From assembly GCA_026002875.1 (NCBI GenBank), contig BPGE01000001.1:4216001-4280000 (forward strand): 64,000 nt of DNA, given 5' to 3'. Made by a program: the position numbers and the translations under genes. The notes under the pieces were generated by a model. The model made no database searches. It had not been told where the DNA came from and was given only the letters and a program-made list of their open reading frames with translations. Within the stretch, counting starts at the first letter, position 1. Each line of letters opens with the position of its first letter. The DNA comes from Bryobacteraceae bacterium (GTDB lineage Bacteria; Acidobacteriota; Terriglobia; Bryobacterales; Bryobacteraceae). Positions 1 to 64,000 of the stretch are shown one piece after another.

Positions 1-189
1 GGGCCGCCGCTCGAGCAGGCGGCTGAGCTCGGCGACCGCCTCCTCCTTTTTCCCCAGAAGATGAAGCGCACCCGCGCGGCCCAATTCGACGGGAATCTCC
101 GCCGGCTCCGCGCCCGCAGTCCGCTCCGCTTGCATTTCCGTGTTCCACTCTGGCATGACCAATTCTCCGAAATCCGATCTGCGAACCAT
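1..189 (-). CDS. TPR-like protein, N-terminal part only
   Basis: The gene runs off the left edge, so only about 63 N-terminal residues are visible. After a polar start the sequence reads like one helix pair of a tetratricopeptide repeat (ELGRAGALHLLGKKEEAVAE, then LSRLLERRP), which suggests a protein-interaction scaffold; the function cannot be given. Two starts are possible. The ATG at 189 lies one base after the stop of the upstream zinc-ribbon gene and follows a GGGGGGAT stretch. The in-frame ATG at 156 is preceded by GGAGAA at good spacing. The tight junction with the upstream gene implies one transcript. Confidence 0.55.
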   Translation of the reverse strand, partial: MVRRSDFGELVMPEWNTEMQAERTAGAEPAEIPVELGRAGALHLLGKKEEAVAELSRLLERRP

Positions 190-190
190 T

Positions 191-2638
191 TCACGATCCC
201 CCCGGCGAATGGAAGAACGGCATCCCTCCGCCGCCTTTTCCGATCCCGGCAGTCCACTCCGGCTGCGGGAAACGGCACACAAGATGCGGCAGCTTCAACC
301 GCAACGGATGGCGGACAATCAGGCTGCTCCAGTCCGCCGCAATCTCGTGAGCCGGCCTGTCTCCAATCAGGAGCCTCCGGCGAAGGCCGGAAGCCACCGG
401 CCGCATGGCTCCCCTCTCGACCGCAATCCGCAGCTGGCCGGTCTCCCGGCTGCGCCAGAGGGCTGGATTGAGCCCGATGGCAGGGGACAGGAATCGGCCC
501 GGCACCGTCCACAGTCCCGCAGCGGACCGGGGCTTCCACCCGCGCGAAAGAACCGGCGCGGTCCGCTCCGTAAATTCTGGCGCGGCGACAATGCCAGCCC
601 ATCCGGCCTGCGGCACCGCGGAAGCCGCCGCGAGACCGGAATCCGTTCGTCCGCGCTTCTGCTCAGCGGTCAGCCACGTTTTCCGCTTCAGCCCGCACGG
701 CGCTCGATGCCCGGCGCGACCTGACGGCATGGCGAGCTCCGGAATCCAGACATAGACCGGCTCGCCCGTTCTGAAAGAGGGGGGCGGGATGCGGCCCGGA
801 GCTTCTGGAGCCAGAGCGGCGCCCGGCCAGAACCAGTCCTTCTGGACCAGGGAGAGATTCTGCGGGGGCGCGGGGAGACAGAGAGCGGCGGCGGCAGACG
901 ACCATTCTTCAGCCGGCCGCACGGGCAGATCCCAGGCCCGATCTCGGGCCCGCCCGTGGACTACGGCCAACAGCGGCCCCTGCCGTTTCAGGGCCAGACC
1001 CTGCGGCGCGCAGGCGGGCGCCGAGAACCGATGCGCCGGCGCTGCAAGGATGACCGCCGCCTCTGGCTGAGAGTAAGCTTCCTGGACGGGCGCCCTTCTC
1101 CCAGCGGCGGCAGGCGCCGGTGAAGGCTCCGGCAGAAGCGGCATCCTCAGCAGGCGGCCCGCGGCGGGAAGAACTGTGCTGAATGAGACTCGAAGGGCGG
1201 CTCGACCCTGCTGATCCTCCTGGCTGCACCACACCTCCGGCCTCGCGGGCGCTGCCGACCACGACGGACGAGCCAGCGGCGCGGAATCCGGCACGGACGA
1301 AGAGGAGCGGATTCGATCCGGCCGCCGCAGCACCACCGTCCGGGATCGTGCGAACAGCGTGGGAGACGCGGCCGGCGCTGTTGGCGCGTTGGGGGACGTC
1401 TTCATGGTGTCCTCACAGCCGGTCCCGGCCCACCCGCGGCAACCAGAACCGGGCGTTGCCCCGCAAGCCGGGGCCGAACGGTCTATCCCGATCAGAAGTG
1501 CATCCCGTGTGCGGCGCGGCCACCGCGAGAGCCAACGGGTGGCGCCCGGGGCACCGGGCGACCGCGGCCAAACGCCCTGTCTGCCAGCTTCCACGGCGCT
1601 CTCCGCAGTGCGCCAGCCGGTTTCGTCAGGGAGCGATCCGGGCGATGCGAACCGACCGGGGCGCTTCATTTCCGGAGGGGCTTCGCGCAGTGGCAACCGG
1701 CTTGATCGCCAGATGGCTCCCGTCCCTGCGGACACCTGCCACGCCGATGCCGGCATGGTTTCCATCCAGGTCTCGAGCGCCGCCGGAGGCGCTGCCGGGC
1801 TCAGTCTTCGATGCGGAATGGAGAGCCATTGGCGCAGAGGGCGGAAGCCAGCCGGATTCCCGCGAAGTCCGGAGGAAGGCACGGAAACGCTCTCCCGCTG
1901 CCCTGCCTGCCATGCAGGCCAGGAGGAGCTGCGCTGAGGCGCCGCCATCGCGTCCATTCCGTGACTCGCATGATAGCCCCGGATGCTGACGGAGGCCAGG
2001 GGGTTGGGGCGCGGCAGTCCGCAACCGCGATGGACGGTCACCAGCGGGAGCCTGTGCTGCGGCTCTCCCGTATGTCTCCATCCGGCAGACGGGGGTCTTC
2101 GGGAACCGCTCTGCCCTTCCCGCCAGAACGTGTAGGCCGTGAGTTTCCCGATCCGGGCGATACTGCCACCGGACTTCAGGCCGAGATCCGGGCCCACGGG
2201 CGGGGGCGCCGGCCTGAGGTTCCGCCATTGGAGCTCCGGATGCGGAAGAGGCCATTCGTCCCGCACGTCACCCCTGCCGTCGCGGGACTGAGGCGGCCGG
2301 ATTGTGACTTTTGCCGTCTCCGATCTCAGGCGGGATCCGCCGCCCCGCCGCTGGTATCGCCTGACGCGCTCGAGAATGCTCTCGGCCTGCTTCCGGTAAT
2401 GTTGCTGCTCGTGCTCCGCCGAGCAGAAGCGGTCTCCCTTCAGACGGGACAGCAGCGGCAGGGCTGCGCCGCACCAGAGGCACGTCCCCTCTTCGCGCCT
2501 TCTGCCGGAGGCGCCTGAGGCCTCCTCGCCGTGCGCCTCCGCATGCTCCGGGCAGCAGTAGCCCCCGTGGAGACGCAGAACGTCCTCAGGAAAAACCTCC
2601 TGGCAATAGGGGCACCGGCTTTCGCGACGTTCAGCCAC
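191..2638 (-). CDS. Zinc-ribbon protein with long Pro/Arg/Trp-rich body, unknown function
   Basis: An 815-residue reading frame starting with GTG, preceded by AAAGAGAGAA. The first 85 residues hold two zinc-ligand clusters: CPYC followed by YCCPEH, then CLWC followed by FCSAEHEQQH, so two small zinc fingers of mixed Cys/His type are likely. From about residue 100 onward the protein is low in aliphatic helices and rich in Pro, Arg, Ser, Gly and regularly spaced Trp, with no membrane segment or recognisable domain; it looks disordered or a poorly packed repeat. The frame ends one base before the TPR gene, which supports a real gene end. Long open frames arise by chance in DNA this GC-rich, so the body is less certain than the zinc fingers. 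Function unknown; a nucleic-acid or protein adaptor role would be a guess. Confidence 0.5.
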   Translation of the reverse strand: MAERRESRCPYCQEVFPEDVLRLHGGYCCPEHAEAHGEEASGASGRRREEGTCLWCGAALPLLSRLKGDRFCSAEHEQQHYRKQAESILERVRRYQRRGGGSRLRSETAKVTIRPPQSRDGRGDVRDEWPLPHPELQWRNLRPAPPPVGPDLGLKSGGSIARIGKLTAYTFWREGQSGSRRPPSAGWRHTGEPQHRLPLVTVHRGCGLPRPNPLASVSIRGYHASHGMDAMAAPQRSSSWPAWQAGQRESVSVPSSGLRGNPAGFRPLRQWLSIPHRRLSPAAPPAALETWMETMPASAWQVSAGTGAIWRSSRLPLREAPPEMKRPGRFASPGSLPDETGWRTAESAVEAGRQGVWPRSPGAPGATRWLSRWPRRTRDALLIGIDRSAPACGATPGSGCRGWAGTGCEDTMKTSPNAPTAPAASPTLFARSRTVVLRRPDRIRSSSSVPDSAPLARPSWSAAPARPEVWCSQEDQQGRAALRVSFSTVLPAAGRLLRMPLLPEPSPAPAAAGRRAPVQEAYSQPEAAVILAAPAHRFSAPACAPQGLALKRQGPLLAVVHGRARDRAWDLPVRPAEEWSSAAAALCLPAPPQNLSLVQKDWFWPGAALAPEAPGRIPPPSFRTGEPVYVWIPELAMPSGRAGHRAPCGLKRKTWLTAEQKRGRTDSGLAAASAVPQAGWAGIVAAPEFTERTAPVLSRGWKPRSAAGLWTVPGRFLSPAIGLNPALWRSRETGQLRIAVERGAMRPVASGLRRRLLIGDRPAHEIAADWSSLIVRHPLRLKLPHLVCRFPQPEWTAGIGKGGGGMPFFHSPGGS

Positions 2639-2732
2639 GGCTATTCTCTCTTTCGGCCGGGAAAGCCCGGAAGATTAGCCCGGACTCGGGTAAAAGTCCG
2701 AGACCGGCGATCCAGGCGGGCGCGGACCGCGA

Positions 2733-2738
2733 TAGAAT
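2733..2738 (+). promoter_or_regulatory. -10 element TAGAAT, implying a leaderless transcript for the GH51 gene
   Basis: TAGAAT is followed by exactly six bases and then the ATG at 2745. A start site seven bases after a -10 box would fall on the A of that ATG. No Shine-Dalgarno sequence is present upstream. Confidence 0.4.
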
Positions 2739-2744
2739 TCCCGC

Positions 2745-4295
2745 ATGAAATCGCTTACGATCCTCGTGCTCGCCGCCTCCGGCCTGCTTGCCCAGACGCC
2801 TCAGGCCCGCATCAAGATCGACACGGACCGCCGCATCGGCGAGATCCACCCGCACATCTTCGGCAACTTCGCCGAGCACCTCGGCCGCTGCATCTATGGC
2901 GGCATCTACGACGAAGGCAGCCCGCTGGCCGACGACAAAGGCTACCGCAAGGACGTCATGGAGGCCACGCGCAATCTCGGCGTCACCATCCTCCGCTGGC
3001 CAGGAGGCAACTTCGCCTCCGGCTACAACTGGAAAGACGGCATCGGACCCAAAGACCAGCGCCCGGCCCGCCCGGATCATGCCTGGGGCGACATCGACTC
3101 CAACCGGTTCGGAACCGATGAATTTCTCCAATACTGCGAGAGGATCGGCGCCGAGCCGTACATCTGCATCAACGCCGGCCTTGGCACGATCAACGAAGCC
3201 CGCGAGTGGGTCGAGTACACCAACGAGTCGCGCAACACCTACTGGGCCGATCTGCGCCGCAAGAACGGCCGCGACAAGCCGTACAACGTCAAATACTGGA
3301 GCCTCGGCAACGAAATCGACGGCCCCTGGCAGCTGGGCCACAAGAACGCCGAGGATTACGCCAAGTTCGCCCTGGAGGCTGCCAAGGCCATGCGGCGCGC
3401 CGACGAGTCGATCAAGCTGATCGCCGCCGGCTCGTCCAATTTCGGCCCTGGAGCGGACTGGATCGCCTGGAACCGCGTCGTGCTCGAGCGTCTCCGCGGC
3501 GAGATCGACTACATCAGCCTGCACACCTACATCGGCAACCGCGAAAACAACCTGGAAAGCTTTCTGGCCGCCTCGGCCGATATCGATCAGCGCATTGAGA
3601 TCACCGAGGGTCTGATCCGCGCCGCGCTCGCCGGCCGCCGCATCCGCCGCCCCATCTACATCGCATTCGACGAGTGGAATGTCTGGTACCGCACCATGGG
3701 CCAGTCCGAGTTCGAGACCGGATCGACGCGGCTCGAGGAGAAATACAACTTCGAGGACGCGCTTGCGATGGGCGTGTTCTTCAATTCCTTTTTCCGCCAC
3801 GCGCACATCGTGAAAATGGCCAACCTGGCGCAGCTGGTCAACGTCATTGCGCCGATCTTCACCAACAGGGAGGGGCTCTTCCTGCAGCCCATCTACTTCC
3901 CCATCGCCGAATATGCGAAGCAGAAGGGCAACATCGCGCTGGACGCGCTGGTCGAATCGCCGAAGTACAAGGCCGGCAACCGCGGCGAACTGGGTTATCT
4001 GGATGCCAGCGTCACCTGGAACCAGAAGGAGCGCGCGCTGTACGTGAACGTGCTCAACCGCAGCGCCTCGCAGGACATCTCGGCGCGCATCGAGAACGTC
4101 GAAGGGCGGCTGGCGCCTGCGGCCGAGTTCTGGCAGATGTATCACGAAGACCTGAAGGCCACGCACACCTTCGGGGACGACAGGCGCGTGCGTCCCCGCA
4201 CGTGGCGCGAAACCCTGAAGCTCGAGCGCAACGGCTTCGCTTACCGCTTCCCGAAGCACTCGCTGACGATCATCCGGCTTTCTCTCGAGCCCTGA
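2745..4295 (+). CDS. Exported alpha-L-arabinofuranosidase, GH51 family
   Basis: A 516-residue enzyme predicted to remove terminal alpha-L-arabinofuranosyl units from plant arabinans or arabinoxylans. A short signal peptide ([17 protein letters not shown]) predicts export. The GH51 fold is clear: the [19 protein letters not shown] opening, the [14 protein letters not shown] strand, the acid/base Glu190 in [13 protein letters not shown] and the nucleophile Glu310 in [10 protein letters not shown], followed by the C-terminal beta-sandwich. Length fits the family. No ribosome-binding site lies before the ATG; a -10-like hexamer six bases upstream suggests leaderless translation. The SDR gene follows after 22 bases. 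No other glycan-degrading gene is adjacent, so it does not sit in an obvious utilisation cluster. Family assignment is firm; the substrate is inferred. Confidence 0.93.
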
Positions 4296-4305
4296 GCCTC
4301 CCCGC

Positions 4306-4311
4306 TATGCT
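4306..4311 (+). promoter_or_regulatory. -10 element TATGCT, six bases before the SDR start
   Basis: TATGCT, six bases (gggctc), then the ATG at 4318: the same geometry as at 2733-2745. This would give the SDR gene its own leaderless transcript although it lies only 22 bases after the GH51 stop. Confidence 0.35.
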
Positions 4312-4317
4312 GGGCTC

Positions 4318-5043
4318 ATGGGTTCCCTGAACGGAAAGACGGCCATTGTGACGGGCGCCTCCCGCGGCATCGGCCGCGCCATCGCGGAGCGGCTGGCCGC
4401 GGAGGGCGCGCGCGTTGTGGTGAATTACGCAGGCTCCGCGGCCGCGGCGGAAGAGCTGGCCGCGCGCATCGGCGGGCTGGCCGTCCGCGCGGACGTCTCG
4501 CAAAAACAGGAAGTCCTGGAAATGTTCGACCGAGCCGAGGCGGCGTCCGGGGGCCTGGACATCGTGGTGAACAACGCCGCCGTGGCCGTCATGAAGCCCC
4601 TGGCGGAATTCTCCGATGAAGAATTCGAGCGCGTCTTCGCCGTGAACACGCGCGGCGCTTTTTACTGCTGCCGAGAGGCGGCGCGGCGGCTGCGCGACGG
4701 CGGCCGGATCGTGAACATTTCGACAGGCGCCACCGTGGGCGGAACGGCGGGCGGCTCCGTGTACTGCGCGAGCAAGGCGGCCGTCGAGCAGTTCACCCGA
4801 GCCCTGGCCCGCGAGCTGGCGCCGCGCCGCATCACCGTGAACACCGTCTCGCCGGGGTTCACGGAGACGGACATGTTCGCCTCGCTCCCGCATCTGGCCG
4901 AACTTGCGCCGAAGCTCACGCCGCTCGGCCGGGCCGGCAGGCCGGAAGAGATCGCCGCCGTCGTGGCCTGGCTGTGCTCGGAGGACGCGGGCTGGATCAC
5001 GGGCCAGAACATCCAGGCCGGCGGCGGGCTCACGATGGTTTGA
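4318..5043 (+). CDS. Short-chain dehydrogenase/reductase, FabG-like
   Basis: A 241-residue classical SDR using NAD(P)H to interconvert a carbonyl and an alcohol. The cofactor motif TGASRGIG is at residues 12-19, NNAA begins at 85, the catalytic Ser lies in NISTG near 136, and the YxxxK pair is Tyr149 and Lys153 (VYCASKAAVE). The C-terminus (WITGQNIQAGGGL) is typical of 3-oxoacyl-ACP reductase and sugar dehydrogenase members. Without acyl-carrier or fatty-acid genes nearby it need not be the housekeeping FabG, and its substrate cannot be read from sequence. It faces the convergent DHPS-like gene 14 bases downstream. Confidence 0.85.
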   Translation: MGSLNGKTAIVTGASRGIGRAIAERLAAEGARVVVNYAGSAAAAEELAARIGGLAVRADVSQKQEVLEMFDRAEAASGGLDIVVNNAAVAVMKPLAEFSDEEFERVFAVNTRGAFYCCREAARRLRDGGRIVNISTGATVGGTAGGSVYCASKAAVEQFTRALARELAPRRITVNTVSPGFTETDMFASLPHLAELAPKLTPLGRAGRPEEIAAVVAWLCSEDAGWITGQNIQAGGGLTMV

Positions 5044-5057
5044 GCCTGTGCGCCGTC

Positions 5058-5912
5058 TCAGCTCCTGGCCGCGGCGGCGAGCAGGAAGCCGTCCGTGATG
5101 AGCGCAGCCGGACGCAGTCCCGCGGGATCCGCCGTGCGGAGAATGTGCGCCCCGCGCGCCAGGCAGAGGGCGGCCACGGCGGAGGCGGTCATGGCGGATG
5201 GCTCCACTCGCGTGTCCGCGTCGAACGGCTGCCCGTCGGGACTGACCACGACGGGGATGCGCAGCCGCTGGAACTCTTCCAGCGCGGCCAGCAGCTCCGT
5301 GTTGGTTTCTTTGCGCTTGCCCATCCCGAAGCCCGGGTCGGCGGCCAGGCGCGCGCGCTCGACGCCCAGCCGGTTGGCGCGGTTGAGGGCGGCCGTCAGT
5401 TCCGCCAGCACGAGCGTCACGGGGTTTTTCCACGCGCCAAGCTTCGTCCACTTGTCGGGAGTCTCGCGCATATGCTGCAACACGAACGCTGCGTCGTGTT
5501 TCAACACGACGCGGCCGAGGTCCTGATCCAGCGTGAGCCCCGACGGGTCGCGGATGATCAGGGCTCCGTACTCGATGGCCTTTTCGGCGACGGCGGGCTT
5601 CCACGTCTGCACGGCCAGCGGCACGGGCAGCTTGCCGCGGAGCCTTTTGAGGATCGGCACGAGCCGGCGGATCTCGTCGGCTTCGCTGAGCAGCGGCACG
5701 CCGGCGGCGTAGCGCTCCACGGCGATCTCGATGAAGTCCGCGCCCGCATCGACGAGCTCATTGGCGCGCACGAACGCGCGGTCCGGCTCTTCGTATGTGC
5801 GCACGCCGCGCTCGGGCGGGGCCCAGGCTTCCACCACGCCGCAAATGAGCGTTCTGTCCCCGAGCCGCCAGACTTCGCTGCCGACCTTCCATTCCACACG
5901 GTTCCGAGGCAT
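5058..5912 (-). CDS. Divergent dihydropteroate-synthase-like TIM-barrel protein
   Basis: A 284-residue protein with the beta/alpha-barrel outline of pterin-binding enzymes: an initial strand LICGVVEAW, then ELVDAGADFIEIAVER, then ALIIRDPSG, then AADPGFGMGKRKETNTELLAAL, which match the order of DHPS landmarks. The canonical active-site pieces are altered. The NVTPDSF loop is replaced by VVEAWAPPERGV, the SIDT strand by AVQTWKP, and the SRKS pterin site by SPDGQPF. A canonical folP lies elsewhere in this window (54963-55766), so this copy probably does not make folate. It may bind another pterin-like or methyl-carrying ligand. It starts 11 bases before the mcrC stop on the same strand side but is oriented as a separate downstream gene. 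Fold fairly sure, role unknown. Confidence 0.6.
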   Translation of the reverse strand: MPRNRVEWKVGSEVWRLGDRTLICGVVEAWAPPERGVRTYEEPDRAFVRANELVDAGADFIEIAVERYAAGVPLLSEADEIRRLVPILKRLRGKLPVPLAVQTWKPAVAEKAIEYGALIIRDPSGLTLDQDLGRVVLKHDAAFVLQHMRETPDKWTKLGAWKNPVTLVLAELTAALNRANRLGVERARLAADPGFGMGKRKETNTELLAALEEFQRLRIPVVVSPDGQPFDADTRVEPSAMTASAVAALCLARGAHILRTADPAGLRPAALITDGFLLAAAARS

Positions 5913-5923
5913 CTACTTCCATC

Positions 5924-7411
5924 CTACGCAGCCTGCCGCCGGAACTTTCGAATCGCATCGATGACGGGCTCAGCCGCTTCCTCAACCCGCGCCTCCATCG
6001 GAATTGAACACAGCCATAACTGAGAGGCTGCCCCAGCCGAAGCAACGTCCGCCCGCAGGATCGCCAGATTTCGCCTTTTGAGGGAATCCCAAGTCTCCTT
6101 CCTGCAGGGGTACACAAGCAACGCCAGCCGGCTCCTACCACCATAAAGCGACGAGTAGGCCAGAACCTGAAGAATATCTTCGCGATGCGTCTCGCGAATT
6201 TCGTCCGCGACATCACGATATGTGTGAGATGAGATTTCTTCGAAGTGCCGCTTGTATTTGGCGTCCGCAATCAGCGTGACATCGTGGGCTTCGAGGACAA
6301 AATCCGGGATCAGGCTCAATTGCGTACCCACACGCGGGTACTCCCAACGGAGAGGCACCTGTGTCTGGCGAAGCCGGCCGCGCTGGAGGGCACCGCCAAC
6401 GTTTCGGCTGACCTTCTCCAGCACACACTCGACCCAGGCTTCAAAGAATTGATCCATATCCATCACCCACGGAATCCCCTCCAGATCACACACCCCTGCC
6501 AGTCCGCGCTCTTCGGCTGTCCACTCGATCGCTTCAAGCCCTTCCATGAGAATCTCGCTTCGAAGAGGGAGCCGCGCGAACCTCTCGGTCAATGTGGGCG
6601 CTGGGCGAACAGGGGCCACATCCCTGACTTTCTCGATTAATCCCTGTGCCCGCTCGAGCAACTGATGCACAAATCCACCGTGTTCGACCTGGGTAGACAG
6701 ACTTCGAGCCTGAATTTCTGCTGTCCAGCGAATCATGCCTTTCAGGTGGCTGTCGTCTCTCAGGTCTGGATAGCGGCAGGGAACCCGATCTGCTCTCCCT
6801 GCGGCAAGGTGGCGGTTCACGTAGTCGTTCCAACGGATGGTGCCTTTGGGGGCAGGCAGCACATCTTCTTTGAAATCAAATCGCCGCTGCAATTGCCTGA
6901 GGAGTGTTTCCAACCGCTCCAACACCATCAGAGAGATCACCCACGGTGGGACACGGCGCTCCGACCTTCGAAGCAACGGCAGGCGCAGTGGCCTTGGAAC
7001 GACTCTCCAGCCCATTTGGCCAAGCATGGGACCCAGGCCTTTCCAGGGGAAACGGGGCTGGACGACAACCCCGAAGTCGGGTTTCCCAGTGAGAGGAGAG
7101 ACAAGCGGGACAGCACCGATCGTCGAGGCAGACTGAATCTGAAGAGCCACCTGTGATCCGTCGTAGATTGAAGCGACCTCCAGATTCAGCTGGTCAAACA
7201 ACTGCCGGTTCTGTACGAGGAGTTGCTCGGCCAGCCTCGCGTGAGTCGCTCCCGCCATCCTGCGGTCTTTCACGGGAAACAGTCTGTCGGCAATGATCCG
7301 CTGTCGCGAATGATCTTCCAGTTCCAGACAGCAGTTCTGAACTGGAGACGCCTTCTCCAGGGGGCTCGGCACGGCCTTCTTGAGCTGCTGGCTGGGTTTT
7401 GGCGATTTCAT
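5924..7411 (-). CDS. mcrC: McrC-like nuclease subunit of a type IV restriction system
   Basis: A 495-residue protein matching McrC, which in McrBC supplies DNA cleavage while McrB supplies GTP-driven translocation on modified DNA. The C-terminal half carries a PD-(D/E)xK nuclease core: Asp370 in SLIPDFVLE, then Asp383 and Lys385 in LIADAKYK, followed by the HREDILQVLAYSSLYG helix normal in McrC. The N-terminal half is mixed alpha/beta with no motif I can name. The ATG overlaps the mcrB stop by four bases (ATGA), so the two subunits are translationally coupled. GC content and codon choice seem somewhat lower than in flanking genes, which would fit horizontal transfer. Confidence 0.82.
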   Translation of the reverse strand: MKSPKPSQQLKKAVPSPLEKASPVQNCCLELEDHSRQRIIADRLFPVKDRRMAGATHARLAEQLLVQNRQLFDQLNLEVASIYDGSQVALQIQSASTIGAVPLVSPLTGKPDFGVVVQPRFPWKGLGPMLGQMGWRVVPRPLRLPLLRRSERRVPPWVISLMVLERLETLLRQLQRRFDFKEDVLPAPKGTIRWNDYVNRHLAAGRADRVPCRYPDLRDDSHLKGMIRWTAEIQARSLSTQVEHGGFVHQLLERAQGLIEKVRDVAPVRPAPTLTERFARLPLRSEILMEGLEAIEWTAEERGLAGVCDLEGIPWVMDMDQFFEAWVECVLEKVSRNVGGALQRGRLRQTQVPLRWEYPRVGTQLSLIPDFVLEAHDVTLIADAKYKRHFEEISSHTYRDVADEIRETHREDILQVLAYSSLYGGRSRLALLVYPCRKETWDSLKRRNLAILRADVASAGAASQLWLCSIPMEARVEEAAEPVIDAIRKFRRQAA

Positions 7412-8874
7412 CCCATTGCCTCAATCTCCTGAATCAGTGCGCGTACATTTTCTGCGAATCCCGCGACAAAGCCTTGGGCCAGATACTCATTCAGCAGAGG
7501 GACCAACTCAAATCGGAGTTTCCGGGCGGCTGCCTGTTCGTCCTTTTCCAGGAAATAGGAATGTCCGGGCACCAGTGCCAGCGCATCATCGGAAGCGTGT
7601 TCCAGGAACAGTGACAGGGTCTTGCGGAAATACGTTTTCGTAAGCTCGCAGCCGTGGTCGTGTACCACCTGATAGGACGGCCACATGTCCACGAAGGCAA
7701 AGCGCCGGCGGACTGCGACGTCGACGAGAGCAATGCTCCGGTCCGCCGTGTTCATGGTTCCGAGGATGTGAAGATTCCGGGGCAATCGGAGCCGGTTTCC
7801 AATGGGCAATCCGAAGTCGTGGGCAAGGCTGACTTCCCGGTCGGGATCTTCCGACTCAAGCAGGAAAATCGCCTCGCCGAGGACTTTCGCCAGATCAGCC
7901 CGGTTGATCTCGTCCACGACGAGCAGAAACTCCCTGTCGCCGGCACTGGCCACAGCGTTGAGCAGATACCCACGCTTTGGGGCGAATCGAAGTCCGACTT
8001 CCGAACCGTCCACCACTGGAGCCAGGCCACCGATGAAGTTCTCGTATGTCGTATTTGCGTGGAATTGAACAATCTCGCCTCTATGATTGAACTTCTCTGC
8101 GAGCAGCCGCTTTGCCAGATGTGTCTTGCCAGTGCCCGGTGGGCCCTGCAGGATCACAAACCGCCGCCGCAGCAGAAGCTGAAGCACATCCTCCTCATTC
8201 GTCGCTGGCATCATGCACCCGAACCATTGGGCACGGATTCTACCTGCTTCTGATGAGGACGAGCTGAGCGGATCATAGCCGCGCTCTTCGACAAGCAAAT
8301 CCAGAAATGCCAGCAGGCCGTTCCGCGCCAGCTGGACATTGTCAGCCGGCGGGCGGAACAGTCCGTACACTTCTGCCCCATAGCGCCGGAGAGCCTTGCC
8401 GAGCTCCGGCCAACGGTTCACAACGGTCTCTGGTATCCGGACATCCGCCCGCGTAGGATCCTGTTTTGCCCACGCCGAGCCCGCGGCTTGCTGATTGAGC
8501 CATGAGCAGATCGCACGGACCTTCCGCGCGTGGCCTGGTCGGCTCAGGATGCCCTCGTCCGGACTCAACCCCTGTGTTCCTACCACGAATCCGATCAGGC
8601 ACGGACCCGATGTCCAGTCCGTTGGCGGGAAAAAAACAAGAGACGTGCCACCGTAAGCGCCGCTGTCCGGGTTCTGCGGGTGAATATACGCTGCGTAGGG
8701 AACTTCGATGTCCTCGGGTGCGCGCAACTTGAGCGTGTTTCGGGCCTTGTCTGGATATCGGCCGTGGCCACCGAATAGCCGATCAAGAGCTTCCTGGTGG
8801 TTCTTCGCCCAGTTCTGCTTCCGAGGATTGAGAATCAGCGCAATCAGCTCGTCAATGGGCATCCCCTTAGTCAT
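7408..8874 (-). CDS. mcrB: McrB-like AAA+ GTPase of a type IV restriction system
   Basis: A 488-residue motor. Residues 1 to about 210 form a recognition-type domain that I cannot match to the classical McrB modified-cytosine binder; it contains SLVFFPPTDW and LIGFVVGTQGLSPDEGI. The AAA+ module follows: Walker A GPPGTGKT at 244-251, Walker B LLVVDEINRADLAKVLGE, and the McrB signature GTMNTADRS (Asn375) followed by VRRRF. With McrC this should cleave DNA bearing foreign modifications. The ATG at 8874 is used here. An in-frame ATG at 8862 (MPIDELIALIL) follows TATGAC at leaderless spacing and is a good alternative. No methylase gene is adjacent, as expected for type IV. Confidence 0.85.
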   Translation of the reverse strand: MTKGMPIDELIALILNPRKQNWAKNHQEALDRLFGGHGRYPDKARNTLKLRAPEDIEVPYAAYIHPQNPDSGAYGGTSLVFFPPTDWTSGPCLIGFVVGTQGLSPDEGILSRPGHARKVRAICSWLNQQAAGSAWAKQDPTRADVRIPETVVNRWPELGKALRRYGAEVYGLFRPPADNVQLARNGLLAFLDLLVEERGYDPLSSSSSEAGRIRAQWFGCMMPATNEEDVLQLLLRRRFVILQGPPGTGKTHLAKRLLAEKFNHRGEIVQFHANTTYENFIGGLAPVVDGSEVGLRFAPKRGYLLNAVASAGDREFLLVVDEINRADLAKVLGEAIFLLESEDPDREVSLAHDFGLPIGNRLRLPRNLHILGTMNTADRSIALVDVAVRRRFAFVDMWPSYQVVHDHGCELTKTYFRKTLSLFLEHASDDALALVPGHSYFLEKDEQAAARKLRFELVPLLNEYLAQGFVAGFAENVRALIQEIEAMG

Positions 8875-9208
8875 ACCGCAAGCGGACTGTCGGATCGAGG
8901 ACCGCTGCGTCCCATCTGGCAGTTCTGAGGGCGATCATCGAGCGGGCGCAGCCGACAGGCCAATGGACGGCTCGTATCGTGAGAGTTCGGGCTCATCGAG
9001 AGAGTCCTCGTGACTGTGCCGCCAACCGCGCTGGCGGCATTCTCGGCAGGCCTGGCGCTGCCGGCAGTCGAGGACTATGCGGGCTTGCCCGGGTGATCGC
9101 CGGAGCGGAGGGGGCTCATGCCGCTCGCGATCCGGAGCCTGGAGATGCTCCGGGGACGGGATCAGAGGGGCTGGACCGATTCCATCCCCGAGAGGCGCGA
9201 GATTCGTG
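8875..9208. other. Intergenic stretch between mcrB and the Gfo/Idh gene, possibly with gene remnants
   Basis: About 330 bases without a convincing gene. On the minus strand a frame open from about 9000 to the TAA at 8867-8869, overlapping the mcrB start, could encode a 23-residue peptide from the ATG at 8938 and may be the tail of a lost gene. On the plus strand a 28-codon frame starts at GTG 9010 and ends at 9096. Neither has a clear ribosome-binding site. No tRNA, repeat or terminator was seen. Confidence 0.3.
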
Positions 9209-10576
9209 TCAGACGGAGGGTTCTTTCTTCGGGCCCAGGGGGTGGTTCTTCCCGTCCCCTTCGTAGGCGGGGCGGGCGGAGGCGCGGCGGGTCAGCTTGC
9301 GCGCCGCCGGGTCGTACAGGCGCATCTCGCCGGAGCGGTAGCTTTCGCAGCCGAGCATCACCGACAGCATCACCTGATGGGCCAACTCGGGACCAAGAAC
9401 GGGAGTCTTGCGCGTGCGCATGCACTCGAAGAAGTTGTCCGTGTGGCGGCGGTTCATTTCGCGCTGCGCGTTCTTGAATTCGAACGTCCGCGCTTCCGTG
9501 GGACGGTTCAGCGCCCTGGCGACGAACATCTCCGGCGTGACGATCACACGGTCGTTCTCCACGACGATCGTGCCCGAATGGCCGTAGATGACCTGCGGCA
9601 GATACCGGTTCGGCGCGCCGTTGGCCATCGAGCCGGCCACGACGATCATGAAGTTGGGATACTCGGCGATCATCGCCAGCGTGTCGGGCACTTCGCGATC
9701 CTTCTGCACATAGATGCCGCCGCCGCCGGAAACGCGCGTCGGATAGGCCGGCCCCATGGCGTAGAGCATCGGACCGACGCGATGGTAGTAGAGATCGCTG
9801 GCGATGCCGTTGGAATAGTCCCAATACTTCCGCCAGCGGAAGAAGCGCTCGGCGCTGAACGGGCGCTTCGGCGCCGGGCCGAGCCAGCGCTTCCAGTCGA
9901 TCGTCTCCGGCGACGCCTCTTCATCGATGTAATAGTTCCACTCGCCGGCGACGGAGTTGCGGCTGTAGGTGGTCTGCCCCCACAGGACCTCGCCGATCGC
10001 CCCCTCGCCGATCAGTTCCTTCACCTTGTGCCAGCGGGCGTCGGAGAGAAACTGGCTGCCGACCTGGAGCACGCGGTTGTATTTCGCGGCGGCTTCCATG
10101 ACCTGCGCGCTCTCGTCCACGGTCAGCGTGCTGGGCTTCTGGAGGTAGACGTCCTTGCCGGCGGCGAAGGCATCGATGGTCATCTGGGCGTGCCAGTGAT
10201 CCGGCGTGGCAATGAGCACGCAATCGATGTCGGGGCGCGCCAGCAGCTCGCGATACTCGATGTAGATGTCTTTGTCCTCGAGTTTCGAAATGGCTTTGGC
10301 GCGCTCGCGGTGGCGCTGATAGACGTCGCAGATGGCGGCAACTTCGATATCCCTGTCCTCTTCCTGCTGCCGGACGAAGGCGCGCAGGTGGCCGGTGCCC
10401 ATGATGCCCACGCCGATCATGCCGACGCGGATGCGGTCATTCGCGCCCACCACGCGGCTGGCGGAGCGGGCGCTGATCGAAGGCTTCACTTTTTTCGCCT
10501 GGGCGGAGCGGGCCGCGGCGAGCGAACCGGCGGCGGCCAGGAACAGGCGGCGGGAGGAGATGCTTTCCGTGCTCAT
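9209..10576 (-). CDS. Tat-exported Gfo/Idh/MocA family oxidoreductase
   Basis: A 455-residue NAD(P)-dependent oxidoreductase, probably acting on a sugar or inositol derivative. The N-terminus has a twin-arginine signal (SSRRLFLAAAGSLAAARSAQA), so it is expected to fold in the cytoplasm and be exported with bound cofactor. The Rossmann motif VGMIGVGIMGTGH follows. The usual EKP motif reads LQKPSTLT here, keeping the catalytic Lys but changing Glu to Gln, and the WKRWLGPAP segment is typical of the exported subgroup in Acidobacteria and Planctomycetes. A paralogue ends 24 bases upstream (10601-11767), so the two are co-transcribed with the paralogue first. The substrate is unknown. Confidence 0.87.
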   Translation of the reverse strand: MSTESISSRRLFLAAAGSLAAARSAQAKKVKPSISARSASRVVGANDRIRVGMIGVGIMGTGHLRAFVRQQEEDRDIEVAAICDVYQRHRERAKAISKLEDKDIYIEYRELLARPDIDCVLIATPDHWHAQMTIDAFAAGKDVYLQKPSTLTVDESAQVMEAAAKYNRVLQVGSQFLSDARWHKVKELIGEGAIGEVLWGQTTYSRNSVAGEWNYYIDEEASPETIDWKRWLGPAPKRPFSAERFFRWRKYWDYSNGIASDLYYHRVGPMLYAMGPAYPTRVSGGGGIYVQKDREVPDTLAMIAEYPNFMIVVAGSMANGAPNRYLPQVIYGHSGTIVVENDRVIVTPEMFVARALNRPTEARTFEFKNAQREMNRRHTDNFFECMRTRKTPVLGPELAHQVMLSVMLGCESYRSGEMRLYDPAARKLTRRASARPAYEGDGKNHPLGPKKEPSV

Positions 10577-10600
10577 TGAATTGAAACGAGAACCTCTCTT

Positions 10601-11767
<1,167 letters not shown>

Positions 11768-11773
11768 GGCGAC

Positions 11774-11779
11774 AGTCTA
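11774..11779 (-). promoter_or_regulatory. -10 element TAGACT for the oxidoreductase pair, leaderless geometry
   Basis: On the minus strand TAGACT is followed by six bases (gtcgcc) and the ATG at 11767, placing the predicted transcription start on the start codon. Confidence 0.4.
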
Positions 11780-11801
11780 CAACCAGAGGCCTGGCGTGGC
11801 C

Positions 11802-12389
11802 TCAGCGATAGACCTGCGCCACGGAGTCCGCGATCACATCGGGCACAAGATGCCGCCACGGCTCGCCCGAACGGATTCGGCGGCGGACCTCTGTGGAGGA
11901 GATGCCGTCGAGCAGCACCGGCACGATCAGCGTATGGATGCGCGGGCGGAGGCGCGGAGGCGGAGCGAAGGGCAGCGGGCGTGGAGCGACGAGCAGCTCA
12001 TACTCTTCCAGCTGTTTTTCGATGGAGGGCAGATCTCCGTAGTCCCAGCCGACGATGCGCGCCGCCGCGTCGCTGCCGCAGACGTGAAAGACGCGCGCGG
12101 CGCCGAACGCGCGCGCCTCGCGGGCCATCTCGAGAAAAAGTCCGCCTTCGCTGACGGCGGCGGCGAACAGCGGGTGCAATGATGCCAAACTGCGGATCCA
12201 CTCCGCGCGCTGAGCGAACGAGGCGCCCTCGTATGGCTTGTGCGGAAACGCGCGCGGCAGGACAAAGACAGCGCGACGGGCCCATCCAAGCGCGGAACGG
12301 GCCAGCTCGACATGCGCGCGCGTGGGAGGATTCCACGCGCCAGCCAGCAGCGCCACGGAAGAGTCCAGCGCACCGGCGAGCAGCTCCAT
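11802..12389 (-). CDS. Nicotinate-nucleotide adenylyltransferase-like protein (NadD family)
   Basis: A 195-residue nucleotidyltransferase of the NadD/cytidylyltransferase fold, which joins a mononucleotide to AMP (in NadD, NaMN plus ATP gives NaAD). The N-terminal ATP site reads AGAWNPPTRAHVELA; the usual HxGH is altered to TRAH, so only the second His is kept. The C-terminal motif ISSTEVRRRI matches the ISSTxIR signature. Length fits NadD. With the altered HxGH it may be a diverged relative rather than the sole NadD. The ATG lies 17 bases from the start of the divergent enolase-superfamily gene. TACGAT sits six bases upstream of the ATG. A GTG at 12356 would give a shorter, more usual N-terminus. 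Confidence 0.65.
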   Translation of the reverse strand: MELLAGALDSSVALLAGAWNPPTRAHVELARSALGWARRAVFVLPRAFPHKPYEGASFAQRAEWIRSLASLHPLFAAAVSEGGLFLEMAREARAFGAARVFHVCGSDAAARIVGWDYGDLPSIEKQLEEYELLVAPRPLPFAPPPRLRPRIHTLIVPVLLDGISSTEVRRRIRSGEPWRHLVPDVIADSVAQVYR

Positions 12390-12395
12390 GCCATC

Positions 12396-12401
12396 ATCGT
12401 A
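12396..12401 (-). promoter_or_regulatory. -10 element TACGAT inside the 17-base divergent intergenic gap
   Basis: TACGAT, six bases (gatggc), then the ATG at 12389 on the minus strand. The opposite-strand gene starts at 12407, so its own promoter must overlap this element. Confidence 0.35.
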
Positions 12402-12406
12402 GCGAG

Positions 12407-13513
12407 ATGAAAATCCGGGAAGTCGAAGCGCTGGCCGTCTCCATTCCGCTGCCGCAGCCCGTGGCGGACGCAGTGCGGCGGATCACGCACCGCGATCACC
12501 TGATCGTGAAGATCCGGACCGATGAAGGGCGGGAGGGGCTGGGCTTCGCTCTCGGCTACGACGGCACGCGGGCGATGCTGGCCCTGATCGACGAGATTTA
12601 CCGTCCGATTCTCCTGGGCGCGAACGCGCTGGACACGGAACATTTGTGGGCGGAAATGTACCGGCAGTCGATCCAGGCCGGCCGGCGGGGAGCGGCGCTG
12701 CGGGCCATCAGCGCCATCGACATCGCGCTGTGGGACCTGCGCGGGAAAGCCGCGGGGCTGCCAGTGATGGAGCTGCTGGGCGTCCACCGGCGGCGCATGC
12801 GCTGCTATGCCACGGGCGGCTACTACCGCGCGGGGCAGAGCGTCGAGGAGCTGGTCCGCGAGGTTTCAGCCACGGCGGAGACGGGTTTCACTGCGGTGAA
12901 GCTCAAGGTGGGCGCGTTGAGCGCGGCTGAAGATGCGCGGCGCGTGGGCGCGGTGCGCAAGGCTCTGGGAGACGAATTCGACATTCTGCTCGACGCCAAC
13001 GGCGGCTGGAAGAGCGCGCCGGAGGCGATCGCCGCGATGGAGCGGCTGGAGGAGTTCCGCCCGTACTGGATCGAAGAGCCGGTGCGCGCCGACAACCTGA
13101 CGGCGATGGCGCGGATCGCGGAGAAGATCCGGACCCCGGTGGCGACGGGCGAACTGGAGGCCACGCGGTGGGCGTTTGCGGAGCTGGTGGAGCGCAGGGC
13201 GGCATCGATCCTGCAGCCGGACGCGACCGTCTGCGGAGGCGTGAGCGAGTGGCTGAAGATCGCCTGCATGGCGGCGGCGTTCGACATCCCCGTTGCGCCG
13301 CACTATCACTGGGACGTGCATACGCAGTTGTGCGCAGCGCTGCCGAACGCAATTTTCATTGAGTATTTCCCCGCTGCGTCGGGCGTCAAGATGTTCGACT
13401 CGCTGCTGAGGGAACCGATGAAGGTGAGGGACGGCTGGATCGAGCCGCGCACGGCGCCGGGCTTCGGTGTCGAGCTGGACGAAGCCGCGGTGGCGCGGTA
13501 TCGCCTGGCATAG
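12407..13513 (+). CDS. Mandelate racemase/muconate lactonizing enzyme family protein (enolase superfamily)
   Basis: A 368-residue enolase-superfamily enzyme, which abstracts the alpha proton of a carboxylate and stabilises the enolate on Mg2+. Visible catalytic pieces: the KxK base pair Lys165/Lys167 (VKLKVGAL), metal ligands Asp196 (LLDANGGW), Glu223 (WIEEPVR) and Glu249 (ATGELE), and a His-rich PHYHWDVH near residue 300 as in the mandelate racemase subgroup. This set fits a sugar-acid dehydratase or racemase. The substrate cannot be deduced. The start chosen gives the usual N-terminus (MKIREVEALAVSIPL); an upstream in-frame extension would overlap the divergent gene and is unlikely. Confidence 0.88.
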   Translation: MKIREVEALAVSIPLPQPVADAVRRITHRDHLIVKIRTDEGREGLGFALGYDGTRAMLALIDEIYRPILLGANALDTEHLWAEMYRQSIQAGRRGAALRAISAIDIALWDLRGKAAGLPVMELLGVHRRRMRCYATGGYYRAGQSVEELVREVSATAETGFTAVKLKVGALSAAEDARRVGAVRKALGDEFDILLDANGGWKSAPEAIAAMERLEEFRPYWIEEPVRADNLTAMARIAEKIRTPVATGELEATRWAFAELVERRAASILQPDATVCGGVSEWLKIACMAAAFDIPVAPHYHWDVHTQLCAALPNAIFIEYFPAASGVKMFDSLLREPMKVRDGWIEPRTAPGFGVELDEAAVARYRLA

Positions 13514-13563
13514 TGAGTCCGGCTTGCGCCGGGCGGCGTCCTATAGTTGAAGAGGGAGCAGCG

Positions 13564-14370
13564 ATGTTCACCTGGATCTGTCCCGTGTGCGGCGCTGAAG
13601 TGCCGCCGTCCGAGGCCGAGTGTCCGCGATGCGTCGAGCGGAGGCAGGCGGCGTCCGCCGCCCAGCCTGCGGCTCCGCCGCCCGCTCCGCACACGCCTTC
13701 CGCGCCTCCGCCCTACGTTCCGCCGCAACAGGCCGGACCGGGTGGCTGGACGCAGGCTCCTCCGCAGGCGGCATGGCCGCCCGCCGAAGCAGCGCCTCAG
13801 GCCCCACCGCAGCCCGCCTGGACTCCGCCTGCAGCCGTTCCGCCCGCAGCAGCTCCGCCGCAGCAACAGGTGTACGTGATCGGCGAGACCCGGAGCCGGC
13901 GGCCGATGCCTGCCTGGCTGGCGGCAGTGCTGACGCTGGCAGTCATCGGAGGCGGCCTGTTTCTTCTGTACCGGTATATCTCGTCCGATTCAGGGCGCGC
14001 CGGGACGGCGAAGAAAGCGGCTCCGTTTGAGACCCCTCAGACGCAGGCCGCCGCTCACCCCTTCGCCAGGTACCTGGAAGTGACCGGCGTGCGGCTGCTG
14101 GAAGGCAAGGACAAGAAGCTGCTGACACGGTTCGTTCTGGTGAATCACGCTCCGGCGGACCTGACGGGGTTCCGGGTGAAGGTGACGCTGGAGGCGGCCA
14201 ATGCGGAGCCCGGAGAAGCGGTGATCGCCGTGGTGGAGGCGACGCCCGGCTCCATCCCTGCCTACGGAGTGAAGGACATGGAGGCGCCGCTGGTGACGCC
14301 CTTGCGCGTCTATGAACTCCCGGACTGGCAGTTCGTGCGGGCGCGCGTGGAGATCATGGACGCGAAGTAG
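13564..14370 (+). CDS. Zinc-ribbon, single-pass membrane protein of unknown function
   Basis: A 268-residue protein starting at the ATG that follows AGAGGGAGCAGCG. The first 30 residues form a zinc ribbon (CPVCGAEV, then ECPRCVER). Next comes a Pro/Ala/Gln-rich linker of about 85 residues, one transmembrane helix (AWLAAVLTLAVIGGGLFLLY, about 115-135), and a C-terminal extracytoplasmic beta-rich domain of about 110 residues (YLEVTGVRLLEGKDKKLLTR onward), which resembles small immunoglobulin-like folds. Such layouts are common in Acidobacteriota as uncharacterised envelope proteins. TATAGT at 13542-13547 could be its -10 box. Its end overlaps the convergent TPR gene by 17 bases. Confidence 0.75.
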   Translation: MFTWICPVCGAEVPPSEAECPRCVERRQAASAAQPAAPPPAPHTPSAPPPYVPPQQAGPGGWTQAPPQAAWPPAEAAPQAPPQPAWTPPAAVPPAAAPPQQQVYVIGETRSRRPMPAWLAAVLTLAVIGGGLFLLYRYISSDSGRAGTAKKAAPFETPQTQAAAHPFARYLEVTGVRLLEGKDKKLLTRFVLVNHAPADLTGFRVKVTLEAANAEPGEAVIAVVEATPGSIPAYGVKDMEAPLVTPLRVYELPDWQFVRARVEIMDAK

Positions 14371-15769
14371 CGGCGGCCAGAAGGCGGCGCTGGGCGCGGG
14401 TCCAGGCGCAGCGCTGATCTGAAGGAAGGGATTCTCCGAGGCGCGCGAGAGCAAGGCGCGTTTCCAGAGAGCATGGCTGGAGAGCCAGCGCACGGGTCAG
14501 ATCCGCGCGGGCGGATTCTGTCTGCTGCAGGGCAAGCCATGCGGCGGCGCGCCCGGCGAGCGCCCGGTGGTGGCGGGAATCGAGTTCCAGCGCGCGATCG
14601 AATTCCGACAGGGCTTCGTACGGGCGCCCCGCGCGGAGCAGGGCGATTCCGTAAGCGGCGGCGAGCTCAGCATGCCGATCGCCGTTCCGGCGTACCTCGG
14701 CCAGCAACTCCAGCGCCTGCGGCGGCGGCAGGTGCGGGGCGAGCTTCAGGGTAGGCGCGGCAAGGGCGGGCGCCAGCCGGACCGCTTCCATGCCGATGGC
14801 GACGGGATCGAGCCACAGCCGCGCGTAGGAGAGCGAGAGCAGCGCAAGCACGGCCACATAGACGGCTGACAGACGCCAGTCGGCCTGCTCCAGCATCAGG
14901 GCGGCGAACGCGGCAAGGGCAACCAGCGGCATGGCGAGGCTGCGCTCGCCGCTGCCCGCCGGAAGACAGTAGACCGAAGCAAGCAGTCCGATTCCGGAGA
15001 GGAACCAGGCTCCGAGAGCGTGGCGGCGCCCGGCGGTCCGTGCCATCCAGGCGATGATTCCTACCGCTAATGCGGCGAGTGCCGCCTGCCATGGTTCCGC
15101 GTGCAGATCCGGCCCCGGCGTGAGAGCGAGCGGAAACAGAGCCTGAAAAATGGCCCGAAGGGCGAAGATCCCGAACGAGGGCCATTCCGCTGCCAGTTGC
15201 GGCCAGGAAGACCTGAAGGCGGCCAGCCAGGCAAGCCCGCCCATGCCCGTCAGCCACAGCAGGCTTCTGCCGCCAGCCTGCCCGCCCCCAAGCAGAAGGA
15301 CGACGGCGGGGACGGCGGCAACCGCGGGATCGAAGAGCAGCGCCCCGGCGGAGAACAGCCAGCCAGCGCGGGCGTCGTTGCGGAGAAATGCGAGAGCCGC
15401 AGACAGCGCCAGCGTGATGGCCGGCAGCGTGGCAGCGAGCGGCTCGATGGCGAGCGTATCGGCATGGAGCGGGTGCGCGGCGTAGATGAATGCAGCCAGC
15501 ACGGAAGCGCGGAAGGGAAACAGGCGCGGCAGCAAGGTGGCGAGAAGCGCGCTGCTGGCAGCGTGCAGACCCAGTGCAGCGGCCACGGGAAGCCACGGCG
15601 GCGGACCGGTTTCCTGAAGGAGCCACAGCCACGCTGCGGCGCCCGGACGGCTCGTCCAGGGCAGCAGAGGCGGGGTATCCGGGACCGGAGGCGCCGGGAT
15701 GCCGAGCAGCGGCAGAAAGGCCGCAAGGGCCAGCAGTGCGGCGGCAATCGGAAGGCGCAATGCTACCAT
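14354..15769 (-). CDS. Polytopic membrane protein with C-terminal TPR repeats
   Basis: A 471-residue protein with roughly ten hydrophobic helices in residues 1-340 followed by a soluble tail containing TPR-type helix pairs (YGIALLRAGRPYEALSEFDR, then HHRALAGRAAAWLALQQTES). The layout resembles the TMTC-like or O-mannosyltransferase-like membrane proteins with TPR tails found in bacteria, but I cannot see the catalytic acidic loop with confidence. The ATG at 15769 (MVALRLPIAAALL) is chosen because it opens directly on the first membrane helix; the frame extends 42 codons further upstream but there overlaps the divergent endonuclease III gene. Convergent with the zinc-ribbon gene. Confidence 0.7.
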   Translation of the reverse strand: MVALRLPIAAALLALAAFLPLLGIPAPPVPDTPPLLPWTSRPGAAAWLWLLQETGPPPWLPVAAALGLHAASSALLATLLPRLFPFRASVLAAFIYAAHPLHADTLAIEPLAATLPAITLALSAALAFLRNDARAGWLFSAGALLFDPAVAAVPAVVLLLGGGQAGGRSLLWLTGMGGLAWLAAFRSSWPQLAAEWPSFGIFALRAIFQALFPLALTPGPDLHAEPWQAALAALAVGIIAWMARTAGRRHALGAWFLSGIGLLASVYCLPAGSGERSLAMPLVALAAFAALMLEQADWRLSAVYVAVLALLSLSYARLWLDPVAIGMEAVRLAPALAAPTLKLAPHLPPPQALELLAEVRRNGDRHAELAAAYGIALLRAGRPYEALSEFDRALELDSRHHRALAGRAAAWLALQQTESARADLTRALALQPCSLETRLALARLGESLPSDQRCAWTRAQRRLLAAATSRP

Positions 15770-15792
15770 GTTAGTTCGCAAGCGAGGCTTCC

Positions 15793-16539
15793 ATGGCGAA
15801 AGCACGCGCGCCGCGCAAGGCGGCCAAGCCACAGCCGAAGCCGAAAAAGACGGCGTCCGCTGTCCGGAAAGCGGGCGGCGCAGGGAAGCGGCCAACGGCG
15901 CCAGACCCGGCCCGCGTGCAGGCGATTCTCGATGCCCTGGATCGGCTGTATCCGCATGCCACCTGCGCCCTGCATCACCGCAACGCCTGGGAGCTGCTGG
16001 TGGCGACCATCCTCTCGGCGCAGTGCACGGATGAACGCGTGAACATGGTGACGCCGCCTCTGTTTGCGAGGTATCCGACGCCGGAAGCGATGGCGGAAGC
16101 GGACGTCCGCGAGGTGGCGGAGATCGTCCGTTCGACAGGATTTTTCAACAACAAAGCGAGGAATATCGTCGGAGCGGCGCAGAAAATCGTCTCCGATTTC
16201 GGCGGCGAGGTTCCGCGGGAGATGGAGAAGCTGCTCACCGTCCCAGGAGCCGCCCGCAAGACGGCGAATGTCGTGCTCGGCACTGCCTTCGGCATCGCGA
16301 GCGGCGTCGTGGTGGACACGCACGTGACGCGAATCGCGCAGCGGCTGGAGCTGACGCGGGAGAAGACGCCGGAGAAAATCGAGCAGGACCTGATGCGCAT
16401 CCTGCCTCGGGAACGCTGGATTCTGTTTTCGCATCAGGTGATTCATTTCGGCCGCGACATCTGCAAGGCGCGGAAGCCCGAGTGCGGGCGCTGCCCGCTG
16501 GAAACGGTCTGCCGCGCGCCGGACAAGAACGTGCCGTGA
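15793..16539 (+). CDS. nth: Endonuclease III, DNA glycosylase/AP lyase
   Basis: A 248-residue base-excision-repair enzyme that removes oxidised pyrimidines and nicks the abasic site. The helix-hairpin-helix is followed by the catalytic Lys156 in VPGAARKTANVV and Asp175 in VVVDTHVTR. The [4Fe-4S] loop is intact, with spacing C-x6-C-x2-C-x5-C (CKARKPECGRCPLETVC). An N-terminal extension of about 35 residues, rich in Lys, Arg, Ala and Pro, precedes the conserved domain and is longer than in the E. coli enzyme; it may aid DNA binding. The stop overlaps the next gene by four bases (GTGA), so the lipoprotein gene is coupled to it. Confidence 0.95.
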   Translation: MAKARAPRKAAKPQPKPKKTASAVRKAGGAGKRPTAPDPARVQAILDALDRLYPHATCALHHRNAWELLVATILSAQCTDERVNMVTPPLFARYPTPEAMAEADVREVAEIVRSTGFFNNKARNIVGAAQKIVSDFGGEVPREMEKLLTVPGAARKTANVVLGTAFGIASGVVVDTHVTRIAQRLELTREKTPEKIEQDLMRILPRERWILFSHQVIHFGRDICKARKPECGRCPLETVCRAPDKNVP

Positions 16540-17042
16540 AAAGCGCGCCCTGGTTTGTCACCGGCTGTCTGGCCGCTCTTGCGGGCTGCGCAAGGCTTCC
16601 GGGGCCAATGCCTGTCCCGCAACAGCAAGCGCCGCCTGCGCCAGCCGCCCACTACGCGCTGCTGTGGGAGCCGTCCGCCGGCGCGCAAATCGCAGCCGGA
16701 ATCGACAGCGTGATTCATGACGACTGGCGCTGGGCGGGCAGGCGCGCTGAACTGCGCTTCCGGCTGGACGAGACGCGAGGGGTGCAGTTCGAAGCCGTGC
16801 TGGTGGTGCCGGATGAATTCGTGCGCGCTGGCGGGCGGCGGATCGAAGTGCGGATCAACGGCAGACGGCTGGGAGCGATCCCGGCGGACCGCTCCGGATA
16901 TCAGGTCTGGAAGCAGCCTGTTCCGGAGGATTGGCTCGGCGGCGGCGGTGCCGTGACGGTCGAGATGGAAGCCGATGCCGAGTGGCTCCAGGGCAACGAG
17001 AAGCGCGGCTACATGCTGAGCAGCGCAGGGTTCACGCTATAG
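16536..17042 (+). CDS. Small lipoprotein, unknown function
   Basis: A 168-residue protein starting with GTG inside the nth stop (GTGA). It has a lipoprotein signal ending in the lipobox Leu-Ala-Gly-Cys18, so it should be lipid-anchored in the envelope. After a Pro/Gln-rich spacer there is a beta-sandwich-like domain (LRFRLDETRGVQFEAVLVVP, then RRIEVRINGRRLGAIPADRS), which looks like the galactose-binding or jelly-roll fold of carbohydrate-binding proteins. The next gene encodes a large membrane protein with a comparable discoidin-like C-terminal segment, eight bases downstream, so the two may work together. No catalytic residues are evident. Confidence 0.75.
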   Translation: MKSAPWFVTGCLAALAGCARLPGPMPVPQQQAPPAPAAHYALLWEPSAGAQIAAGIDSVIHDDWRWAGRRAELRFRLDETRGVQFEAVLVVPDEFVRAGGRRIEVRINGRRLGAIPADRSGYQVWKQPVPEDWLGGGGAVTVEMEADAEWLQGNEKRGYMLSSAGFTL

Positions 17043-17050
17043 GGAAGCTC

Positions 17051-19243
17051 ATGCCGAAAGCGTTGTCGGTGCTGTTCGGAGCTGGCTTCGCCGTGCTCTG
17101 CGCGTGGGCCACAGGGCGCATGGCGCTGAAGCGGACGCGGCTCGCTCTGGCGCTCGAAGAGGAACACCTGCTCGCTTTTGTCTGCGGCGCGCCGCTGTTG
17201 AGCCTTCTCGTCACAGCAATGTGCGCGGTGCACATTGTTTACGACGCTGCGTTTCTCCTTGCGGGCGCGGTGATCCTGGCGGCGGCGTGGCGGGACGGGG
17301 CGTTCCTGCGGCGGGCGGCGGAGAGGCTCGAGCCGTTGCCGCGGCTGTGGCGGTGGCTGTTCTGGACAGCATTCGCCGTGTATGCGGTCATCGCGATCGT
17401 GTCCGCCATGGCGCCCGAGATCAGCCCGGACGGCAGCAGTTATCATCTGGCGATCGTGCAGCGCTATTACCGCGGGCACGGCTTTGCGCCGATTTCGACC
17501 AACCTCTATGCGGCGCTGTCGCAGGGGCTGGAAATGCTGTTTCTGTGGGCGTTCGCGTTCGGGCGCCATTCAGCGGCGGCGCTGGTGCACTGCGCGTTCT
17601 ATCTGGCGGCGCCGCTGCTGATGCTCAGGTTCGGGCAGCGTTCCGGCGTTCCTGCGGCGGGCGCGGCGGCGGGCCTGTTCTTCCTCTGCTCGCCGCTCGC
17701 GCTTGTGGATGGCAGCAGCGCCTACACGGACGCGGCGGTGGCGTGCATCGTGTTCGCGGTGGTCTATCTGGTGGAGCGCCAGGCGCCGGCATGGCTGACG
17801 GGAATGATGTGCGGCTTCGCTTACGCGCTGAAGTACACGGCTGCTGTCGTGGTGCTGTATCCGCTCGCGCGGCTCGCGTGGAGAAAACAGTGGCGCGCTG
17901 CGGTGCTCGCATGCCTTGCGGCGGCGCTGGCGGCCGCACCGTGGCCGCTGCGCAACTGGCTGTATTACGGCAATCCGGCTGCGCCGCTGATGAACCGTCT
18001 GTGGCCCAATGAATTCGTCCATGCGAGCTTCGAGCAGGACTACGTCGAGTTCATGCGGCGCTATCCGGGGATCGAGTCGTACAAACAGCTCCCGCTGGAA
18101 TTGACGGTGCGCGGGCAGCTGCTGGGAGGCTTCTGGGGGCCTCTGTTTCTGCTGGCGCCGGCGGGGCTGCTGGCGTTGCGGAGGAAGCTGGGGCGGAAAA
18201 TGGTGCTTGCCGCAGCCGTGCTGGCGGCGCCTTATGCCGCGAACATTGGAGCGCGGTTCCTGATGCCCGCCGCGCCGTTTGTCAGTTACGCGATGGCGCT
18301 GGGACTCCCTGCGCCTGTGCTTCCGCTGCTGGCGGCGGCGCATGCCGTGGGCGGCATCCCCGATCTGCCGGACAGATATCTGGGCGACATCGGATGGCGC
18401 AGCCTGGAAATCCCGTGGCGGGCGGCGTTGCGGCTGGAAGATGAAACGCCGTGGCTGGCGCGGCGGCTGTCGGGCTATCAGGCGGCGCGGATGCTCGAAG
18501 CGCTGGCGCCGCCGGACGCGCTCGTGCTGGCATTGAACGGCATTCCGGACAGCTACACGACGCGGGAAGTCGCCGTCGGTTTCCAGAGCGGGCGCAACGA
18601 GAGGCTGCTGGATCTTCTTCAGGTGGCGCTGTTTGACGGGATGCGCCCGAAGGTGGAGGCCGTGTTCCGCATTACGAAGCAGGAACTGGAAGGTGTCCGC
18701 GTGGTGCAGACAAACTCGCCGCCGAGGGGAGACGACCGGGAGAAAGACCTCTGGAGCATCTTCGAACTGCGCGTCTTCGCGGGCGGACGCGAAGTGGAGC
18801 GGAGGCCTGAATGGCGCGTCCAGGCGCGGCCGAATCCGTGGGGCGCGCCGCTCGCCTTCGACGGCAGACTGGCGACGCGGTGGCGGTCGTGGGAACGGAT
18901 CCGTGAGGGAATGTTTCTGCAGGCGGAGTTCGGGCGCGCGGAGTCCGTGGACGAAATACGGCTGGTGATGAGCGACGATCAGTTCGGCGTGCAGATGCGG
19001 CTGGAGGGCAAGAGGCGAGGAGGTGGGTGGGCGCCGCTGCCGGGGGAACCGCTGAGACGGAGGGCGGCTGTGCCGCTCACCCTGCGCCGCATGGCCGTGG
19101 AGGAGATGAAGCGCGGCGGCGTGACGCATCTGCTGTTGCGCGAGGACGATTATGCGTGGGCGGACGTGTCCGCGCTGGCTGACGCGTGGGGGTTGCGGGA
19201 AATCGGGGCGGTGGACGGCTATCATCTGTATCGGTTGGAATAG
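17051..19243 (+). CDS. GT-C-type glycosyltransferase-like membrane protein with discoidin-like tail
   Basis: A 730-residue protein. About ten membrane helices occupy residues 1-430; the first large extracytoplasmic loop holds the acidic motif MAPEISPDGSSYHLAIVQ, as in lipid-linked GT-C enzymes (PMT/ArnT type). The soluble C-terminal half includes a segment near 590-660 (PLAFDGRLATRWRSWE, then MFLQAEFGRAESVDEIRLVM) that closely follows the F5/8 type C (discoidin, CBM32-like) pattern. This suggests a sugar transferase that also binds a glycan. The start at 17051 has GGGAAGCTC before it and opens on the first helix. It lies between a lipoprotein and a BadF-type kinase, all closely spaced, so one operon is likely. 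Confidence 0.7.
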   Translation: MPKALSVLFGAGFAVLCAWATGRMALKRTRLALALEEEHLLAFVCGAPLLSLLVTAMCAVHIVYDAAFLLAGAVILAAAWRDGAFLRRAAERLEPLPRLWRWLFWTAFAVYAVIAIVSAMAPEISPDGSSYHLAIVQRYYRGHGFAPISTNLYAALSQGLEMLFLWAFAFGRHSAAALVHCAFYLAAPLLMLRFGQRSGVPAAGAAAGLFFLCSPLALVDGSSAYTDAAVACIVFAVVYLVERQAPAWLTGMMCGFAYALKYTAAVVVLYPLARLAWRKQWRAAVLACLAAALAAAPWPLRNWLYYGNPAAPLMNRLWPNEFVHASFEQDYVEFMRRYPGIESYKQLPLELTVRGQLLGGFWGPLFLLAPAGLLALRRKLGRKMVLAAAVLAAPYAANIGARFLMPAAPFVSYAMALGLPAPVLPLLAAAHAVGGIPDLPDRYLGDIGWRSLEIPWRAALRLEDETPWLARRLSGYQAARMLEALAPPDALVLALNGIPDSYTTREVAVGFQSGRNERLLDLLQVALFDGMRPKVEAVFRITKQELEGVRVVQTNSPPRGDDREKDLWSIFELRVFAGGREVERRPEWRVQARPNPWGAPLAFDGRLATRWRSWERIREGMFLQAEFGRAESVDEIRLVMSDDQFGVQMRLEGKRRGGGWAPLPGEPLRRRAAVPLTLRRMAVEEMKRGGVTHLLLREDDYAWADVSALADAWGLREIGAVDGYHLYRLE

Positions 19244-19247
19244 AGGC

Positions 19248-20198
19248 ATGCCGAAATACTTCGTGGGCGTGGATGGCGGACAGTCTTCAACAACGGCGCT
19301 GATTGGAGACGAAACCGGCCTGGTCATCGGACAGGGCCGCGGCGGCCCGTGCAACCATGTTTCGGGCGATCAGGCGCGCGAGAAGTTCCGCACGGCGATC
19401 GGCGGCTGCGTCAGGATGGCGGCGGAAGAAGCGGGGCTCGCTCTGGAGGGGCTGGAGTTTGAAGCGGGGTGTTTCGGTTTTTCGGGCGGACCGGCGGACA
19501 AGGACGCGCTGATCGCGGAGATGTTCCGGCTGAAGAAGCGCATCGTGACGCACGACGCCTGGATCGCGCTGACCGGCGCGCACGCGGGGCAGCCGGGTAT
19601 CATCACGATCGCTGGCACTGGTTCGATCGCATTTGCACGGAATGCCGAAGGCAAGTTCGCGCGTGCGGGCGGATGGGGATTCATCTTCGGAGACGAAGGC
19701 GGCGGTTTCGATCTGACACGGCAGGCGCTGCGGGCGGCTCTGCGCATGGAAGAAGGCTGGGGGCCGCCGACTGCGCTGCGGCAGAAGCTGCTGGAAGCCA
19801 CGGGAGCGCGCGACGCCAACGATCTTCTGCACCGCTTCTACACGCCGGAATATCCGCGCCCGCGCATTGCAGAGCTGTCGCGCGTGGTGGAACAGGCCGC
19901 CGAGGAAGGCGACGAGGTCGCGGCGGACATTCTGGTGGAAGCCGCGCAGCACCTGGCGGGACTGACGATGGCAGCCCGCATGCAGGTGTTCACGCCGCAG
20001 GACCATGCACGGGCTGCGCCGATCGGCGGCGTGTTCAGGTGCGCACGGCTTTACGAAGAGTACCGGAAGCGCGTGGAACGGGGAGGGAATACGCAGGTGC
20101 ACGCACCGGTCTTCGGCCCGGCCGCGGGAGCGCTGATCGAAGCCTACAAAGCTGCCGGTTTGAGCGTCGAACTGAAAGGCGCGCCAGCAGAGAAGTGA
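19248..20198 (+). CDS. BadF/BadG/BcrA/BcrD-family ATPase, N-acetylglucosamine kinase-like
   Basis: A 316-residue ASKHA-fold kinase. The phosphate-1 loop is FVGVDGGQSSTTALIGD at the N-terminus, the phosphate-2/adenosine region includes ITIAGTGSIAFARN, and GWGFIFGDEGGGFDLTRQAL is the characteristic GDEGSG-like segment of N-acetylglucosamine kinases. It would phosphorylate an amino sugar or glucose at the expense of ATP, feeding recycled cell-wall or chitin sugars into metabolism. The ATG lies two bases after the stop of the upstream membrane protein, preceded by GAGGC. A SIS-domain amino-sugar enzyme is encoded 17 kb away. The exact substrate is inferred from family resemblance. Confidence 0.8.
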   Translation: MPKYFVGVDGGQSSTTALIGDETGLVIGQGRGGPCNHVSGDQAREKFRTAIGGCVRMAAEEAGLALEGLEFEAGCFGFSGGPADKDALIAEMFRLKKRIVTHDAWIALTGAHAGQPGIITIAGTGSIAFARNAEGKFARAGGWGFIFGDEGGGFDLTRQALRAALRMEEGWGPPTALRQKLLEATGARDANDLLHRFYTPEYPRPRIAELSRVVEQAAEEGDEVAADILVEAAQHLAGLTMAARMQVFTPQDHARAAPIGGVFRCARLYEEYRKRVERGGNTQVHAPVFGPAAGALIEAYKAAGLSVELKGAPAEK

Positions 20199-20250
20199 CC
20201 GCCGGAGGGCCGATTCCGGATGATACCATCTGGGATGAGGGCCTTATTCT

Positions 20251-21420
<1,170 letters not shown>

Positions 21421-21437
21421 GCTTCGAAGGTTTTCCA

Positions 21438-21507
21438 GGGCGGAGCGACGACTCCGCCCGGTCCACTGGCTGAAGGGCAGCCGCAGGTGCGGCTGCCCGA
21501 TTTGTTA
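21438..21507 (+). terminator. Double hairpin after pgk, probable terminator
   Basis: First an 8-bp inverted repeat (GGGCGGAG at 21438-21445, CTCCGCCC at 21452-21459). Then a 10- to 11-bp repeat (GGGCAGCCGCA at 21475-21485, TGCGGCTGCCC at 21488-21498) followed by GATTTGTT. The second is the likelier terminator; its T run is weak. Confidence 0.5.
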
Positions 21508-21535
21508 GCGGGCCTCGCGCGAGCGAAGCCAGATC

Positions 21536-22195
21536 GTGGAGCGCATGAGAGGGAACTGGTTGCGGATCACAATACTCGCCGTGTCGGGATGGGCTGCTTC
21601 AGCCCAGACCGAGACGCAGCATGGCGTGGATGGGAGCATCGGCCTGTCGCCGAAGCTCGATCTTGTGATCCACACGCGGATCCGCACTCAACCGGGGCGG
21701 CTCGGGTTTTATCAGATCCGCGGCGGACCGATTCTGGAATACACGGTGAGGCGCGGCTGGAAACTGATCGCCGGCTACTATTACACGCAGCAGGAAAATT
21801 CCGCCGAGGACTTTATCGGAGGGCACCGAGGGTTCGCCGGTTCGGAAGGGACAGTGTGGAATCCGGTGAGGGCCCGGCTGGATCTGAGGGCTCTGGCGGA
21901 ACGCTTCGAGCTGGCCCAGGGGAGCGACTTCACCCGTTACCGGGTGCGCCTGCGGATCAGCGGCAGGCGGGCGATCGCGCCGCATGCGGCGGTGGAGAAC
22001 TTCCTGGATGCGCACGGCTGGCGCTCCACCCGCTATTCCGCCGGAATTCGCGCCGGAAACGGATCGCGGCTGTCGTTGGATTTCGGCTACTTCGTCGAAC
22101 CGAGGCGGGCCAACGTCGGTGCGCTGCGGCATATGTGGATGACCGGATTGCACTGGAATTTCAGGACAGGGCGGAGGAGAGATCCGGATCTCTGA
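21536..22195 (+). CDS. Outer-membrane beta-barrel protein, DUF2490-like
   Basis: A 219-residue protein with a signal peptide (NWLRITILAVSGWAASAQ) and a mature part made of alternating beta strands rich in aromatic and charged residues (YQIRGGPILEYTVRRGWKLI, then RLSLDFGYFVEPRRA), ending in a strand that closes on WNFR. This is the pattern of small barrel proteins of the DUF2490 type. Function unknown; it may be a porin-like or assembly-dependent barrel. Two starts are close together, GTG 21536 and ATG 21545, and neither has a well-placed ribosome-binding site. Convergent with the TonB-receptor gene, 19 bases apart. Confidence 0.65.
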   Translation: MERMRGNWLRITILAVSGWAASAQTETQHGVDGSIGLSPKLDLVIHTRIRTQPGRLGFYQIRGGPILEYTVRRGWKLIAGYYYTQQENSAEDFIGGHRGFAGSEGTVWNPVRARLDLRALAERFELAQGSDFTRYRVRLRISGRRAIAPHAAVENFLDAHGWRSTRYSAGIRAGNGSRLSLDFGYFVEPRRANVGALRHMWMTGLHWNFRTGRRRDPDL

Positions 22196-22214
22196 GCCCG
22201 GGAGCCAGCCTGTT

Positions 22215-24878
22215 TCAGAAGCGGTGGCGGAGCTTCAGGGTGACGCCCCGGCCAAGGGCGTCGATGCCCCAGCCGACGCCGCGATAGTTGCGGTCGCCGA
22301 GGTTGTACAGATCGGCAGAGACGTCGGTGCGCGCGCCCAGAGGCGCCCCAATGCGGAGACCGAATGCGGCGTACCCGGGAATGGCAGTGAAGAGAGGAGC
22401 TGAATTGGCGCTGCCGAGAACGCGCTGTTGCACCTGCGCGAGCGTCTCGCCCGTGGCGAGCAGGATGGCGCCATCAGTGAGTCCGCGGACGCGCGCGCCG
22501 CGGGTAAAGAAGCTGGCGATGTTGGATCGCGAACGGGATGCGCCAATGCGGCGGTCGGCCAGCGCAAGCGAGGACAGGCGGGTCTGGCGCCGAGCAGCAT
22601 CGGCGTAGGCTTCCGCAAAGACACGCCAGCGTGGCGGAGTGTAGCGGAGCGACAGGCGGCCCTGCGGCGCCGGGATGCCGGGTTCGATATCGGGCGGGGC
22701 GCCGGTCAGCGCATCCGCGGCGCGCACCCAGGTCCAGGTCTGGCGCAGGTGCCAGGAGCGGTTGATGCGGCCCTCGACCCATTGTTCGAAGCCGCGCATG
22801 CGGGCTCCACCGTAGTTGGCCCTCACGAGAACCGGATTGGTGGCAGAGGGAACAAAGACGGCGCCGCTGGGGAGCTGCGCGGAAATGATCTGATCGCCAA
22901 GGGGCTGGCCGACGGCGCCGGGAGGCAGGATCAGCGTCTGCGAAACAATCGTGTTCGACAGGCGCGACCAGAAATAGTTGACGCTGAAACGCAGACGGTC
23001 CGAGCGGAGCGTAATTCCCGAGTCCAGGCTGTCGCTAGCTTCGGGGCGGAGCTGTTCCACGGGCCGGCCCGTAGAAACCGCGTCGGCCGAGGCATCAGAG
23101 CCGATGAAGCCGCCGAGAGAGGCGATGGAAGAGTAGGAGGCCTCGTAGTTGCCGTTGCCCTGAAGACCGAGCGTGCCCAGATCAGTGATGGAAGGGGCGC
23201 GGAAGGCGCGTCCGTAGTTGATGTGGAGCCACACTGGCGCAGCAACGCGGAAAGTGGCGCCGGCGCGTCCGGTCAATGCATTGGCGGCGAGCGAATCATC
23301 CGGCCAGAGGGGCCGGCCATCGACCAGCGGGGAAGCCGATGAACGGCTGCGGTAAGAAGCGCCGCCGAGGCGCAAGGCGCCGGAGAGGCGCAGACGGGTC
23401 AGGGGCTCCGGCTCCCAGGAGTCCTGAATGTACAGGCCGTAGTTGAGGTAGCGGACGCCGGAAGGGATGCGCGGCCGGGTGAGGGCAACGGCCCCTGAGA
23501 CGGGATTCCAGGTGAACGCCGGCGCGCGGCTCAACTCGCGGTAGCCTTCGCCCCCCAGGGACAGGGAATGGGAACCGACGCGCCGCTCGGCGGCCCATTG
23601 CAGGCCCCAGACCGACATGCGCTCGTACTGGTGCGTGATCGAAGCAGCGGGATTCCCGTTGCCGCCCTGATTGACGCGTTCTTCGCGCTGACGGTTCAGG
23701 CTGAAAGAAGCCCAGGCGCGGTCGAACAGGGGCAGGGAAAGGACGTGCAGCCGGACGAAGCCGAAATCGGCCATCAGATTGCGCAAATCGGCGATCAGAT
23801 TCCCGTCGCCGCCGAGAAGCTGGTCATAGCGTTTCGCGCCGTCCTGCTGGCTGCGGTCGTAGTGGGCAGCGAGGCGGAGCTTCGGTGACAGGACCGCCTG
23901 CGCGTGCAAGCTTCCCCCGTATTGCGTGAACGCGGTGTCCGGAAGGCGGGCGGCGAGGATGGATGAAGGCAGGCCGAGGAAGCGGGTGATGGCGCTGTGG
24001 GAATCGAGACCGCGGCCGGTGCGCGCCGTGTTGATCCGTCGGGCGGCGAGATGCGCGGCCAGTGCGAAGCGGGCTCCGGAGAGCGCCGGGGTGAACTGCT
24101 GGCCGAAGCCATGCGTGGCCGAATCGTAGAAAGAGGCGCTGCTGGTGGTGAAGAACCGCACCGGCGACAGCGGCGCGCCGCGGCTCAGGACGTGCACGGC
24201 GCCGCCGACGCTATCCGACCCGTAGTGCGCGCTGTTGGGACCGCGGAGGATTTCGACGGTTTCCACGGTCGCCGGTTCGAGCAGGTTGAAAAACGTGCTG
24301 ACGCCTCCGCGCTGGGCGGAGGTCGTGACGCGGACTCCGTCGCGGTACACGCTCACGTTCTTTCCCGTGAGTCCGCGGACAAACATCGAGCCCATGGCCG
24401 GCGCGGTCCGCTGTTCTGCAACGCCGGGTTCTCCCGTGGCTGCTTCGCTGAGCGTGCGGTCAGCCTGCGCTTCGATCGTCGCGCGCGACAGCAGCGTCAC
24501 GCGCTGCGGCGTGCGCTGCGGCTCGAGGATCTCGCCGGATTCGGCCGAGACCGTGATCTGTTCGGTGCGGACGCCGAGGGCCAGTTGGACCGGGATGCGG
24601 GTTTCCCTGCCGGGCTCGATGGCGACGGGACGCTCCCACAGGGCGAATCCGTCTTTTTCCACCCGCAGCAGAAAAACGCCCGGGACCGCGGGAGAGAACC
24701 GGAAGGAGCCGTCCGGAGCTGTCCGCTGCACGGCCACATCCGCCTGCGGCGTCTGCAGACGGACGACCGCTCCGCTGACGGGACGGCCGGATGGATCGCT
24801 GACAACACCGAGGATCGTCAGAGACAGCAGGAGAAAGCCCACCCTACCCTTCCAATCGCGCGAGCCTTTGCATATCAT
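22215..24878 (-). CDS. TonB-dependent outer-membrane receptor with N-terminal carboxypeptidase-regulatory-like domain
   Basis: An 887-residue receptor for energy-dependent uptake across the outer membrane. After a signal region comes a CarboxypepD_reg-like beta-sandwich (VVSDPSGRPVSGAVVRLQTP, then GVFLLRVEKDGF). The plug domain follows (residues about 110-220, with MFVRGLTGKNVSVYRDGVRV and VEILRGPNSAHYGSDSVGGAV), then a 22-strand-type barrel ending in VTLKLRHRF with a terminal Phe as usual for BAM substrates. The plug is of the classical siderophore/vitamin receptor kind, unlike the Oar-like neighbours. No siderophore or cobalamin genes lie nearby, so the ligand is unknown. ATG 24878 is chosen because it gives a positively charged signal-peptide start. 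Divergent from the Oar-like gene, 70 bases apart. Confidence 0.88.
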   Translation of the reverse strand: MICKGSRDWKGRVGFLLLSLTILGVVSDPSGRPVSGAVVRLQTPQADVAVQRTAPDGSFRFSPAVPGVFLLRVEKDGFALWERPVAIEPGRETRIPVQLALGVRTEQITVSAESGEILEPQRTPQRVTLLSRATIEAQADRTLSEAATGEPGVAEQRTAPAMGSMFVRGLTGKNVSVYRDGVRVTTSAQRGGVSTFFNLLEPATVETVEILRGPNSAHYGSDSVGGAVHVLSRGAPLSPVRFFTTSSASFYDSATHGFGQQFTPALSGARFALAAHLAARRINTARTGRGLDSHSAITRFLGLPSSILAARLPDTAFTQYGGSLHAQAVLSPKLRLAAHYDRSQQDGAKRYDQLLGGDGNLIADLRNLMADFGFVRLHVLSLPLFDRAWASFSLNRQREERVNQGGNGNPAASITHQYERMSVWGLQWAAERRVGSHSLSLGGEGYRELSRAPAFTWNPVSGAVALTRPRIPSGVRYLNYGLYIQDSWEPEPLTRLRLSGALRLGGASYRSRSSASPLVDGRPLWPDDSLAANALTGRAGATFRVAAPVWLHINYGRAFRAPSITDLGTLGLQGNGNYEASYSSIASLGGFIGSDASADAVSTGRPVEQLRPEASDSLDSGITLRSDRLRFSVNYFWSRLSNTIVSQTLILPPGAVGQPLGDQIISAQLPSGAVFVPSATNPVLVRANYGGARMRGFEQWVEGRINRSWHLRQTWTWVRAADALTGAPPDIEPGIPAPQGRLSLRYTPPRWRVFAEAYADAARRQTRLSSLALADRRIGASRSRSNIASFFTRGARVRGLTDGAILLATGETLAQVQQRVLGSANSAPLFTAIPGYAAFGLRIGAPLGARTDVSADLYNLGDRNYRGVGWGIDALGRGVTLKLRHRF

Positions 24879-24948
24879 ACTAGCCCGGCCGGCACGCCTC
24901 GGGGCCCATCGATCCAGGCGCTTTCGGCGGAAAGAAAGGGGCAGCGAC

Positions 24949-27900
24949 ATGAAAGGAAACTTTACGCCGCGCACCTGGCTGTGCGCGTTGCTTGTCCTGG
25001 GGGTCGTGGGAGCAACCCTGAACGCCCAGGTAACTACAGGGACGATCTTCGGAACGGTCACGGACCAGCAGGGGGCCGTGGTCGCGGGCGCCACGGTTAC
25101 GGTTACGAACGAGGGGCAGGGGACGGTATTCACGCGCACGACGGATCAGACAGGCTCCTACATCGTGCCGTTCCTGATTCCGGGCACCTATCGTGTCACA
25201 GTCGAACAGCCGGGGTTCAAGCGGGCCGAGCAGCGCGAAATCGTTGTCACGGTCAACGCACAGGTTCGCGTAGACCTCAGCCTCTCGGTGGGAAACGTGA
25301 CCGAGACCATTGAAGTGACGGCAGCCGCTCCGCTGGTGCAAAGCGCCAGCGCCGAGACCGGCCAGGTGATCGAGCAGCGCGCCGTGCAGGAGCTTCCGCT
25401 GAACGGCCGCAACTTCGCTCAGCTCGTCTATCTTTCTCCGGGCGTCACGCCAGGGCAGGCGGGCGAGAACCTGTCAGGCGCCTCGACGTTCAACCCCCGC
25501 GCCGCGTCGAACTACAACCCGCTCGGGCAGCGGGCCAACGCCAACGGCTGGCTGATCGACGGCATCGACAACAACGAATACACGTTCAACACCGTGATCG
25601 TCCAGCCATCACTCGAGTCCGTGCGCGAATTCAAGGTGCTGACAGGCTCGTTTTCAGCCGAATTCGGCCGTGGCGCAGGCGTGGTGAGCGTCTCGACGCG
25701 CTCGGGATCGAACGACTGGCACGCGACGGCCTTCTGGTTCCACCGCAACATCGTCTTCGACGCCCGGAACTACTTCCAGACGCCGCAGGCATTGCCGAAG
25801 AAGCTCCCCTTCCGGCGCCATCAGATGGGCGCGGCGGCCAGCGGCCCGATCATCCGCAACAGACTCTTTTTCTGGGCTGATTACGCCGGCCAGCGCGAGG
25901 TCCGCGGACTCGACTATCTGAACACTGTGCCGACGGATGCGGTCCGCAACGGAGATTTCAGCGATTTCCGCACGCCCGCCGGTGCGTTGATCCAGGTCTA
26001 CAACCCCTTCACGACCCGCGTGAATCCGGCCAACCCGTCGGGTTTCCTCCGCGATCCCTTTCCCAACAACACGATTCCCGGCTCGCTGATCGGGCAGGTT
26101 TCACGCAACGTGGCCAGCCTGTATCCGAAGCCGAACCTGGCCGGGAATTTCAACAACTATCAATCCGCTCCAACGCGGCAGATTAACGACAACCAGTACA
26201 CTTTGCGTTTCGACTGGCAAGCCTCCCAGAAGGACTCCATCTTCTTCCGTTATGCGCAGCAGTGGTATGACCTCGACGCTCCCCAGGGACAGGCAAACTG
26301 CTGCCTGCCCACTCCGCCGGAAGCGGCGCAGCGGTTCAAGCTTGGGCCGTTCGTGGCCGGCATCCAGTACACGAGGCTGCGCACGCACGGCGGAGCGTTC
26401 AACTGGAGCAGGGTGTGGTCGCCCTCGATCGTCGGCGAGTTCCGCGCCGGCTGGGCGAGGACCAATCCGTCGACGGTGCACTCCGATTTCGGGATTCCCG
26501 TGGCGGACTCGCTCGGCATCCGGAACATCAACCTGACCGACAATTCGACCGGAATCCCGACGATCAACATCACCGACTTTACGGGTCTGAGCGGAGGCCC
26601 AAGCTTCCTTCCCGCCCGTCCGAAGCAGGTGAATTACCAGACGGACTACAACGTCTACTGGACCGTCAGCCGCCACACGCTGAAGTTCGGCTACCACGTG
26701 GTGCGCCGTGACGCGTCTCCATTTACCAACGCCGATACCCGCGGACAGTTCACTTTCGGACGCGGCTTCACCATGGATCCGGTGGCGCGCACAGGCGGAA
26801 CCGGTTTTGCCACGATGCTGCTCGGACTGATCCAGAGCGGGCAGCGCGGTTTCCTGCTCGGCGTGCCCGGACTGCGCGCGTGGGAGAACGCGTGGTTCTT
26901 CCAGGATGACTGGAAAGTGAATTCCCGGCTGACGCTGAACATTGGCGTGCGGTATGAAATCTTCCATCCGGAAACGGAAAAGTACGACCGGATGACCAGC
27001 TTTGATCTGCCGAAACTGATGTTTGCGTATGCCAACGAGGGTGGTTACAGCCGGACATTGCGCAATACGGACCTGAACAATTTCGGCCCGCGTTTCGGTC
27101 TGGCGTACGACGTGTTCGGGGATCAGAAGACGGTGCTCAGGGCGGGGTATGGATTGAGCTACTTCCCGGAGCCCGTTTCGGCCTCCAACATGATGACTCA
27201 GGGACCGCCGCACCTGTTCAGCGAAAGCTTCAGTCTCAGCGACTTTCTGCTGGACTACTCGGGCGTACCGAGGATCGAGCAGCCGTTCGGACCGCTGGTG
27301 CCCCTGAAACCGCAGTCGACCGCGGAGATCAACACGCGCCGGCCGGTGGTCCGCGGCTACTCGTTCAACAACCAGACGCAATACGCGCAGACCTGGACCT
27401 TCAACATCCAGCGGCAGATCACGCGCGAGTGGATGGCCGAGATCGGGTATGCCGGCAGCCGCGGCATCAATCTGCTGTACGGCTTCAACCACAACGAAGT
27501 GCGGCTGGGCGCGGGCAGCGTCGAAGACCGCCGCCCGATCCAGGCGCTGCGGAACATCCCAAGCGTGACCATTTTCGAGCCGATGAACATGAGCACATAC
27601 CACGGGCTCGTCACGAAGGCTGAGCGGCGCTTCGCGCAGGGCTTCCAGCTTCTGGCGGCGTATACGTGGGGCAAGAGCCTGGACTATGGCGGATCCGTGG
27701 CCAGCGGCGGCGGCCAGACTGGCGGTCCTCTCACCGTCACCTGCATCAAGTGCTACCGGGGCGCCTCGGGGTTCGACGTCAAGCACCGCGCCGTGATCAA
27801 CGGCCTGTACGATCTGCCGTTCGGCAAGGGCCGGCAGGTGAACATCGAAAACCGTGTTACCGACTTGATCCTCGGCGGCTGGCAGCTGGGCGGGATCATC

Positions 27901-28305
27901 ACGGCAACGACAGGAAGGCCTTTCAACGTGAGCCTGCAGAACGGCGTGAACAACGGCGCGCCAAGCTGGCCGGACCGCCTGCGGGACGGGCGCCTGGACA
28001 ATCCCGACCCGTGGTACTGGTTCGACGCGACGGCGTTCGCCGCTCCACCGCCCAACAATTACGGCAACGTGGCGCGAGGCGTGTTGTACTCGCCTGGCGT
28101 CGTCAACATTGACATGAGCGTGGTGAAGACGTTCCCGATCACGGAGAGACTGAAATTCAACTTCCGGTTCGAGGCATTCAATCTGTTCAATACGCCGTAT
28201 TTCGGCTTCCCGAATGCGGCGATCGGATCGCCCACTGTGGGACGGATCACGTCGACCGTCGGCGACAACCGCAGCCTGCAGTTGTCCGGACGGATCACCT
28301 TCTGA
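24949..28305 (+). CDS. Oar-like TonB-dependent receptor with carboxypeptidase-regulatory-like domain
   Basis: An 1118-residue outer-membrane protein of the Oar-like family widespread in Acidobacteriota. Signal peptide to about residue 26 (ALLVLGVVGATLNAQ), CarboxypepD_reg domain (GTIFGTVTDQQGAVVAGATV), then the plug marked by QELPLNGRNFAQLVYLSPGV and VREFKVLTGSFSAEFGRGAGV, and a large barrel ending in LQLSGRITF with a terminal Phe. The family is thought to import or display large glycans or peptides; the ligand here is unknown. ATG 24949 is preceded by GAAAGGGGCAGCGAC. The frame is open upstream but that part overlaps the divergent receptor gene. A strong terminator follows. Confidence 0.9.
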   Translation: MKGNFTPRTWLCALLVLGVVGATLNAQVTTGTIFGTVTDQQGAVVAGATVTVTNEGQGTVFTRTTDQTGSYIVPFLIPGTYRVTVEQPGFKRAEQREIVVTVNAQVRVDLSLSVGNVTETIEVTAAAPLVQSASAETGQVIEQRAVQELPLNGRNFAQLVYLSPGVTPGQAGENLSGASTFNPRAASNYNPLGQRANANGWLIDGIDNNEYTFNTVIVQPSLESVREFKVLTGSFSAEFGRGAGVVSVSTRSGSNDWHATAFWFHRNIVFDARNYFQTPQALPKKLPFRRHQMGAAASGPIIRNRLFFWADYAGQREVRGLDYLNTVPTDAVRNGDFSDFRTPAGALIQVYNPFTTRVNPANPSGFLRDPFPNNTIPGSLIGQVSRNVASLYPKPNLAGNFNNYQSAPTRQINDNQYTLRFDWQASQKDSIFFRYAQQWYDLDAPQGQANCCLPTPPEAAQRFKLGPFVAGIQYTRLRTHGGAFNWSRVWSPSIVGEFRAGWARTNPSTVHSDFGIPVADSLGIRNINLTDNSTGIPTINITDFTGLSGGPSFLPARPKQVNYQTDYNVYWTVSRHTLKFGYHVVRRDASPFTNADTRGQFTFGRGFTMDPVARTGGTGFATMLLGLIQSGQRGFLLGVPGLRAWENAWFFQDDWKVNSRLTLNIGVRYEIFHPETEKYDRMTSFDLPKLMFAYANEGGYSRTLRNTDLNNFGPRFGLAYDVFGDQKTVLRAGYGLSYFPEPVSASNMMTQGPPHLFSESFSLSDFLLDYSGVPRIEQPFGPLVPLKPQSTAEINTRRPVVRGYSFNNQTQYAQTWTFNIQRQITREWMAEIGYAGSRGINLLYGFNHNEVRLGAGSVEDRRPIQALRNIPSVTIFEPMNMSTYHGLVTKAERRFAQGFQLLAAYTWGKSLDYGGSVASGGGQTGGPLTVTCIKCYRGASGFDVKHRAVINGLYDLPFGKGRQVNIENRVTDLILGGWQLGGIITATTGRPFNVSLQNGVNNGAPSWPDRLRDGRLDNPDPWYWFDATAFAAPPPNNYGNVARGVLYSPGVVNIDMSVVKTFPITERLKFNFRFEAFNLFNTPYFGFPNAAIGSPTVGRITSTVGDNRSLQLSGRITF

Positions 28306-28332
28306 TTGCGCTGGATCCGTTGTCAGGAAAAA

Positions 28333-28362
28333 GGCGGGGCGCCGCGGGCTCCCCGCCCTTTT
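28333..28362 (+). terminator. Rho-independent terminator after the Oar-like receptor
   Basis: GGCGGGG (28333-28339) pairs with CCCCGCC (28351-28357), followed by CTTTTC. An A run precedes the stem, so it may also work on the other strand. Confidence 0.7.
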
Positions 28363-28424
28363 CATTTGCGGGGGCATCCGCCCGGCTCCGGCAAAGGACG
28401 GCGAACCTGTTTGAGAATGAAATA

Positions 28425-28464
28425 GGTTCCCGGCATGGACGGGAACCCTGTCCATCCAGGATGG
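28425..28464. repeat. Two adjacent inverted repeats upstream of the TolC pair
   Basis: GGTTCCCG (28425-28432) and CGGGAACC (28440-28447) form a perfect 8-bp inverted repeat with a 7-base spacer. Five bases... further on, CCATCC (28452-28457) and GGATGG (28459-28464) form a second one with a single-base centre. Both lie 60-100 bases before the first TolC-type gene, where an operator or a leader hairpin would be expected. No regulator gene is adjacent. Confidence 0.4.
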
Positions 28465-28522
28465 CGGCTTCCGCATCCGAAGGAAGGAACACTTCAGCCT
28501 TGTCCGCGTATTAAGGAACAGC

Positions 28523-30430
28523 ATGCAGGAAGGATTGTCCGCGTCCCGGGCGGCGGTGGCCGCCGTTACACTCGTCACGTTTCTGCACGGCCTCCCGTCA
28601 TCTGCCTTTGCGCAGACGGCTGCAAGGCTGGAGCCGCCGAAAGGCGGCTGGGGCGCGCTGACCCGGCCTTATCAGGCGCGGTCGGCGCCCCCGATTCAGT
28701 TGTCCAACTCGCCCCGGCTGGAGTCGCTGATCCGCGCCGGCAATCTGTATCTGTCGGCGAAAGACGTCATTGCGCTGGCGATCGAGAATAACCTCGATGT
28801 GGAAGTGCAGCGCTACGGCCCGCTGCTGGCGCGCGAGGTGCTGAGGCGCGCCGAAGCCGGCGGCGTGTTGCGCAGCGTGGGCGCGCCGGTAGCGCCGGGG
28901 CCGCGCAGCGTCAGCCTGCAGGGAGTGAGCACGGCGACGGGCACTGTGGCGGCCGCAGGCGCGGGCGTCGGCTCCGGCGGAGGCATTCTGACGCAGCTGG
29001 GCCCGCCCATTCCTTCGCTCGACCCCTCCGTGACGGCCGTGGCTTTCTTTTCCCACCAGACGATTCCCCAGAGCAACACGGTGCTGACCGGAACGACTTC
29101 GCTCGTGCAGGACGCCCGCGTGTTCCAGGTGCAATATGCGCAGAACTGGGCCACGGGAACCAGCGCACAGCTTGGATATTCGAGCCAGCGCCTGAAGGTG
29201 AACAGCCTCTTTTTCAGCCTGAACCCGTTCACGCAGGGCAGCCTTGATCTGCAGGTCACGCAGAACCTGCTGCAGGGGTTCGGCCGCAGCGTGAACATGC
29301 GCAACATCCTCGTGCAGAGGAACAACCTGAAGGTCAGCGACCTGCAGTTCCGGCTGCAGCTGATCGAGACGGTGTCAGCCGCGCTGAATCTGTACTGGGA
29401 CCTGGTGAGCTTCCATTACGAAGTGCGGGCGCGCCGGCAGGCGGTGGAGACAGCGCAGAAGCTGCTGAATGACAACCGGAGGATGGTGGAGCTGGGCACT
29501 CTGGCGGAGATCGAAGTGACGCGCGCCGAGTCGCAGCTGTACGCAGCGCGGCAGGACCTGGTGGTGGCCCAGACGAACCTGATGCAGCAGGAGGTCATCC
29601 TGAAAAATGCGCTGAGCCGGACCGGCGTGGCGTCTCCCGAGCTTGCGGCGGTGCGAATCGTGCCGCTGGACACGATGGTGAAGCCCGAGGACGAACCGCT
29701 GCCCGACCTCGAAAAACTGGTGGCCGTGGCGCTTGAAAAACGCGCGGAGATCCAGCAGAGCCGCCTGAACCTGGAAAGCAACCGGATGAACCTGGAGGGC
29801 ATCCGGAGCTCGCTGCGGCCGACGCTGCAGGCGTTTGCGCAGCTGACCAACAACGCATTGACAGGAGATCTGACCGCGATCGGCGCAGCGACGGGCGTGC
29901 CGGAGATCTTCGTCGGCGGCTACGGCAATCTGTGGAAGCAGATCCTGCGCCGGAATTTCCCGAATTATTCAGCCGGATTTTCGCTGAATATTCCCTTGCG
30001 GAACCGCGCGGCGCAGTCCGACTATGCAGCCAGCCTTCTCGAGATCCGGCAGAATGAACTCATCCTGCAGAAGAACATCAACCAGATCCGCGTCGACGTC
30101 CAGAATGCCGTGATCGGACTGGAACAGGCGCGGGCGCGTTACGAGGCGGCGGTGAAGGCGCGCGAACTGGCCGAGGCGACGCTGCGCGCGGACCAGAAGA
30201 AATACGAGCTTGGAGCGACGACGGCCTTCCAGATCGTGCAGGACCAGCGCGACCTGGCGGCGGCGCAGAGCGCCGAGGTGCAGGCGATGGCCAACTACAG
30301 CCATGCGAAGATCGCCCTGGATCAGGCGCTGGGCCGGACGCTGGAGGTGCACGGGATTTCGGTTGAGGAAGCGCTGCGCGGCGAAATCACGGGCATCCAG
30401 TCGAAGGCGCCCGAGGAGGTGCGGCGATGA
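28523..30430 (+). CDS. TolC-family outer-membrane efflux protein, first of a tandem pair
   Basis: A 635-residue TolC-type channel, about 170 residues longer than E. coli TolC. A signal peptide precedes an extra N-terminal region of about 220 residues that includes RPYQARSAPPIQLSNSPRLE, LYLSAKDVIALAIENNLDVE and a Gly/Ala-rich stretch. Two outer-membrane-factor repeats follow, with the coiled-coil hairpins AALNLYWDLVSFHYEVRARR and QARARYEAAVKARELAEATL and the equatorial GATTAFQIVQDQRDLAAAQ motif. It should trimerise into an exit duct for drugs or secreted products. ATG is preceded by AAGGAACAGC. The stop overlaps the next TolC gene by four bases (ATGA). No inner-membrane or adaptor subunit is encoded next to it. 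Confidence 0.87.
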   Translation: MQEGLSASRAAVAAVTLVTFLHGLPSSAFAQTAARLEPPKGGWGALTRPYQARSAPPIQLSNSPRLESLIRAGNLYLSAKDVIALAIENNLDVEVQRYGPLLAREVLRRAEAGGVLRSVGAPVAPGPRSVSLQGVSTATGTVAAAGAGVGSGGGILTQLGPPIPSLDPSVTAVAFFSHQTIPQSNTVLTGTTSLVQDARVFQVQYAQNWATGTSAQLGYSSQRLKVNSLFFSLNPFTQGSLDLQVTQNLLQGFGRSVNMRNILVQRNNLKVSDLQFRLQLIETVSAALNLYWDLVSFHYEVRARRQAVETAQKLLNDNRRMVELGTLAEIEVTRAESQLYAARQDLVVAQTNLMQQEVILKNALSRTGVASPELAAVRIVPLDTMVKPEDEPLPDLEKLVAVALEKRAEIQQSRLNLESNRMNLEGIRSSLRPTLQAFAQLTNNALTGDLTAIGAATGVPEIFVGGYGNLWKQILRRNFPNYSAGFSLNIPLRNRAAQSDYAASLLEIRQNELILQKNINQIRVDVQNAVIGLEQARARYEAAVKARELAEATLRADQKKYELGATTAFQIVQDQRDLAAAQSAEVQAMANYSHAKIALDQALGRTLEVHGISVEEALRGEITGIQSKAPEEVRR

Positions 30431-32355
30431 CGCGCGCGCGGCGGGCTGGCGCCGCCGGGCTGGCATGGCTTCTCCTGCTGCCTTCCGCCCCGGCGCAGAT
30501 GCGGATCGGCATCGAGCCGGTGAAACCTCAATCTGGCGTTTTTCTGCGTCCGTACCAGGCGCAGACGGTGCCTCCGGCGCGGCTGGGCAACTCGGAGAGG
30601 CTCAGAAAGCTGATGCGCGCCGGGCACCTGTATCTGACGGTGCAGGACGCGATCGCACTGGCTCTGGAAAACAACATTGACGTCGAGATCGCCCGCTATG
30701 CGCCGGTGCTGGCGCGCGTGCGGCTGACCCGCGCCGAGGCGGGCGGGGCTCTTCCCGGCGTGCCGAGCGCGGCTGCCCAGGCGGGCGCAGTGGCCAGCGG
30801 CCAGGGCGTGCTGGGCACGCAAAGCGCCGCAGGCGTGGCCGGAGGCGGCACGGAGCGCGTGACACGCGGCGGCGACAGCGCCCAGATCACGCAGCTCGGC
30901 CCGGTGACGCAGAACCTCGATCCGATCGTGCAGGCCACGACGACCTACGCGCACCGCAGCCTTCCGCAGCCCAACGCCGTGCAGAGCCTGACGCCCGTGC
31001 TGGTACAGGACCTGGTCAATACTTCCTGGTCGGTTCAGCAGGGGCTCCTGAGCGGCGGCAATTTCACGCTCAGCCTGCGCGGCAACTGGCTGGAAGAGAA
31101 CGCGCCGTCGAACCTTCTGAACCCCTCGTGGGCGACGACGCTGTCGCTGAGCGTGCAGCACAATCTCCTCCAGGGTTTCGGGCGCGCCGTCAACGCCCGG
31201 ACCATCACCGTGTCGCGCATCAACCTGAGAACTTCGGACGAACAGTTCCGCAACCAGGTGGTGGCCACCGTGGACGCGGTGCTCGATGCATATTATTCGC
31301 TGCTGTCCTCCGGCGAGGAAGTGAAGGCGCGGCGCACTGCGCTGGAGACCGCCGAGCGGTTTGTCCGGGAGAGCCGGCGCCGCTACGAGCTGGGAGCGCT
31401 GGCGGGTGTCGACGTGCTGCCGGCAGAGTCGCAGGAAGCGGCGGCGCGGCGCGACCTGATCATCGCGGAAACGACGCACGGGCAGAACGAACTGCGGCTG
31501 AAGAACCTGATCAGCCGAAACGGCGTGGCCGATCCGGAGTTCCGGGCGGCGAAAATCGTGCTGCTCGATTCGCTCTCCGCGCCTTCTTCCGAGCCGCTTC
31601 CGGAGCTGCCGGTCCTGCTGGAGAAGGCGATGGCGAACCGCCCGGACATCCTCTCCCGCAAGGCTGGAGTGGAGACGGCGGAGGTCAACACGCTCGGCAC
31701 GCGCAGCGCGATCCTGCCGAGAATGATCGCGTTCGGCACGACGACGCAGCAGGGCCTGGCCGGCGAAGGACGCACCGTGACCCAGTTCACGCCCGGACAG
31801 CCGCCGCGCATCCAGCGGCCCGATCCTTACTTCGTGGGCGGCTTCGGATCCGCCCTGGGCCAGAGCATCCGCAGGAATTTCCCGTCGATCAGCGGCGGCG
31901 CGTTTTTCCAGGCCCCGCTGCGCAACCGTCAGGGCGCGGCCGACCAGTCGATCGACGAGCTGCAGTTGCGCCAGTCGCAGCTGCAGCTGGCGCAGTTCCT
32001 GCTGCAGGTGCAGGTGGATCTGACGAACGCGCTCGCGGCGGCGGAGCAGGCAAGGACGCGGTGGGAGGCCGCCGCCAAAAATCTGGAACTGGCGCGCGCG
32101 CTGCTGGAAGCGGAGGAGAAGAAGTTTTCCACGGGCGTCTCGACTCCGTTCGAGGTGGTGCAGCAGCAGCGGCAGATGACGCAGGCGCAGGCGGCGGAAG
32201 CGGCGGCTCGGGCCGCCTGGCACTCCGCGCGCCTGGCGCTGGAGCGCGCCGCGGGCACGACGCTGGAGACCTACGGCGTTTCGCTCGACGAGGCGAGGCG
32301 CGGCGAGTCCGCGCGCGCCCCCGCGGAGCCGCCGCCGGGTCCAAACGAAAAATAG
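30427..32355 (+). CDS. TolC-family outer-membrane efflux protein, second of a tandem pair
   Basis: A 642-residue paralogue sharing the same layout: signal peptide (GLAWLLLLPSAPAQ), the long N-terminal module (FLRPYQAQTVPPARLGNSER, LYLTVQDAIALALENNIDVE, a Gly-rich insert), then two outer-membrane-factor repeats with GVSTPFEVVQQQRQMTQAQA near the end. The shared unusual N-terminal module shows the pair arose by duplication and then diverged. Translation is coupled to the first gene by the ATGA overlap, so equal amounts and perhaps a mixed trimer are possible. The C-terminal tail is Pro/Glu-rich. The gene ends before a promoter-terminator unit. Confidence 0.87.
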   Translation: MTRARRAGAAGLAWLLLLPSAPAQMRIGIEPVKPQSGVFLRPYQAQTVPPARLGNSERLRKLMRAGHLYLTVQDAIALALENNIDVEIARYAPVLARVRLTRAEAGGALPGVPSAAAQAGAVASGQGVLGTQSAAGVAGGGTERVTRGGDSAQITQLGPVTQNLDPIVQATTTYAHRSLPQPNAVQSLTPVLVQDLVNTSWSVQQGLLSGGNFTLSLRGNWLEENAPSNLLNPSWATTLSLSVQHNLLQGFGRAVNARTITVSRINLRTSDEQFRNQVVATVDAVLDAYYSLLSSGEEVKARRTALETAERFVRESRRRYELGALAGVDVLPAESQEAAARRDLIIAETTHGQNELRLKNLISRNGVADPEFRAAKIVLLDSLSAPSSEPLPELPVLLEKAMANRPDILSRKAGVETAEVNTLGTRSAILPRMIAFGTTTQQGLAGEGRTVTQFTPGQPPRIQRPDPYFVGGFGSALGQSIRRNFPSISGGAFFQAPLRNRQGAADQSIDELQLRQSQLQLAQFLLQVQVDLTNALAAAEQARTRWEAAAKNLELARALLEAEEKKFSTGVSTPFEVVQQQRQMTQAQAAEAAARAAWHSARLALERAAGTTLETYGVSLDEARRGESARAPAEPPPGPNEK

Positions 32356-32388
32356 CAGATCTGTTTCAAACAAAAGTGATGATTTCTG

Positions 32389-32417
32389 TTGATTACCGGA
32401 TCCTCCGGCGCTATCAT
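32389..32417 (+). promoter_or_regulatory. Sigma70-type promoter TTGATT-17-TATCAT
   Basis: -35 TTGATT (32389-32394), a 17-base spacer, and -10 TATCAT (32412-32417). It is the best two-box promoter in this part of the window and lies 110 bases before a strong terminator, with no gene between. Confidence 0.5.
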
Positions 32418-32423
32418 GAAGGC

Positions 32424-32533
32424 AGCCAGGAGACCGGGACGGACATCACCACTCTCCTCGCCTGAGGCGTCCGAAGCCTCATCCTCTTCTTCCAGCCGGC
32501 CGGCTGCCGGGCCAAGCGGCAGCCGGCCTTTTT
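32424..32533 (+). ncRNA. Candidate small RNA of about 110 nt between promoter and terminator
   Basis: Transcription from the promoter at 32389-32417 should begin near 32424 and stop at the terminator at 32498-32533. The transcript would hold a 6-bp hairpin (TGAGGC 32463-32468, GCCTCA 32476-32481) and the terminator stem, joined by a pyrimidine-rich single strand. No ribosome-binding site or open frame survives across the terminator. It could be a stand-alone small RNA or an attenuated leader of the downstream gene at 32717. I do not recognise a known family. Confidence 0.35.
32498..32533 (+). terminator. Strong Rho-independent terminator
   Basis: A perfect 12-bp stem: GGCCGGCTGCCG (32498-32509) with CGGCAGCCGGCC (32517-32528), a 7-base loop, then TTTTT (32529-32533). 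Confidence 0.8.
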
Positions 32534-32716
32534 CCTGCCTGTTTCAGCCTCCGCCGGCCCCGCGCCTGCAACGAGAATGCGGAGGGCGGTCTGAAGTCCT
32601 TCACCGTGAGCCTGCCCGGCGGAGTTTTACGGTTTCAGCATCAGGAGCCATCGGCTTCCTTCGGCGCGGGCGGATCCGTCTGCGCCGCCGAAATCCGGGC
32701 ACCGGAGAGAGAGGAA

Positions 32717-33301
32717 ATGGCGATGAAGAAAGCGGTTCTTCTGGGGACGTGGATGCTGGCGGGAGCCATGGCGCAAACGTTTCCCGCTGAACACCGGACG
32801 GACGACAAAACGGTGATGGAGCGGGTGAAGCAGCTCCTGCAGACGATGCCCAACGGATCCCTGGAATCCGCGCATGAGGCTCTCGTCCGGGTTCCGGCGC
32901 ACCGCCTTTACCTCACTCTCGATTCCCAGGCCAGGACCGGAGCGCTGCAGACGGCGCTCCCGCTTCTGAAAGGGATCGTGATGTCCGACGCCGTGTTGAA
33001 AGCCCATGATGAAGCCATCGCCCTCAGCCACGGGGCTGTGGACCACGGGCTGCGGCTGACGCCCCGCCCCGATCCCGTCAAGCGCGCAAAGGAAATGATG
33101 GACCGGATGCAGAAAGATCCCGGCGTCATGGCCAATCCGAAATTCATGAAGGAGTTCAGCCGGGTCCAGGTCGAGGCGGCCAACGCCGGCGCCGAGGCCG
33201 CGTTCGACGAGAATCTCACGTTCTTCACCAGGCCTGTGGCTGAAGTGAAGAATCATCTTCAGACGCGCAGGGAAATGTACTCGGTTTATCCAGCGGGCTA
33301 G
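32717..33301 (+). CDS. Exported protein of unknown function, first part of an amber-split gene
   Basis: A 194-residue product starting at the ATG that follows GAGAGAGGAA. It has a signal peptide (KKAVLLGTWMLAGAMAQ) and then an alpha-helical body with no domain I recognise. The frame ends at a TAG (33299-33301), and the same frame continues without further interruption for 143 codons in the next entry. The sequence across the stop reads YSVYPAG-stop-KCVDDALPLAES, with unchanged helical character and codon use on both sides. So this is either a gene broken by one base change (for instance from CAG or TGG), a sequencing error, or a truncated product with a separately started second half. Confidence 0.6.
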   Translation: MAMKKAVLLGTWMLAGAMAQTFPAEHRTDDKTVMERVKQLLQTMPNGSLESAHEALVRVPAHRLYLTLDSQARTGALQTALPLLKGIVMSDAVLKAHDEAIALSHGAVDHGLRLTPRPDPVKRAKEMMDRMQKDPGVMANPKFMKEFSRVQVEAANAGAEAAFDENLTFFTRPVAEVKNHLQTRREMYSVYPAG

Positions 33302-33307
33302 AAATGC

Positions 33308-33733
33308 GTGGATGACGCCCTTCCGCTGGCTGAATCCGACCCAGACCGATTCCGGCTGCAGGCGTTCCGGTGCTCGATGGCGGCGATGGGCGACCTGAAG
33401 ACCGAGGCGGAAGCCGACAGGATCCGGAAAGAGAGGGCCCAGCTGCTCTACGACAGGATGTCCTCGCGCGCCGTGATCCGCCGGACGCTGGAGGAATTCG
33501 CCTCCGTTGCCCAGTCAGTGGACTTCGAAGCCCAGACCGTGGTGAAGGGCGGGACCCGTGTCTTCGTCAATCCCGCCTGCGAAAAGAAGAGCGCGCTGTG
33601 GAAGATGATCTACCGCAACGGCAGGGAGCCGACCGGGGTCGCCGTGCAGTTTGCGAAGGCGTGGCTCGCCGAGCTGCCGCCGCCTCCAGCGGCTGCAAAA
33701 CCCGCCCCCGCGAAAGCTGCTCCGAAGAAATAA
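33308..33733 (+). CDS. Second part of the amber-split gene
   Basis: 141 residues from the GTG at 33308, in the same frame as and directly after the interrupted gene at 32717-33301. Only four bases separate the TAG from the first possible start, and no ribosome-binding site is visible, so independent translation would be poor. The product is helical (AVIRRTLEEFASVAQSVDFE) with two Cys (FRCSMAA and NPACEKK) that could pair, and it ends in an Ala/Pro/Lys-rich tail. Without a signal peptide of its own it would stay in the cytoplasm, unlike the first half. Best read as the C-terminal part of one about 338-residue exported protein. Confidence 0.5.
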   Translation: MDDALPLAESDPDRFRLQAFRCSMAAMGDLKTEAEADRIRKERAQLLYDRMSSRAVIRRTLEEFASVAQSVDFEAQTVVKGGTRVFVNPACEKKSALWKMIYRNGREPTGVAVQFAKAWLAELPPPPAAAKPAPAKAAPKK

Positions 33734-33885
33734 GGAGATCTGGCCCCGTCCGCCTTCCCTGTGACGGGCAGAGCCGGGCGGGGACGCCCCGTGGAGTGCG
33801 GGCGGCGCAGAAAGCCGTTCGGAATGGCGCGCAGCCATCCGCCTGTTCTTCTGGTTGCCAGATGCTTCTGCCGCAAGCCGGCGTG

Positions 33886-35142
33886 TCAACTGCGGGCGAA
33901 ATACAGGTGCACGGCGCGCTCAAGCTCCGCCTTGGTGACCTGGACGGGGCGGTTCTCGTACTGGCAGATCGACGTAATGATGTTGATGATGTCGAGCGGG
34001 TAGCAGGCGCGCAGCTGGGTGCGTCCTTCGGAGAGGCACAGCTTGCGGAGATACTCGGCGCTGTCGTAGTCGGCGGGCACGTTGCGGGTGCTGACAACAC
34101 GCTGGAAGATCATGTCGAAGACCTGCGGCTGCACGGGCTCGATCTCGATCTTGTTCTGGATGCGGCGGAGGAAGGCTTCATCGGCCAGATCCGACGGATC
34201 GAGGTTTGTGGAGAAGACCACCATGAGCTCGAAGGGGATCTGGAACTTCACGCCATAGCGCAGCGTGAGGTAATCGACGCGCCGGTCGAGGGGTACGATC
34301 CAGCGGTTCAGAAGGTCGCGCGGGCTCATGAGCTGGCGCCCGAAGTCGTCGATGATGAAGATGCCGTTGTTGGCTTTCATCTGGAGCGGCGCGGCGTAGA
34401 TGCCGGAGCTTTCATCCAGGCGCAGCTCCAGCATGGAGGGGATCAGCTCGCCGCCGACCACAATGCAGGGGCGCCGGCAGAGCACCCACCGGGGATCGAT
34501 GTCCGGGTCTTCCAGCTCCACCTTGTGGTGCACGACGGGGTCGTACAGGCTGATGATCTGGTTGTCGACCTCCACGGCATACGGGATGAAGACGGCGTCC
34601 TGATAGACGCGCAGCATGCGCTCGGCGATGGACGTCTTGCCGTTGCCGGAGGGACCGTAGAGAAAGATCGAATTCTGGGAGATCAGCGCGGGACCAAGCT
34701 GGTCCAGCAGCCGGTCGGGCACCACGAGATCGCTGAAGGCAGCCCGGAGAGAGCGCCGGTCGATGTGGACGCGCGCCGCCTGGCGTTTGGTGGCGGCGGT
34801 GTAATCGCGCAGCGAGACGGGGCAGGCGCCGGCATACTGCGAGATCTGGAAGCGGTCCGCGGCCATCTGCTTGCCCGCCTGGGTCAGCACGAACTGGTAG
34901 TCGTTGCCGATCATTCCCTTGACTTCCACGATCTGCTGCTGGCGGAGCTGGCGGAAGACCTGGTCGATGATGGCGATGGAGACGCGCAGCGCCTTGCTGA
35001 GACTTTCCAGTGTGCTGAAGCCCTCGATCATCGTGCGGCGGAGGAAGAGGTCGATGACGAGGGACTGCGGAATCCCCAGTTCCTCGAAGGTCTGGGGAAT
35101 GGCAGGGGCGAAAGAGGAGCGTGGAGCTGTCAGGGAAGACAT
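33886..35142 (-). CDS. AAA ATPase with N-terminal winged-helix-like domain
   Basis: A 418-residue ATPase. Residues 20-130 look like one or two small helical, winged-helix-type domains (LVIDLFLRRTMIEGFSTLESL, then KGMIGNDYQFVLTQAG). The AAA core has Walker A LYGPSGNGKTS, Walker B IFIIDDFGRQ, sensor 1 VFSTNLDPSDL and a following FLRRIQNKIE segment with the likely arginine finger. Proteins of this shape occur widely in Acidobacteriota and Proteobacteria, often near secretion or pilus genes; their job is not established. It is divergent from a secretin gene with about 90 bases between starts, which makes a link to export plausible. ATG 35142 is used; a GTG directly upstream at 35145 is equally possible. 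Confidence 0.7.
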   Translation of the reverse strand: MSSLTAPRSSFAPAIPQTFEELGIPQSLVIDLFLRRTMIEGFSTLESLSKALRVSIAIIDQVFRQLRQQQIVEVKGMIGNDYQFVLTQAGKQMAADRFQISQYAGACPVSLRDYTAATKRQAARVHIDRRSLRAAFSDLVVPDRLLDQLGPALISQNSIFLYGPSGNGKTSIAERMLRVYQDAVFIPYAVEVDNQIISLYDPVVHHKVELEDPDIDPRWVLCRRPCIVVGGELIPSMLELRLDESSGIYAAPLQMKANNGIFIIDDFGRQLMSPRDLLNRWIVPLDRRVDYLTLRYGVKFQIPFELMVVFSTNLDPSDLADEAFLRRIQNKIEIEPVQPQVFDMIFQRVVSTRNVPADYDSAEYLRKLCLSEGRTQLRACYPLDIINIITSICQYENRPVQVTKAELERAVHLYFARS

Positions 35143-35230
35143 CACCCCAAGTATCGACCAGAAAGGAATGGAAGTTTAGCCGCCGGCCTGCACGCCGGGC
35201 GGGGCCGCAGCGTCAGATGAACAGGGAGTC

Positions 35231-36826
35231 GTGTCGAGAAAGACGCTGATTCTGTGCGGAGTCCTGCTGGCCGCCGCGTGGACCGCCGGCCCGGCGCAGG
35301 CTGAAAGCGCGGCGTCGCTGTTCCGCGCGGCCCGGCGGGCGGAAAAGCGCGGCGATCTGGCGGAGGCCTATCTGAAGGCCTCGCAGGCCGTGGCTCTGGC
35401 CCCGGACGCGGCCGAATACTGGAACTACTCGCAGGCGCTCCGCACGCGCGCGCTGGCGGCGCTGCAGCCGGCGCCTTCCGCCGGCGGGGGAGAAGAGTCC
35501 GGCGCGGGATCCGCGGTTCCGGCTGAATTCGTCATCACGCCGGAGGAGCTGCAGCAGGCCCGGCGGATGCTGCCTCCGCCTGTTCTGCGCGGGCGAGAGG
35601 AGCGGCAGAGCTTCCGTCTGCGGGAGAACGCGAAACGCCTGTTCGAAAGCGTGGCCAAAGCGTACGGCATCGAGGTTGTTTTCGACCAGGACTATCCCGA
35701 AGGCCCGCCGATCCGGTTCCAGATGGACGATGCGGACTGGCGGGAGGCGCTGCGTGCGGTGGAAACGGTGACCAGTTCCTTTCTGGTGCCACTGAGCGAA
35801 CGGCGCGCGCTGGTGGCGAAGGACACGGCGCAGAAGCGCGCGGAGCTCGAGCCAGCAATGAATCTGCTGGTGCCCCTGCCGGAATCGCTGAAGACGCAGG
35901 ACGTGCAGGAGGTGGCGAGGGCCGTGCAGTCGGCGATGGACATCACGAAGATCGGCATCGACACCAACCGGCGCGTCGTGCTGTTCCGCGACCGCGTGTC
36001 GAAACTCCGTCCCGCCGTGGCGCTGTTCGAGCAGCTGCTGGGGCACAAGGCCCAGGTGACCATCGACGTCGAATTGCTCGCCGTAACTGAAAGCGCCGAG
36101 CTGAACGCCGGGCTGGCAGTCCGCTCGTCCTATCCGCTGGCGTTTCTCGGCAATCCCACGCCGTTTTCGGCCAAACCGCAGGCGGAGGCGGCGCGCATGG
36201 CCTCCTTTGGCGGCGGCCGGACGCAGATGGCGGTCACGGTCGTTGACGGCGAGCTGTTCGCCGCCCTGACGCGCGGACAGAGCCGCAGCCTGGTGCAGAG
36301 CCGGCTGCGCACGCTGGACGGCGAACAGGCCACGCTGCACATTGGCGACCGGTATCCGATCATCACGGCGGGTTTCTTCGGTGATACCGGCGGCGCCGGC
36401 AACGTGTTCCAGCCCCCGCCCATGGTGAACTTCGAACAACTGGGCGTGGTGCTCAAGCTGACGCCGCGGGTGCATAATGCGAGCGAAGTCTCGCTGGAGC
36501 TGGAAGCGGAGTTCAAGTCGCTGGCCGGACAGACGCTGAACGGAATCCCGGTGATTTCAAACCGCCGGATCGCATCACGGCTGCGGACGGCATTCCACGA
36601 AGCGGCGATCGTGACCGGAGTCGAGAGCGAATCAGTCAGCCAGAGCTGGAGCGGCTTGCCCGTGCTGTCTCTGGTTCCGGGACTGCGCAGCGACACCCGG
36701 ACCCGCGAGCGGTCGCGGCTGCTGCTGATGGTGCGGACGCGGCTGGAGTCGCTGCCCCCCGTAGAAACGCCCGTCTTTCCCATCCGCACGGGAAGCGAGA
36801 CGCGCCCGCTGACTCCCCTCGACTGA
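35231..36826 (+). CDS. Secretin-domain outer-membrane protein with N-terminal TPR-like region
   Basis: A 531-residue protein starting with GTG after AGGGAG. Signal peptide (LILCGVLLAAAWTAGPAQA), then a TPR-like helix pair (LFRAARRAEKRGDLAEAYLKAS), a region like the secretin N-domains (LFESVAKAYGIEVVFDQDYP, then DVQEVARAVQSAMDITKIGI), and the secretin core starting VTIDVELLAVTESAELNAGL. Later landmarks are LHIGDRYPIITAGFF, GVVLKLTPRVHNASEVSLEL and the closing LVPGLRSDTRTRERSRLLLM. Secretins form the outer-membrane ring of type II/III secretion and type IV pili. It is shorter than PilQ or GspD and none of the usual partners are adjacent, so it may serve a specialised export route, perhaps with the divergent ATPase. 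Confidence 0.83.
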   Translation: MSRKTLILCGVLLAAAWTAGPAQAESAASLFRAARRAEKRGDLAEAYLKASQAVALAPDAAEYWNYSQALRTRALAALQPAPSAGGGEESGAGSAVPAEFVITPEELQQARRMLPPPVLRGREERQSFRLRENAKRLFESVAKAYGIEVVFDQDYPEGPPIRFQMDDADWREALRAVETVTSSFLVPLSERRALVAKDTAQKRAELEPAMNLLVPLPESLKTQDVQEVARAVQSAMDITKIGIDTNRRVVLFRDRVSKLRPAVALFEQLLGHKAQVTIDVELLAVTESAELNAGLAVRSSYPLAFLGNPTPFSAKPQAEAARMASFGGGRTQMAVTVVDGELFAALTRGQSRSLVQSRLRTLDGEQATLHIGDRYPIITAGFFGDTGGAGNVFQPPPMVNFEQLGVVLKLTPRVHNASEVSLELEAEFKSLAGQTLNGIPVISNRRIASRLRTAFHEAAIVTGVESESVSQSWSGLPVLSLVPGLRSDTRTRERSRLLLMVRTRLESLPPVETPVFPIRTGSETRPLTPLD

Positions 36827-36913
36827 AGCCCGCCCCCATGCGGTGAGAAGATAGGACTTCACCGCCCTTCGCCTGGAAGAGGCCGGCGAGGCGGCGCTGA
36901 GGAGTCCATCACG

Positions 36914-37981
36914 ATGTCGAAAATGATCGAAGAGATCCGCCAGCAGCCTGTCGCGCTGGAAAAGACGCTCCGCGGGGGCTTGCGCCAATCCGAAGCCCTG
37001 AGGAAACGGTTCCAGCAGCGCCCGCCCAGACTGGTCGTGCTGGCGGCGCGGGGCACATCGGACAATGCGGCGCAGTTCGGGAGGTACCTGATCGAAATTA
37101 CGACCGGCATCCCGGTTTCGCTGGCGGCGCCGTCCGTTTCCACCCTGTATCACGCGCCCCTGGATCTGAAGGATGCTCTGCTGGTGGGCATCTCGCAGTC
37201 TGGCGAATCAACTGACACGAATATGGTGCTGGAAGAAGGGCGCCAGCACGGCGCCATGACGCTGGGCATTACCAACGAGGCCGGCAGCAGCATGGCCCGC
37301 CTCTCCGACGAGGTTCTGCTCGTGCGCGCGGGCAAAGAACTCAGCGTGGCCGCCACCAAGACCTACACGGGCCAGCTGATGGCCTTTTACCTTTTGGCCA
37401 GAGCTCTTGGCGCGCCGATCGGGCTCGGCGATCTGGAGAGACTTCCCAGCCTGGCCGCCGCCGCTCTGAAGCTGGAGCCGGAAGTGACAGCCCGCGCGGA
37501 GCGGTACCGTTTCATGCAGGGCGCCGTCGTCGTGGGCCGCGGCCTGAACTACGCCAACGCTTTCGAGTGGGCGCTCAAGCTGATGGAGACCTGCTATGTC
37601 GTCGCCGAGCGTTTCTCCCAGGCCGACATTCTTCACGGCCCGATCGCCATGGTCAGCAGCGCGCTGCCCGCGTTCCTGTTCACGCCCCCGGGCGTGACAT
37701 GGCCGGTCATGCGCGAGCTGATCGAGCGGCTGAAACAGATGCAGGTCGACATGCTCGCCATCACCGACAGGTCCAACCGCGAGGTCCCTGCCGGCGCCAT
37801 CGTCATCCCCGCCCGCGCCGGCCTCGCCGGACGCAAGTCCGCGGACGTGCTGCCCGAGGATGTGTTCACGCCCATCCCGTACATCATCCCCGCCCAGATC
37901 TTCGCGGCCTCCCTGGCGCGCGTGAAAGGGCTGAATCCGGACCAGCCCCGGGGCCTGTCCAAAGTGACCCGGACGCTGTGA
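36914..37981 (+). CDS. Double-SIS-domain sugar-phosphate enzyme, glucosamine-6-phosphate deaminase/isomerase-like
   Basis: A 355-residue cytoplasmic protein made of two SIS domains, equal to the isomerase half of glucosamine-6-phosphate synthase without the glutaminase half. Domain 1 has LVVLAARGTSDNAAQFGRYL and the phosphate-binding GISQSGESTDTNMVLE; domain 2 has AVVVGRGLNYANAFEWALKL and the catalytic Glu in CYVVAERFSQADILHGPIAM. Stand-alone versions act as glucosamine-6-phosphate deaminases (NagB-II) or related amino-sugar isomerases, feeding recycled GlcNAc into glycolysis. This suits the BadF-type GlcNAc kinase encoded upstream. No ribosome-binding site stands out. A TAGGAC sequence at 36851 may be its -10. 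Confidence 0.83.
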   Translation: MSKMIEEIRQQPVALEKTLRGGLRQSEALRKRFQQRPPRLVVLAARGTSDNAAQFGRYLIEITTGIPVSLAAPSVSTLYHAPLDLKDALLVGISQSGESTDTNMVLEEGRQHGAMTLGITNEAGSSMARLSDEVLLVRAGKELSVAATKTYTGQLMAFYLLARALGAPIGLGDLERLPSLAAAALKLEPEVTARAERYRFMQGAVVVGRGLNYANAFEWALKLMETCYVVAERFSQADILHGPIAMVSSALPAFLFTPPGVTWPVMRELIERLKQMQVDMLAITDRSNREVPAGAIVIPARAGLAGRKSADVLPEDVFTPIPYIIPAQIFAASLARVKGLNPDQPRGLSKVTRTL

Positions 37982-38058
37982 TTCGAGCGGCGTGTCAAAA
38001 TCATGCGCCGGGGACGGGAAATTGAAACTAAGAGATCTTAATACTGTAAATCCAAGTA

Positions 38059-38116
38059 GATCATGAAGATATGATCCTCCTCCTTGCTTGACTCCCGCTT
38101 TGCGATGTGATGTACT
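38059..38116 (+). promoter_or_regulatory. Operator-like inverted repeat and promoter before the second Oar-like receptor
   Basis: An AT-richer patch holds GATCAT (38059-38064) and ATGATC (38071-38076), a perfect inverted repeat with 6-base spacer. It is followed by a promoter candidate, TTGACT (38088-38093), 17 bases, TGTACT (38111-38116). The repeat lies just upstream of the -35 box, where an activator or repressor could bind. Confidence 0.45.
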
Positions 38117-38162
38117 CTCGGCAATCCGGACTTGGCCGGAAGACTACGTTTCAGGAGGTTCC

Positions 38163-41100
38163 ATGCAAGGGTCTATACGACTTGTCTTTGCGGCATCCGC
38201 GTTGCTGCTGCTGCTTCTGCCAGCGATCATGCTCGGGCAGCTGGCGACCGGTTCCATTGCCGGCCTGGTGACAGATCCGAACGGAGCGGTCGTGCCCGCC
38301 GCCAAAGTTGTGGCGACCGACAATGTGCGGCAGACGAAATTCGAGGCGATCACCTCCGAAGCGGGCGTTTATATTTTTCCGACATTGCCCGTGGGGTCTT
38401 ACACGATCACGGTGGAAGTGCCCGGATTCAAGCGGCTGACCAAGAGCGGGCTGGAGGTCCGCGTGGCGCAGCGCCTGGATCTGAACATCCAGCTGGAGCT
38501 GGGCGACGTGCAGCAGACCGTCGAGGTGACGGCCGAGCTTCCCGTTCTGGAGACGACGACCAGCGAGCGCGGCCAGAACTTCTCGCCGCAGTTTATGGAC
38601 AACCTGCCGCTGTTCCAGGGCGGCATCCGCAACCCGCGCGTGTTCGTGCAATACATGCCCGGCTACACGGCCGGGGCGGGTGAAATGTCGGTGTCCGGCT
38701 CCGGCGGACGCGCCCAGGAGGTGATGATTGACGGCGGTTCATTGACAATTCCCGAATCCGGCGGCACGGTATTCAACTTTCCCTCGGCGGAAATCTTCGG
38801 CGAATTCAAGCTGCTGACCGGCACGTTCTCGGCCGAGTACGGGCGCTTCGGCGGCGGCGTGGAGATGTACGTCAGCAAGAGCGGCGGCAACTGGGTGCAT
38901 GGCACGGCGTTTCACAACATGCGCCGGGACATCTGGAACGCTAACAGCTGGACGTTCAACTCGATCGGCCGCGCCCGGCCGAAGGAGCGCTTCAACGAGA
39001 CGGGCGGCGCCATCGGCGGGCCAGTGTACATTCCCAAGGTATACAACGGGCAGAACAAGACGTTCTGGTTCTTCACCTACACGAAAGACATCCGCCCGGC
39101 ATCGCTGAGCTTTCCTGTGCTGACCGTTCCGACGGCCCGCATGAAGCAGGGCGATTTCAGCGAGGCGGGCGTGCCCGCGATCTACGACCCGCTGACCGTC
39201 AGCGGCGGCGTGCGCGCGCCGTTCCCGGATCAGCGCATCCCGCAGGCGCGGTTCAGCAATGTCTCCAAAAACCTGCTGCCGCTGATTCCGGATCCGAACG
39301 TCGCGCGGCTGGCGCAGAACTACAACTTCGTCTCGACGAGCGTGTTCGACCGCACGATCTGGAGCCTGAAGTTCGACCACAACTTCTCTGCGACGCAGCG
39401 GGCCAGCTTCTTCCTGACGCGGGAAGACCAGATCCAGAACGACACGACAAACTTCCCCGGCCCCATCGGCAACGGCCTCCAGAACGGCCAGAAGCCCTGG
39501 AACGTCCGTTTCAACCATGTCCTGAGCCTGAAGCCGAACCTGCTGGCAGTGACCAACATCTCGGCTTCGGCCACGCGCCAGTACTGGCGGAACCCGAACC
39601 AGCGGGGCTGGGGCTCGAGGCTCGGCATTCCCGGCCTGACGGGCGACTGGGACGCGCTTCCGAGGATCCAGTTCCAGGGTGCGGCGGCCCTGTCGCCTTA
39701 CGGCGTGCAGGACGGCAAGGTGGACAACGGCGGCCAGGACAACGACACCTTCATGGTCACGCAGGGCTACACCTGGCTGCGCGGCAAACATGAGATCAAG
39801 TTCGGCTGGGACGCCCGCTGGTTGCAGACGTTCGGTTTCGACTACGCCGGAGCCAACGGCCGTTATGTCTTCCACCGGCGCCAGACGGCGATGTCGGCGG
39901 CGACGGTCTCCACCACGGGCCACGAGTTCGCCAGTCTGCTGCTGGGCGCGGTGGATCAGGCCGACCGCGTGGTGCCGCCAGTTCTCTTCGATCCGATCAA
40001 GTACCGCTACACGGCCGGCTACTTCCAGGACAACTGGCGCGTCACGTCCAAGCTCACTCTCAACCTGGGCATGCGCTATGAAGTCCCGATCGGCTGGCAC
40101 ATTCCCAACGGCTATTCGACCTTCGACCCGCGCGTGGCCAACCCCGGCGCCGCCGGCCGGGCGGGAGCGTACATCTTCGCCGGCCAGGGAGCAGGCCGCA
40201 CGGGCACGCCGCGCACGTTCCCGACAGACTGGACCAATATCGGCCCGCGCGCCGGTTTCGCCTACAAGATGTTCGACCGCACGGTGATCCGCGGCGGCTA
40301 CGGCATCTACTATCAGACGCTCGGCAATGGCGGCTGCGGCTGCCGCCTGGGCTTCTTCGCGCAGAACGCTCTCGAGAGCGACGGCTTCAATCCGGTGCTG
40401 AACTGGGACGGCGGCATCCCGATCCGCCCCGGCTACAGGCCTCCGCCAAACCTCGACCCCACGATTGCGAACTTCCTCAACGCCGACTACATGGGGCCGA
40501 CGTTCGGCAAGGCGCCGCGCATCCAGACCTGGAGTTTCAACATTCAGCAGGAGTTCCTGAAGGGCTGGCTGTTCGACATCGCCTACCAGGGCAACCGCGG
40601 CCGCTTCCTGAACTCCACGGTCGATCTCAACCAGCTTCCCACCAGCTTCCTGCAGCTCGGCTCTTTGCTCAGCCAGCCGCTGAACAGCGCCGCGGCGCAG
40701 GCAGCCGGCATCGGCGAGCCGTACCCCGGTTTCATCGCCAGCTTCCAGGCGGCCAACGCCGGGCGCATTCCGTCGGTCGCCCAGGCGCTGCGCCCCTACC
40801 CGCAGTACCTGTCCGTCTACAACCGCAACGCGGGTGTCGGCCGCACCTGGTACGATTCGCTCCAGATCAAAGTGGAGCGCCGGTACGGCGACTTCCAGTT
40901 CATGAGCACTTATGTGTGGTCCAAGGCGCTCAGCGTGGCTCACTTCCGCCAGATCTTCTCGCAGTTCGGCATGGCCACGCCGCAGGACTACTACAACATC
41001 ATGGACTCGAAGAGCCATCTCCCCTTCGACCAGCCCCACGTCGGGACCATGCTGATGACCTACACCCTGCCCTTCGGCAAGAACAAGAAGTGGCTGGCGA

Positions 41101-41624
41101 ACACCAATCCTCTGGTCAATGCTTTGGTCTCCAACTGGACGATCAGCTCGGCCCACCGCTGGGCCAGCGGCAACCTGATCCAGATCGTCACGCCCGGCAA
41201 CCCGCTGGGCGCCGGCTCGATCTTCGCCGGTCAGACCAAAGCCGTGCAGGTCCAGGGCGCGCCCGTCCGCACCGGCATCGACCGTACGACTCTCGACCCG
41301 AACAACCCGGCCACGCGCTGGCTGAATCCTGACGCGTGGCGGCCCGCCCCGGCGTTCACGCTGGGTACGGCGGCGTTCTTCCACAATGAATTCCGCCAGC
41401 CGCCGGTCTTCTCCGACAATTTCGCCATCGTCAAGAAGACCACGCTGTGGCAGAACGACAAGAACCCGGTGACGCTGACCTACCGCGCCGATGCCTTCAA
41501 CGCCTTCAACCGCACCAATTTCGGTGGCGTCGTGGGCACGATCGGCAACGCCAACTTCGGCCGCCCGACCGGCCCGCAGCTCGGCGCGCGGCTGATCACC
41601 ATGGGACTGCGGCTGGACTTCTGA
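38163..41624 (+). CDS. Oar-like TonB-dependent receptor with carboxypeptidase-regulatory-like domain
   Basis: A 1153-residue outer-membrane protein, second of its kind in the window. A perfect AGGAGG stands four bases before the ATG. Signal peptide (LVFAASALLLLLLPAIMLGQ), CarboxypepD_reg domain (GSIAGLVTDPNGAVVPAAKV), plug (EVMIDGGSLTIPESGGTVFN, FKLLTGTFSAEYGRFGGGVE) and a long barrel ending in LITMGLRLDF with a terminal Phe. It differs from the receptor at 24949-28305 in lacking the LPLNGRNF motif, having NLPLFQGGIRNPR instead. It is followed by a terminator and then by a sodium:solute symporter and galactokinase, so a role in taking up a galactose-containing compound is possible but unproven. 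Confidence 0.9.
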   Translation: MQGSIRLVFAASALLLLLLPAIMLGQLATGSIAGLVTDPNGAVVPAAKVVATDNVRQTKFEAITSEAGVYIFPTLPVGSYTITVEVPGFKRLTKSGLEVRVAQRLDLNIQLELGDVQQTVEVTAELPVLETTTSERGQNFSPQFMDNLPLFQGGIRNPRVFVQYMPGYTAGAGEMSVSGSGGRAQEVMIDGGSLTIPESGGTVFNFPSAEIFGEFKLLTGTFSAEYGRFGGGVEMYVSKSGGNWVHGTAFHNMRRDIWNANSWTFNSIGRARPKERFNETGGAIGGPVYIPKVYNGQNKTFWFFTYTKDIRPASLSFPVLTVPTARMKQGDFSEAGVPAIYDPLTVSGGVRAPFPDQRIPQARFSNVSKNLLPLIPDPNVARLAQNYNFVSTSVFDRTIWSLKFDHNFSATQRASFFLTREDQIQNDTTNFPGPIGNGLQNGQKPWNVRFNHVLSLKPNLLAVTNISASATRQYWRNPNQRGWGSRLGIPGLTGDWDALPRIQFQGAAALSPYGVQDGKVDNGGQDNDTFMVTQGYTWLRGKHEIKFGWDARWLQTFGFDYAGANGRYVFHRRQTAMSAATVSTTGHEFASLLLGAVDQADRVVPPVLFDPIKYRYTAGYFQDNWRVTSKLTLNLGMRYEVPIGWHIPNGYSTFDPRVANPGAAGRAGAYIFAGQGAGRTGTPRTFPTDWTNIGPRAGFAYKMFDRTVIRGGYGIYYQTLGNGGCGCRLGFFAQNALESDGFNPVLNWDGGIPIRPGYRPPPNLDPTIANFLNADYMGPTFGKAPRIQTWSFNIQQEFLKGWLFDIAYQGNRGRFLNSTVDLNQLPTSFLQLGSLLSQPLNSAAAQAAGIGEPYPGFIASFQAANAGRIPSVAQALRPYPQYLSVYNRNAGVGRTWYDSLQIKVERRYGDFQFMSTYVWSKALSVAHFRQIFSQFGMATPQDYYNIMDSKSHLPFDQPHVGTMLMTYTLPFGKNKKWLANTNPLVNALVSNWTISSAHRWASGNLIQIVTPGNPLGAGSIFAGQTKAVQVQGAPVRTGIDRTTLDPNNPATRWLNPDAWRPAPAFTLGTAAFFHNEFRQPPVFSDNFAIVKKTTLWQNDKNPVTLTYRADAFNAFNRTNFGGVVGTIGNANFGRPTGPQLGARLITMGLRLDF

Positions 41625-41651
41625 TCCGGCCAGCTGCTCCTGCTGTTGCGG

Positions 41652-41687
41652 AAAGGCCCGGGGCTGGAGCCCCGGGCCTTTCGTTTG
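41652..41687 (+). terminator. Rho-independent terminator after the second Oar-like receptor
   Basis: A perfect 13-bp inverted repeat (41652-41664 with 41669-41681; left arm AAAGGCCCGGGGC) with a 4-base loop, followed by CGTTTG. A-rich on one side and T-rich on the other, so it may act in both directions. Confidence 0.75.
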
Positions 41688-41732
41688 TCCGCCGGACGGA
41701 TGTGATATACCAGGAGATTCGCAGGTCTTTTT

Positions 41733-43379
41733 ATGGCCCTCCACTTCGTCGACTACCTTGTTCTGGTGCTGTATTTCGGCTTCGTTCTCGGCATCGGCTG
41801 GTTCCTGCGCAAGAGCGTGCGGACGAGCAGCGAGTTCCTGACCAGCGCGCACTCGCTGCCGTTGTGGATCACGTCGCTGGCGTTTCTCGCCGCCAACATG
41901 GGGGCGCTGGAAATGATCGGCATGTGCGGCTCGGGCGCCAAGTACGGAATGCTCACGTCGCACTTCTACTGGGTGGGCGCGATCCCGGCCATGCTGTTCG
42001 TCGGCGTGTTCATGATGCCGTTCTATTACGGCAGCAAGGCGCGCAGCGTGCCGGAGTATCTGAAGCTGCGCTTCGACGAGAAGACGCGCGGGTTCAACGC
42101 CATCACGTTCGCCGTGATGACGATCTTCAGCTCGGGCATCTCCATGTATGCTCTGGGCATCCTGCTGCAGGCCATCTTCGGGTGGAGCTTCACTTTCTCG
42201 GTGCTGATGTCGGCCGGCATCGTGATCGCCTACACCTATCTGGGCGGGCTGTCGAGCGCGATTTACAACGAAGTGCTGCAGTTCTTCCTGATCGTGGCGG
42301 GGTTCGCGCCGCTGGCCATCCTCAGCGTGCACAAAGCGGGCGGCTGGGACGGCATCACCGCGCGGCTCAGCCCGCAGATGACGCAGACGTGGCGGCACCT
42401 GTCGAGCCCGGCGGACAACCCGATGGGCGTTGAAGTGTTCGGCCTGATCATGGGTCTCGGCTTCGTGCTCAGTTTCGGCTACTGGTGCACGAATTATCTG
42501 GTGGTGCAGCGCGCCATGGCGGCGCGCACGATGACCGACGCGCGCAACACGCCGATTGTCGGCGCGTTCCCGAAGATGCTCATTCCGTTCGTTGTCATTG
42601 TCCCGGGCGTGGCGGCGGCTGCGCTGGCGCAGATGGGAACGGGCTACTCTCTGCCGCTCAAGAACGGCGGGCCGGACTACGACAAGGTGCTGTTCAGCCT
42701 GATGGAACAGTTCTATCCAAGCGGGATGCTGGGCGTGGGGCTGACGGCGCTGGTGGCCAGCTTCATGAGCGGCATGGCTGGCAACGTCACGGCCTTCAAC
42801 ACCGTGTGGACCTACGACATCTACCAGAGCTACATCCGCAAGAATGCGCCTGATTCGCACTACCTGTGGATGGGGCGCATGGCGACGATCTTCGGCACGG
42901 GGCTGTCCATCGGCGCGGCCTATCTGGCGACGCAGTTCAACAACATGATGGATTTCCTGCAGCTGATCTTCGGCTTCGTCAACGCGCCGCTGTTCGCCAC
43001 GTTCCTGCTTGGCATGTTCTGGAAGCGCGCCACCGGCAACGGGGCTTTTTCCGGACTGGTGGCCGGCACGGCGGCGGCGGCGCTCACTTACAGCCTGACG
43101 CTGGCCGAAGGCAAGGGAGGCTGGCTGGGCGTGGTCTACGAGTTCCCCTCCTCCATGGCGCAGAACTTCTGGGTAGCAATCAATGCCTGGACGGTGTGCT
43201 TCCTGACCACCATCGTCGTAAGCCTGTTCGGACGCCCCCGCCCGGACGAGGAGCTCGTCGGGCTGGTCTACGGGGTGACGAAGCACGAGGCCGAGCCGGC
43301 CGTCTGGTACAAGCGGCCGGCGATGATCGCCCTGCTGGCCGCCGGGCTCTGCCTTGTGCTGAACCTGATCTATTTCTAG
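41733..43379 (+). CDS. Sodium:solute symporter, SSS family, probable sugar transporter
   Basis: A 548-residue inner-membrane transporter with about 14 hydrophobic helices, opening FVDYLVLVLYFGFVLGIGWF. Family landmarks include the polar Na+-site region in helix 1/2 (LAFLAANMGALEMIGMCG), the SSS signature-like stretch GIVIAYTYLGGLSSAIYNEV, and SFMSGMAGNVTAFNTVWTYD in helix 8. Members of the SGLT-like branch move sugars such as galactose or glucose with Na+, which fits the galactokinase gene immediately downstream. A TATACC sequence at 41707 and AGGAGA precede the ATG. The tiny membrane protein gene follows after 10 bases. Confidence 0.9.
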   Translation: MALHFVDYLVLVLYFGFVLGIGWFLRKSVRTSSEFLTSAHSLPLWITSLAFLAANMGALEMIGMCGSGAKYGMLTSHFYWVGAIPAMLFVGVFMMPFYYGSKARSVPEYLKLRFDEKTRGFNAITFAVMTIFSSGISMYALGILLQAIFGWSFTFSVLMSAGIVIAYTYLGGLSSAIYNEVLQFFLIVAGFAPLAILSVHKAGGWDGITARLSPQMTQTWRHLSSPADNPMGVEVFGLIMGLGFVLSFGYWCTNYLVVQRAMAARTMTDARNTPIVGAFPKMLIPFVVIVPGVAAAALAQMGTGYSLPLKNGGPDYDKVLFSLMEQFYPSGMLGVGLTALVASFMSGMAGNVTAFNTVWTYDIYQSYIRKNAPDSHYLWMGRMATIFGTGLSIGAAYLATQFNNMMDFLQLIFGFVNAPLFATFLLGMFWKRATGNGAFSGLVAGTAAAALTYSLTLAEGKGGWLGVVYEFPSSMAQNFWVAINAWTVCFLTTIVVSLFGRPRPDEELVGLVYGVTKHEAEPAVWYKRPAMIALLAAGLCLVLNLIYF

Positions 43380-43389
43380 GGAGCCTGCG

Positions 43390-43569
43390 ATGCTCGATCT
43401 GCGAAAACCCGCCGGCTACTTCTTCCTGCTGCTCGGGCTGATCCTGAGCGTGACGGGACTGGCGTTCGATTTCCGGGCGCCGCTGCTCGAGCGCAATCTG
43501 AACCTCGAGTTCGGCATCTTCTCTCTTCTGTTCGGAGGCGTCTTCCTTTGGCTCGCACGCCGCGCGTAA
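43390..43569 (+). CDS. Tiny two-helix membrane protein between symporter and galactokinase
   Basis: A 59-residue open frame with AGGGAG six bases before its ATG. It starts MLDLRKPAGYF and has two hydrophobic helices (FLLLGLILSVTGLAF and FSLLFGGVFLWLA) separated by a short charged loop, ending in LARRA. The stop overlaps the galactokinase start by 22 bases, so the three genes are one operon. It may be a small accessory subunit of the symporter. No family is recognised. Confidence 0.6.
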   Translation: MLDLRKPAGYFFLLLGLILSVTGLAFDFRAPLLERNLNLEFGIFSLLFGGVFLWLARRA

Positions 43570-44651
43570 AGAAATGGTTCGCGCCCGGACGCGTGAATCT
43601 GATCGGAGAGCACACCGATTACAACATGGGCTTCGTCATGCCCATGGCGCTCGACATGGGCTGCACGGTCCGCACGTCGCCCGCCCGCCGGAACGTGCTG
43701 CATCTCATATCGAAACAATATCCAGGGGAAATGATTTTTCCGCTCGACGCCATTGCCGGAATGCGCAAGACCGGCGCGTGGGCGGACTACGTCCTCGGCG
43801 TGGCGCAGCAGCTGGTCCGGATGGGGATCGGACTGACGCCGATGAAACTGGAAATCGACGCCACCGTGCCGACAGGCAGCGGACTGAGCTCCTCCGCCGC
43901 GCTGGAGGTCTCCTCCGCGCTCGCCCTGCTCGACGGACGCGAGCTTCCGGGGCTTGAAATCGCCCGGCTGTGCCAGCGCGCCGAGCGGGAGTTTGTCGGC
44001 ATGCCGTGCGGCATCATGGATCAGTACGCCTCCGTCTTCGGCGAGGAGCACAAGGCGATCCTGCTGGATTGCCGCTCCGTGACGCACCAGACCGTGCCGA
44101 TTCCTGACGAAGCGGAAATCGTCGTCGCCAACACGATGGTGAAGCACGAACTGGGCTCCTCGGCGTACCGCCAGCGGGTGGCGGAGTGCCAGGAGGCGCT
44201 GTCGCATTTTCCCGGGCGCGAGTCGCTGCGGGACGTGACGCTGGCGGATCTGGAGCGCGCCTCGCGGCAGATTCCGGAGATCCCGCTGGCCCGGGCGCGC
44301 CACGTCATCCTCGAAAACCAGCGCGTGCTGGATTTTCTGGAAGCCGCCCGCCGCAGCGATCTGGAGCGGATGGGGCGCCTGATGGTCGAGAGCCACCGCT
44401 CCCTGCAGCATGACTACGAGGTGAGCTGCGGGGAACTCGACTTCCTCGTCGACGCCGCGCTCACCATTGACGGCGTCTACGGGTCGCGCATGACTGGCGG
44501 CGGGTTCGGGGGCTGCACCGTGAGCCTGGTGGATCACGGAGCGGTTCAGACGTTCCGCGAGAAGCTCTCTTCCGCATACCAGCAGAAATACGGCCTCGTT
44601 CCGGCGATCTACGTATGCAGACCCTCGGCCGGGGCGCGGCGCATCAGCTAG
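43548..44651 (+). CDS. galK: Galactokinase
   Basis: A 367-residue GHMP kinase phosphorylating galactose at C1 with ATP, the first committed step of the Leloir pathway. The galactokinase signature FAPGRVNLIGEHTDYN is near the N-terminus, the ATP loop is VPTGSGLSSSAALEVSSAL, the catalytic Asp lies in CGIMDQYASVFG, and motif 3 is MTGGGFGGCTVSLVD. A TTG start is preferred because GGAGG stands nine bases upstream and the conserved N-terminus begins directly after. The gene follows an SSS transporter and a small membrane protein in the same operon, giving uptake and first phosphorylation together. The end overlaps a convergent gene by eight bases. Confidence 0.93.
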   Translation: MARTPRVKKWFAPGRVNLIGEHTDYNMGFVMPMALDMGCTVRTSPARRNVLHLISKQYPGEMIFPLDAIAGMRKTGAWADYVLGVAQQLVRMGIGLTPMKLEIDATVPTGSGLSSSAALEVSSALALLDGRELPGLEIARLCQRAEREFVGMPCGIMDQYASVFGEEHKAILLDCRSVTHQTVPIPDEAEIVVANTMVKHELGSSAYRQRVAECQEALSHFPGRESLRDVTLADLERASRQIPEIPLARARHVILENQRVLDFLEAARRSDLERMGRLMVESHRSLQHDYEVSCGELDFLVDAALTIDGVYGSRMTGGGFGGCTVSLVDHGAVQTFREKLSSAYQQKYGLVPAIYVCRPSAGARRIS

Positions 44652-46779
44652 CGGCCGGACGCCTTCGCCCTGCAGGCCAGAACAGCAGACCGGCCAGAAC
44701 AATCAGGCTCAGCAGCGAGATGCCTGCACCGATCCGCAGGCCGCGCGAACGGAACTCGAATTCGATGCGGTGCCGGCCGGCGCGCACGGGAATCTGCAGG
44801 AATGCTTTGGCGTAGCGCGAACACCCGGCGGGGACGCCATCGATCCGCGCCCGCCACCCCGGATGGTAGGATTCGACCAGCACGAACGCTCCGTCCGACT
44901 GCGCGTCCACTTCAAAGACGCGCCTTTCGGGGCGCCACTCGATGTTCCGCACCCGCCCCTCGCCGAGGAAATGCCCCGGCGCCCGGACATCGGCGAGTTC
45001 GAACACCTGATAGAAATCGGCTTCCGGCGAGATGCGGCGCCACGCCGGGCGCGAGATCAGCTCGCGGTAGGCCTCCGCGCGCTCCGTCGTGATGTAATAC
45101 CGCGCTCCCATCCAGCGCAATTTGTCTTCGCAGCGCGGATCGGGATAGAACAGCCAGTTGCTTTCAAAGCGGGCGCAATCGGCGAGAAATTCCTTGTATT
45201 CTTTGGTGACGAAGGGGTCGAAGCCCTGCAGGGTCGCCAGACGCCAGACGCGCAGAGTCGGCGCGGTCGGGCCGAATTCATCGGACGCGAGGCGGATCGA
45301 GGGATCCTCGCGCAGCCGCGCCATGACCGCGGGCACCATGCCCGGCGGACTCGGCTCCCGCACCATTTCTTCTTCATCGTTCTTGCTCGCGTTGAACCAC
45401 TTGGCGGTGCCATGGATCCTGTAGTCGGATCCGGCAAGCAGCGCAAGCACCAAGAGCGCCGCCGCGCGTCTCCATCCCTGTTTCACCGCAGCGTACCGGA
45501 GCAGCAGAAGACAGGCGCCGCCCGTCATCGCAACCTCGATGGCGCCGGACCAGCCGACTCCGAGCGCAAGCTGATTGGAGCCCTTCACCGTCCAGAGGAC
45601 CGCAAGAACCACAGCGGCAGGCACGAAGGCGGACGCCGCATGCACGGCGCCTCCTTTGCCGGAAAACCGTTCCATCGCCGCATCCAGCCCCTCTGCAGAC
45701 AGCAAGGCAATGGCGGTCATGATGCCGCCCATGAAGTACCACGCCCGCAGCGCGTGGCTGAGAAGCGGAACCGGCTCGACAACCCGCCAGACGAGGTTCC
45801 AGGGGTTGATGAACAGAACGAGTGAAACGAACAGCACGGCCAGGGCGGGTCCCGCGCTCCGCCAGCGGCCGCTGAACAGAAAGAGGACCAGCCCCAGCAC
45901 TGCCGCCGCCCCGGCATAGTAGTAATCGCCCGTCTTCACCGGGGCCGTCATGGAAAAATCGAAGTACGAAGGCAGGAGCAGGGAGTACAGCCAGTCCAGC
46001 GTGAATTCGCCCGAGCCGTATCGCGCTTCTCGTTCCATCAGGGCGGTCGACTCGAGGGAGGGAAGCAGCTGCACGGCGGCCACCGACAGCGAGAACAGCA
46101 ACGCCAGGCTCGAGCGCAGGGCGAGCCGGGGATTTCTCAGCCCGTAGACGAACGCACAGACGAAAAAGACGACGAAAAAAGGCGGATAACCGGCCAGAAA
46201 AACGAGGGCCCCTCCGAGAACTGTTTTCCAGAGCGGCCGCCAGCGCCCGCTGCGGGCCGACTCGTCGATGCCCTGAAGGGCCAGAGGGACCCAGGCCATC
46301 CCGCAGGCGATGCCGAAATGCTGCAGGTGGATCATCATGTAGCCGCTGAAGGCGAAGGCCGCGCCTCCCAGCATCGCCGCTTCCGCACGCAGCCCGCGGC
46401 TGCGGAGCCATTGATAGCCGAGCAGCCACGCCAGCCAGACATGGGCGAACACGGCGATTTCCACCGCAAGGTAGGGAAGGCGCGCGTAGCCGGCGCTGGC
46501 CGCAAACGCAGCCCATAGGGGCGGATAAAACAGCGAGGCCTGCACATTGCCGGCGAAGCTCAGTCCGCAGTAGATGTACGGATCCCACTCGGGCACGCGC
46601 CAGGCCTTCAGCGAGCGGAACGCATAATCATGGAGGGAATAAAAATAACCGGGAAGATCGTACGGAACGGAAAAACGCTGGAAAGGGGGCAGATAGTGCA
46701 GGAAATACAGCCACGTAAAAGCAAGGCCGCCCAGCGCTGCGGCGAGGAACGGCGGAAATGGCAGTCGCCAGCCCTTCAT
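44644..46779 (-). CDS. YfhO-like polytopic membrane protein
   Basis: A 711-residue membrane protein with about 12 helices in the first 480 residues and a soluble C-terminal domain. The early loop FQRFSVPYDLPGYFYSLHDY and the segment VPEWDPYIYCGLSFAGNVQA match the pattern of YfhO and related GT-C-fold proteins, which transfer sugars from lipid carriers to envelope polymers. The C-terminal VLVESYHPGWRARIDGVPA is the typical YfhO tail. ATG 46779 opens on the first helix (MKGWRLPFPPFLAAALGG) and is preceded by a good extended -10 promoter. Glycosyltransferase activity is inferred from family likeness. Confidence 0.78.
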   Translation of the reverse strand: MKGWRLPFPPFLAAALGGLAFTWLYFLHYLPPFQRFSVPYDLPGYFYSLHDYAFRSLKAWRVPEWDPYIYCGLSFAGNVQASLFYPPLWAAFAASAGYARLPYLAVEIAVFAHVWLAWLLGYQWLRSRGLRAEAAMLGGAAFAFSGYMMIHLQHFGIACGMAWVPLALQGIDESARSGRWRPLWKTVLGGALVFLAGYPPFFVVFFVCAFVYGLRNPRLALRSSLALLFSLSVAAVQLLPSLESTALMEREARYGSGEFTLDWLYSLLLPSYFDFSMTAPVKTGDYYYAGAAAVLGLVLFLFSGRWRSAGPALAVLFVSLVLFINPWNLVWRVVEPVPLLSHALRAWYFMGGIMTAIALLSAEGLDAAMERFSGKGGAVHAASAFVPAAVVLAVLWTVKGSNQLALGVGWSGAIEVAMTGGACLLLLRYAAVKQGWRRAAALLVLALLAGSDYRIHGTAKWFNASKNDEEEMVREPSPPGMVPAVMARLREDPSIRLASDEFGPTAPTLRVWRLATLQGFDPFVTKEYKEFLADCARFESNWLFYPDPRCEDKLRWMGARYYITTERAEAYRELISRPAWRRISPEADFYQVFELADVRAPGHFLGEGRVRNIEWRPERRVFEVDAQSDGAFVLVESYHPGWRARIDGVPAGCSRYAKAFLQIPVRAGRHRIEFEFRSRGLRIGAGISLLSLIVLAGLLFWPAGRRRPAAS

Positions 46780-46805
46780 GACAACGACCTGTCTGCGAAG
46801 CCCAA

Positions 46806-46814
46806 AGTGTAGCA
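46806..46814 (-). promoter_or_regulatory. Extended -10 promoter TGCTACACT for the YfhO-like gene
   Basis: On the minus strand TGC precedes TACACT, giving an extended -10 element about 26 bases from the ATG at 46779. No clear -35 box. Confidence 0.4.
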
Positions 46815-47027
46815 CAGCAGTGTCCTGCGCTCCGGGCGGAGGAGCCCGCGGACGGGACTGCCCGCTTCCGCTTTGCGGAGGCGCGGGGATCGCGAGGAAA
46901 GCTTCCGCGCCGGGACGGCGGCGCGGAAGCAGGAACCGGGCGCATTTCAACGAAAACGGAAGGAGAATCCGGGCGAAATCACGATGACATTCCGCTCCAT
47001 CCCGCCCGGAAGGAGTGCGATGCGCCC

Positions 47028-47348
47028 TTATTGGGTTGCCGGTCCGGACGTGTCCGGGCTGGTTTTTCCGGATGAATCCACGGGCTGGCGGTGTTTCTTC
47101 GCCAGATATTCCGAAAGTTTCAGCAGCGTGCGGCCGCCCTTCTCAAAATACCGGTTGGCGGCCTTCTGATACCGTTTCAGCAGTTCGCGGCGGTTCGTGT
47201 CTCCGAGATCGCAGGAATCGATATCCAGGAGGATTTCGATTTCCCAGGGCTGGAATGTGTTTCGATTCAGGCGGCCGCGGAGAAGTTCCTGGATGAGTTT
47301 GTTGAACTGACGGAGCCTTCCTTCCAGTTCGTATGCGCTCAATTCCAT
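47028..47348 (-). CDS. Small conserved acidobacterial-type helical protein
   Basis: A 106-residue soluble, charged, mainly helical protein (MELSAYELEGRLRQFNKLIQ, FQPWEIEILLDIDSCDLGD, RRELLKRYQKAANRYFEKG). I know closely similar small proteins from Acidobacteriota, where they are conserved but uncharacterised. The central WEIEILLDIDSC motif looks like the conserved core. The C-terminus is a Ser/Thr/Pro tail. ATG 47348 is used; a TTG at 47375 extends it by nine residues. It precedes no other gene on its strand within 240 bases. Confidence 0.7.
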   Translation of the reverse strand: MELSAYELEGRLRQFNKLIQELLRGRLNRNTFQPWEIEILLDIDSCDLGDTNRRELLKRYQKAANRYFEKGGRTLLKLSEYLAKKHRQPVDSSGKTSPDTSGPATQ

Positions 47349-47395
47349 GGAGCCACTGCCATTGTACAACGGCAATGCCGCCGGGGACGCGCGTA

Positions 47396-48061
47396 TCAGC
47401 CACGGGAGGCGAGGCGGAGCCAGTGCACGACGTCGGCCGCCTTGCCGACGTCGCCGCGCCGCCAGTACGCTCCGTGCAGATTATGGAGCATGCGGGCGAT
47501 GATCCGGTTCTTGGTGGCAGGCGCGAAAAGCTCCTCCACAGGCGGCAGCTGCGCGCCTGTGATCCGGGAGACGAGCTCGAGACAGTCGTCTTCCGTCAGA
47601 AGTCTTCCCCTGTCGAAAGGGTCGAGGAAAACGCGCACCTGGTCCTCGTCATCGAAGCGGCACACGAAATGTCCGGGCAGGTTCACGCCCGTCAGCGGCA
47701 GTCCCGCCCGTCGCGCTACTTCGATGCAGATGACCGAGAGCGTGATCGGCAACCCTTTGCGCCGGGCCATCACGAGATCGATGCAACTGTTGGCCGGCGA
47801 GTAATAATCCTCGCGGTCGCCTTCCAGTTTCTCTTCCTCGAACAGGATCGAGTTCAGGGCGTGAAGCGGCTGGGCCCCGCGCGCGCCAGGCCCCGCGGCG
47901 CCGAGCACCCGGCCGGCCCAGAGATCGAGCTGGCGGAACACGGCGGGGCGGGCAAGGCTGCCGTGGTCGAGCGCCGCCACTTCCATGGCGGCTTCATCGA
48001 GCTCCATGGCGGACTCGTCCCCGTTCAGCAGGGCAATCAGGCGGCTGGACGGCTCCATCAT
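47396..48061 (-). CDS. SirB1/transglutaminase-like family protein
   Basis: A 221-residue protein of the SirB1 (YchA) family. The characteristic central block is present: YYSPANSCIDLVMARRKGLP, then ITLSVICIEVARRAGLPLTG, then VNLPGHFVCRF, followed by VFLDPFDRGRLLTEDDC. The fold is transglutaminase-like, with the Cys of NSC, the His of PGHF and the Asp of LDPF in the order of a Cys-His-Asp triad. Activity of this family is not established. It starts seven bases after the stop of the TPR gene on the same strand, so the two are co-transcribed. Two adjacent ATGs (48061, 48058) are possible. Confidence 0.8.
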   Translation of the reverse strand: MMEPSSRLIALLNGDESAMELDEAAMEVAALDHGSLARPAVFRQLDLWAGRVLGAAGPGARGAQPLHALNSILFEEEKLEGDREDYYSPANSCIDLVMARRKGLPITLSVICIEVARRAGLPLTGVNLPGHFVCRFDDEDQVRVFLDPFDRGRLLTEDDCLELVSRITGAQLPPVEELFAPATKNRIIARMLHNLHGAYWRRGDVGKAADVVHWLRLASRG

Positions 48062-48068
48062 GTCCAAA

Positions 48069-49004
48069 CTATCGGGCCTTCGTCCGCCGAGCCAGGATTT
48101 CGCCGACGGACGCCGAGAACGATTCGATCTTTTCTGCCGGCAGGAGTCCGCTGTTCTGGAGTTCGCGGAGCCTGAGCCGCGCTCTCGGTTCATCGCCTGC
48201 TTCCGCGAGCAGCAGGATCTCTTCGCGGCGGTAAAGGTGATTGGCGGGGAATGCAGCCACGAGCTCTTCCATCAGCTGCGCCGCGCGGGCGAACTCTTTC
48301 TCGCGCCGCAGGACGACGGCGAGCATGACGCGCGCCTCGACGGCGGTCTTGCGGCCGCCCGTGACGGCGCGCTGCATATGTTCGATGCCTTCGCGGCGGT
48401 CGCCCCGGTAGCCCGCCAGAAACGCCAGCGCCTTCACATACCAGGGCAGGCTGCCGGCGATATATTCGTGCAGGCCCGGAATCAGAAAAGCATCCGCGAG
48501 TTCCGGTTCCAGCTGCATCAGCTTTTCGTGAGCCTGCCGGCTGCGGGTGCCTTCGCGCAACGCCTCACGCCAGGACTGTTTCACCCAGAGGGCCCACTGC
48601 GCCTGATGGGCGTGCGCGACGCCGCTGGCATAGAGGCAGCCGGTGTCGAGCGGATTTTTCTGGAGACGCGCTTCGCACAAGGCGAGCGACTTCCGGATGG
48701 CCTGTTCAAAGCGCGCCTGGTCTTCATCGGCCATGGGAACTTTCGGCCGCTTCAGAAAGGGACTTCCTGGACCGAAGGCCGACGAGTCCAGCGCACCGGC
48801 GTGAAAGAGAGCGCGGTGGAGAAGGCCCTGCGCCAGGTGGTTCCACGCCTCGGGATCTTCCGGCCGCTGCCGCGTCTCATCCTCGAAAATCCGCAGGGCC
48901 AGCGCATAGTCGAGGCTGTAGAGCGTCCGGAATCCTTCAGGCATGGCAGGCACCGCGCCCCAGGCCGCCAGGCTCGCCACAATCAGGGCCGGAAACACTC
49001 TCAC
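48069..49004 (-). CDS. Exported TPR-containing protein
   Basis: A 311-residue protein starting with GTG 49004 after AGAGAAAAC. It has a signal peptide (VFPALIVASLAAWGAVPAM) and then helical repeats of TPR type (LYSLDYALALRIFEDETRQR, EAWNHLAQGLLHRALFHAG, EARVMLAVVLRREKEFARAA). The repeats suggest a periplasmic scaffold. A pair of Cys in KSLALCEARLQKNPLDTGCL may form a disulfide. Earlier in-frame codons exist but would run through the neighbouring gene. Function unknown. Confidence 0.72.
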   Translation of the reverse strand: MRVFPALIVASLAAWGAVPAMPEGFRTLYSLDYALALRIFEDETRQRPEDPEAWNHLAQGLLHRALFHAGALDSSAFGPGSPFLKRPKVPMADEDQARFEQAIRKSLALCEARLQKNPLDTGCLYASGVAHAHQAQWALWVKQSWREALREGTRSRQAHEKLMQLEPELADAFLIPGLHEYIAGSLPWYVKALAFLAGYRGDRREGIEHMQRAVTGGRKTAVEARVMLAVVLRREKEFARAAQLMEELVAAFPANHLYRREEILLLAEAGDEPRARLRLRELQNSGLLPAEKIESFSASVGEILARRTKAR

Positions 49005-49045
49005 GTTTTCTCTGATGCCTCGCGCGCGGCAGGCGTTCCGCCCAA

Positions 49046-49525
49046 TCAGCGGAAGAAGATGTCGATCAGATTGGTGTTGCGGCCCGAGGCGTCCACGCAG
49101 TAGCCGAAGGGACTGTAGGAGATGTGCCGGTTCTGCCTGTCGACATAGAGATACACCTCGTCGCCAGGCGCGTATTCGAGGATCTGGATGATGCCCTCTT
49201 CGCAGGAGCGCGTCCGCCGCACCCGCGCCTTTGCCACGTCGCCGTAAGGACTCTTCGGGCCCCAGTCCTCCAGGAACTTTTCCATGTTGTAGTCCCGGCA
49301 GGGACGGGATGGTTCGCACCCCCACAGGCGGTAGGCGTCCTCGTATTTCCGCTCGGCGACGAGTTTCAGGAAGTGCGCCACCTGCCGCTTCTCACGGTAA
49401 TCGTGCAGGTACAGATACCCGGCGAGTCCAAGCACGGCGACAGCGCCGATGGCGAGGAGGGCGCGTTTCAGCTTCCGCTCGCGCCTCGCCTCGGCCTGCC
49501 CGTAGGTGTCCAGAAAGCCGCTCAT
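49046..49525 (-). CDS. Single-pass membrane protein of unknown function
   Basis: 159 residues. A basic N-terminal segment (EARRERKLKRA) leads into one membrane helix (LLAIGAVAVLGLAGYLYL, about 23-40), so the rest lies outside the cytoplasm. The outer domain starts with a short helical hairpin (VAHFLKLVAERKYEDAYRLW) that resembles DUF4878-type lumazine-fold proteins, and continues in beta strands (IIQILEYAPGDEVYLYVDRQ). Three Cys (WGCEPSRPC and SCEE) could form disulfides. It sits between the Skp gene and the TPR gene, all on one strand. Confidence 0.68.
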   Translation of the reverse strand: MSGFLDTYGQAEARRERKLKRALLAIGAVAVLGLAGYLYLHDYREKRQVAHFLKLVAERKYEDAYRLWGCEPSRPCRDYNMEKFLEDWGPKSPYGDVAKARVRRTRSCEEGIIQILEYAPGDEVYLYVDRQNRHISYSPFGYCVDASGRNTNLIDIFFR

Positions 49526-49552
49526 GTCCCGCCCTCCTCAGGCGAGCCCGGG

Positions 49553-50083
49553 CTATTTCTTCACCGGAAACTTTTTGTCGTAAGCCGCAGTGACCTCGGC
49601 GGAGATGTCCAGAGCGTCCCTGGCGTACAGCAGGTTGGCGGCATCGATGATGATGTCCAGCCCCTTTTCGTCGGCCACCTGCTTGAGCACCTCCTGGAAG
49701 CGCTGGCCCACCCGCTGCAGGATGTCCTGCCGCTCGCGGTTCACAGCGTCCTGCAGACCTTCGCTGTTGCGCTGGTACTGACGCTGTTTGATCTGGATGC
49801 GGTTGATGAGTTCGCTCATCGCCGCCTCCGTGTATTTGTCCTGGTTGGCCTGCGCTTCCGCCTGGAGCTTGGCGATTTCTTTCTCCAGCTGCGCCAGTTC
49901 TTCCTGCCTCGGGCCGAACCGCGCCTTGAGATCGGCCTCCGCCTGCTTGATCTCGGCCGTGTCCTGCAGGGCTTTCTGCAGGTTGACGGTGCCAATCTTC
50001 ACCTGGCCAGAGGCGGCGCCCGCCAACAGCACGAGGCCTGCCGCCAGCGCGCCCAGGCGCGCCCACATTCCATTCTTCGTCAT
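49553..50083 (-). CDS. skp: Periplasmic chaperone, OmpH/Skp family
   Basis: A 176-residue protein with a signal peptide (ALAAGLVLLAGAASGQ) followed by the OmpH opening strand VKIGTVNLQKALQDTAE. A long antiparallel coiled coil follows, rich in Gln, Glu, Lys and Ala (residues about 50-135), and the closing strand is LDIIIDAANLLYARDALDIS. Skp trimers hold unfolded outer-membrane proteins in transit to the BAM complex. Its usual partners (bamA, lpxD) are not adjacent; here the upstream gene is groES, so a cytoplasmic and a periplasmic chaperone share the transcript. Confidence 0.88.
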   Translation of the reverse strand: MTKNGMWARLGALAAGLVLLAGAASGQVKIGTVNLQKALQDTAEIKQAEADLKARFGPRQEELAQLEKEIAKLQAEAQANQDKYTEAAMSELINRIQIKQRQYQRNSEGLQDAVNRERQDILQRVGQRFQEVLKQVADEKGLDIIIDAANLLYARDALDISAEVTAAYDKKFPVKK

Positions 50084-50122
50084 CGGCTTGTTCTCTCCGC
50101 TTCCACGCTGCGGCTTCCGGTT

Positions 50123-50410
50123 TCAGCCCAGAACCGCCAGAATTTCGTCTTCCCGCAGCACCAGATATTCTTCGCCGTCGATCTTCACTTCGGTGCCGGA
50201 CCACTTGCCCACAAGCACCTCGTCACCCGCCTTCACATCCAGCGCGGCGCGCTTGCCGTCTTTCAGAACCTTGCCATCGCCGACGGCCACGACCTTCGCC
50301 TTCTGCGGCTTCTCTTTCGCCGTGTCGGGGATCACGATGCCGCCGATCTTCTCTTCGCCCTCTTCGATCCGCTGAGCCAGCACACGGTCATGCAGAGGCC
50401 GGAACTTCAT
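50123..50410 (-). CDS. groES: Co-chaperonin GroES, no groEL alongside
   Basis: A complete 95-residue Gro[22 protein letters not shown], the mobile GroEL-binding loop [17 protein letters not shown] with IVI intact, [30 protein letters not shown] and the closing [13 protein letters not shown]. The ring of seven caps GroEL. The ATG follows AAAGGAGTGAGAT. The gene normally after groES is groEL, but here the next gene is skp, so groEL must be encoded elsewhere. A good sigma70-like promoter lies upstream, and no CIRCE element is seen. Confidence 0.96.
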
Positions 50411-50495
50411 ATCTCACTCCTTTGCAACCTGCATTGCCAGAGTCAGCTCCGCGCTCGCTTCAGGCCGGGGGCAGAGCTGTCGATTCTCACTTAGC

Positions 50496-50525
50496 ATTGT
50501 AGAATCTCCCTCTGCTGACACTCAA
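50496..50525 (-). promoter_or_regulatory. Sigma70-type promoter for groES (TTGAGT-18-TACAAT)
   Basis: On the minus strand TTGAGT (50520-50525), an 18-base spacer, and TACAAT (50496-50501), giving a leader of about 80 bases before groES. No HrcA/CIRCE palindrome lies nearby. Confidence 0.55.
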
Positions 50526-50844
50526 CACCGCCCCTCCGGCGGCGCGCCTGAAGAGCCGGAGACTCCAGCCTCTCGCGAGACACACATAGCCGGCGTGCTG
50601 CCGCTTCTTCTCTGCACTGTCCCGATGCGATGCGCGCGGCGGAGAATCGGTCCCGTGCAGGATTTCCGGCTGTCCCCGCTCCGGAAATCCGGCCCTGAAC
50701 GGACATGGCCGCTCCCCCGATCGTTCGGCCGCGGCGGCCGATCCGTGCCCGGGCCGGCGGCGCCATCGGCTCAGCCGCTGCCCCCTGTGCCCGCTAATTC
50801 ATTGCTAATCATAGACTTTTACTCAAGCCTAGCGCGCCTGTTTC
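50526..50844. other. Intergenic region between the divergent groES and glucosaminidase promoters
   Basis: About 320 bases of GC-rich sequence with no convincing gene, repeat or terminator. Its right end (from about 50795) becomes AT-rich, as expected upstream of a promoter. Confidence 0.4.
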
Positions 50845-50853
50845 TGGTATAAT
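50845..50853 (+). promoter_or_regulatory. Extended -10 promoter TGGTATAAT
   Basis: A perfect TATAAT (50848-50853) with the TGn extension. Transcription should start near 50860, about 295 bases before the glucosaminidase start codon. Confidence 0.6.
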
Positions 50854-50859
50854 GGCAGA

Positions 50860-51154
50860 TGTTGTTTGGCGCGGGCAGACGCCCGCGCTGGAAGCCTCCC
50901 AAGCGAGGCTGCCTGAGAGCTAAGGTTTGCAGCGACCGAAGAGAAGTGGAAGGAGGACGGGCCCTGCGAACCCGACCGGCAACCTAACCGGCCCTTTTCA
51001 GAGGCCGGAAACTGAGAGCGGCGCCGCCGCCCTGAGTTGAGCCGCCGGCCCCGACGCTGGCGCACGAGCAAAGTCATCCTTCGGACAGCACAGGCGTTTT
51101 GTGTGCAAGTGGTCCGCGCGGCTTTGCCAGACAGGTGTGGAGGATTTCAACTGG
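50860..51154 (+). ncRNA. Long structured 5-prime leader, riboswitch candidate
   Basis: The leader begins with a perfect 8-bp hairpin (GCGCGGGC 50869-50876, GCCCGCGC 50881-50888), then AGCCTC/GAGGCT (50893-50898 with 50905-50910), then a purine-rich, low-structure core up to 50990, and CCGGCC/GGCCGG (50988-50993 with 51003-51008). The core holds GCGAACCCGACCGGCAACC (50967-50985). Its GAACCCGAC resembles the 3-prime conserved part of ydaO-type c-di-AMP riboswitches, and its GGCAACC recalls SAM-I, but the rest of neither consensus is present. The downstream gene is a cell-wall hydrolase, a favourite target of c-di-AMP riboswitches. A structured regulatory leader is likely; the ligand is unknown. 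Confidence 0.45.
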
Positions 51155-51655
51155 ATGATTCGAAAGGTATCTCGCGGTCTCGTTCTGATGGCGGGTCTGA
51201 TTTTCGTCCAGCAGCCTGCCGATCCAGGTCCCAGGCCTGAGCCTGCGGGACCTGACTCACGCGACCCGCGTCTGTTCTGCATCCGCCAGTTCTTCGTCAC
51301 CCGGAATTGTCCGGCGCACGAATACGCCGGGGATTTCATCGCGGCCGCTGACGAAAACAGTCTGGACTGGCGTCTGCTGCCCAGCATCTCGTTTGTCGAA
51401 TCCACCGGCGGCAAGGCAGTCCGCAACAACAATATGTTCGGCTGGGACAACTCCCAGCAGTGGTTCGCCTCCAGCCGCGAGGGCATTTACCACGTGGCTG
51501 GCCGCCTGGGCAACAGTCCGCTGTACCGCAACAAGAGCCTGAATCAGGTTCTGCGCACCTACAACCCGAATCCGGATTACGCCCGCGTGGTTCTCAGTGT
51601 GATGGATCAGCTCGGTCCCGCCCATCTGGGCGCCGTGTCCGCCACGCCGCAATAA
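51155..51655 (+). CDS. Exported glucosaminidase/lysozyme-like cell-wall hydrolase
   Basis: A 166-residue protein with a signal peptide (SRGLVLMAGLIFVQQPA) and a lysozyme-fold domain of the GH73/Bax-like group. The probable catalytic Glu is in LPSISFVESTGGKAV, followed by NNNMFGWDNSQQWFASSREG, VAGRLGNSPLYRNKSLNQVL and the closing YNPNPDYARVVLSVMDQL. It would cut the glycan strands of peptidoglycan during growth. A Cys pair (LFCIRQFFVTRNC) precedes the domain. ATG 51155 is chosen for its signal peptide and the GGAGGA ten bases upstream. The exceptionally long leader suggests control at the RNA level. Confidence 0.78.
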   Translation: MIRKVSRGLVLMAGLIFVQQPADPGPRPEPAGPDSRDPRLFCIRQFFVTRNCPAHEYAGDFIAAADENSLDWRLLPSISFVESTGGKAVRNNNMFGWDNSQQWFASSREGIYHVAGRLGNSPLYRNKSLNQVLRTYNPNPDYARVVLSVMDQLGPAHLGAVSATPQ

Positions 51656-51713
51656 GAGCCCGGGCGCGACCCGGGAATCATTCGGAGAAAGAACCGGTTC
51701 CAGCAGCAGGGGG

Positions 51714-51722
51714 TGGTATACT
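51714..51722 (+). promoter_or_regulatory. Extended -10 promoter TGGTATACT for the PIN-TRAM/isp operon
   Basis: TATACT (51717-51722) with a TGn extension, about 70 bases before the GTG start at 51795. The same TGGTATA form occurs at 50845. Confidence 0.5.
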
Positions 51723-51794
51723 CATTGCGCGGCCGCTGCGCCATACCGGATGGCGGGGCGACAGCCGCTGGACGTTCACTTCCAGGAGTTGCCA

Positions 51795-52883
51795 GTGTAC
51801 GACCTGCTCTTGATCCGGGCGATCTTCGTGCTCATTCTGGCAACTGCGGCCTGGTTCCTTCAGCCCTTCGGGCTGACCTCCCCGCTGGCTGCCGCCACCG
51901 GCGCGCTCCTCGGCGTTCTCATCGTACTGGCTGAGATCCGGCTGAAACAGGTCAGTCTGAAACGGCTCATCGGGGCCGCAGTGGGTTCAGTTCTGGGCAT
52001 CCTGGGCGCCTTTCTCATTTCCCTCGTCATCTCATGGGCCCTTCCGGGCTCGCGCGGCACGGTTTCATTCTTCCAGCTGCTCATTCTGCTGGTCATGACG
52101 TACGTCGGCCTCATCGTCGGCGCCGCCAAAGGCGACATGCTCAACCTGTCGGCTCTTGGCGGGCTGTTCGGCGGCGAGAAGGCGCAGAAACAGTCTTTCA
52201 AGATCCTCGACACCAGCGTGATCATCGACGGCCGCATCGCCGACATCGCCGAAACCGGCTTTCTCGACGGCACGCTCGTTGTGCCGCAGTTCGTGCTGCG
52301 GGAGCTGCAGCTGGTGGCCGACTCCGCCGATTCGATGAAGCGCAACCGCGGCCGGCGCGGCCTCGATGTCCTCCAGCGCCTCCAGAAAATGGCCCACCTC
52401 AACGTTCAGATCCTCGAGGACGACTACCCGCACATCCGCGAAGTCGACCTGAAGCTGATCGAGCTGGCCCGCACGTACGACTGCAAGATCATCACCAACG
52501 ATTTCAACCTGAACAAGGTGGCGCAGCTGCACGGCGTCGAGGTGCTCAACATCAACGAGCTGGCCAACGCGTTGAAACCCATCGTCCTGCCCGGCGAGAC
52601 GATGCGCGTCTTCATTCTGAAAGAGGGCAAGGAATACAACCAGGGCGTGGCCTATCTCGACGACGGCACGATGGTCGTGGTCGACAACGCCAAGAAAATG
52701 ATTTCCAAGACGATCGACATCTCGGTCACCAGCGTTCTCCAGACGCAGGCAGGCAAGATGATCTTCGGACGGTTCGACGAGCGTCTGCATCACGTGTATG
52801 ACAAGGCGCCGGCCCCGGACCGCTCGAGCCGTCCCTCCGAAGCCGCCCCGGCTGAAAAGACCGCCGCACCCCCGCGCGCCTGA
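51795..52883 (+). CDS. Membrane-anchored PIN-TRAM domain protein, YacL-like
   Basis: A 362-residue protein. Residues 1-120 hold four membrane helices (LLLIRAIFVLILATAAWFLQ and so on). A PIN nuclease domain follows, with acidic residues in FKILDTSVIIDGRIADIAET, FVLRELQLVADSAD and IITNDFNLNKVAQL, and then a TRAM domain (VLPGETMRVFILKEGKEYNQ, GVAYLDDGTMVVVDNAKKMI). This is the YacL layout; the cleavage target, presumably RNA, is not known. In Bacillus yacL precedes ispD and ispF in the disA region, and the same yacL-ispD-ispF order is kept here without disA. The GTG start is preferred over the in-frame ATG 45 bases upstream because AGGAG stands six bases before it. Confidence 0.87.
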   Translation: MYDLLLIRAIFVLILATAAWFLQPFGLTSPLAAATGALLGVLIVLAEIRLKQVSLKRLIGAAVGSVLGILGAFLISLVISWALPGSRGTVSFFQLLILLVMTYVGLIVGAAKGDMLNLSALGGLFGGEKAQKQSFKILDTSVIIDGRIADIAETGFLDGTLVVPQFVLRELQLVADSADSMKRNRGRRGLDVLQRLQKMAHLNVQILEDDYPHIREVDLKLIELARTYDCKIITNDFNLNKVAQLHGVEVLNINELANALKPIVLPGETMRVFILKEGKEYNQGVAYLDDGTMVVVDNAKKMISKTIDISVTSVLQTQAGKMIFGRFDERLHHVYDKAPAPDRSSRPSEAAPAEKTAAPPRA

Positions 52884-52919
52884 TCCGGCGCGGGCGCGGA
52901 TCGACCGACCAGAACCGCC

Positions 52920-53639
52920 ATGAAAGTCTCCGTCATCCTCCCCGCCGCCGGCCTCGGCACCCGGATGCGCGCCGCTGCCGAAGCCACAGGCACCAGCCGG
53001 AAGCAGTTCATGCTGCTGGAAGGCGTGCCCATCCTGATCCACACCGTGCGGAAGTTCGTCGCTTCGCACCATGTGACGGAAGTCGTCATCGCCCTGCGGT
53101 CCGAAGACATCCCGTGGGTCGAAGAGATGATCGCCCACGAGAAGTTCCACAAGACCGTGCGCTGCGTCGTGGGCGGCGAGACGCGGCAGGAGTCCGTCGC
53201 CAACGCCCTCGCCTCTGTCGGCGGAGACGTGGATCTGGTGGCCGTTCACGACGCCGTGCGGCCGTTCGTTTCGCAGGAAATCATCTCCGCGGTCATCCTT
53301 GAAGCGGCGCATCACGGAGCTGCCATCGTGGGCATCGTTCCCGTGGACACGGTCAAGCAGGTGCACCGCCATGTCGTCCGCGGCACGCTGAACCGCGACC
53401 GCCTGGTGCTGGCACAGACGCCTCAGGTGTTCCGCACGGAACTCCTCCGCGAGGCATTCGCCAAGGCCCGCGAGGACGGCTTCACAGGCACCGACGAGTC
53501 CAGCCTTGTCGAGCGTCTGGAAACCGTCGAGATCCGCGTCGTCGCCGGCTCGGACCGCAACATCAAGATCACGCGCCCCTCCGACATGGAACTCGCCGAG
53601 CTGTTCCTCGAGCTCGAGCGCGAAAAGGAGGCGGGCTGA
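52920..53639 (+). CDS. ispD: 2-C-methyl-D-erythritol 4-phosphate cytidylyltransferase
   Basis: A 239-residue enzyme of the non-mevalonate isoprenoid pathway joining MEP and CTP to form CDP-ME. Motifs: VILPAAGLGTRMRAAAE with the CTP-binding glycine loop, SRKQFMLLEGVPILIHT, RCVVGGETRQESVANAL, VAVHDAVRPFVS with catalytic-site Asp and Arg, VPVDTVKQV and the closing NIKITRPSDMELAEL. Length is normal. It precedes ispF with a one-base overlap (TGATG), so the two steps are made together; ispE, which acts between them, is not in the window. Confidence 0.95.
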   Translation: MKVSVILPAAGLGTRMRAAAEATGTSRKQFMLLEGVPILIHTVRKFVASHHVTEVVIALRSEDIPWVEEMIAHEKFHKTVRCVVGGETRQESVANALASVGGDVDLVAVHDAVRPFVSQEIISAVILEAAHHGAAIVGIVPVDTVKQVHRHVVRGTLNRDRLVLAQTPQVFRTELLREAFAKAREDGFTGTDESSLVERLETVEIRVVAGSDRNIKITRPSDMELAELFLELEREKEAG

Positions 53640-54118
53640 TGGACATCCGCATCGGTCTCGGCTGGGACAACCACCGCCTGGCCGAAGGCCGCGCGCTCAT
53701 TCTCGGCGGCGTCCGCGTCCCCTGCGAATTCGGCTTCGACGCGCACTCCGACGGCGACATCCTCCTGCACGCCGTCACGGACGCATTGCTCGGCGCTCTG
53801 GCGCTCGGCGACATCGGCATGCATTTCCCTGACACCGATCCGCGCTGGAAGGACTGCGATTCGGGCGTATTCGTCCGCCATGCCGCATCGCTCGTGCGCG
53901 AGCGCGGCTACCGCATCGGCAACGTCGACGCCACGGTGATTCTGCAGCGCCCGAAACTCGGCGATCTCCGCGCGCAGATCCGCGCAAACCTCGCCGCGCT
54001 GCTGGAGCTCGACCCCGCGCAGGTCTCCGTCAAGTTCAAAACGGCCGAGAAAGTCGGCCCCGTGGGCGAGGGCAGGTCCGCCGAAGCGCAGGCTGCCGTG
54101 CTGATCGTCAGGGACTGA
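53639..54118 (+). CDS. ispF: 2-C-methyl-D-erythritol 2,4-cyclodiphosphate synthase
   Basis: A 159-residue trimeric zinc enzyme that cyclises CDP-ME 2-phosphate to MEcPP with loss of CMP. The metal site is Asp10 and His12 in GLGWDNHRLAEG (the usual form is GYDVH) together with the His of FDAHSDGDILLHAVTDALLG; LGDIGMHFPDTDPRWK and VDATVILQRPKL follow. The C-terminus has KFKTAEKVGPVGEGRSAEAQ, where most family members have KATTTEKLGFTGRGEGIAAQ. The two small departures do not remove ligands. It overlaps ispD by one base and the convergent folK by 11. Confidence 0.93.
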   Translation: MDIRIGLGWDNHRLAEGRALILGGVRVPCEFGFDAHSDGDILLHAVTDALLGALALGDIGMHFPDTDPRWKDCDSGVFVRHAASLVRERGYRIGNVDATVILQRPKLGDLRAQIRANLAALLELDPAQVSVKFKTAEKVGPVGEGRSAEAQAAVLIVRD

Positions 54119-54620
54119 CCAGATCCGCAGCCCACTCTGCGCCTTCCAGCTCCGCCACGCCCGCCGGATCGTCCAGCCGGACGAGCAGTTCCTGCGCTGT
54201 CCGTCCCAGCACGGGATGCCGCCATCCAGGCGCCACCGCCACGAGCGGCTCGAGCACGAAACGCCGTTCATGCATCCGCGGGTGCGGCACTTCCAGCCCC
54301 AGAGCACTGATCACCTCGGCCCCGTAAAACAGCAGGTCCAGATCCAGCGTGCGCGGGCCGTCTTTCTCGCGCCGCACGCGCCCGCGCCGCGCCTCGATTG
54401 ACAGCAGCGCCTGCAGCAGAGCGCGCGCCCCGAGCCCCGTCTCGAGCAGCGCCACGGCATTCAGAAACGGCGGCTGCTCCCGCAACCCGACCGGCTCGGT
54501 CTCGAACAGCGGCGACACCGCGCGCAGCCGCCCCAGCGCGCGCAACTCCCGCAACGCCTCGCGCAAATGGTTCCGCCGGTCTCCCAGGTTCGAGCCCAGC
54601 GCGACGCCCGCCTCAATCAC
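54108..54620 (-). CDS. folK: 2-amino-4-hydroxy-6-hydroxymethyldihydropteridine pyrophosphokinase
   Basis: A 170-residue folate enzyme transferring pyrophosphate from ATP to 6-hydroxymethyl-dihydropterin. Hallmarks: VALGSNLGDRRNHLREALRE, VSPLFETEPVG, PPFLNAVALLETGLGARALL, RREKDGPRTLDLDLLFYG with the two Mg2+-binding Asp, and VPHPRMHERRFVLEPLVAVA. The GTG start at 54620 overlaps the folB stop by eight bases, which gives the usual N-terminus. It is the last gene of the run that starts at 60519. Convergent overlap with ispF is 11 bases. Confidence 0.94.
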   Translation of the reverse strand: MIEAGVALGSNLGDRRNHLREALRELRALGRLRAVSPLFETEPVGLREQPPFLNAVALLETGLGARALLQALLSIEARRGRVRREKDGPRTLDLDLLFYGAEVISALGLEVPHPRMHERRFVLEPLVAVAPGWRHPVLGRTAQELLVRLDDPAGVAELEGAEWAADLVSP

Positions 54621-54975
54621 CGCGGCGCCTCGTGATCCCGACGCCCGCCCAGTCCACTCCTTCCGCGCGCAGCGCGCCCGGCTTGCGCACCAGCACGCGC
54701 ACGGCTTCCGCGGGGAACTCCTCCAGAATCGCGGCCGCGATTCTCTCCGCCAGCGTTTCCACCAGCGCATACGGCTGCTGCCCGGCGACGGAATCCAGCT
54801 TCCGCCGGACAGCCGCGTAATCAATCGAAAACCGCAGGTCGTCCCTCCGCGCGGCTTCGCGCGTGTCCACGGCGAGTTCGACGTCGACCACCAGCTCCTG
54901 CGGCTGCGCGCGCTCCTGCTCCGTCACCCCGATCCGCGCCTGCAGCCGCGCCCCGCTCAGAATCACCTGATCCAT
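54613..54975 (-). CDS. folB: Dihydroneopterin aldolase
   Basis: A 120-residue protein of the T-fold superfamily cleaving 7,8-dihydroneopterin to 6-hydroxymethyl-dihydropterin and glycolaldehyde. It opens VILSGARLQARIGVTEQERA with the conserved Gly and Glu near the pterin pocket, then QELVVDVELAVDT, SIDYAAVRRKLDSV and VETLAERIAAAILEEFP with the pterin-anchoring Glu, ending VRVLVRKPGAL. Its start overlaps the folP stop by 13 bases and its stop overlaps folK by eight. Confidence 0.9.
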   Translation of the reverse strand: MDQVILSGARLQARIGVTEQERAQPQELVVDVELAVDTREAARRDDLRFSIDYAAVRRKLDSVAGQQPYALVETLAERIAAAILEEFPAEAVRVLVRKPGALRAEGVDWAGVGITRRRGD

Positions 54976-55766
54976 GCCACGCCCCGCACCGCGTCGGCGA
55001 CGCTCAGCGCTTTCCGCACCGGCCGGACATCATGCACGCGCACGATCGACGCGCCGTTCATCGCGCCGATCACGGCCGCGGCGATGGTTCCTTCCAGCCG
55101 TTCGCCGATCTCTTCCATGCCCGGCAGCACGCCGAGAAACGATTTGCGCGACGGTCCGATCAGGATCGGACATTCCAGCGCGCGCAGCTCGCCCAGCCGC
55201 CGCAGCGCCTCGAAGCTCTGCGCCGGCGTCTTGGCGAACCCGATGCCCGGATCGACGTAGATCTCGCGCACGCCGGCCTCGCGCGCCCTCTCCACTCGCG
55301 GGCGCAGCTCCGCGATGATCTCGCCCATCACGTCCGCGTACACCGCATGCTGCCGCATGGTCTGCGGCGTGCCGCGCATATGCATGATCACCACGCCCGC
55401 GCCCGCGGCCGCCGCCACGCGCGCCATCTCCGGATCGGCCAGGCCGCTGACGTCGTTGATCAGCGTGGCGCCGGCGTTCAGGCATGCGGCGGCCACGCGC
55501 GGCTTCATCGTATCGATCGAGACGCGCACGCGCGGGTCCAGCGCCAGCAGCTCCACCACGGGCAGCACGCGCTCGAGCTCCACGTCCTCCGGAACCGGTC
55601 CGGCCCCGGGCCGCGTACTCTCGCCGCCCACGTCAATGATGTCGGCCCCTTCGGCGATCAGCCGCCGCGCCTCCTCCACCGCTTCATCCGGCGTGGCGAA
55701 CCGTCCGCCGTCGGAGAACGAATCGGGCGTCACATTCAGGATGCCCATCACCAGCGTCCGGTTCAT
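54963..55766 (-). CDS. folP: Dihydropteroate synthase
   Basis: A 267-residue TIM barrel condensing hydroxymethyl-dihydropterin diphosphate with p-aminobenzoate, the target of sulfonamides. All signatures are canonical: GILNVTPDSFSDGGRF, IIDVGGESTRPGAGPV, VSIDTMKPRVA, LINDVSGLADP, VIMHMRGTPQTM, VDPGIGFAKTPAQSFEALRR and LIGPSRKSFLG. This contrasts with the divergent relative at 5058-5912. The ATG overlaps the stop of the upstream FtsK/nuclease gene by four bases (ATGA), so translation of folP is coupled to that gene. Confidence 0.97.
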   Translation of the reverse strand: MNRTLVMGILNVTPDSFSDGGRFATPDEAVEEARRLIAEGADIIDVGGESTRPGAGPVPEDVELERVLPVVELLALDPRVRVSIDTMKPRVAAACLNAGATLINDVSGLADPEMARVAAAAGAGVVIMHMRGTPQTMRQHAVYADVMGEIIAELRPRVERAREAGVREIYVDPGIGFAKTPAQSFEALRRLGELRALECPILIGPSRKSFLGVLPGMEEIGERLEGTIAAAVIGAMNGASIVRVHDVRPVRKALSVADAVRGVAWIR

Positions 55767-57646
55767 GCCTCTCCTCCGCCAGCCTGCCGCTCCGCCGGGC
55801 CGAAATACCGGCCGCGCGACTCCTCATCGAGCAGCGGCGCCTGAAGCCGCGCGGGATCTCCGCCGGCGCTCCACAGCAGATCGCCGTGGCCGGTCAGATT
55901 CTCCGCGCCTGCTGCATTCAGCACCAGCCGCGATTCGATCGGTTCCGCCACGCGCAGGCAGACGCGCCCGGTCAGATTGGCTTTGATCACTCCCGTCACG
56001 ACGTCCCGGCTGGCCCGCTGCGTCGCCAGCACCAGATGAATGCCCGCGGCGCGCGCCTTCGCCCCCAGCCGCGCGATCCGGTTCTCCAGCTCTTTCCTCC
56101 CGGCGGCGCTCTGCACCAGGTCTGCGTATTCGTCGCAGAGCACCACGATGCGCGGCGGCGCGCTCTTGTCCCGGCTCTTCCATTCGGACAGGTCCGCCGC
56201 GCCCAGCTTCTCCATCCCCCGGTAACGCGACTCCATCTCGTCGATCAGAACATCGAACGCATCGATCATGTCGTCGTCGGGCGGCATCAGCACGGACAGC
56301 CTGTCCCAGAGATACGGCGAACGCCGCAAGCCGGGAAACGCGGTCCGCTTCGGATCGATCAGCACCAGCCGCAGGTCCGCGGGCGTGTGCGTGGCCATCA
56401 GGGCGGCGATGGCCGCACGCATCCACTCGCTCTTGCCGCTGCCTGTCGAGCCTGCTATCAGCAGATGCGGCGTGCGGCTGTCGGCCAGGTCGGCGAAGTG
56501 CGGCCTTCCCGCGAGGTCGACGCCGATCAGCAGCGGCGCCCGGAATTGCGCCGCGGCGCGGAGATTCAGGTTCCTGAAGAAGACCGTCTCGCGGTCCGGC
56601 CGCGGGATCTCCAGCAGAACGCAGCCCTCGCCTTTGCGGAGAATCGGCGCGGACTTCAGCCCGAGCTGCACCTGCAGATCATGCGCCTCCGCCATCACGC
56701 GGCGCACGCTCGCGCGCGGCGCCAGCCGCACCGGGATCTGCAGGAACGACGGCCCCGCCAGCACGGGCTGCCCGAGGCTGACATCATGGCCGCGGGCGCG
56801 CAGCACGCCAATCGCCTTCTCAGCCAGCTTCAGGTGCTCCGGCGTGGCGTGCCGGGGCGCAGGGGCCGTCTCTTCAAACAGCGGCGCCAGAGGCCTGCGG
56901 ACGGCGGGCGCCGCCACTCCCGCCAGTTTTCCGATCAGCTGCACCAGCCGCTCCTGCACCTGCCGCATCCCCGCCGCGTCCAACAGCGTCTGCCGCAGCC
57001 CGGGATCGAAACTCACCAGCGCCGCGGCGCCGTTCTCGCCGTTGGCTTCCAGCATGCGGTGATAGAGGCAGAGCTGCGCCGCGTCCGCCTCCGGAGCCGT
57101 GGACGCGAGCTTCCATTCCACGACGATCCACCGCCCGCTGGAGGGATCGCGGAACAGCGCGTCCAGCGTGCCGCGCACCTCTACCGGCGCCGTCCAGTCC
57201 GGCTGCGACACGCGCCACGTCAGGGGCAGCTCGGTCCGCACCAGATTCTCCGCGCCCTGCCAGCCGCGGCCGCTCCGCCATTGGATCAGCCCGCGTTCTC
57301 TGCATTCCCGCAGCACGCCGGCCAGCCACGCTGCGAAGCCCTGCACGCCGCTCCACAGCCGCACCAGCGCCTGCGGATTGTCTTCGAACGCCCGAGCCGA
57401 CTCCTCCAGCTCCGGCCCCAGCGCGTGTTCGTACAACGCCGCCGCATACGCGCTGGCCGCGTCTTCCGCTTCGAGGCGCGCGTCGTCGAACCACTGTTGC
57501 CACGCGGCCTCCGACTCGCCGCCCAGAGCCTTCCCGGCCACGAGATGGAACAGACGTCCGGCCTCCGCTCCGGCCCCGTCGGAGTCCGGCGCGCCCGCCG
57601 CCCGCCAGATCTCGCGGCGGATGTCGGATACGGTCACTGCCGCCAT
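55763..57646 (-). CDS. RecB-like nuclease domain fused to FtsK/HerA-type translocase
   Basis: A 627-residue protein. Residues 1-230 follow the RecB/Cas4 nuclease pattern: His34 in GRLFHLVAGKAL, Asp162 in RGTLDALFRD, Glu177 and Lys179 in WIVVEWKLA, then Gln191 and Tyr195 in AQLCLYHRML. After a linker comes an FtsK-type motor: Walker A AGSTGSGKS with Lys405, PRIVVLCDEYADLV with Asp505-Glu506, and IHLVLATQRASRDVVTGVIK. So one chain joins a DNA nuclease to a DNA pump. It lacks the membrane and gamma domains of chromosomal FtsK. ATG 57646 lies 19 bases after the AAA gene; an upstream in-frame start would overlap that gene by 77 bases. The stop overlaps folP (ATGA). Role unknown; DNA processing or defence is inferred. 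Confidence 0.72.
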   Translation of the reverse strand: MAAVTVSDIRREIWRAAGAPDSDGAGAEAGRLFHLVAGKALGGESEAAWQQWFDDARLEAEDAASAYAAALYEHALGPELEESARAFEDNPQALVRLWSGVQGFAAWLAGVLRECRERGLIQWRSGRGWQGAENLVRTELPLTWRVSQPDWTAPVEVRGTLDALFRDPSSGRWIVVEWKLASTAPEADAAQLCLYHRMLEANGENGAAALVSFDPGLRQTLLDAAGMRQVQERLVQLIGKLAGVAAPAVRRPLAPLFEETAPAPRHATPEHLKLAEKAIGVLRARGHDVSLGQPVLAGPSFLQIPVRLAPRASVRRVMAEAHDLQVQLGLKSAPILRKGEGCVLLEIPRPDRETVFFRNLNLRAAAQFRAPLLIGVDLAGRPHFADLADSRTPHLLIAGSTGSGKSEWMRAAIAALMATHTPADLRLVLIDPKRTAFPGLRRSPYLWDRLSVLMPPDDDMIDAFDVLIDEMESRYRGMEKLGAADLSEWKSRDKSAPPRIVVLCDEYADLVQSAAGRKELENRIARLGAKARAAGIHLVLATQRASRDVVTGVIKANLTGRVCLRVAEPIESRLVLNAAGAENLTGHGDLLWSAGGDPARLQAPLLDEESRGRYFGPAERQAGGGEA

Positions 57647-57665
57647 GGATGCGTTCTGCAAAGAA

Positions 57666-59486
57666 TCACGCTCCGCGCCGCTCGAAAAGAACCTGCGCAG
57701 GGCGCCCGACAGACGCCACGATGTCTGCAGCCTGATCCGCACAGCGCCTCGCCTCCTCGGCCGGGATCCCCAGCCTCTCCGCGGCCTCTTCCACGGTCAC
57801 CACTTTGCACTCCCGGATCAGCTCCACCAGCGCATCGGCGGACAGCGCCCGCGCATTCGCGCCGGACTCCGCCGCCTCCGTCTCCAGGTCCCGCATCAGC
57901 CCGTCCAGTTCCTCCGGCAGCCCGCTCCGCAGCCAGTGCTCGACGAACTCCCGCGTCAGCGTCTCCCCATCGCTGTGCAGATCGCCGGCGGCCGCATCGG
58001 CCAGCAGCGTGCGGCAGGCTTCCAGCGCGGCCAGCGTTTCGGCGGAAAGCCGCACCATCCGCGCACCCGCCGCTTCCAGCCTCTCCAGTTCCGCCCGTGT
58101 CTTCGGCGCTCTCGCGCTGACGGGCAGCGCCGCCGCCCGCACGACGCGCACCTGGCGGACATCCGGCAAGGACGCCAGCTTTCGCAGCCGCCGCACCGCG
58201 CCGCGCATTTCCCTCTGGTTGAAAACAACCACGGCCAGCGTCCGCCCATCCTTTTCGAGCAGCAGATCCACTCCCGCCGGCCGCGGTTCGACCAGCTGCC
58301 ATCCGGCCAGCGGCGCAAGCCGCCGCAGCCCGTCCAGCAGAAAATCGTTCCCGGGCGCCCCCGCCCTCGGGCGCATCTCCTCCGTTCTGCTGCGCAGCTC
58401 CCGCTCCAGAAAAGCCGTCAGGTTCCGGTCCTTCGCCGGAGGCTTGCCCGTCTGAAGCTGTTCGAACAGATCCCGCGCGGCGCTGATCAGCCGCCGCGGC
58501 GTGATGGATGGCCCGCGCATCAGCAGGTGGCGCACGGCATACTCGGTGAACGGCCACAGCCTGTCGCCCTGCCGCGCGGGATGCTCGCGCAGCCGCGTCT
58601 CCGCGTCGAGCCGCGCCGCCAACAGTTCGCCGGCCTCGGCGTGGTTCAGCGGCAGCAGTTCAATGCGCACCTCGCCCATGCGGTCCAGATCGGCGCGGTG
58701 CACGCTGTTTTCGAGCGTGCCGAGGAAGCTCGTCTGCACGCATGTGACCAGCACGATGTTGGAGGTCTCGTCGCGCAACGCAGCCGCCGCCGAGCCGAGC
58801 GCCGCCAGGCCGCGCGGGTCCTGCGAGTCCGATTGCATCGCCTCCACCTGATCCAGCGCCAGCAGCACCGGCGACGGCGCCGCCAGCGCGATCAGCTCCT
58901 TCAGGATCCGGCGCGCCTCGTCCTCGGCTGACTCTTCCTCATCCGTTCCTTCATCGGAGATGCCCAGCAGCTGCAGCGCTCTGTCAGGCAGACGGTCCCC
59001 CTTCAGCCATGCCTCGCATTCCCGCACGTGCCGGGCTTCCCGCCAGCATTGCAGCACGTGCGCCAGCGAAAAGCTGCATGCGTCCTGCAGCCGCTCCCCG
59101 GCCCCCGCCAGCAGCCGCTCCAGTTGCGCGGCGCCGTCCGGCAGCCTGTGCAGCAGATCGTCGGCGAATTCCCGCCGCAGGTGCCGCCACAGCGTCTGGG
59201 GACCGCATTGCAGGCGGAACCCTGAAAACAGCACCCCCTGTTGCAGGCACCACCGCCTCACCCGGTTCAGCAGGTGCGTCTTCCCGCTGCCGGGTTCGCC
59301 GAACAGCAGAATTCCGCATCCGCCCCCGCGCTCCATCGCCGCCACCTCCCGGAAGATTCGCGCCGAGGCGTCCGCGTGGATCCCCGGAACGTCCACCCAG
59401 TCCTTGTCCCACGCGTCCCGCGTGATGCCGCTGCGGAACGGGTTCGGAATGCCCTCCAGCTCACGCACGAGCGCTGATGCTGACAT
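57666..59486 (-). CDS. AAA ATPase, middle gene of the wHTH/ATPase/nuclease-translocase operon
   Basis: A 606-residue protein. An N-terminal ATPase (about residues 1-320) has Walker A ILLFGEPGSGKTHLL with Lys69, Walker B VLLALDQVEAMQ and a sensor-like SNIVLVTCVQTSFLG, the layout of ORC/STAND-like loaders. Residues about 340-470 include VDLLLEKDGRTLAVVVFNQR, a strand pattern like a degenerate restriction-nuclease fold without a clear active site. The C-terminus has a short helix-turn-helix-like part (VVTVEEAAERLGIPAEEARR). ATG 59486 is preceded by GGGA at good spacing; an ATG at 59504 adds six residues. It overlaps the wHTH gene by 26 bases or more, so the two are coupled. Function not established. 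Confidence 0.68.
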   Translation of the reverse strand: MSASALVRELEGIPNPFRSGITRDAWDKDWVDVPGIHADASARIFREVAAMERGGGCGILLFGEPGSGKTHLLNRVRRWCLQQGVLFSGFRLQCGPQTLWRHLRREFADDLLHRLPDGAAQLERLLAGAGERLQDACSFSLAHVLQCWREARHVRECEAWLKGDRLPDRALQLLGISDEGTDEEESAEDEARRILKELIALAAPSPVLLALDQVEAMQSDSQDPRGLAALGSAAAALRDETSNIVLVTCVQTSFLGTLENSVHRADLDRMGEVRIELLPLNHAEAGELLAARLDAETRLREHPARQGDRLWPFTEYAVRHLLMRGPSITPRRLISAARDLFEQLQTGKPPAKDRNLTAFLERELRSRTEEMRPRAGAPGNDFLLDGLRRLAPLAGWQLVEPRPAGVDLLLEKDGRTLAVVVFNQREMRGAVRRLRKLASLPDVRQVRVVRAAALPVSARAPKTRAELERLEAAGARMVRLSAETLAALEACRTLLADAAAGDLHSDGETLTREFVEHWLRSGLPEELDGLMRDLETEAAESGANARALSADALVELIRECKVVTVEEAAERLGIPAEEARRCADQAADIVASVGRPAQVLFERRGA

Positions 59487-60519
59487 AGTACGTCCCGGCT
59501 CCATCCGCCACCAGTGCCGCCCTTTCCTCGGCTGTCAGCCTCATCGCGTGATCGTGCGGCGCCATGTAGACGAACTGCTTCCGCAGCAGCTCCAGCGCCG
59601 CTGCATCGAACTGCTCTTTCGAGAGGTGCTGCAGCGCCGCGCGCCGTCTCAGCCTTGCCACCGGGTTCGGCGGAGGGCTCTCCTGCTCCAGCCGCAGCAG
59701 CTCCGCGAACACTTCCTCCGCCCGCGCCGCTCCGCGCGGTTCGAAGGCCAGGAAGCGCCGGATCTCTTCCTCCCGGATGCCCAGCCGCCGCCACTCCTCG
59801 ATCAGGCGCTCGAGCACCGGGCGGTAGACGTCGAGCAGGGCGTTCCGGTGCTCGGCGCGGACGCACGCCTCCACTTTCTTTCCGTCGATCCGCAGAGTGT
59901 GCAGGATCACGCGCCCCTGGCTGACCAGATCGCCCGCCGCAGCCGCCCAGCGCCCGGCAGGCACGCCCTTCAGGCGCGCCTTCGCCTGCTTCAGCCACTC
60001 AGTGCGGAGCATCGCGCGGCTGCCCAGCGTGTCCAGCAGAAGCTCGGGCACGGACTCCGCGGGACTCAGCCGCCACCACGCCGGCGTCTTGCCTGGCCAG
60101 ACGTGCAGCCGCCGCGAGCGCTCCATCTCCGCCAGACGCTCTCTCAGCGGCTGCGGATCCAGCGTCTTCGGCCACACGGCGGCCAGCAGCTTCTTCTCGG
60201 GAACCGGCGCGGCCGCGGTCCGCAATGTCTCTTCCACGCGCTGCGCCGCCTCATCCAGCCAGACATCCAGCGGGCGCACGCTCCACAGGATGCCCTTGCG
60301 CGCGGCGGGCAGGCGGTGCGCCAGGCCCTGCGCTTCCAGCTCTGCCAGAGCCTGTTCGATCACGGCCGGTTTCGGCGCCGGCTTCGACGGCCACTGCTTC
60401 CGGACCTGCGCCGCCGTCCACAGGCCGGGCGCTTCCGCCAGAAGCGCCGCCACTGCGGCGTGGGACGTCCCGGAACCTCCGCCAGCGCCGTCTGAAAACA
60501 GGGGCAGCACGGAATTCAC
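59461..60519 (-). CDS. Multi winged-helix protein, first gene of the nuclease-translocase operon
   Basis: A 352-residue soluble protein starting with GTG, with AGGAG five bases upstream. It is built of repeated winged-helix-like segments: HAAVAALLAEAPGLWTAAQV, then VIEQALAELEAQGLAHRLPA, then PVPEKKLLAAVWPKTLDPQP with LRERLAEMERSRRLHVWPGK, then LLDTLGSRAMLRTEWLKQAK. The second half is helical and Arg-rich. No catalytic motif is seen, so it most likely binds DNA or bridges DNA and the ATPase encoded next. Overlap with the AAA gene points to fixed stoichiometry. Confidence 0.65.
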   Translation of the reverse strand: MNSVLPLFSDGAGGGSGTSHAAVAALLAEAPGLWTAAQVRKQWPSKPAPKPAVIEQALAELEAQGLAHRLPAARKGILWSVRPLDVWLDEAAQRVEETLRTAAAPVPEKKLLAAVWPKTLDPQPLRERLAEMERSRRLHVWPGKTPAWWRLSPAESVPELLLDTLGSRAMLRTEWLKQAKARLKGVPAGRWAAAAGDLVSQGRVILHTLRIDGKKVEACVRAEHRNALLDVYRPVLERLIEEWRRLGIREEEIRRFLAFEPRGAARAEEVFAELLRLEQESPPPNPVARLRRRAALQHLSKEQFDAAALELLRKQFVYMAPHDHAMRLTAEERAALVADGAGTYYVSISARA

Positions 60520-60534
60520 CGCAACTCCTTTTCC

Positions 60535-60540
60535 AGCATA
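60535..60540 (-). promoter_or_regulatory. -10 element TATGCT for the six-gene minus-strand operon
   Basis: TATGCT on the minus strand lies 15 bases before the GTG at 60519, with AGGAG between. It stands back to back with the TATACT element of the divergent GHMP kinase gene at 60581-60586. Confidence 0.35.
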
Positions 60541-60580
60541 ATGCGCTTTCCCGCCGGCGGCTTTTCCCCCGCCGAACCGC

Positions 60581-60586
60581 TATACT
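60581..60586 (+). promoter_or_regulatory. -10 element TATACT for the GHMP kinase/galU operon
   Basis: TATACT ends 12 bases before the ATG at 60599, so the transcript would have a leader of only about six bases and no ribosome-binding site. Confidence 0.4.
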
Positions 60587-60598
60587 CTTCAGTTAGCC

Positions 60599-61594
60599 AT
60601 GATCCGCACGCGCGCCCATGCCCGCGCCGGCCTGATCGGCAATCCGAGCGACGGGTATTACGGGAAAACCATCTCCCTCATTGTGCGGAATTTCCGCGCC
60701 GAGGTCACCCTCTATGAATCTCCGCGGCTCCGCATCGTGGGCGGACACCGCGACCGGCTCGAGTTTCTCGGCGTCGACGATTTTCTCGAAGACGTCCGCC
60801 AGAACGGCTATTACGGCGGCGTCCGCCTCATCAAGGCCGCCATCAAGAAATTCAGCGACTGGTGCCGCCGCACCGGCACGCCGCTGGACCGCAATTTCAC
60901 CATCGAATACGACACTGACATCCCTGTCCGCGTCGGGCTGGCCGGTTCGAGCGCCATCGTCACCGCCACCATCCGCGCCCTGATGCAGTTCTTCGGCGTC
61001 GACATCCCCAGGCCCATCCTGCCCAACCTGATCCTCTCGGTGGAACTGGAAGAGCTCCACATCGGGGCCGGCCTGCAGGACCGCGTCATTCAGGTTTACG
61101 AAGGCGTCGTCTTCATGGACTTCGACAAGACGCGGATGGAACGCGACGGCCACGGCCTCTACGAGCCGCTCGACCCGGCCCTGCTGCCGCCGCTGTTCGT
61201 CGCCTATCACGACAACCTGGCCGAAGGCACGGAACTCACCCACAACGACCTGCGCAGCCGCTACCAGCGCGGCGAGCCCGCCGTCATGGACGCCATCCGC
61301 CAGTGGGCCGCATGGGCGCAGGAAGCCCGCGACCTGATCGTGGCCGGCCGCGGCGCCGAAATCGGCCCGCTGCTGAACCAGGCCTTCGACCTCCGCGCGC
61401 AGCTCATCCGCATCAGCCCCGGCAACATGGAGCTCGTCCAGCGCGGCCGCGAGCTCGGCGCCTTCACGCAGTTCTGCGGCTCCGGCGGCGCCGTCATCGG
61501 CGTCTACGACGGCGACCCGGACAGGCTCGAGCGCCTGCGCGCCTCCTATGCGCAGATGGGCGCGCAGCTCGTCGTGCCCCGCATCCTGCCCTGA
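60599..61594 (+). CDS. GHMP-family sugar kinase, glucuronokinase-like
   Basis: A 331-residue cytoplasmic kinase. Motif 1 is ARAGLIGNPSDGYYGKTISL, motif 2 (ATP loop) is DIPVRVGLAGSSAIVTATIR, the catalytic Asp probably lies in GAGLQDRVIQVYEG, and motif 3 is QFCGSGGAVIGVYDG. The GNPSDGYYGK form is typical of glucuronokinase and related C1 sugar kinases. Together with the galU gene 18 bases downstream it suggests that a sugar 1-phosphate is made and then turned into a UDP-sugar. The substrate is inferred, not shown; heptose or fucose-type kinases are alternatives. Confidence 0.78.
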   Translation: MIRTRAHARAGLIGNPSDGYYGKTISLIVRNFRAEVTLYESPRLRIVGGHRDRLEFLGVDDFLEDVRQNGYYGGVRLIKAAIKKFSDWCRRTGTPLDRNFTIEYDTDIPVRVGLAGSSAIVTATIRALMQFFGVDIPRPILPNLILSVELEELHIGAGLQDRVIQVYEGVVFMDFDKTRMERDGHGLYEPLDPALLPPLFVAYHDNLAEGTELTHNDLRSRYQRGEPAVMDAIRQWAAWAQEARDLIVAGRGAEIGPLLNQAFDLRAQLIRISPGNMELVQRGRELGAFTQFCGSGGAVIGVYDGDPDRLERLRASYAQMGAQLVVPRILP

Positions 61595-61612
61595 CTGTAT
61601 GAGGTGATCCCG

Positions 61613-62512
61613 ATGCAAGTTCGGAAGGCCGTCATCCCCGCCGCCGGCATGGGCACGCGCTTCCTGCCCGCCACCAAGAGCATGCCCAAGGAGATGCTGC
61701 CCATCGTCGACAAGCCCGTCCTCCAGTTCGTGCTCGAGGAGGCGGCGGAAAGCGGCATCGAGGATGTCCTCATCATCACCGGGCGCGGCAAGCAGGCCAT
61801 CGAGAACCACTTCGACTACAACCCGGATCTCGAATTCTTTCTCCGCAACGCAGGCAAAGCCGACCTCGCGGGGCTTGTCCGCGACATCGGCGAGACCGTC
61901 CGCATCCACTACATCCGGCAGAAGGAGCAGCTCGGCCTCGGCGACGCCATCCGCCTGGCCCGCCATCACGTCGGGCAGGAGCCCTTCGCCGTTCTGCTCG
62001 GCGACACCATCATCGACCCGCCCGCCGGCCAGAAACCCGGGCTCCGCCAGCTGCTCGATGTGTTTGAGCAGGTCCGCTCCAGCATCGTCGCCGTCCACCG
62101 CGTGCCCCGCGAGTGGGTCTCCCGCTACGGCGTCGTCGAAGGCGACCCCGAGCCGTTCGACGAAAATCTCCTCCGCCTGCGCCGGCTGGTCGAAAAGCCC
62201 AAACCCGAGGAAGCGCCCAGCAACCTCGCCATCGCCGGCCGCTATGTGTTCACTCCCGAGATCTTCGACACGCTCGACTGCACGCCGCGCGGGGTCGGCG
62301 GCGAGATCCAGCTCACCGACGCCATGAACCAGCTCGCCAGCGACGAGCCCGTCTTCGCCCTCGCCTGGCAGGCGCGCCGCTTCGACATTGGAAACCGGCT
62401 GGAATACGCCAAGTGCTTCGTCGAGTTCGCCTTGCGCCGCGCCGACACGGGTCCCGAGCTCCGCGCCTACATTGGCAGCCTTCTGGCCGGCGGCGCGGGG
62501 CCGCTGCTATAA
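61613..62512 (+). CDS. galU: UTP-glucose-1-phosphate uridylyltransferase
   Basis: A 299-residue enzyme making UDP-glucose for polysaccharide and glycolipid synthesis. The nucleotide loop is VIPAAGMGTRFLPATKSMPK, followed by EMLPIVDKPVLQFVLEEAAE, YIRQKEQLGLGDAIRLAR, FAVLLGDTIIDPP and RLVEKPKPEEAPSNLAIAGR, ending with IGNRLEYAKCFVEFAL. ATG 61613 is chosen because GAGGTGATC lies just before it. It is co-transcribed with the GHMP kinase. Its TAA stop is part of a TATAAT promoter that serves ffh. Confidence 0.95.
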   Translation: MQVRKAVIPAAGMGTRFLPATKSMPKEMLPIVDKPVLQFVLEEAAESGIEDVLIITGRGKQAIENHFDYNPDLEFFLRNAGKADLAGLVRDIGETVRIHYIRQKEQLGLGDAIRLARHHVGQEPFAVLLGDTIIDPPAGQKPGLRQLLDVFEQVRSSIVAVHRVPREWVSRYGVVEGDPEPFDENLLRLRRLVEKPKPEEAPSNLAIAGRYVFTPEIFDTLDCTPRGVGGEIQLTDAMNQLASDEPVFALAWQARRFDIGNRLEYAKCFVEFALRRADTGPELRAYIGSLLAGGAGPLL

Positions 62513-62513
62513 T
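62505..62513 (+). promoter_or_regulatory. Extended -10 promoter TGCTATAAT overlapping the galU stop codon, for ffh
   Basis: TATAAT (62508-62513) with a TGn extension; the TAA of galU (62510-62512) is inside it. Transcription should start near 62520, about 135 bases before ffh. Confidence 0.5.
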
Positions 62514-62518
62514 GAAAA

Positions 62519-62541
62519 ACGTCCGTCCCAAGGGCGGACGT
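62519..62541 (+). other. Hairpin at the 5-prime end of the ffh transcript
   Basis: ACGTCCG (62519-62525) pairs with CGGACGT (62535-62541) around a 9-base loop, beginning at the predicted transcript start. Read on the minus strand it is followed by TTTTTC and resembles a terminator, but no minus-strand gene ends here. Confidence 0.4.
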
Positions 62542-62654
62542 GTGTCGGCTCCTGCGTCTGCACGCGGCGTTCGCTGCGTGCTCCTGCACCCAGATCGATC
62601 CGGTTTCCATGGGGCGGCGGAAAGCGCAGGCGTGTTTGCGCGGCGTTTGAACCA

Positions 62655-64000
<1,346 letters not shown>

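Follow-up and report, generated by a model that had tools for sequence, protein, structure and literature searches.

In Escherichia coli, several mRNAs (ptrB, rcnR, and others) carry an AUG at their 5' terminus, upstream of a main gene that possesses its own Shine-Dalgarno site (PMC4965119). For ptrB, the 5' AUG is reported to be needed for downstream expression independently of the translation of the upstream open reading frame (uORF). Expression fell to less than 8% when this AUG was lost, and to 40% in a mutant with an early stop (PMC4965119). A two-codon mini-ORF in axe-txe raises txe expression, possibly via protection of the mRNA (PMC8708949), and an interplay between B12 riboswitches and uORFs has been described in Mycobacterium tuberculosis (PMC11260477). 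Leaderless genes average 13.3% in three Acidobacteria genomes (PMC3160421), which makes the use of a 5' AUG plausible in these bacteria.

We analyzed a window (the whole stretch of 64,000 nucleotides of Bryobacteraceae DNA) containing a glucosaminidase-like gene preceded by a long leader. As in the E. coli 5'-uAUG mRNAs, the gene is served by a Shine-Dalgarno site of its own, and an AUG is predicted here to lie at the 5' terminus of the mRNA. In contrast to the E. coli case, where the early stop was reported as an introduced mutation (PMC4965119), early stops are natural at this locus and occur in 23 genera. The ptrB leader is 26 bases long (PMC4965119), whereas 50-282 bases (median 109, 45 cases) separate the start of the gene studied here from the mini-ORF stop. 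The axe-txe mini-ORF likewise has very few codons and acts in cis on the gene behind it, cis action being proposed for ours; the abstract of that study gives no 5'-terminal placement (PMC8708949), whereas the mini-ORF described here lies directly behind the -10 box. The M. tuberculosis leaders also combine a structured leader with a uORF, the modulation being proposed in our case, but they belong to a riboswitch class with a known ligand (PMC11260477), neither of which applies here. Among the matches listed from the open literature on 5'-terminal AUGs, on mini-ORFs, and on comparable leaders in Acidobacteria, none describes the present case.

The glucosaminidase-like gene and its leader

The first-pass annotation had pointed to an extended -10 promoter element in the window (TGGTATAAT, positions 50845-50853, + strand, as for all features below), and this element reads TGnTATAAT in 5/5 species of the genus. 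The predicted transcription start at ~50859-50861 yields a leader of 294-296 bases up to the ATG at 51155, in agreement with the ~295 bases proposed earlier. Of note, an ACTTTTA-like AT-rich stretch (50815-50821), possibly a UP element, is located 26 bases 5' of TATAAT and is present at an equal distance in L009, L010, and L012 (three species counted by eye). Behind a Shine-Dalgarno site (GGAGGA, 51139-51144), the gene (51155-51655) encodes a glucosaminidase-like protein of 166 aa that matches PF01832 at an E-value of 0.0066, under the curated cut-off. With an E limit of 1, the same domain is matched by 14/14 of the aligned orthologues, the best value being 3.3e-5. A search of a class sample at E 1e-6 matched 50/250 genomes, all of family f1, and none outside this family. 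The yacL-ispD-ispF order read downstream of the gene was borne out by PIN/TRAM, IspD, and YgbB/IspF domains; yacL and groES are neighbors (1.5 kb flanks) at 5/30 loci, all in the window's genus.

A DNA search found the leader in 5/41 genomes, which are the 5/5 genomes examined from the genus. The block TGnTATAATGGCAGATGYYGTTTG is kept in all five in the alignment, whose other anchors are the helix GGTTYGC/GCGAACC, the tail nGAYnCGGCAACC, AGCGGC-GCCGCCCTGA, and the hairpin CCGCCGGC/GCCGGCG. The leader can be drawn with six or more hairpins, where at least three had been claimed. Hairpin H1 (GCGCGGGC/GCCCGCGC, 50869-50888), seen in the folds of segment S1, is present in L009-L011, whereas L012 and L013 do not have this form of it. 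Hairpin H2 (AGCCTC/GAGGCT, 50893-50910) is drawn from folds and consensus pairs, and a hairpin with different arms is found near this position in 5/5 species (arms matched by eye). Helix H3 (50924-50972), based on the alignment and consensus pairs, joins GGTTTGC (50924-50930) with GCGAACC (50966-50972); its seven pairs are kept in 5/5 species, with a change from C-G to U-G at two positions, in one sequence each. The core (GCGAACCCGACCGGCAACC, 50966-50984) is common to the five species with few changes, as its conserved look had suggested, but it is not purine-rich as claimed (10/19). Further downstream are hairpins H4 (CCGGCC/GGCCGG, 50988-51008, in segment S3), the place of which is occupied by a hairpin with different arms in 5/5 species, H5 (GCGGC/GCCGC, 51018-51030), with arms invariant in the five species, H6 (CGCCGGC/GCTGGCG, 51043-51062), drawn from the alignment, and H7 (51088-51106). 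The latter lies 5' of the ribosome-binding site and is partly in the RNAalifold consensus; a hairpin can be drawn there in 5/5 species, with sequences that differ (by eye).

Taken over its full length, the window's leader has a fold that is no better than those of dinucleotide shuffles (z -0.84, 18/100 shuffles as good), and whole-leader z values range from -0.8 to -1.6 in the five species. Between the conserved anchors, segment S1 gives z values of -3.6, -3.1, -3.9, +1.4, and -1.5, and segment S3 gives -3.0, -4.2, -5.0, -1.5, and -1.8; S2 and S4 show no consistent folding excess across the five species. Within the genus, two segments thus form hairpins again from differing sequences, and the case for leader structure is one of species comparison, not of whole-leader folding. 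Covariation among leaders, which the first-pass annotation had raised, was examined with RNAalifold: the five full leaders gave 70 pairs, 18 of them with both sides changed in some sequence, but the covariation term was not in favor of the structure (+0.52 kcal/mol), and five leaders are a small set. The consensus also pairs the 5' UGYYG with the invariant CGGCA, so that the CGGCA of the core (50977-50981) may pair with the 5'-terminal UGYYG (50860-50864); the mean pair probability of this helix is at most 0.25 in single-sequence ensembles. Beyond the genus, the structure is modest, as judged from the 63 promoter-bearing leaders of the first orthologue set described below (mean z -1.05, s.e. 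0.17; 12/63 below -2).

A predicted 5'-terminal ATG and an early stop in orthologous leaders

In the window, a putative 5'-terminal uORF of 42 codons (50859-50987) begins with an ATG at the predicted transcription start and ends with a TAA directly 3' of the core. Its position behind the -10 box fits an AUG at the mRNA start, as far as the predicted transcription start is correct. A family-wide 5'-terminal mini-ORF was absent from the first-pass annotation. We examined 130 of the 135 listed gene copies; the rows left out were a duplicate (G078:C60), two in G066, and two in G153. Promoters were defined as an extended -10-like site at -350 to -80 for the first 70 copies, and at -450 to -60, with ties assigned to the later site, for the next 60.

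The recognizable promoter extends far beyond the genus, often with an ATG at the predicted start. In the first set, an extended -10-like site was found in 63 of the 70 leaders, followed by an ATG 4-10 bases further in 53/63. An in-frame stop occurs within five codons in 33/53 of these, versus 8 and 11 in the other frames, and the median number of codons to the stop is 4 in frame versus 29 and 28. The second set, made of 60 more distant copies and collected after the mini-ORF idea arose, contains 32 sites, 14 of them with an ATG; all of these (14/14) reach a stop within four codons, while stops within five codons in the other frames are found in 6/14 and 1/14. Taking both sets together, the ATG is found 4-10 bases past the -10 box in 67/95 promoter-bearing leaders, from 30 genera, and the stop falls within five codons, the limit used here for a minigene-like frame, in 47/67, versus 14 and 12 in the other frames. 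The window's frame, with its 42 codons, is longer than this limit. The 47 short frames span 23 genera and 37 distinct peptides; they end with TAA (35), TGA (9), or TAG (3) and have lengths of 1, 2, 3, 4, and 5 codons in 2, 9, 7, 25, and 4 cases, respectively. A Shine-Dalgarno-like site lies 5' of the downstream gene in 61/67 relatives with the 5' ATG. Earlier examples of 5'-terminal AUGs and minigenes are individual cases. The present leaders form a natural series of orthologues in which the AUG and the early stop are retained as peptide and spacer diverge, and this provides evolutionary evidence for the importance of position and short length. In related bacteria, the mini-ORF seems to be retained for the sake of the ribosome and not of the peptide it encodes.

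The ATG is absent from 28/95 promoter-bearing leaders. Three ATG-less leaders (L197, L207, and L301) have a TTG or GTG at the same place, with a stop directly after. No promoter was recognized by the rule used in 35/130 regions, including the 11 second gene copies of genus g5, which form an inner control, as none has such a promoter. Frames longer than five codons are found in 20/67 leaders, four of which belong to genus g39 (L183, L205, L210, and L212). At these four loci, the ATG behind the same promoter is in phase with the glucosaminidase-like gene, which itself looks leaderless in this genus, a state that may be either acquired or original.

The five species of the window's genus have 5' ATG frames of 42 (the window), 117, 49, 4, and 4 codons. 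The two shortest encode the peptides MPFA and MLFA, and the early stop is missing in 3/5 species, the window's included. As two congeners have four-codon frames and three have frames of 42, 117, and 49 codons, the window probably represents a derived state, with the promoter and AUG kept, the early stop lost, and a structured leader present. The possibility that the leader is a coding sequence was rejected, since these lengths leave no shared frame.

This arrangement is rare elsewhere in the genomes searched. Across 21 genomes, the pattern TGNTATAATN{5,8}ATG occurs 37 times, including 18 occurrences at orthologues of the glucosaminidase-like gene: once each in G000, G001, G002, and G004, always at this gene, three times in G003, and at 30 places in 16 further genomes, 13 of them at this gene. 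Frames of at most five codons follow at 12/18 sites at the glucosaminidase-like gene versus 0/19 elsewhere, where the shortest has nine codons. A background of 73 extended -10-like sites includes 23 with an ATG, none with a short frame (0/23), although this number of ATG sites is inflated, as some loci were chosen by pattern, and overlaps with the 19 other sites. The difference between the glucosaminidase gene and the background gives a Fisher p of 6e-10, which is not a true probability, as the species are related.

Possible action of the mini-ORF

Our main reading, to which we give a probability of roughly 0.6, is that the leader is a translation-control region in which a leaderless 5'-terminal mini-ORF loads a ribosome and thereby tunes the gene. 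The mRNA would most likely begin with the AUG (a leaderless start), and a 70S ribosome would initiate at the extreme 5' end and read a mini-ORF of typically 2-5 codons. Termination would occur while the ribosome is still at the 5' end, and the peptide would be irrelevant. The parked or cycling ribosome would protect the 5' end and/or act as a loading site, and would in this way set the expression of the wall hydrolase from the gene's own Shine-Dalgarno site. By analogy with ptrB and txe, the mini-ORF most likely loads a 5'-end ribosome and so protects the message or prepares downstream initiation. Simple reinitiation would be less likely because the gene is far from the mini-ORF stop. We infer the transcription start, that the mini-ORF is translated, and the direction and mechanism by which it would affect the gene. 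A test of whether the 5' end and the ribosome site co-evolve as pairing partners was negative across the family (p 0.85-0.98), and shuffled sequences leave the first six bases just as open as the real leaders do (47 leaders, p 0.60).

More tentatively, the peptide-independent mini-ORF kept in the family could be part of a ribosome-sensing control of the wall hydrolase, in which, in the window's genus, pairing between the core and the AUG would compete with leaderless initiation; we regard this fuller version as possible, with the odds somewhat against it. If true, it would tie leaderless initiation to the control of peptidoglycan turnover. Natural variants are at hand for the mini-ORF, with frames of 1 to 5 codons and of 42 codons, UUG/GUG starts, and loss.

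Alternative explanations and known RNA classes

The alternative that survives best, although we consider it rather unlikely, is a new riboswitch specific to the genus, with the core and H3 as an aptamer that base-pairing between CGGCA and the 5' AUG region would close, and a ligand that would gate the 5' AUG or the ribosome site. Rfam searches of the window, the leader, and the congeners gave no family at the cut-off and nothing relevant below it, consistent with the initial remark that neither the full ydaO nor the full SAM-I consensus is present. With E values allowed up to 10, the c-di-AMP family (RF00379) matched neither the window's leader nor the loci of the four congeners, and it is absent from the whole genome, the B. 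subtilis and C. glutamicum controls being positive. SAM families were not among the matches up to E 10 for the window's leader and the five loci of the genus. The c-di-AMP and SAM versions of the riboswitch, resemblances to both of which had been noted in the first-pass annotation, are therefore unsupported. The leader was also rejected as a 6S RNA (RF00013), as the 6S match sits elsewhere in 5/5 genomes (over the cut-off in three and slightly under in two). These searches and the alignment support a long, conserved, structured region that matches no Rfam model at the cut-off, and to this extent the first-pass annotation is supported.

To its credit, a new riboswitch would account for the conservation of the core and of GATGYYGTTTG in 5/5 species, for the recurrence of hairpins with different arms, and for a consensus closing helix of eight pairs, of which seven are kept in 5/5 species and one in 4/5; the M. 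tuberculosis leaders cited above provide a precedent for a riboswitch acting together with a uORF. The low pair probability of this helix in single folds and the unfavorable covariation term speak against it, as does the predicted uORF, which crosses the core in 3/5 species. Its distribution does as well. A covariance model (R1) built from the leaders of the five species, and used with strict filters in both searches, scores 165-197 bits in its source species. In a search of 150 genomes of the order, six outside the genus gave weak hits of 19-24 bits; in a search of 297 genomes of the phylum at E 1e-4, the window's genome was the only one with a match. Four of the six weak matches outside the genus were checked and rejected, as each lies within an open-frame stretch and is probably coding. 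In L164 and L165, the R1 match is limited to short 3' hairpin parts. The core pattern occurs in at least 119 stretches genome-wide, and the best of the 80 scanned with R1 reached 17.1 bits (E 0.0055). No convincing leader match was thus found outside the genus, and the riboswitch is unproven; with one strong match per genome in a single genus, it is unlike a widespread riboswitch class.

It is improbable that the leaders are a historical residue, that is, decayed and functionless 5' ends of a gene that was once leaderless from the 5' ATG. The genus g39 ATG is in phase with the gene in 4/4 loci that have it, and a start of MRFGY is common to L213 and L025 and close to the MRLGY of L210, as this explanation would have it. 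However, the ATG and early stop persist over 23 genera despite diverged spacers and codons, and under neutral decay no frame bias and no preference for TAA would be expected.

Less probable still is that the 5' ATG reflects a sequence preference at the transcription start or RNA end, without translation. Transcription initiation prefers an A at that distance from the -10 box, and the ATG does lie 4-10 bases past it, but such a preference explains neither the excess of stops within five codons (47/67 versus 14 and 12) nor the lack of short frames at the other such sites (0/19).

Finally, a variant ydaO c-di-AMP riboswitch is very unlikely. In the short resemblance to the ydaO consensus (CGAACCCGAC..AACC) noted in the first-pass annotation, the strengthening part, GGAGGAC, is missing in 2/5 species and part of the resembling stretch pairs locally as the 3' strand of H3; no covariance match was obtained. 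In its favor, RF00379 can precede wall-enzyme genes, as the present leader does, and the presence of a diadenylate cyclase gene in 5/5 genomes (in the window's genome, ~325 kb separate this gene from the leader) means that c-di-AMP could be made. A wall peptidase of C. glutamicum is reported to be controlled by a c-di-AMP riboswitch (PMC9960051).

A separate group of leaders (L242 to L245 and L345 to L352; four genomes, three genera) has a like promoter and a 5' ATG. It has no Rfam match at the cut-off, and a DNA search found it in 7/100 genomes of the order, none of them in the window's genus. These leaders carry a frame of 36-38 codons and a conserved GCCCGC..AGCGGGTTGTCGAA, and the gene behind them is presumably phoH, from the look of its protein letters.
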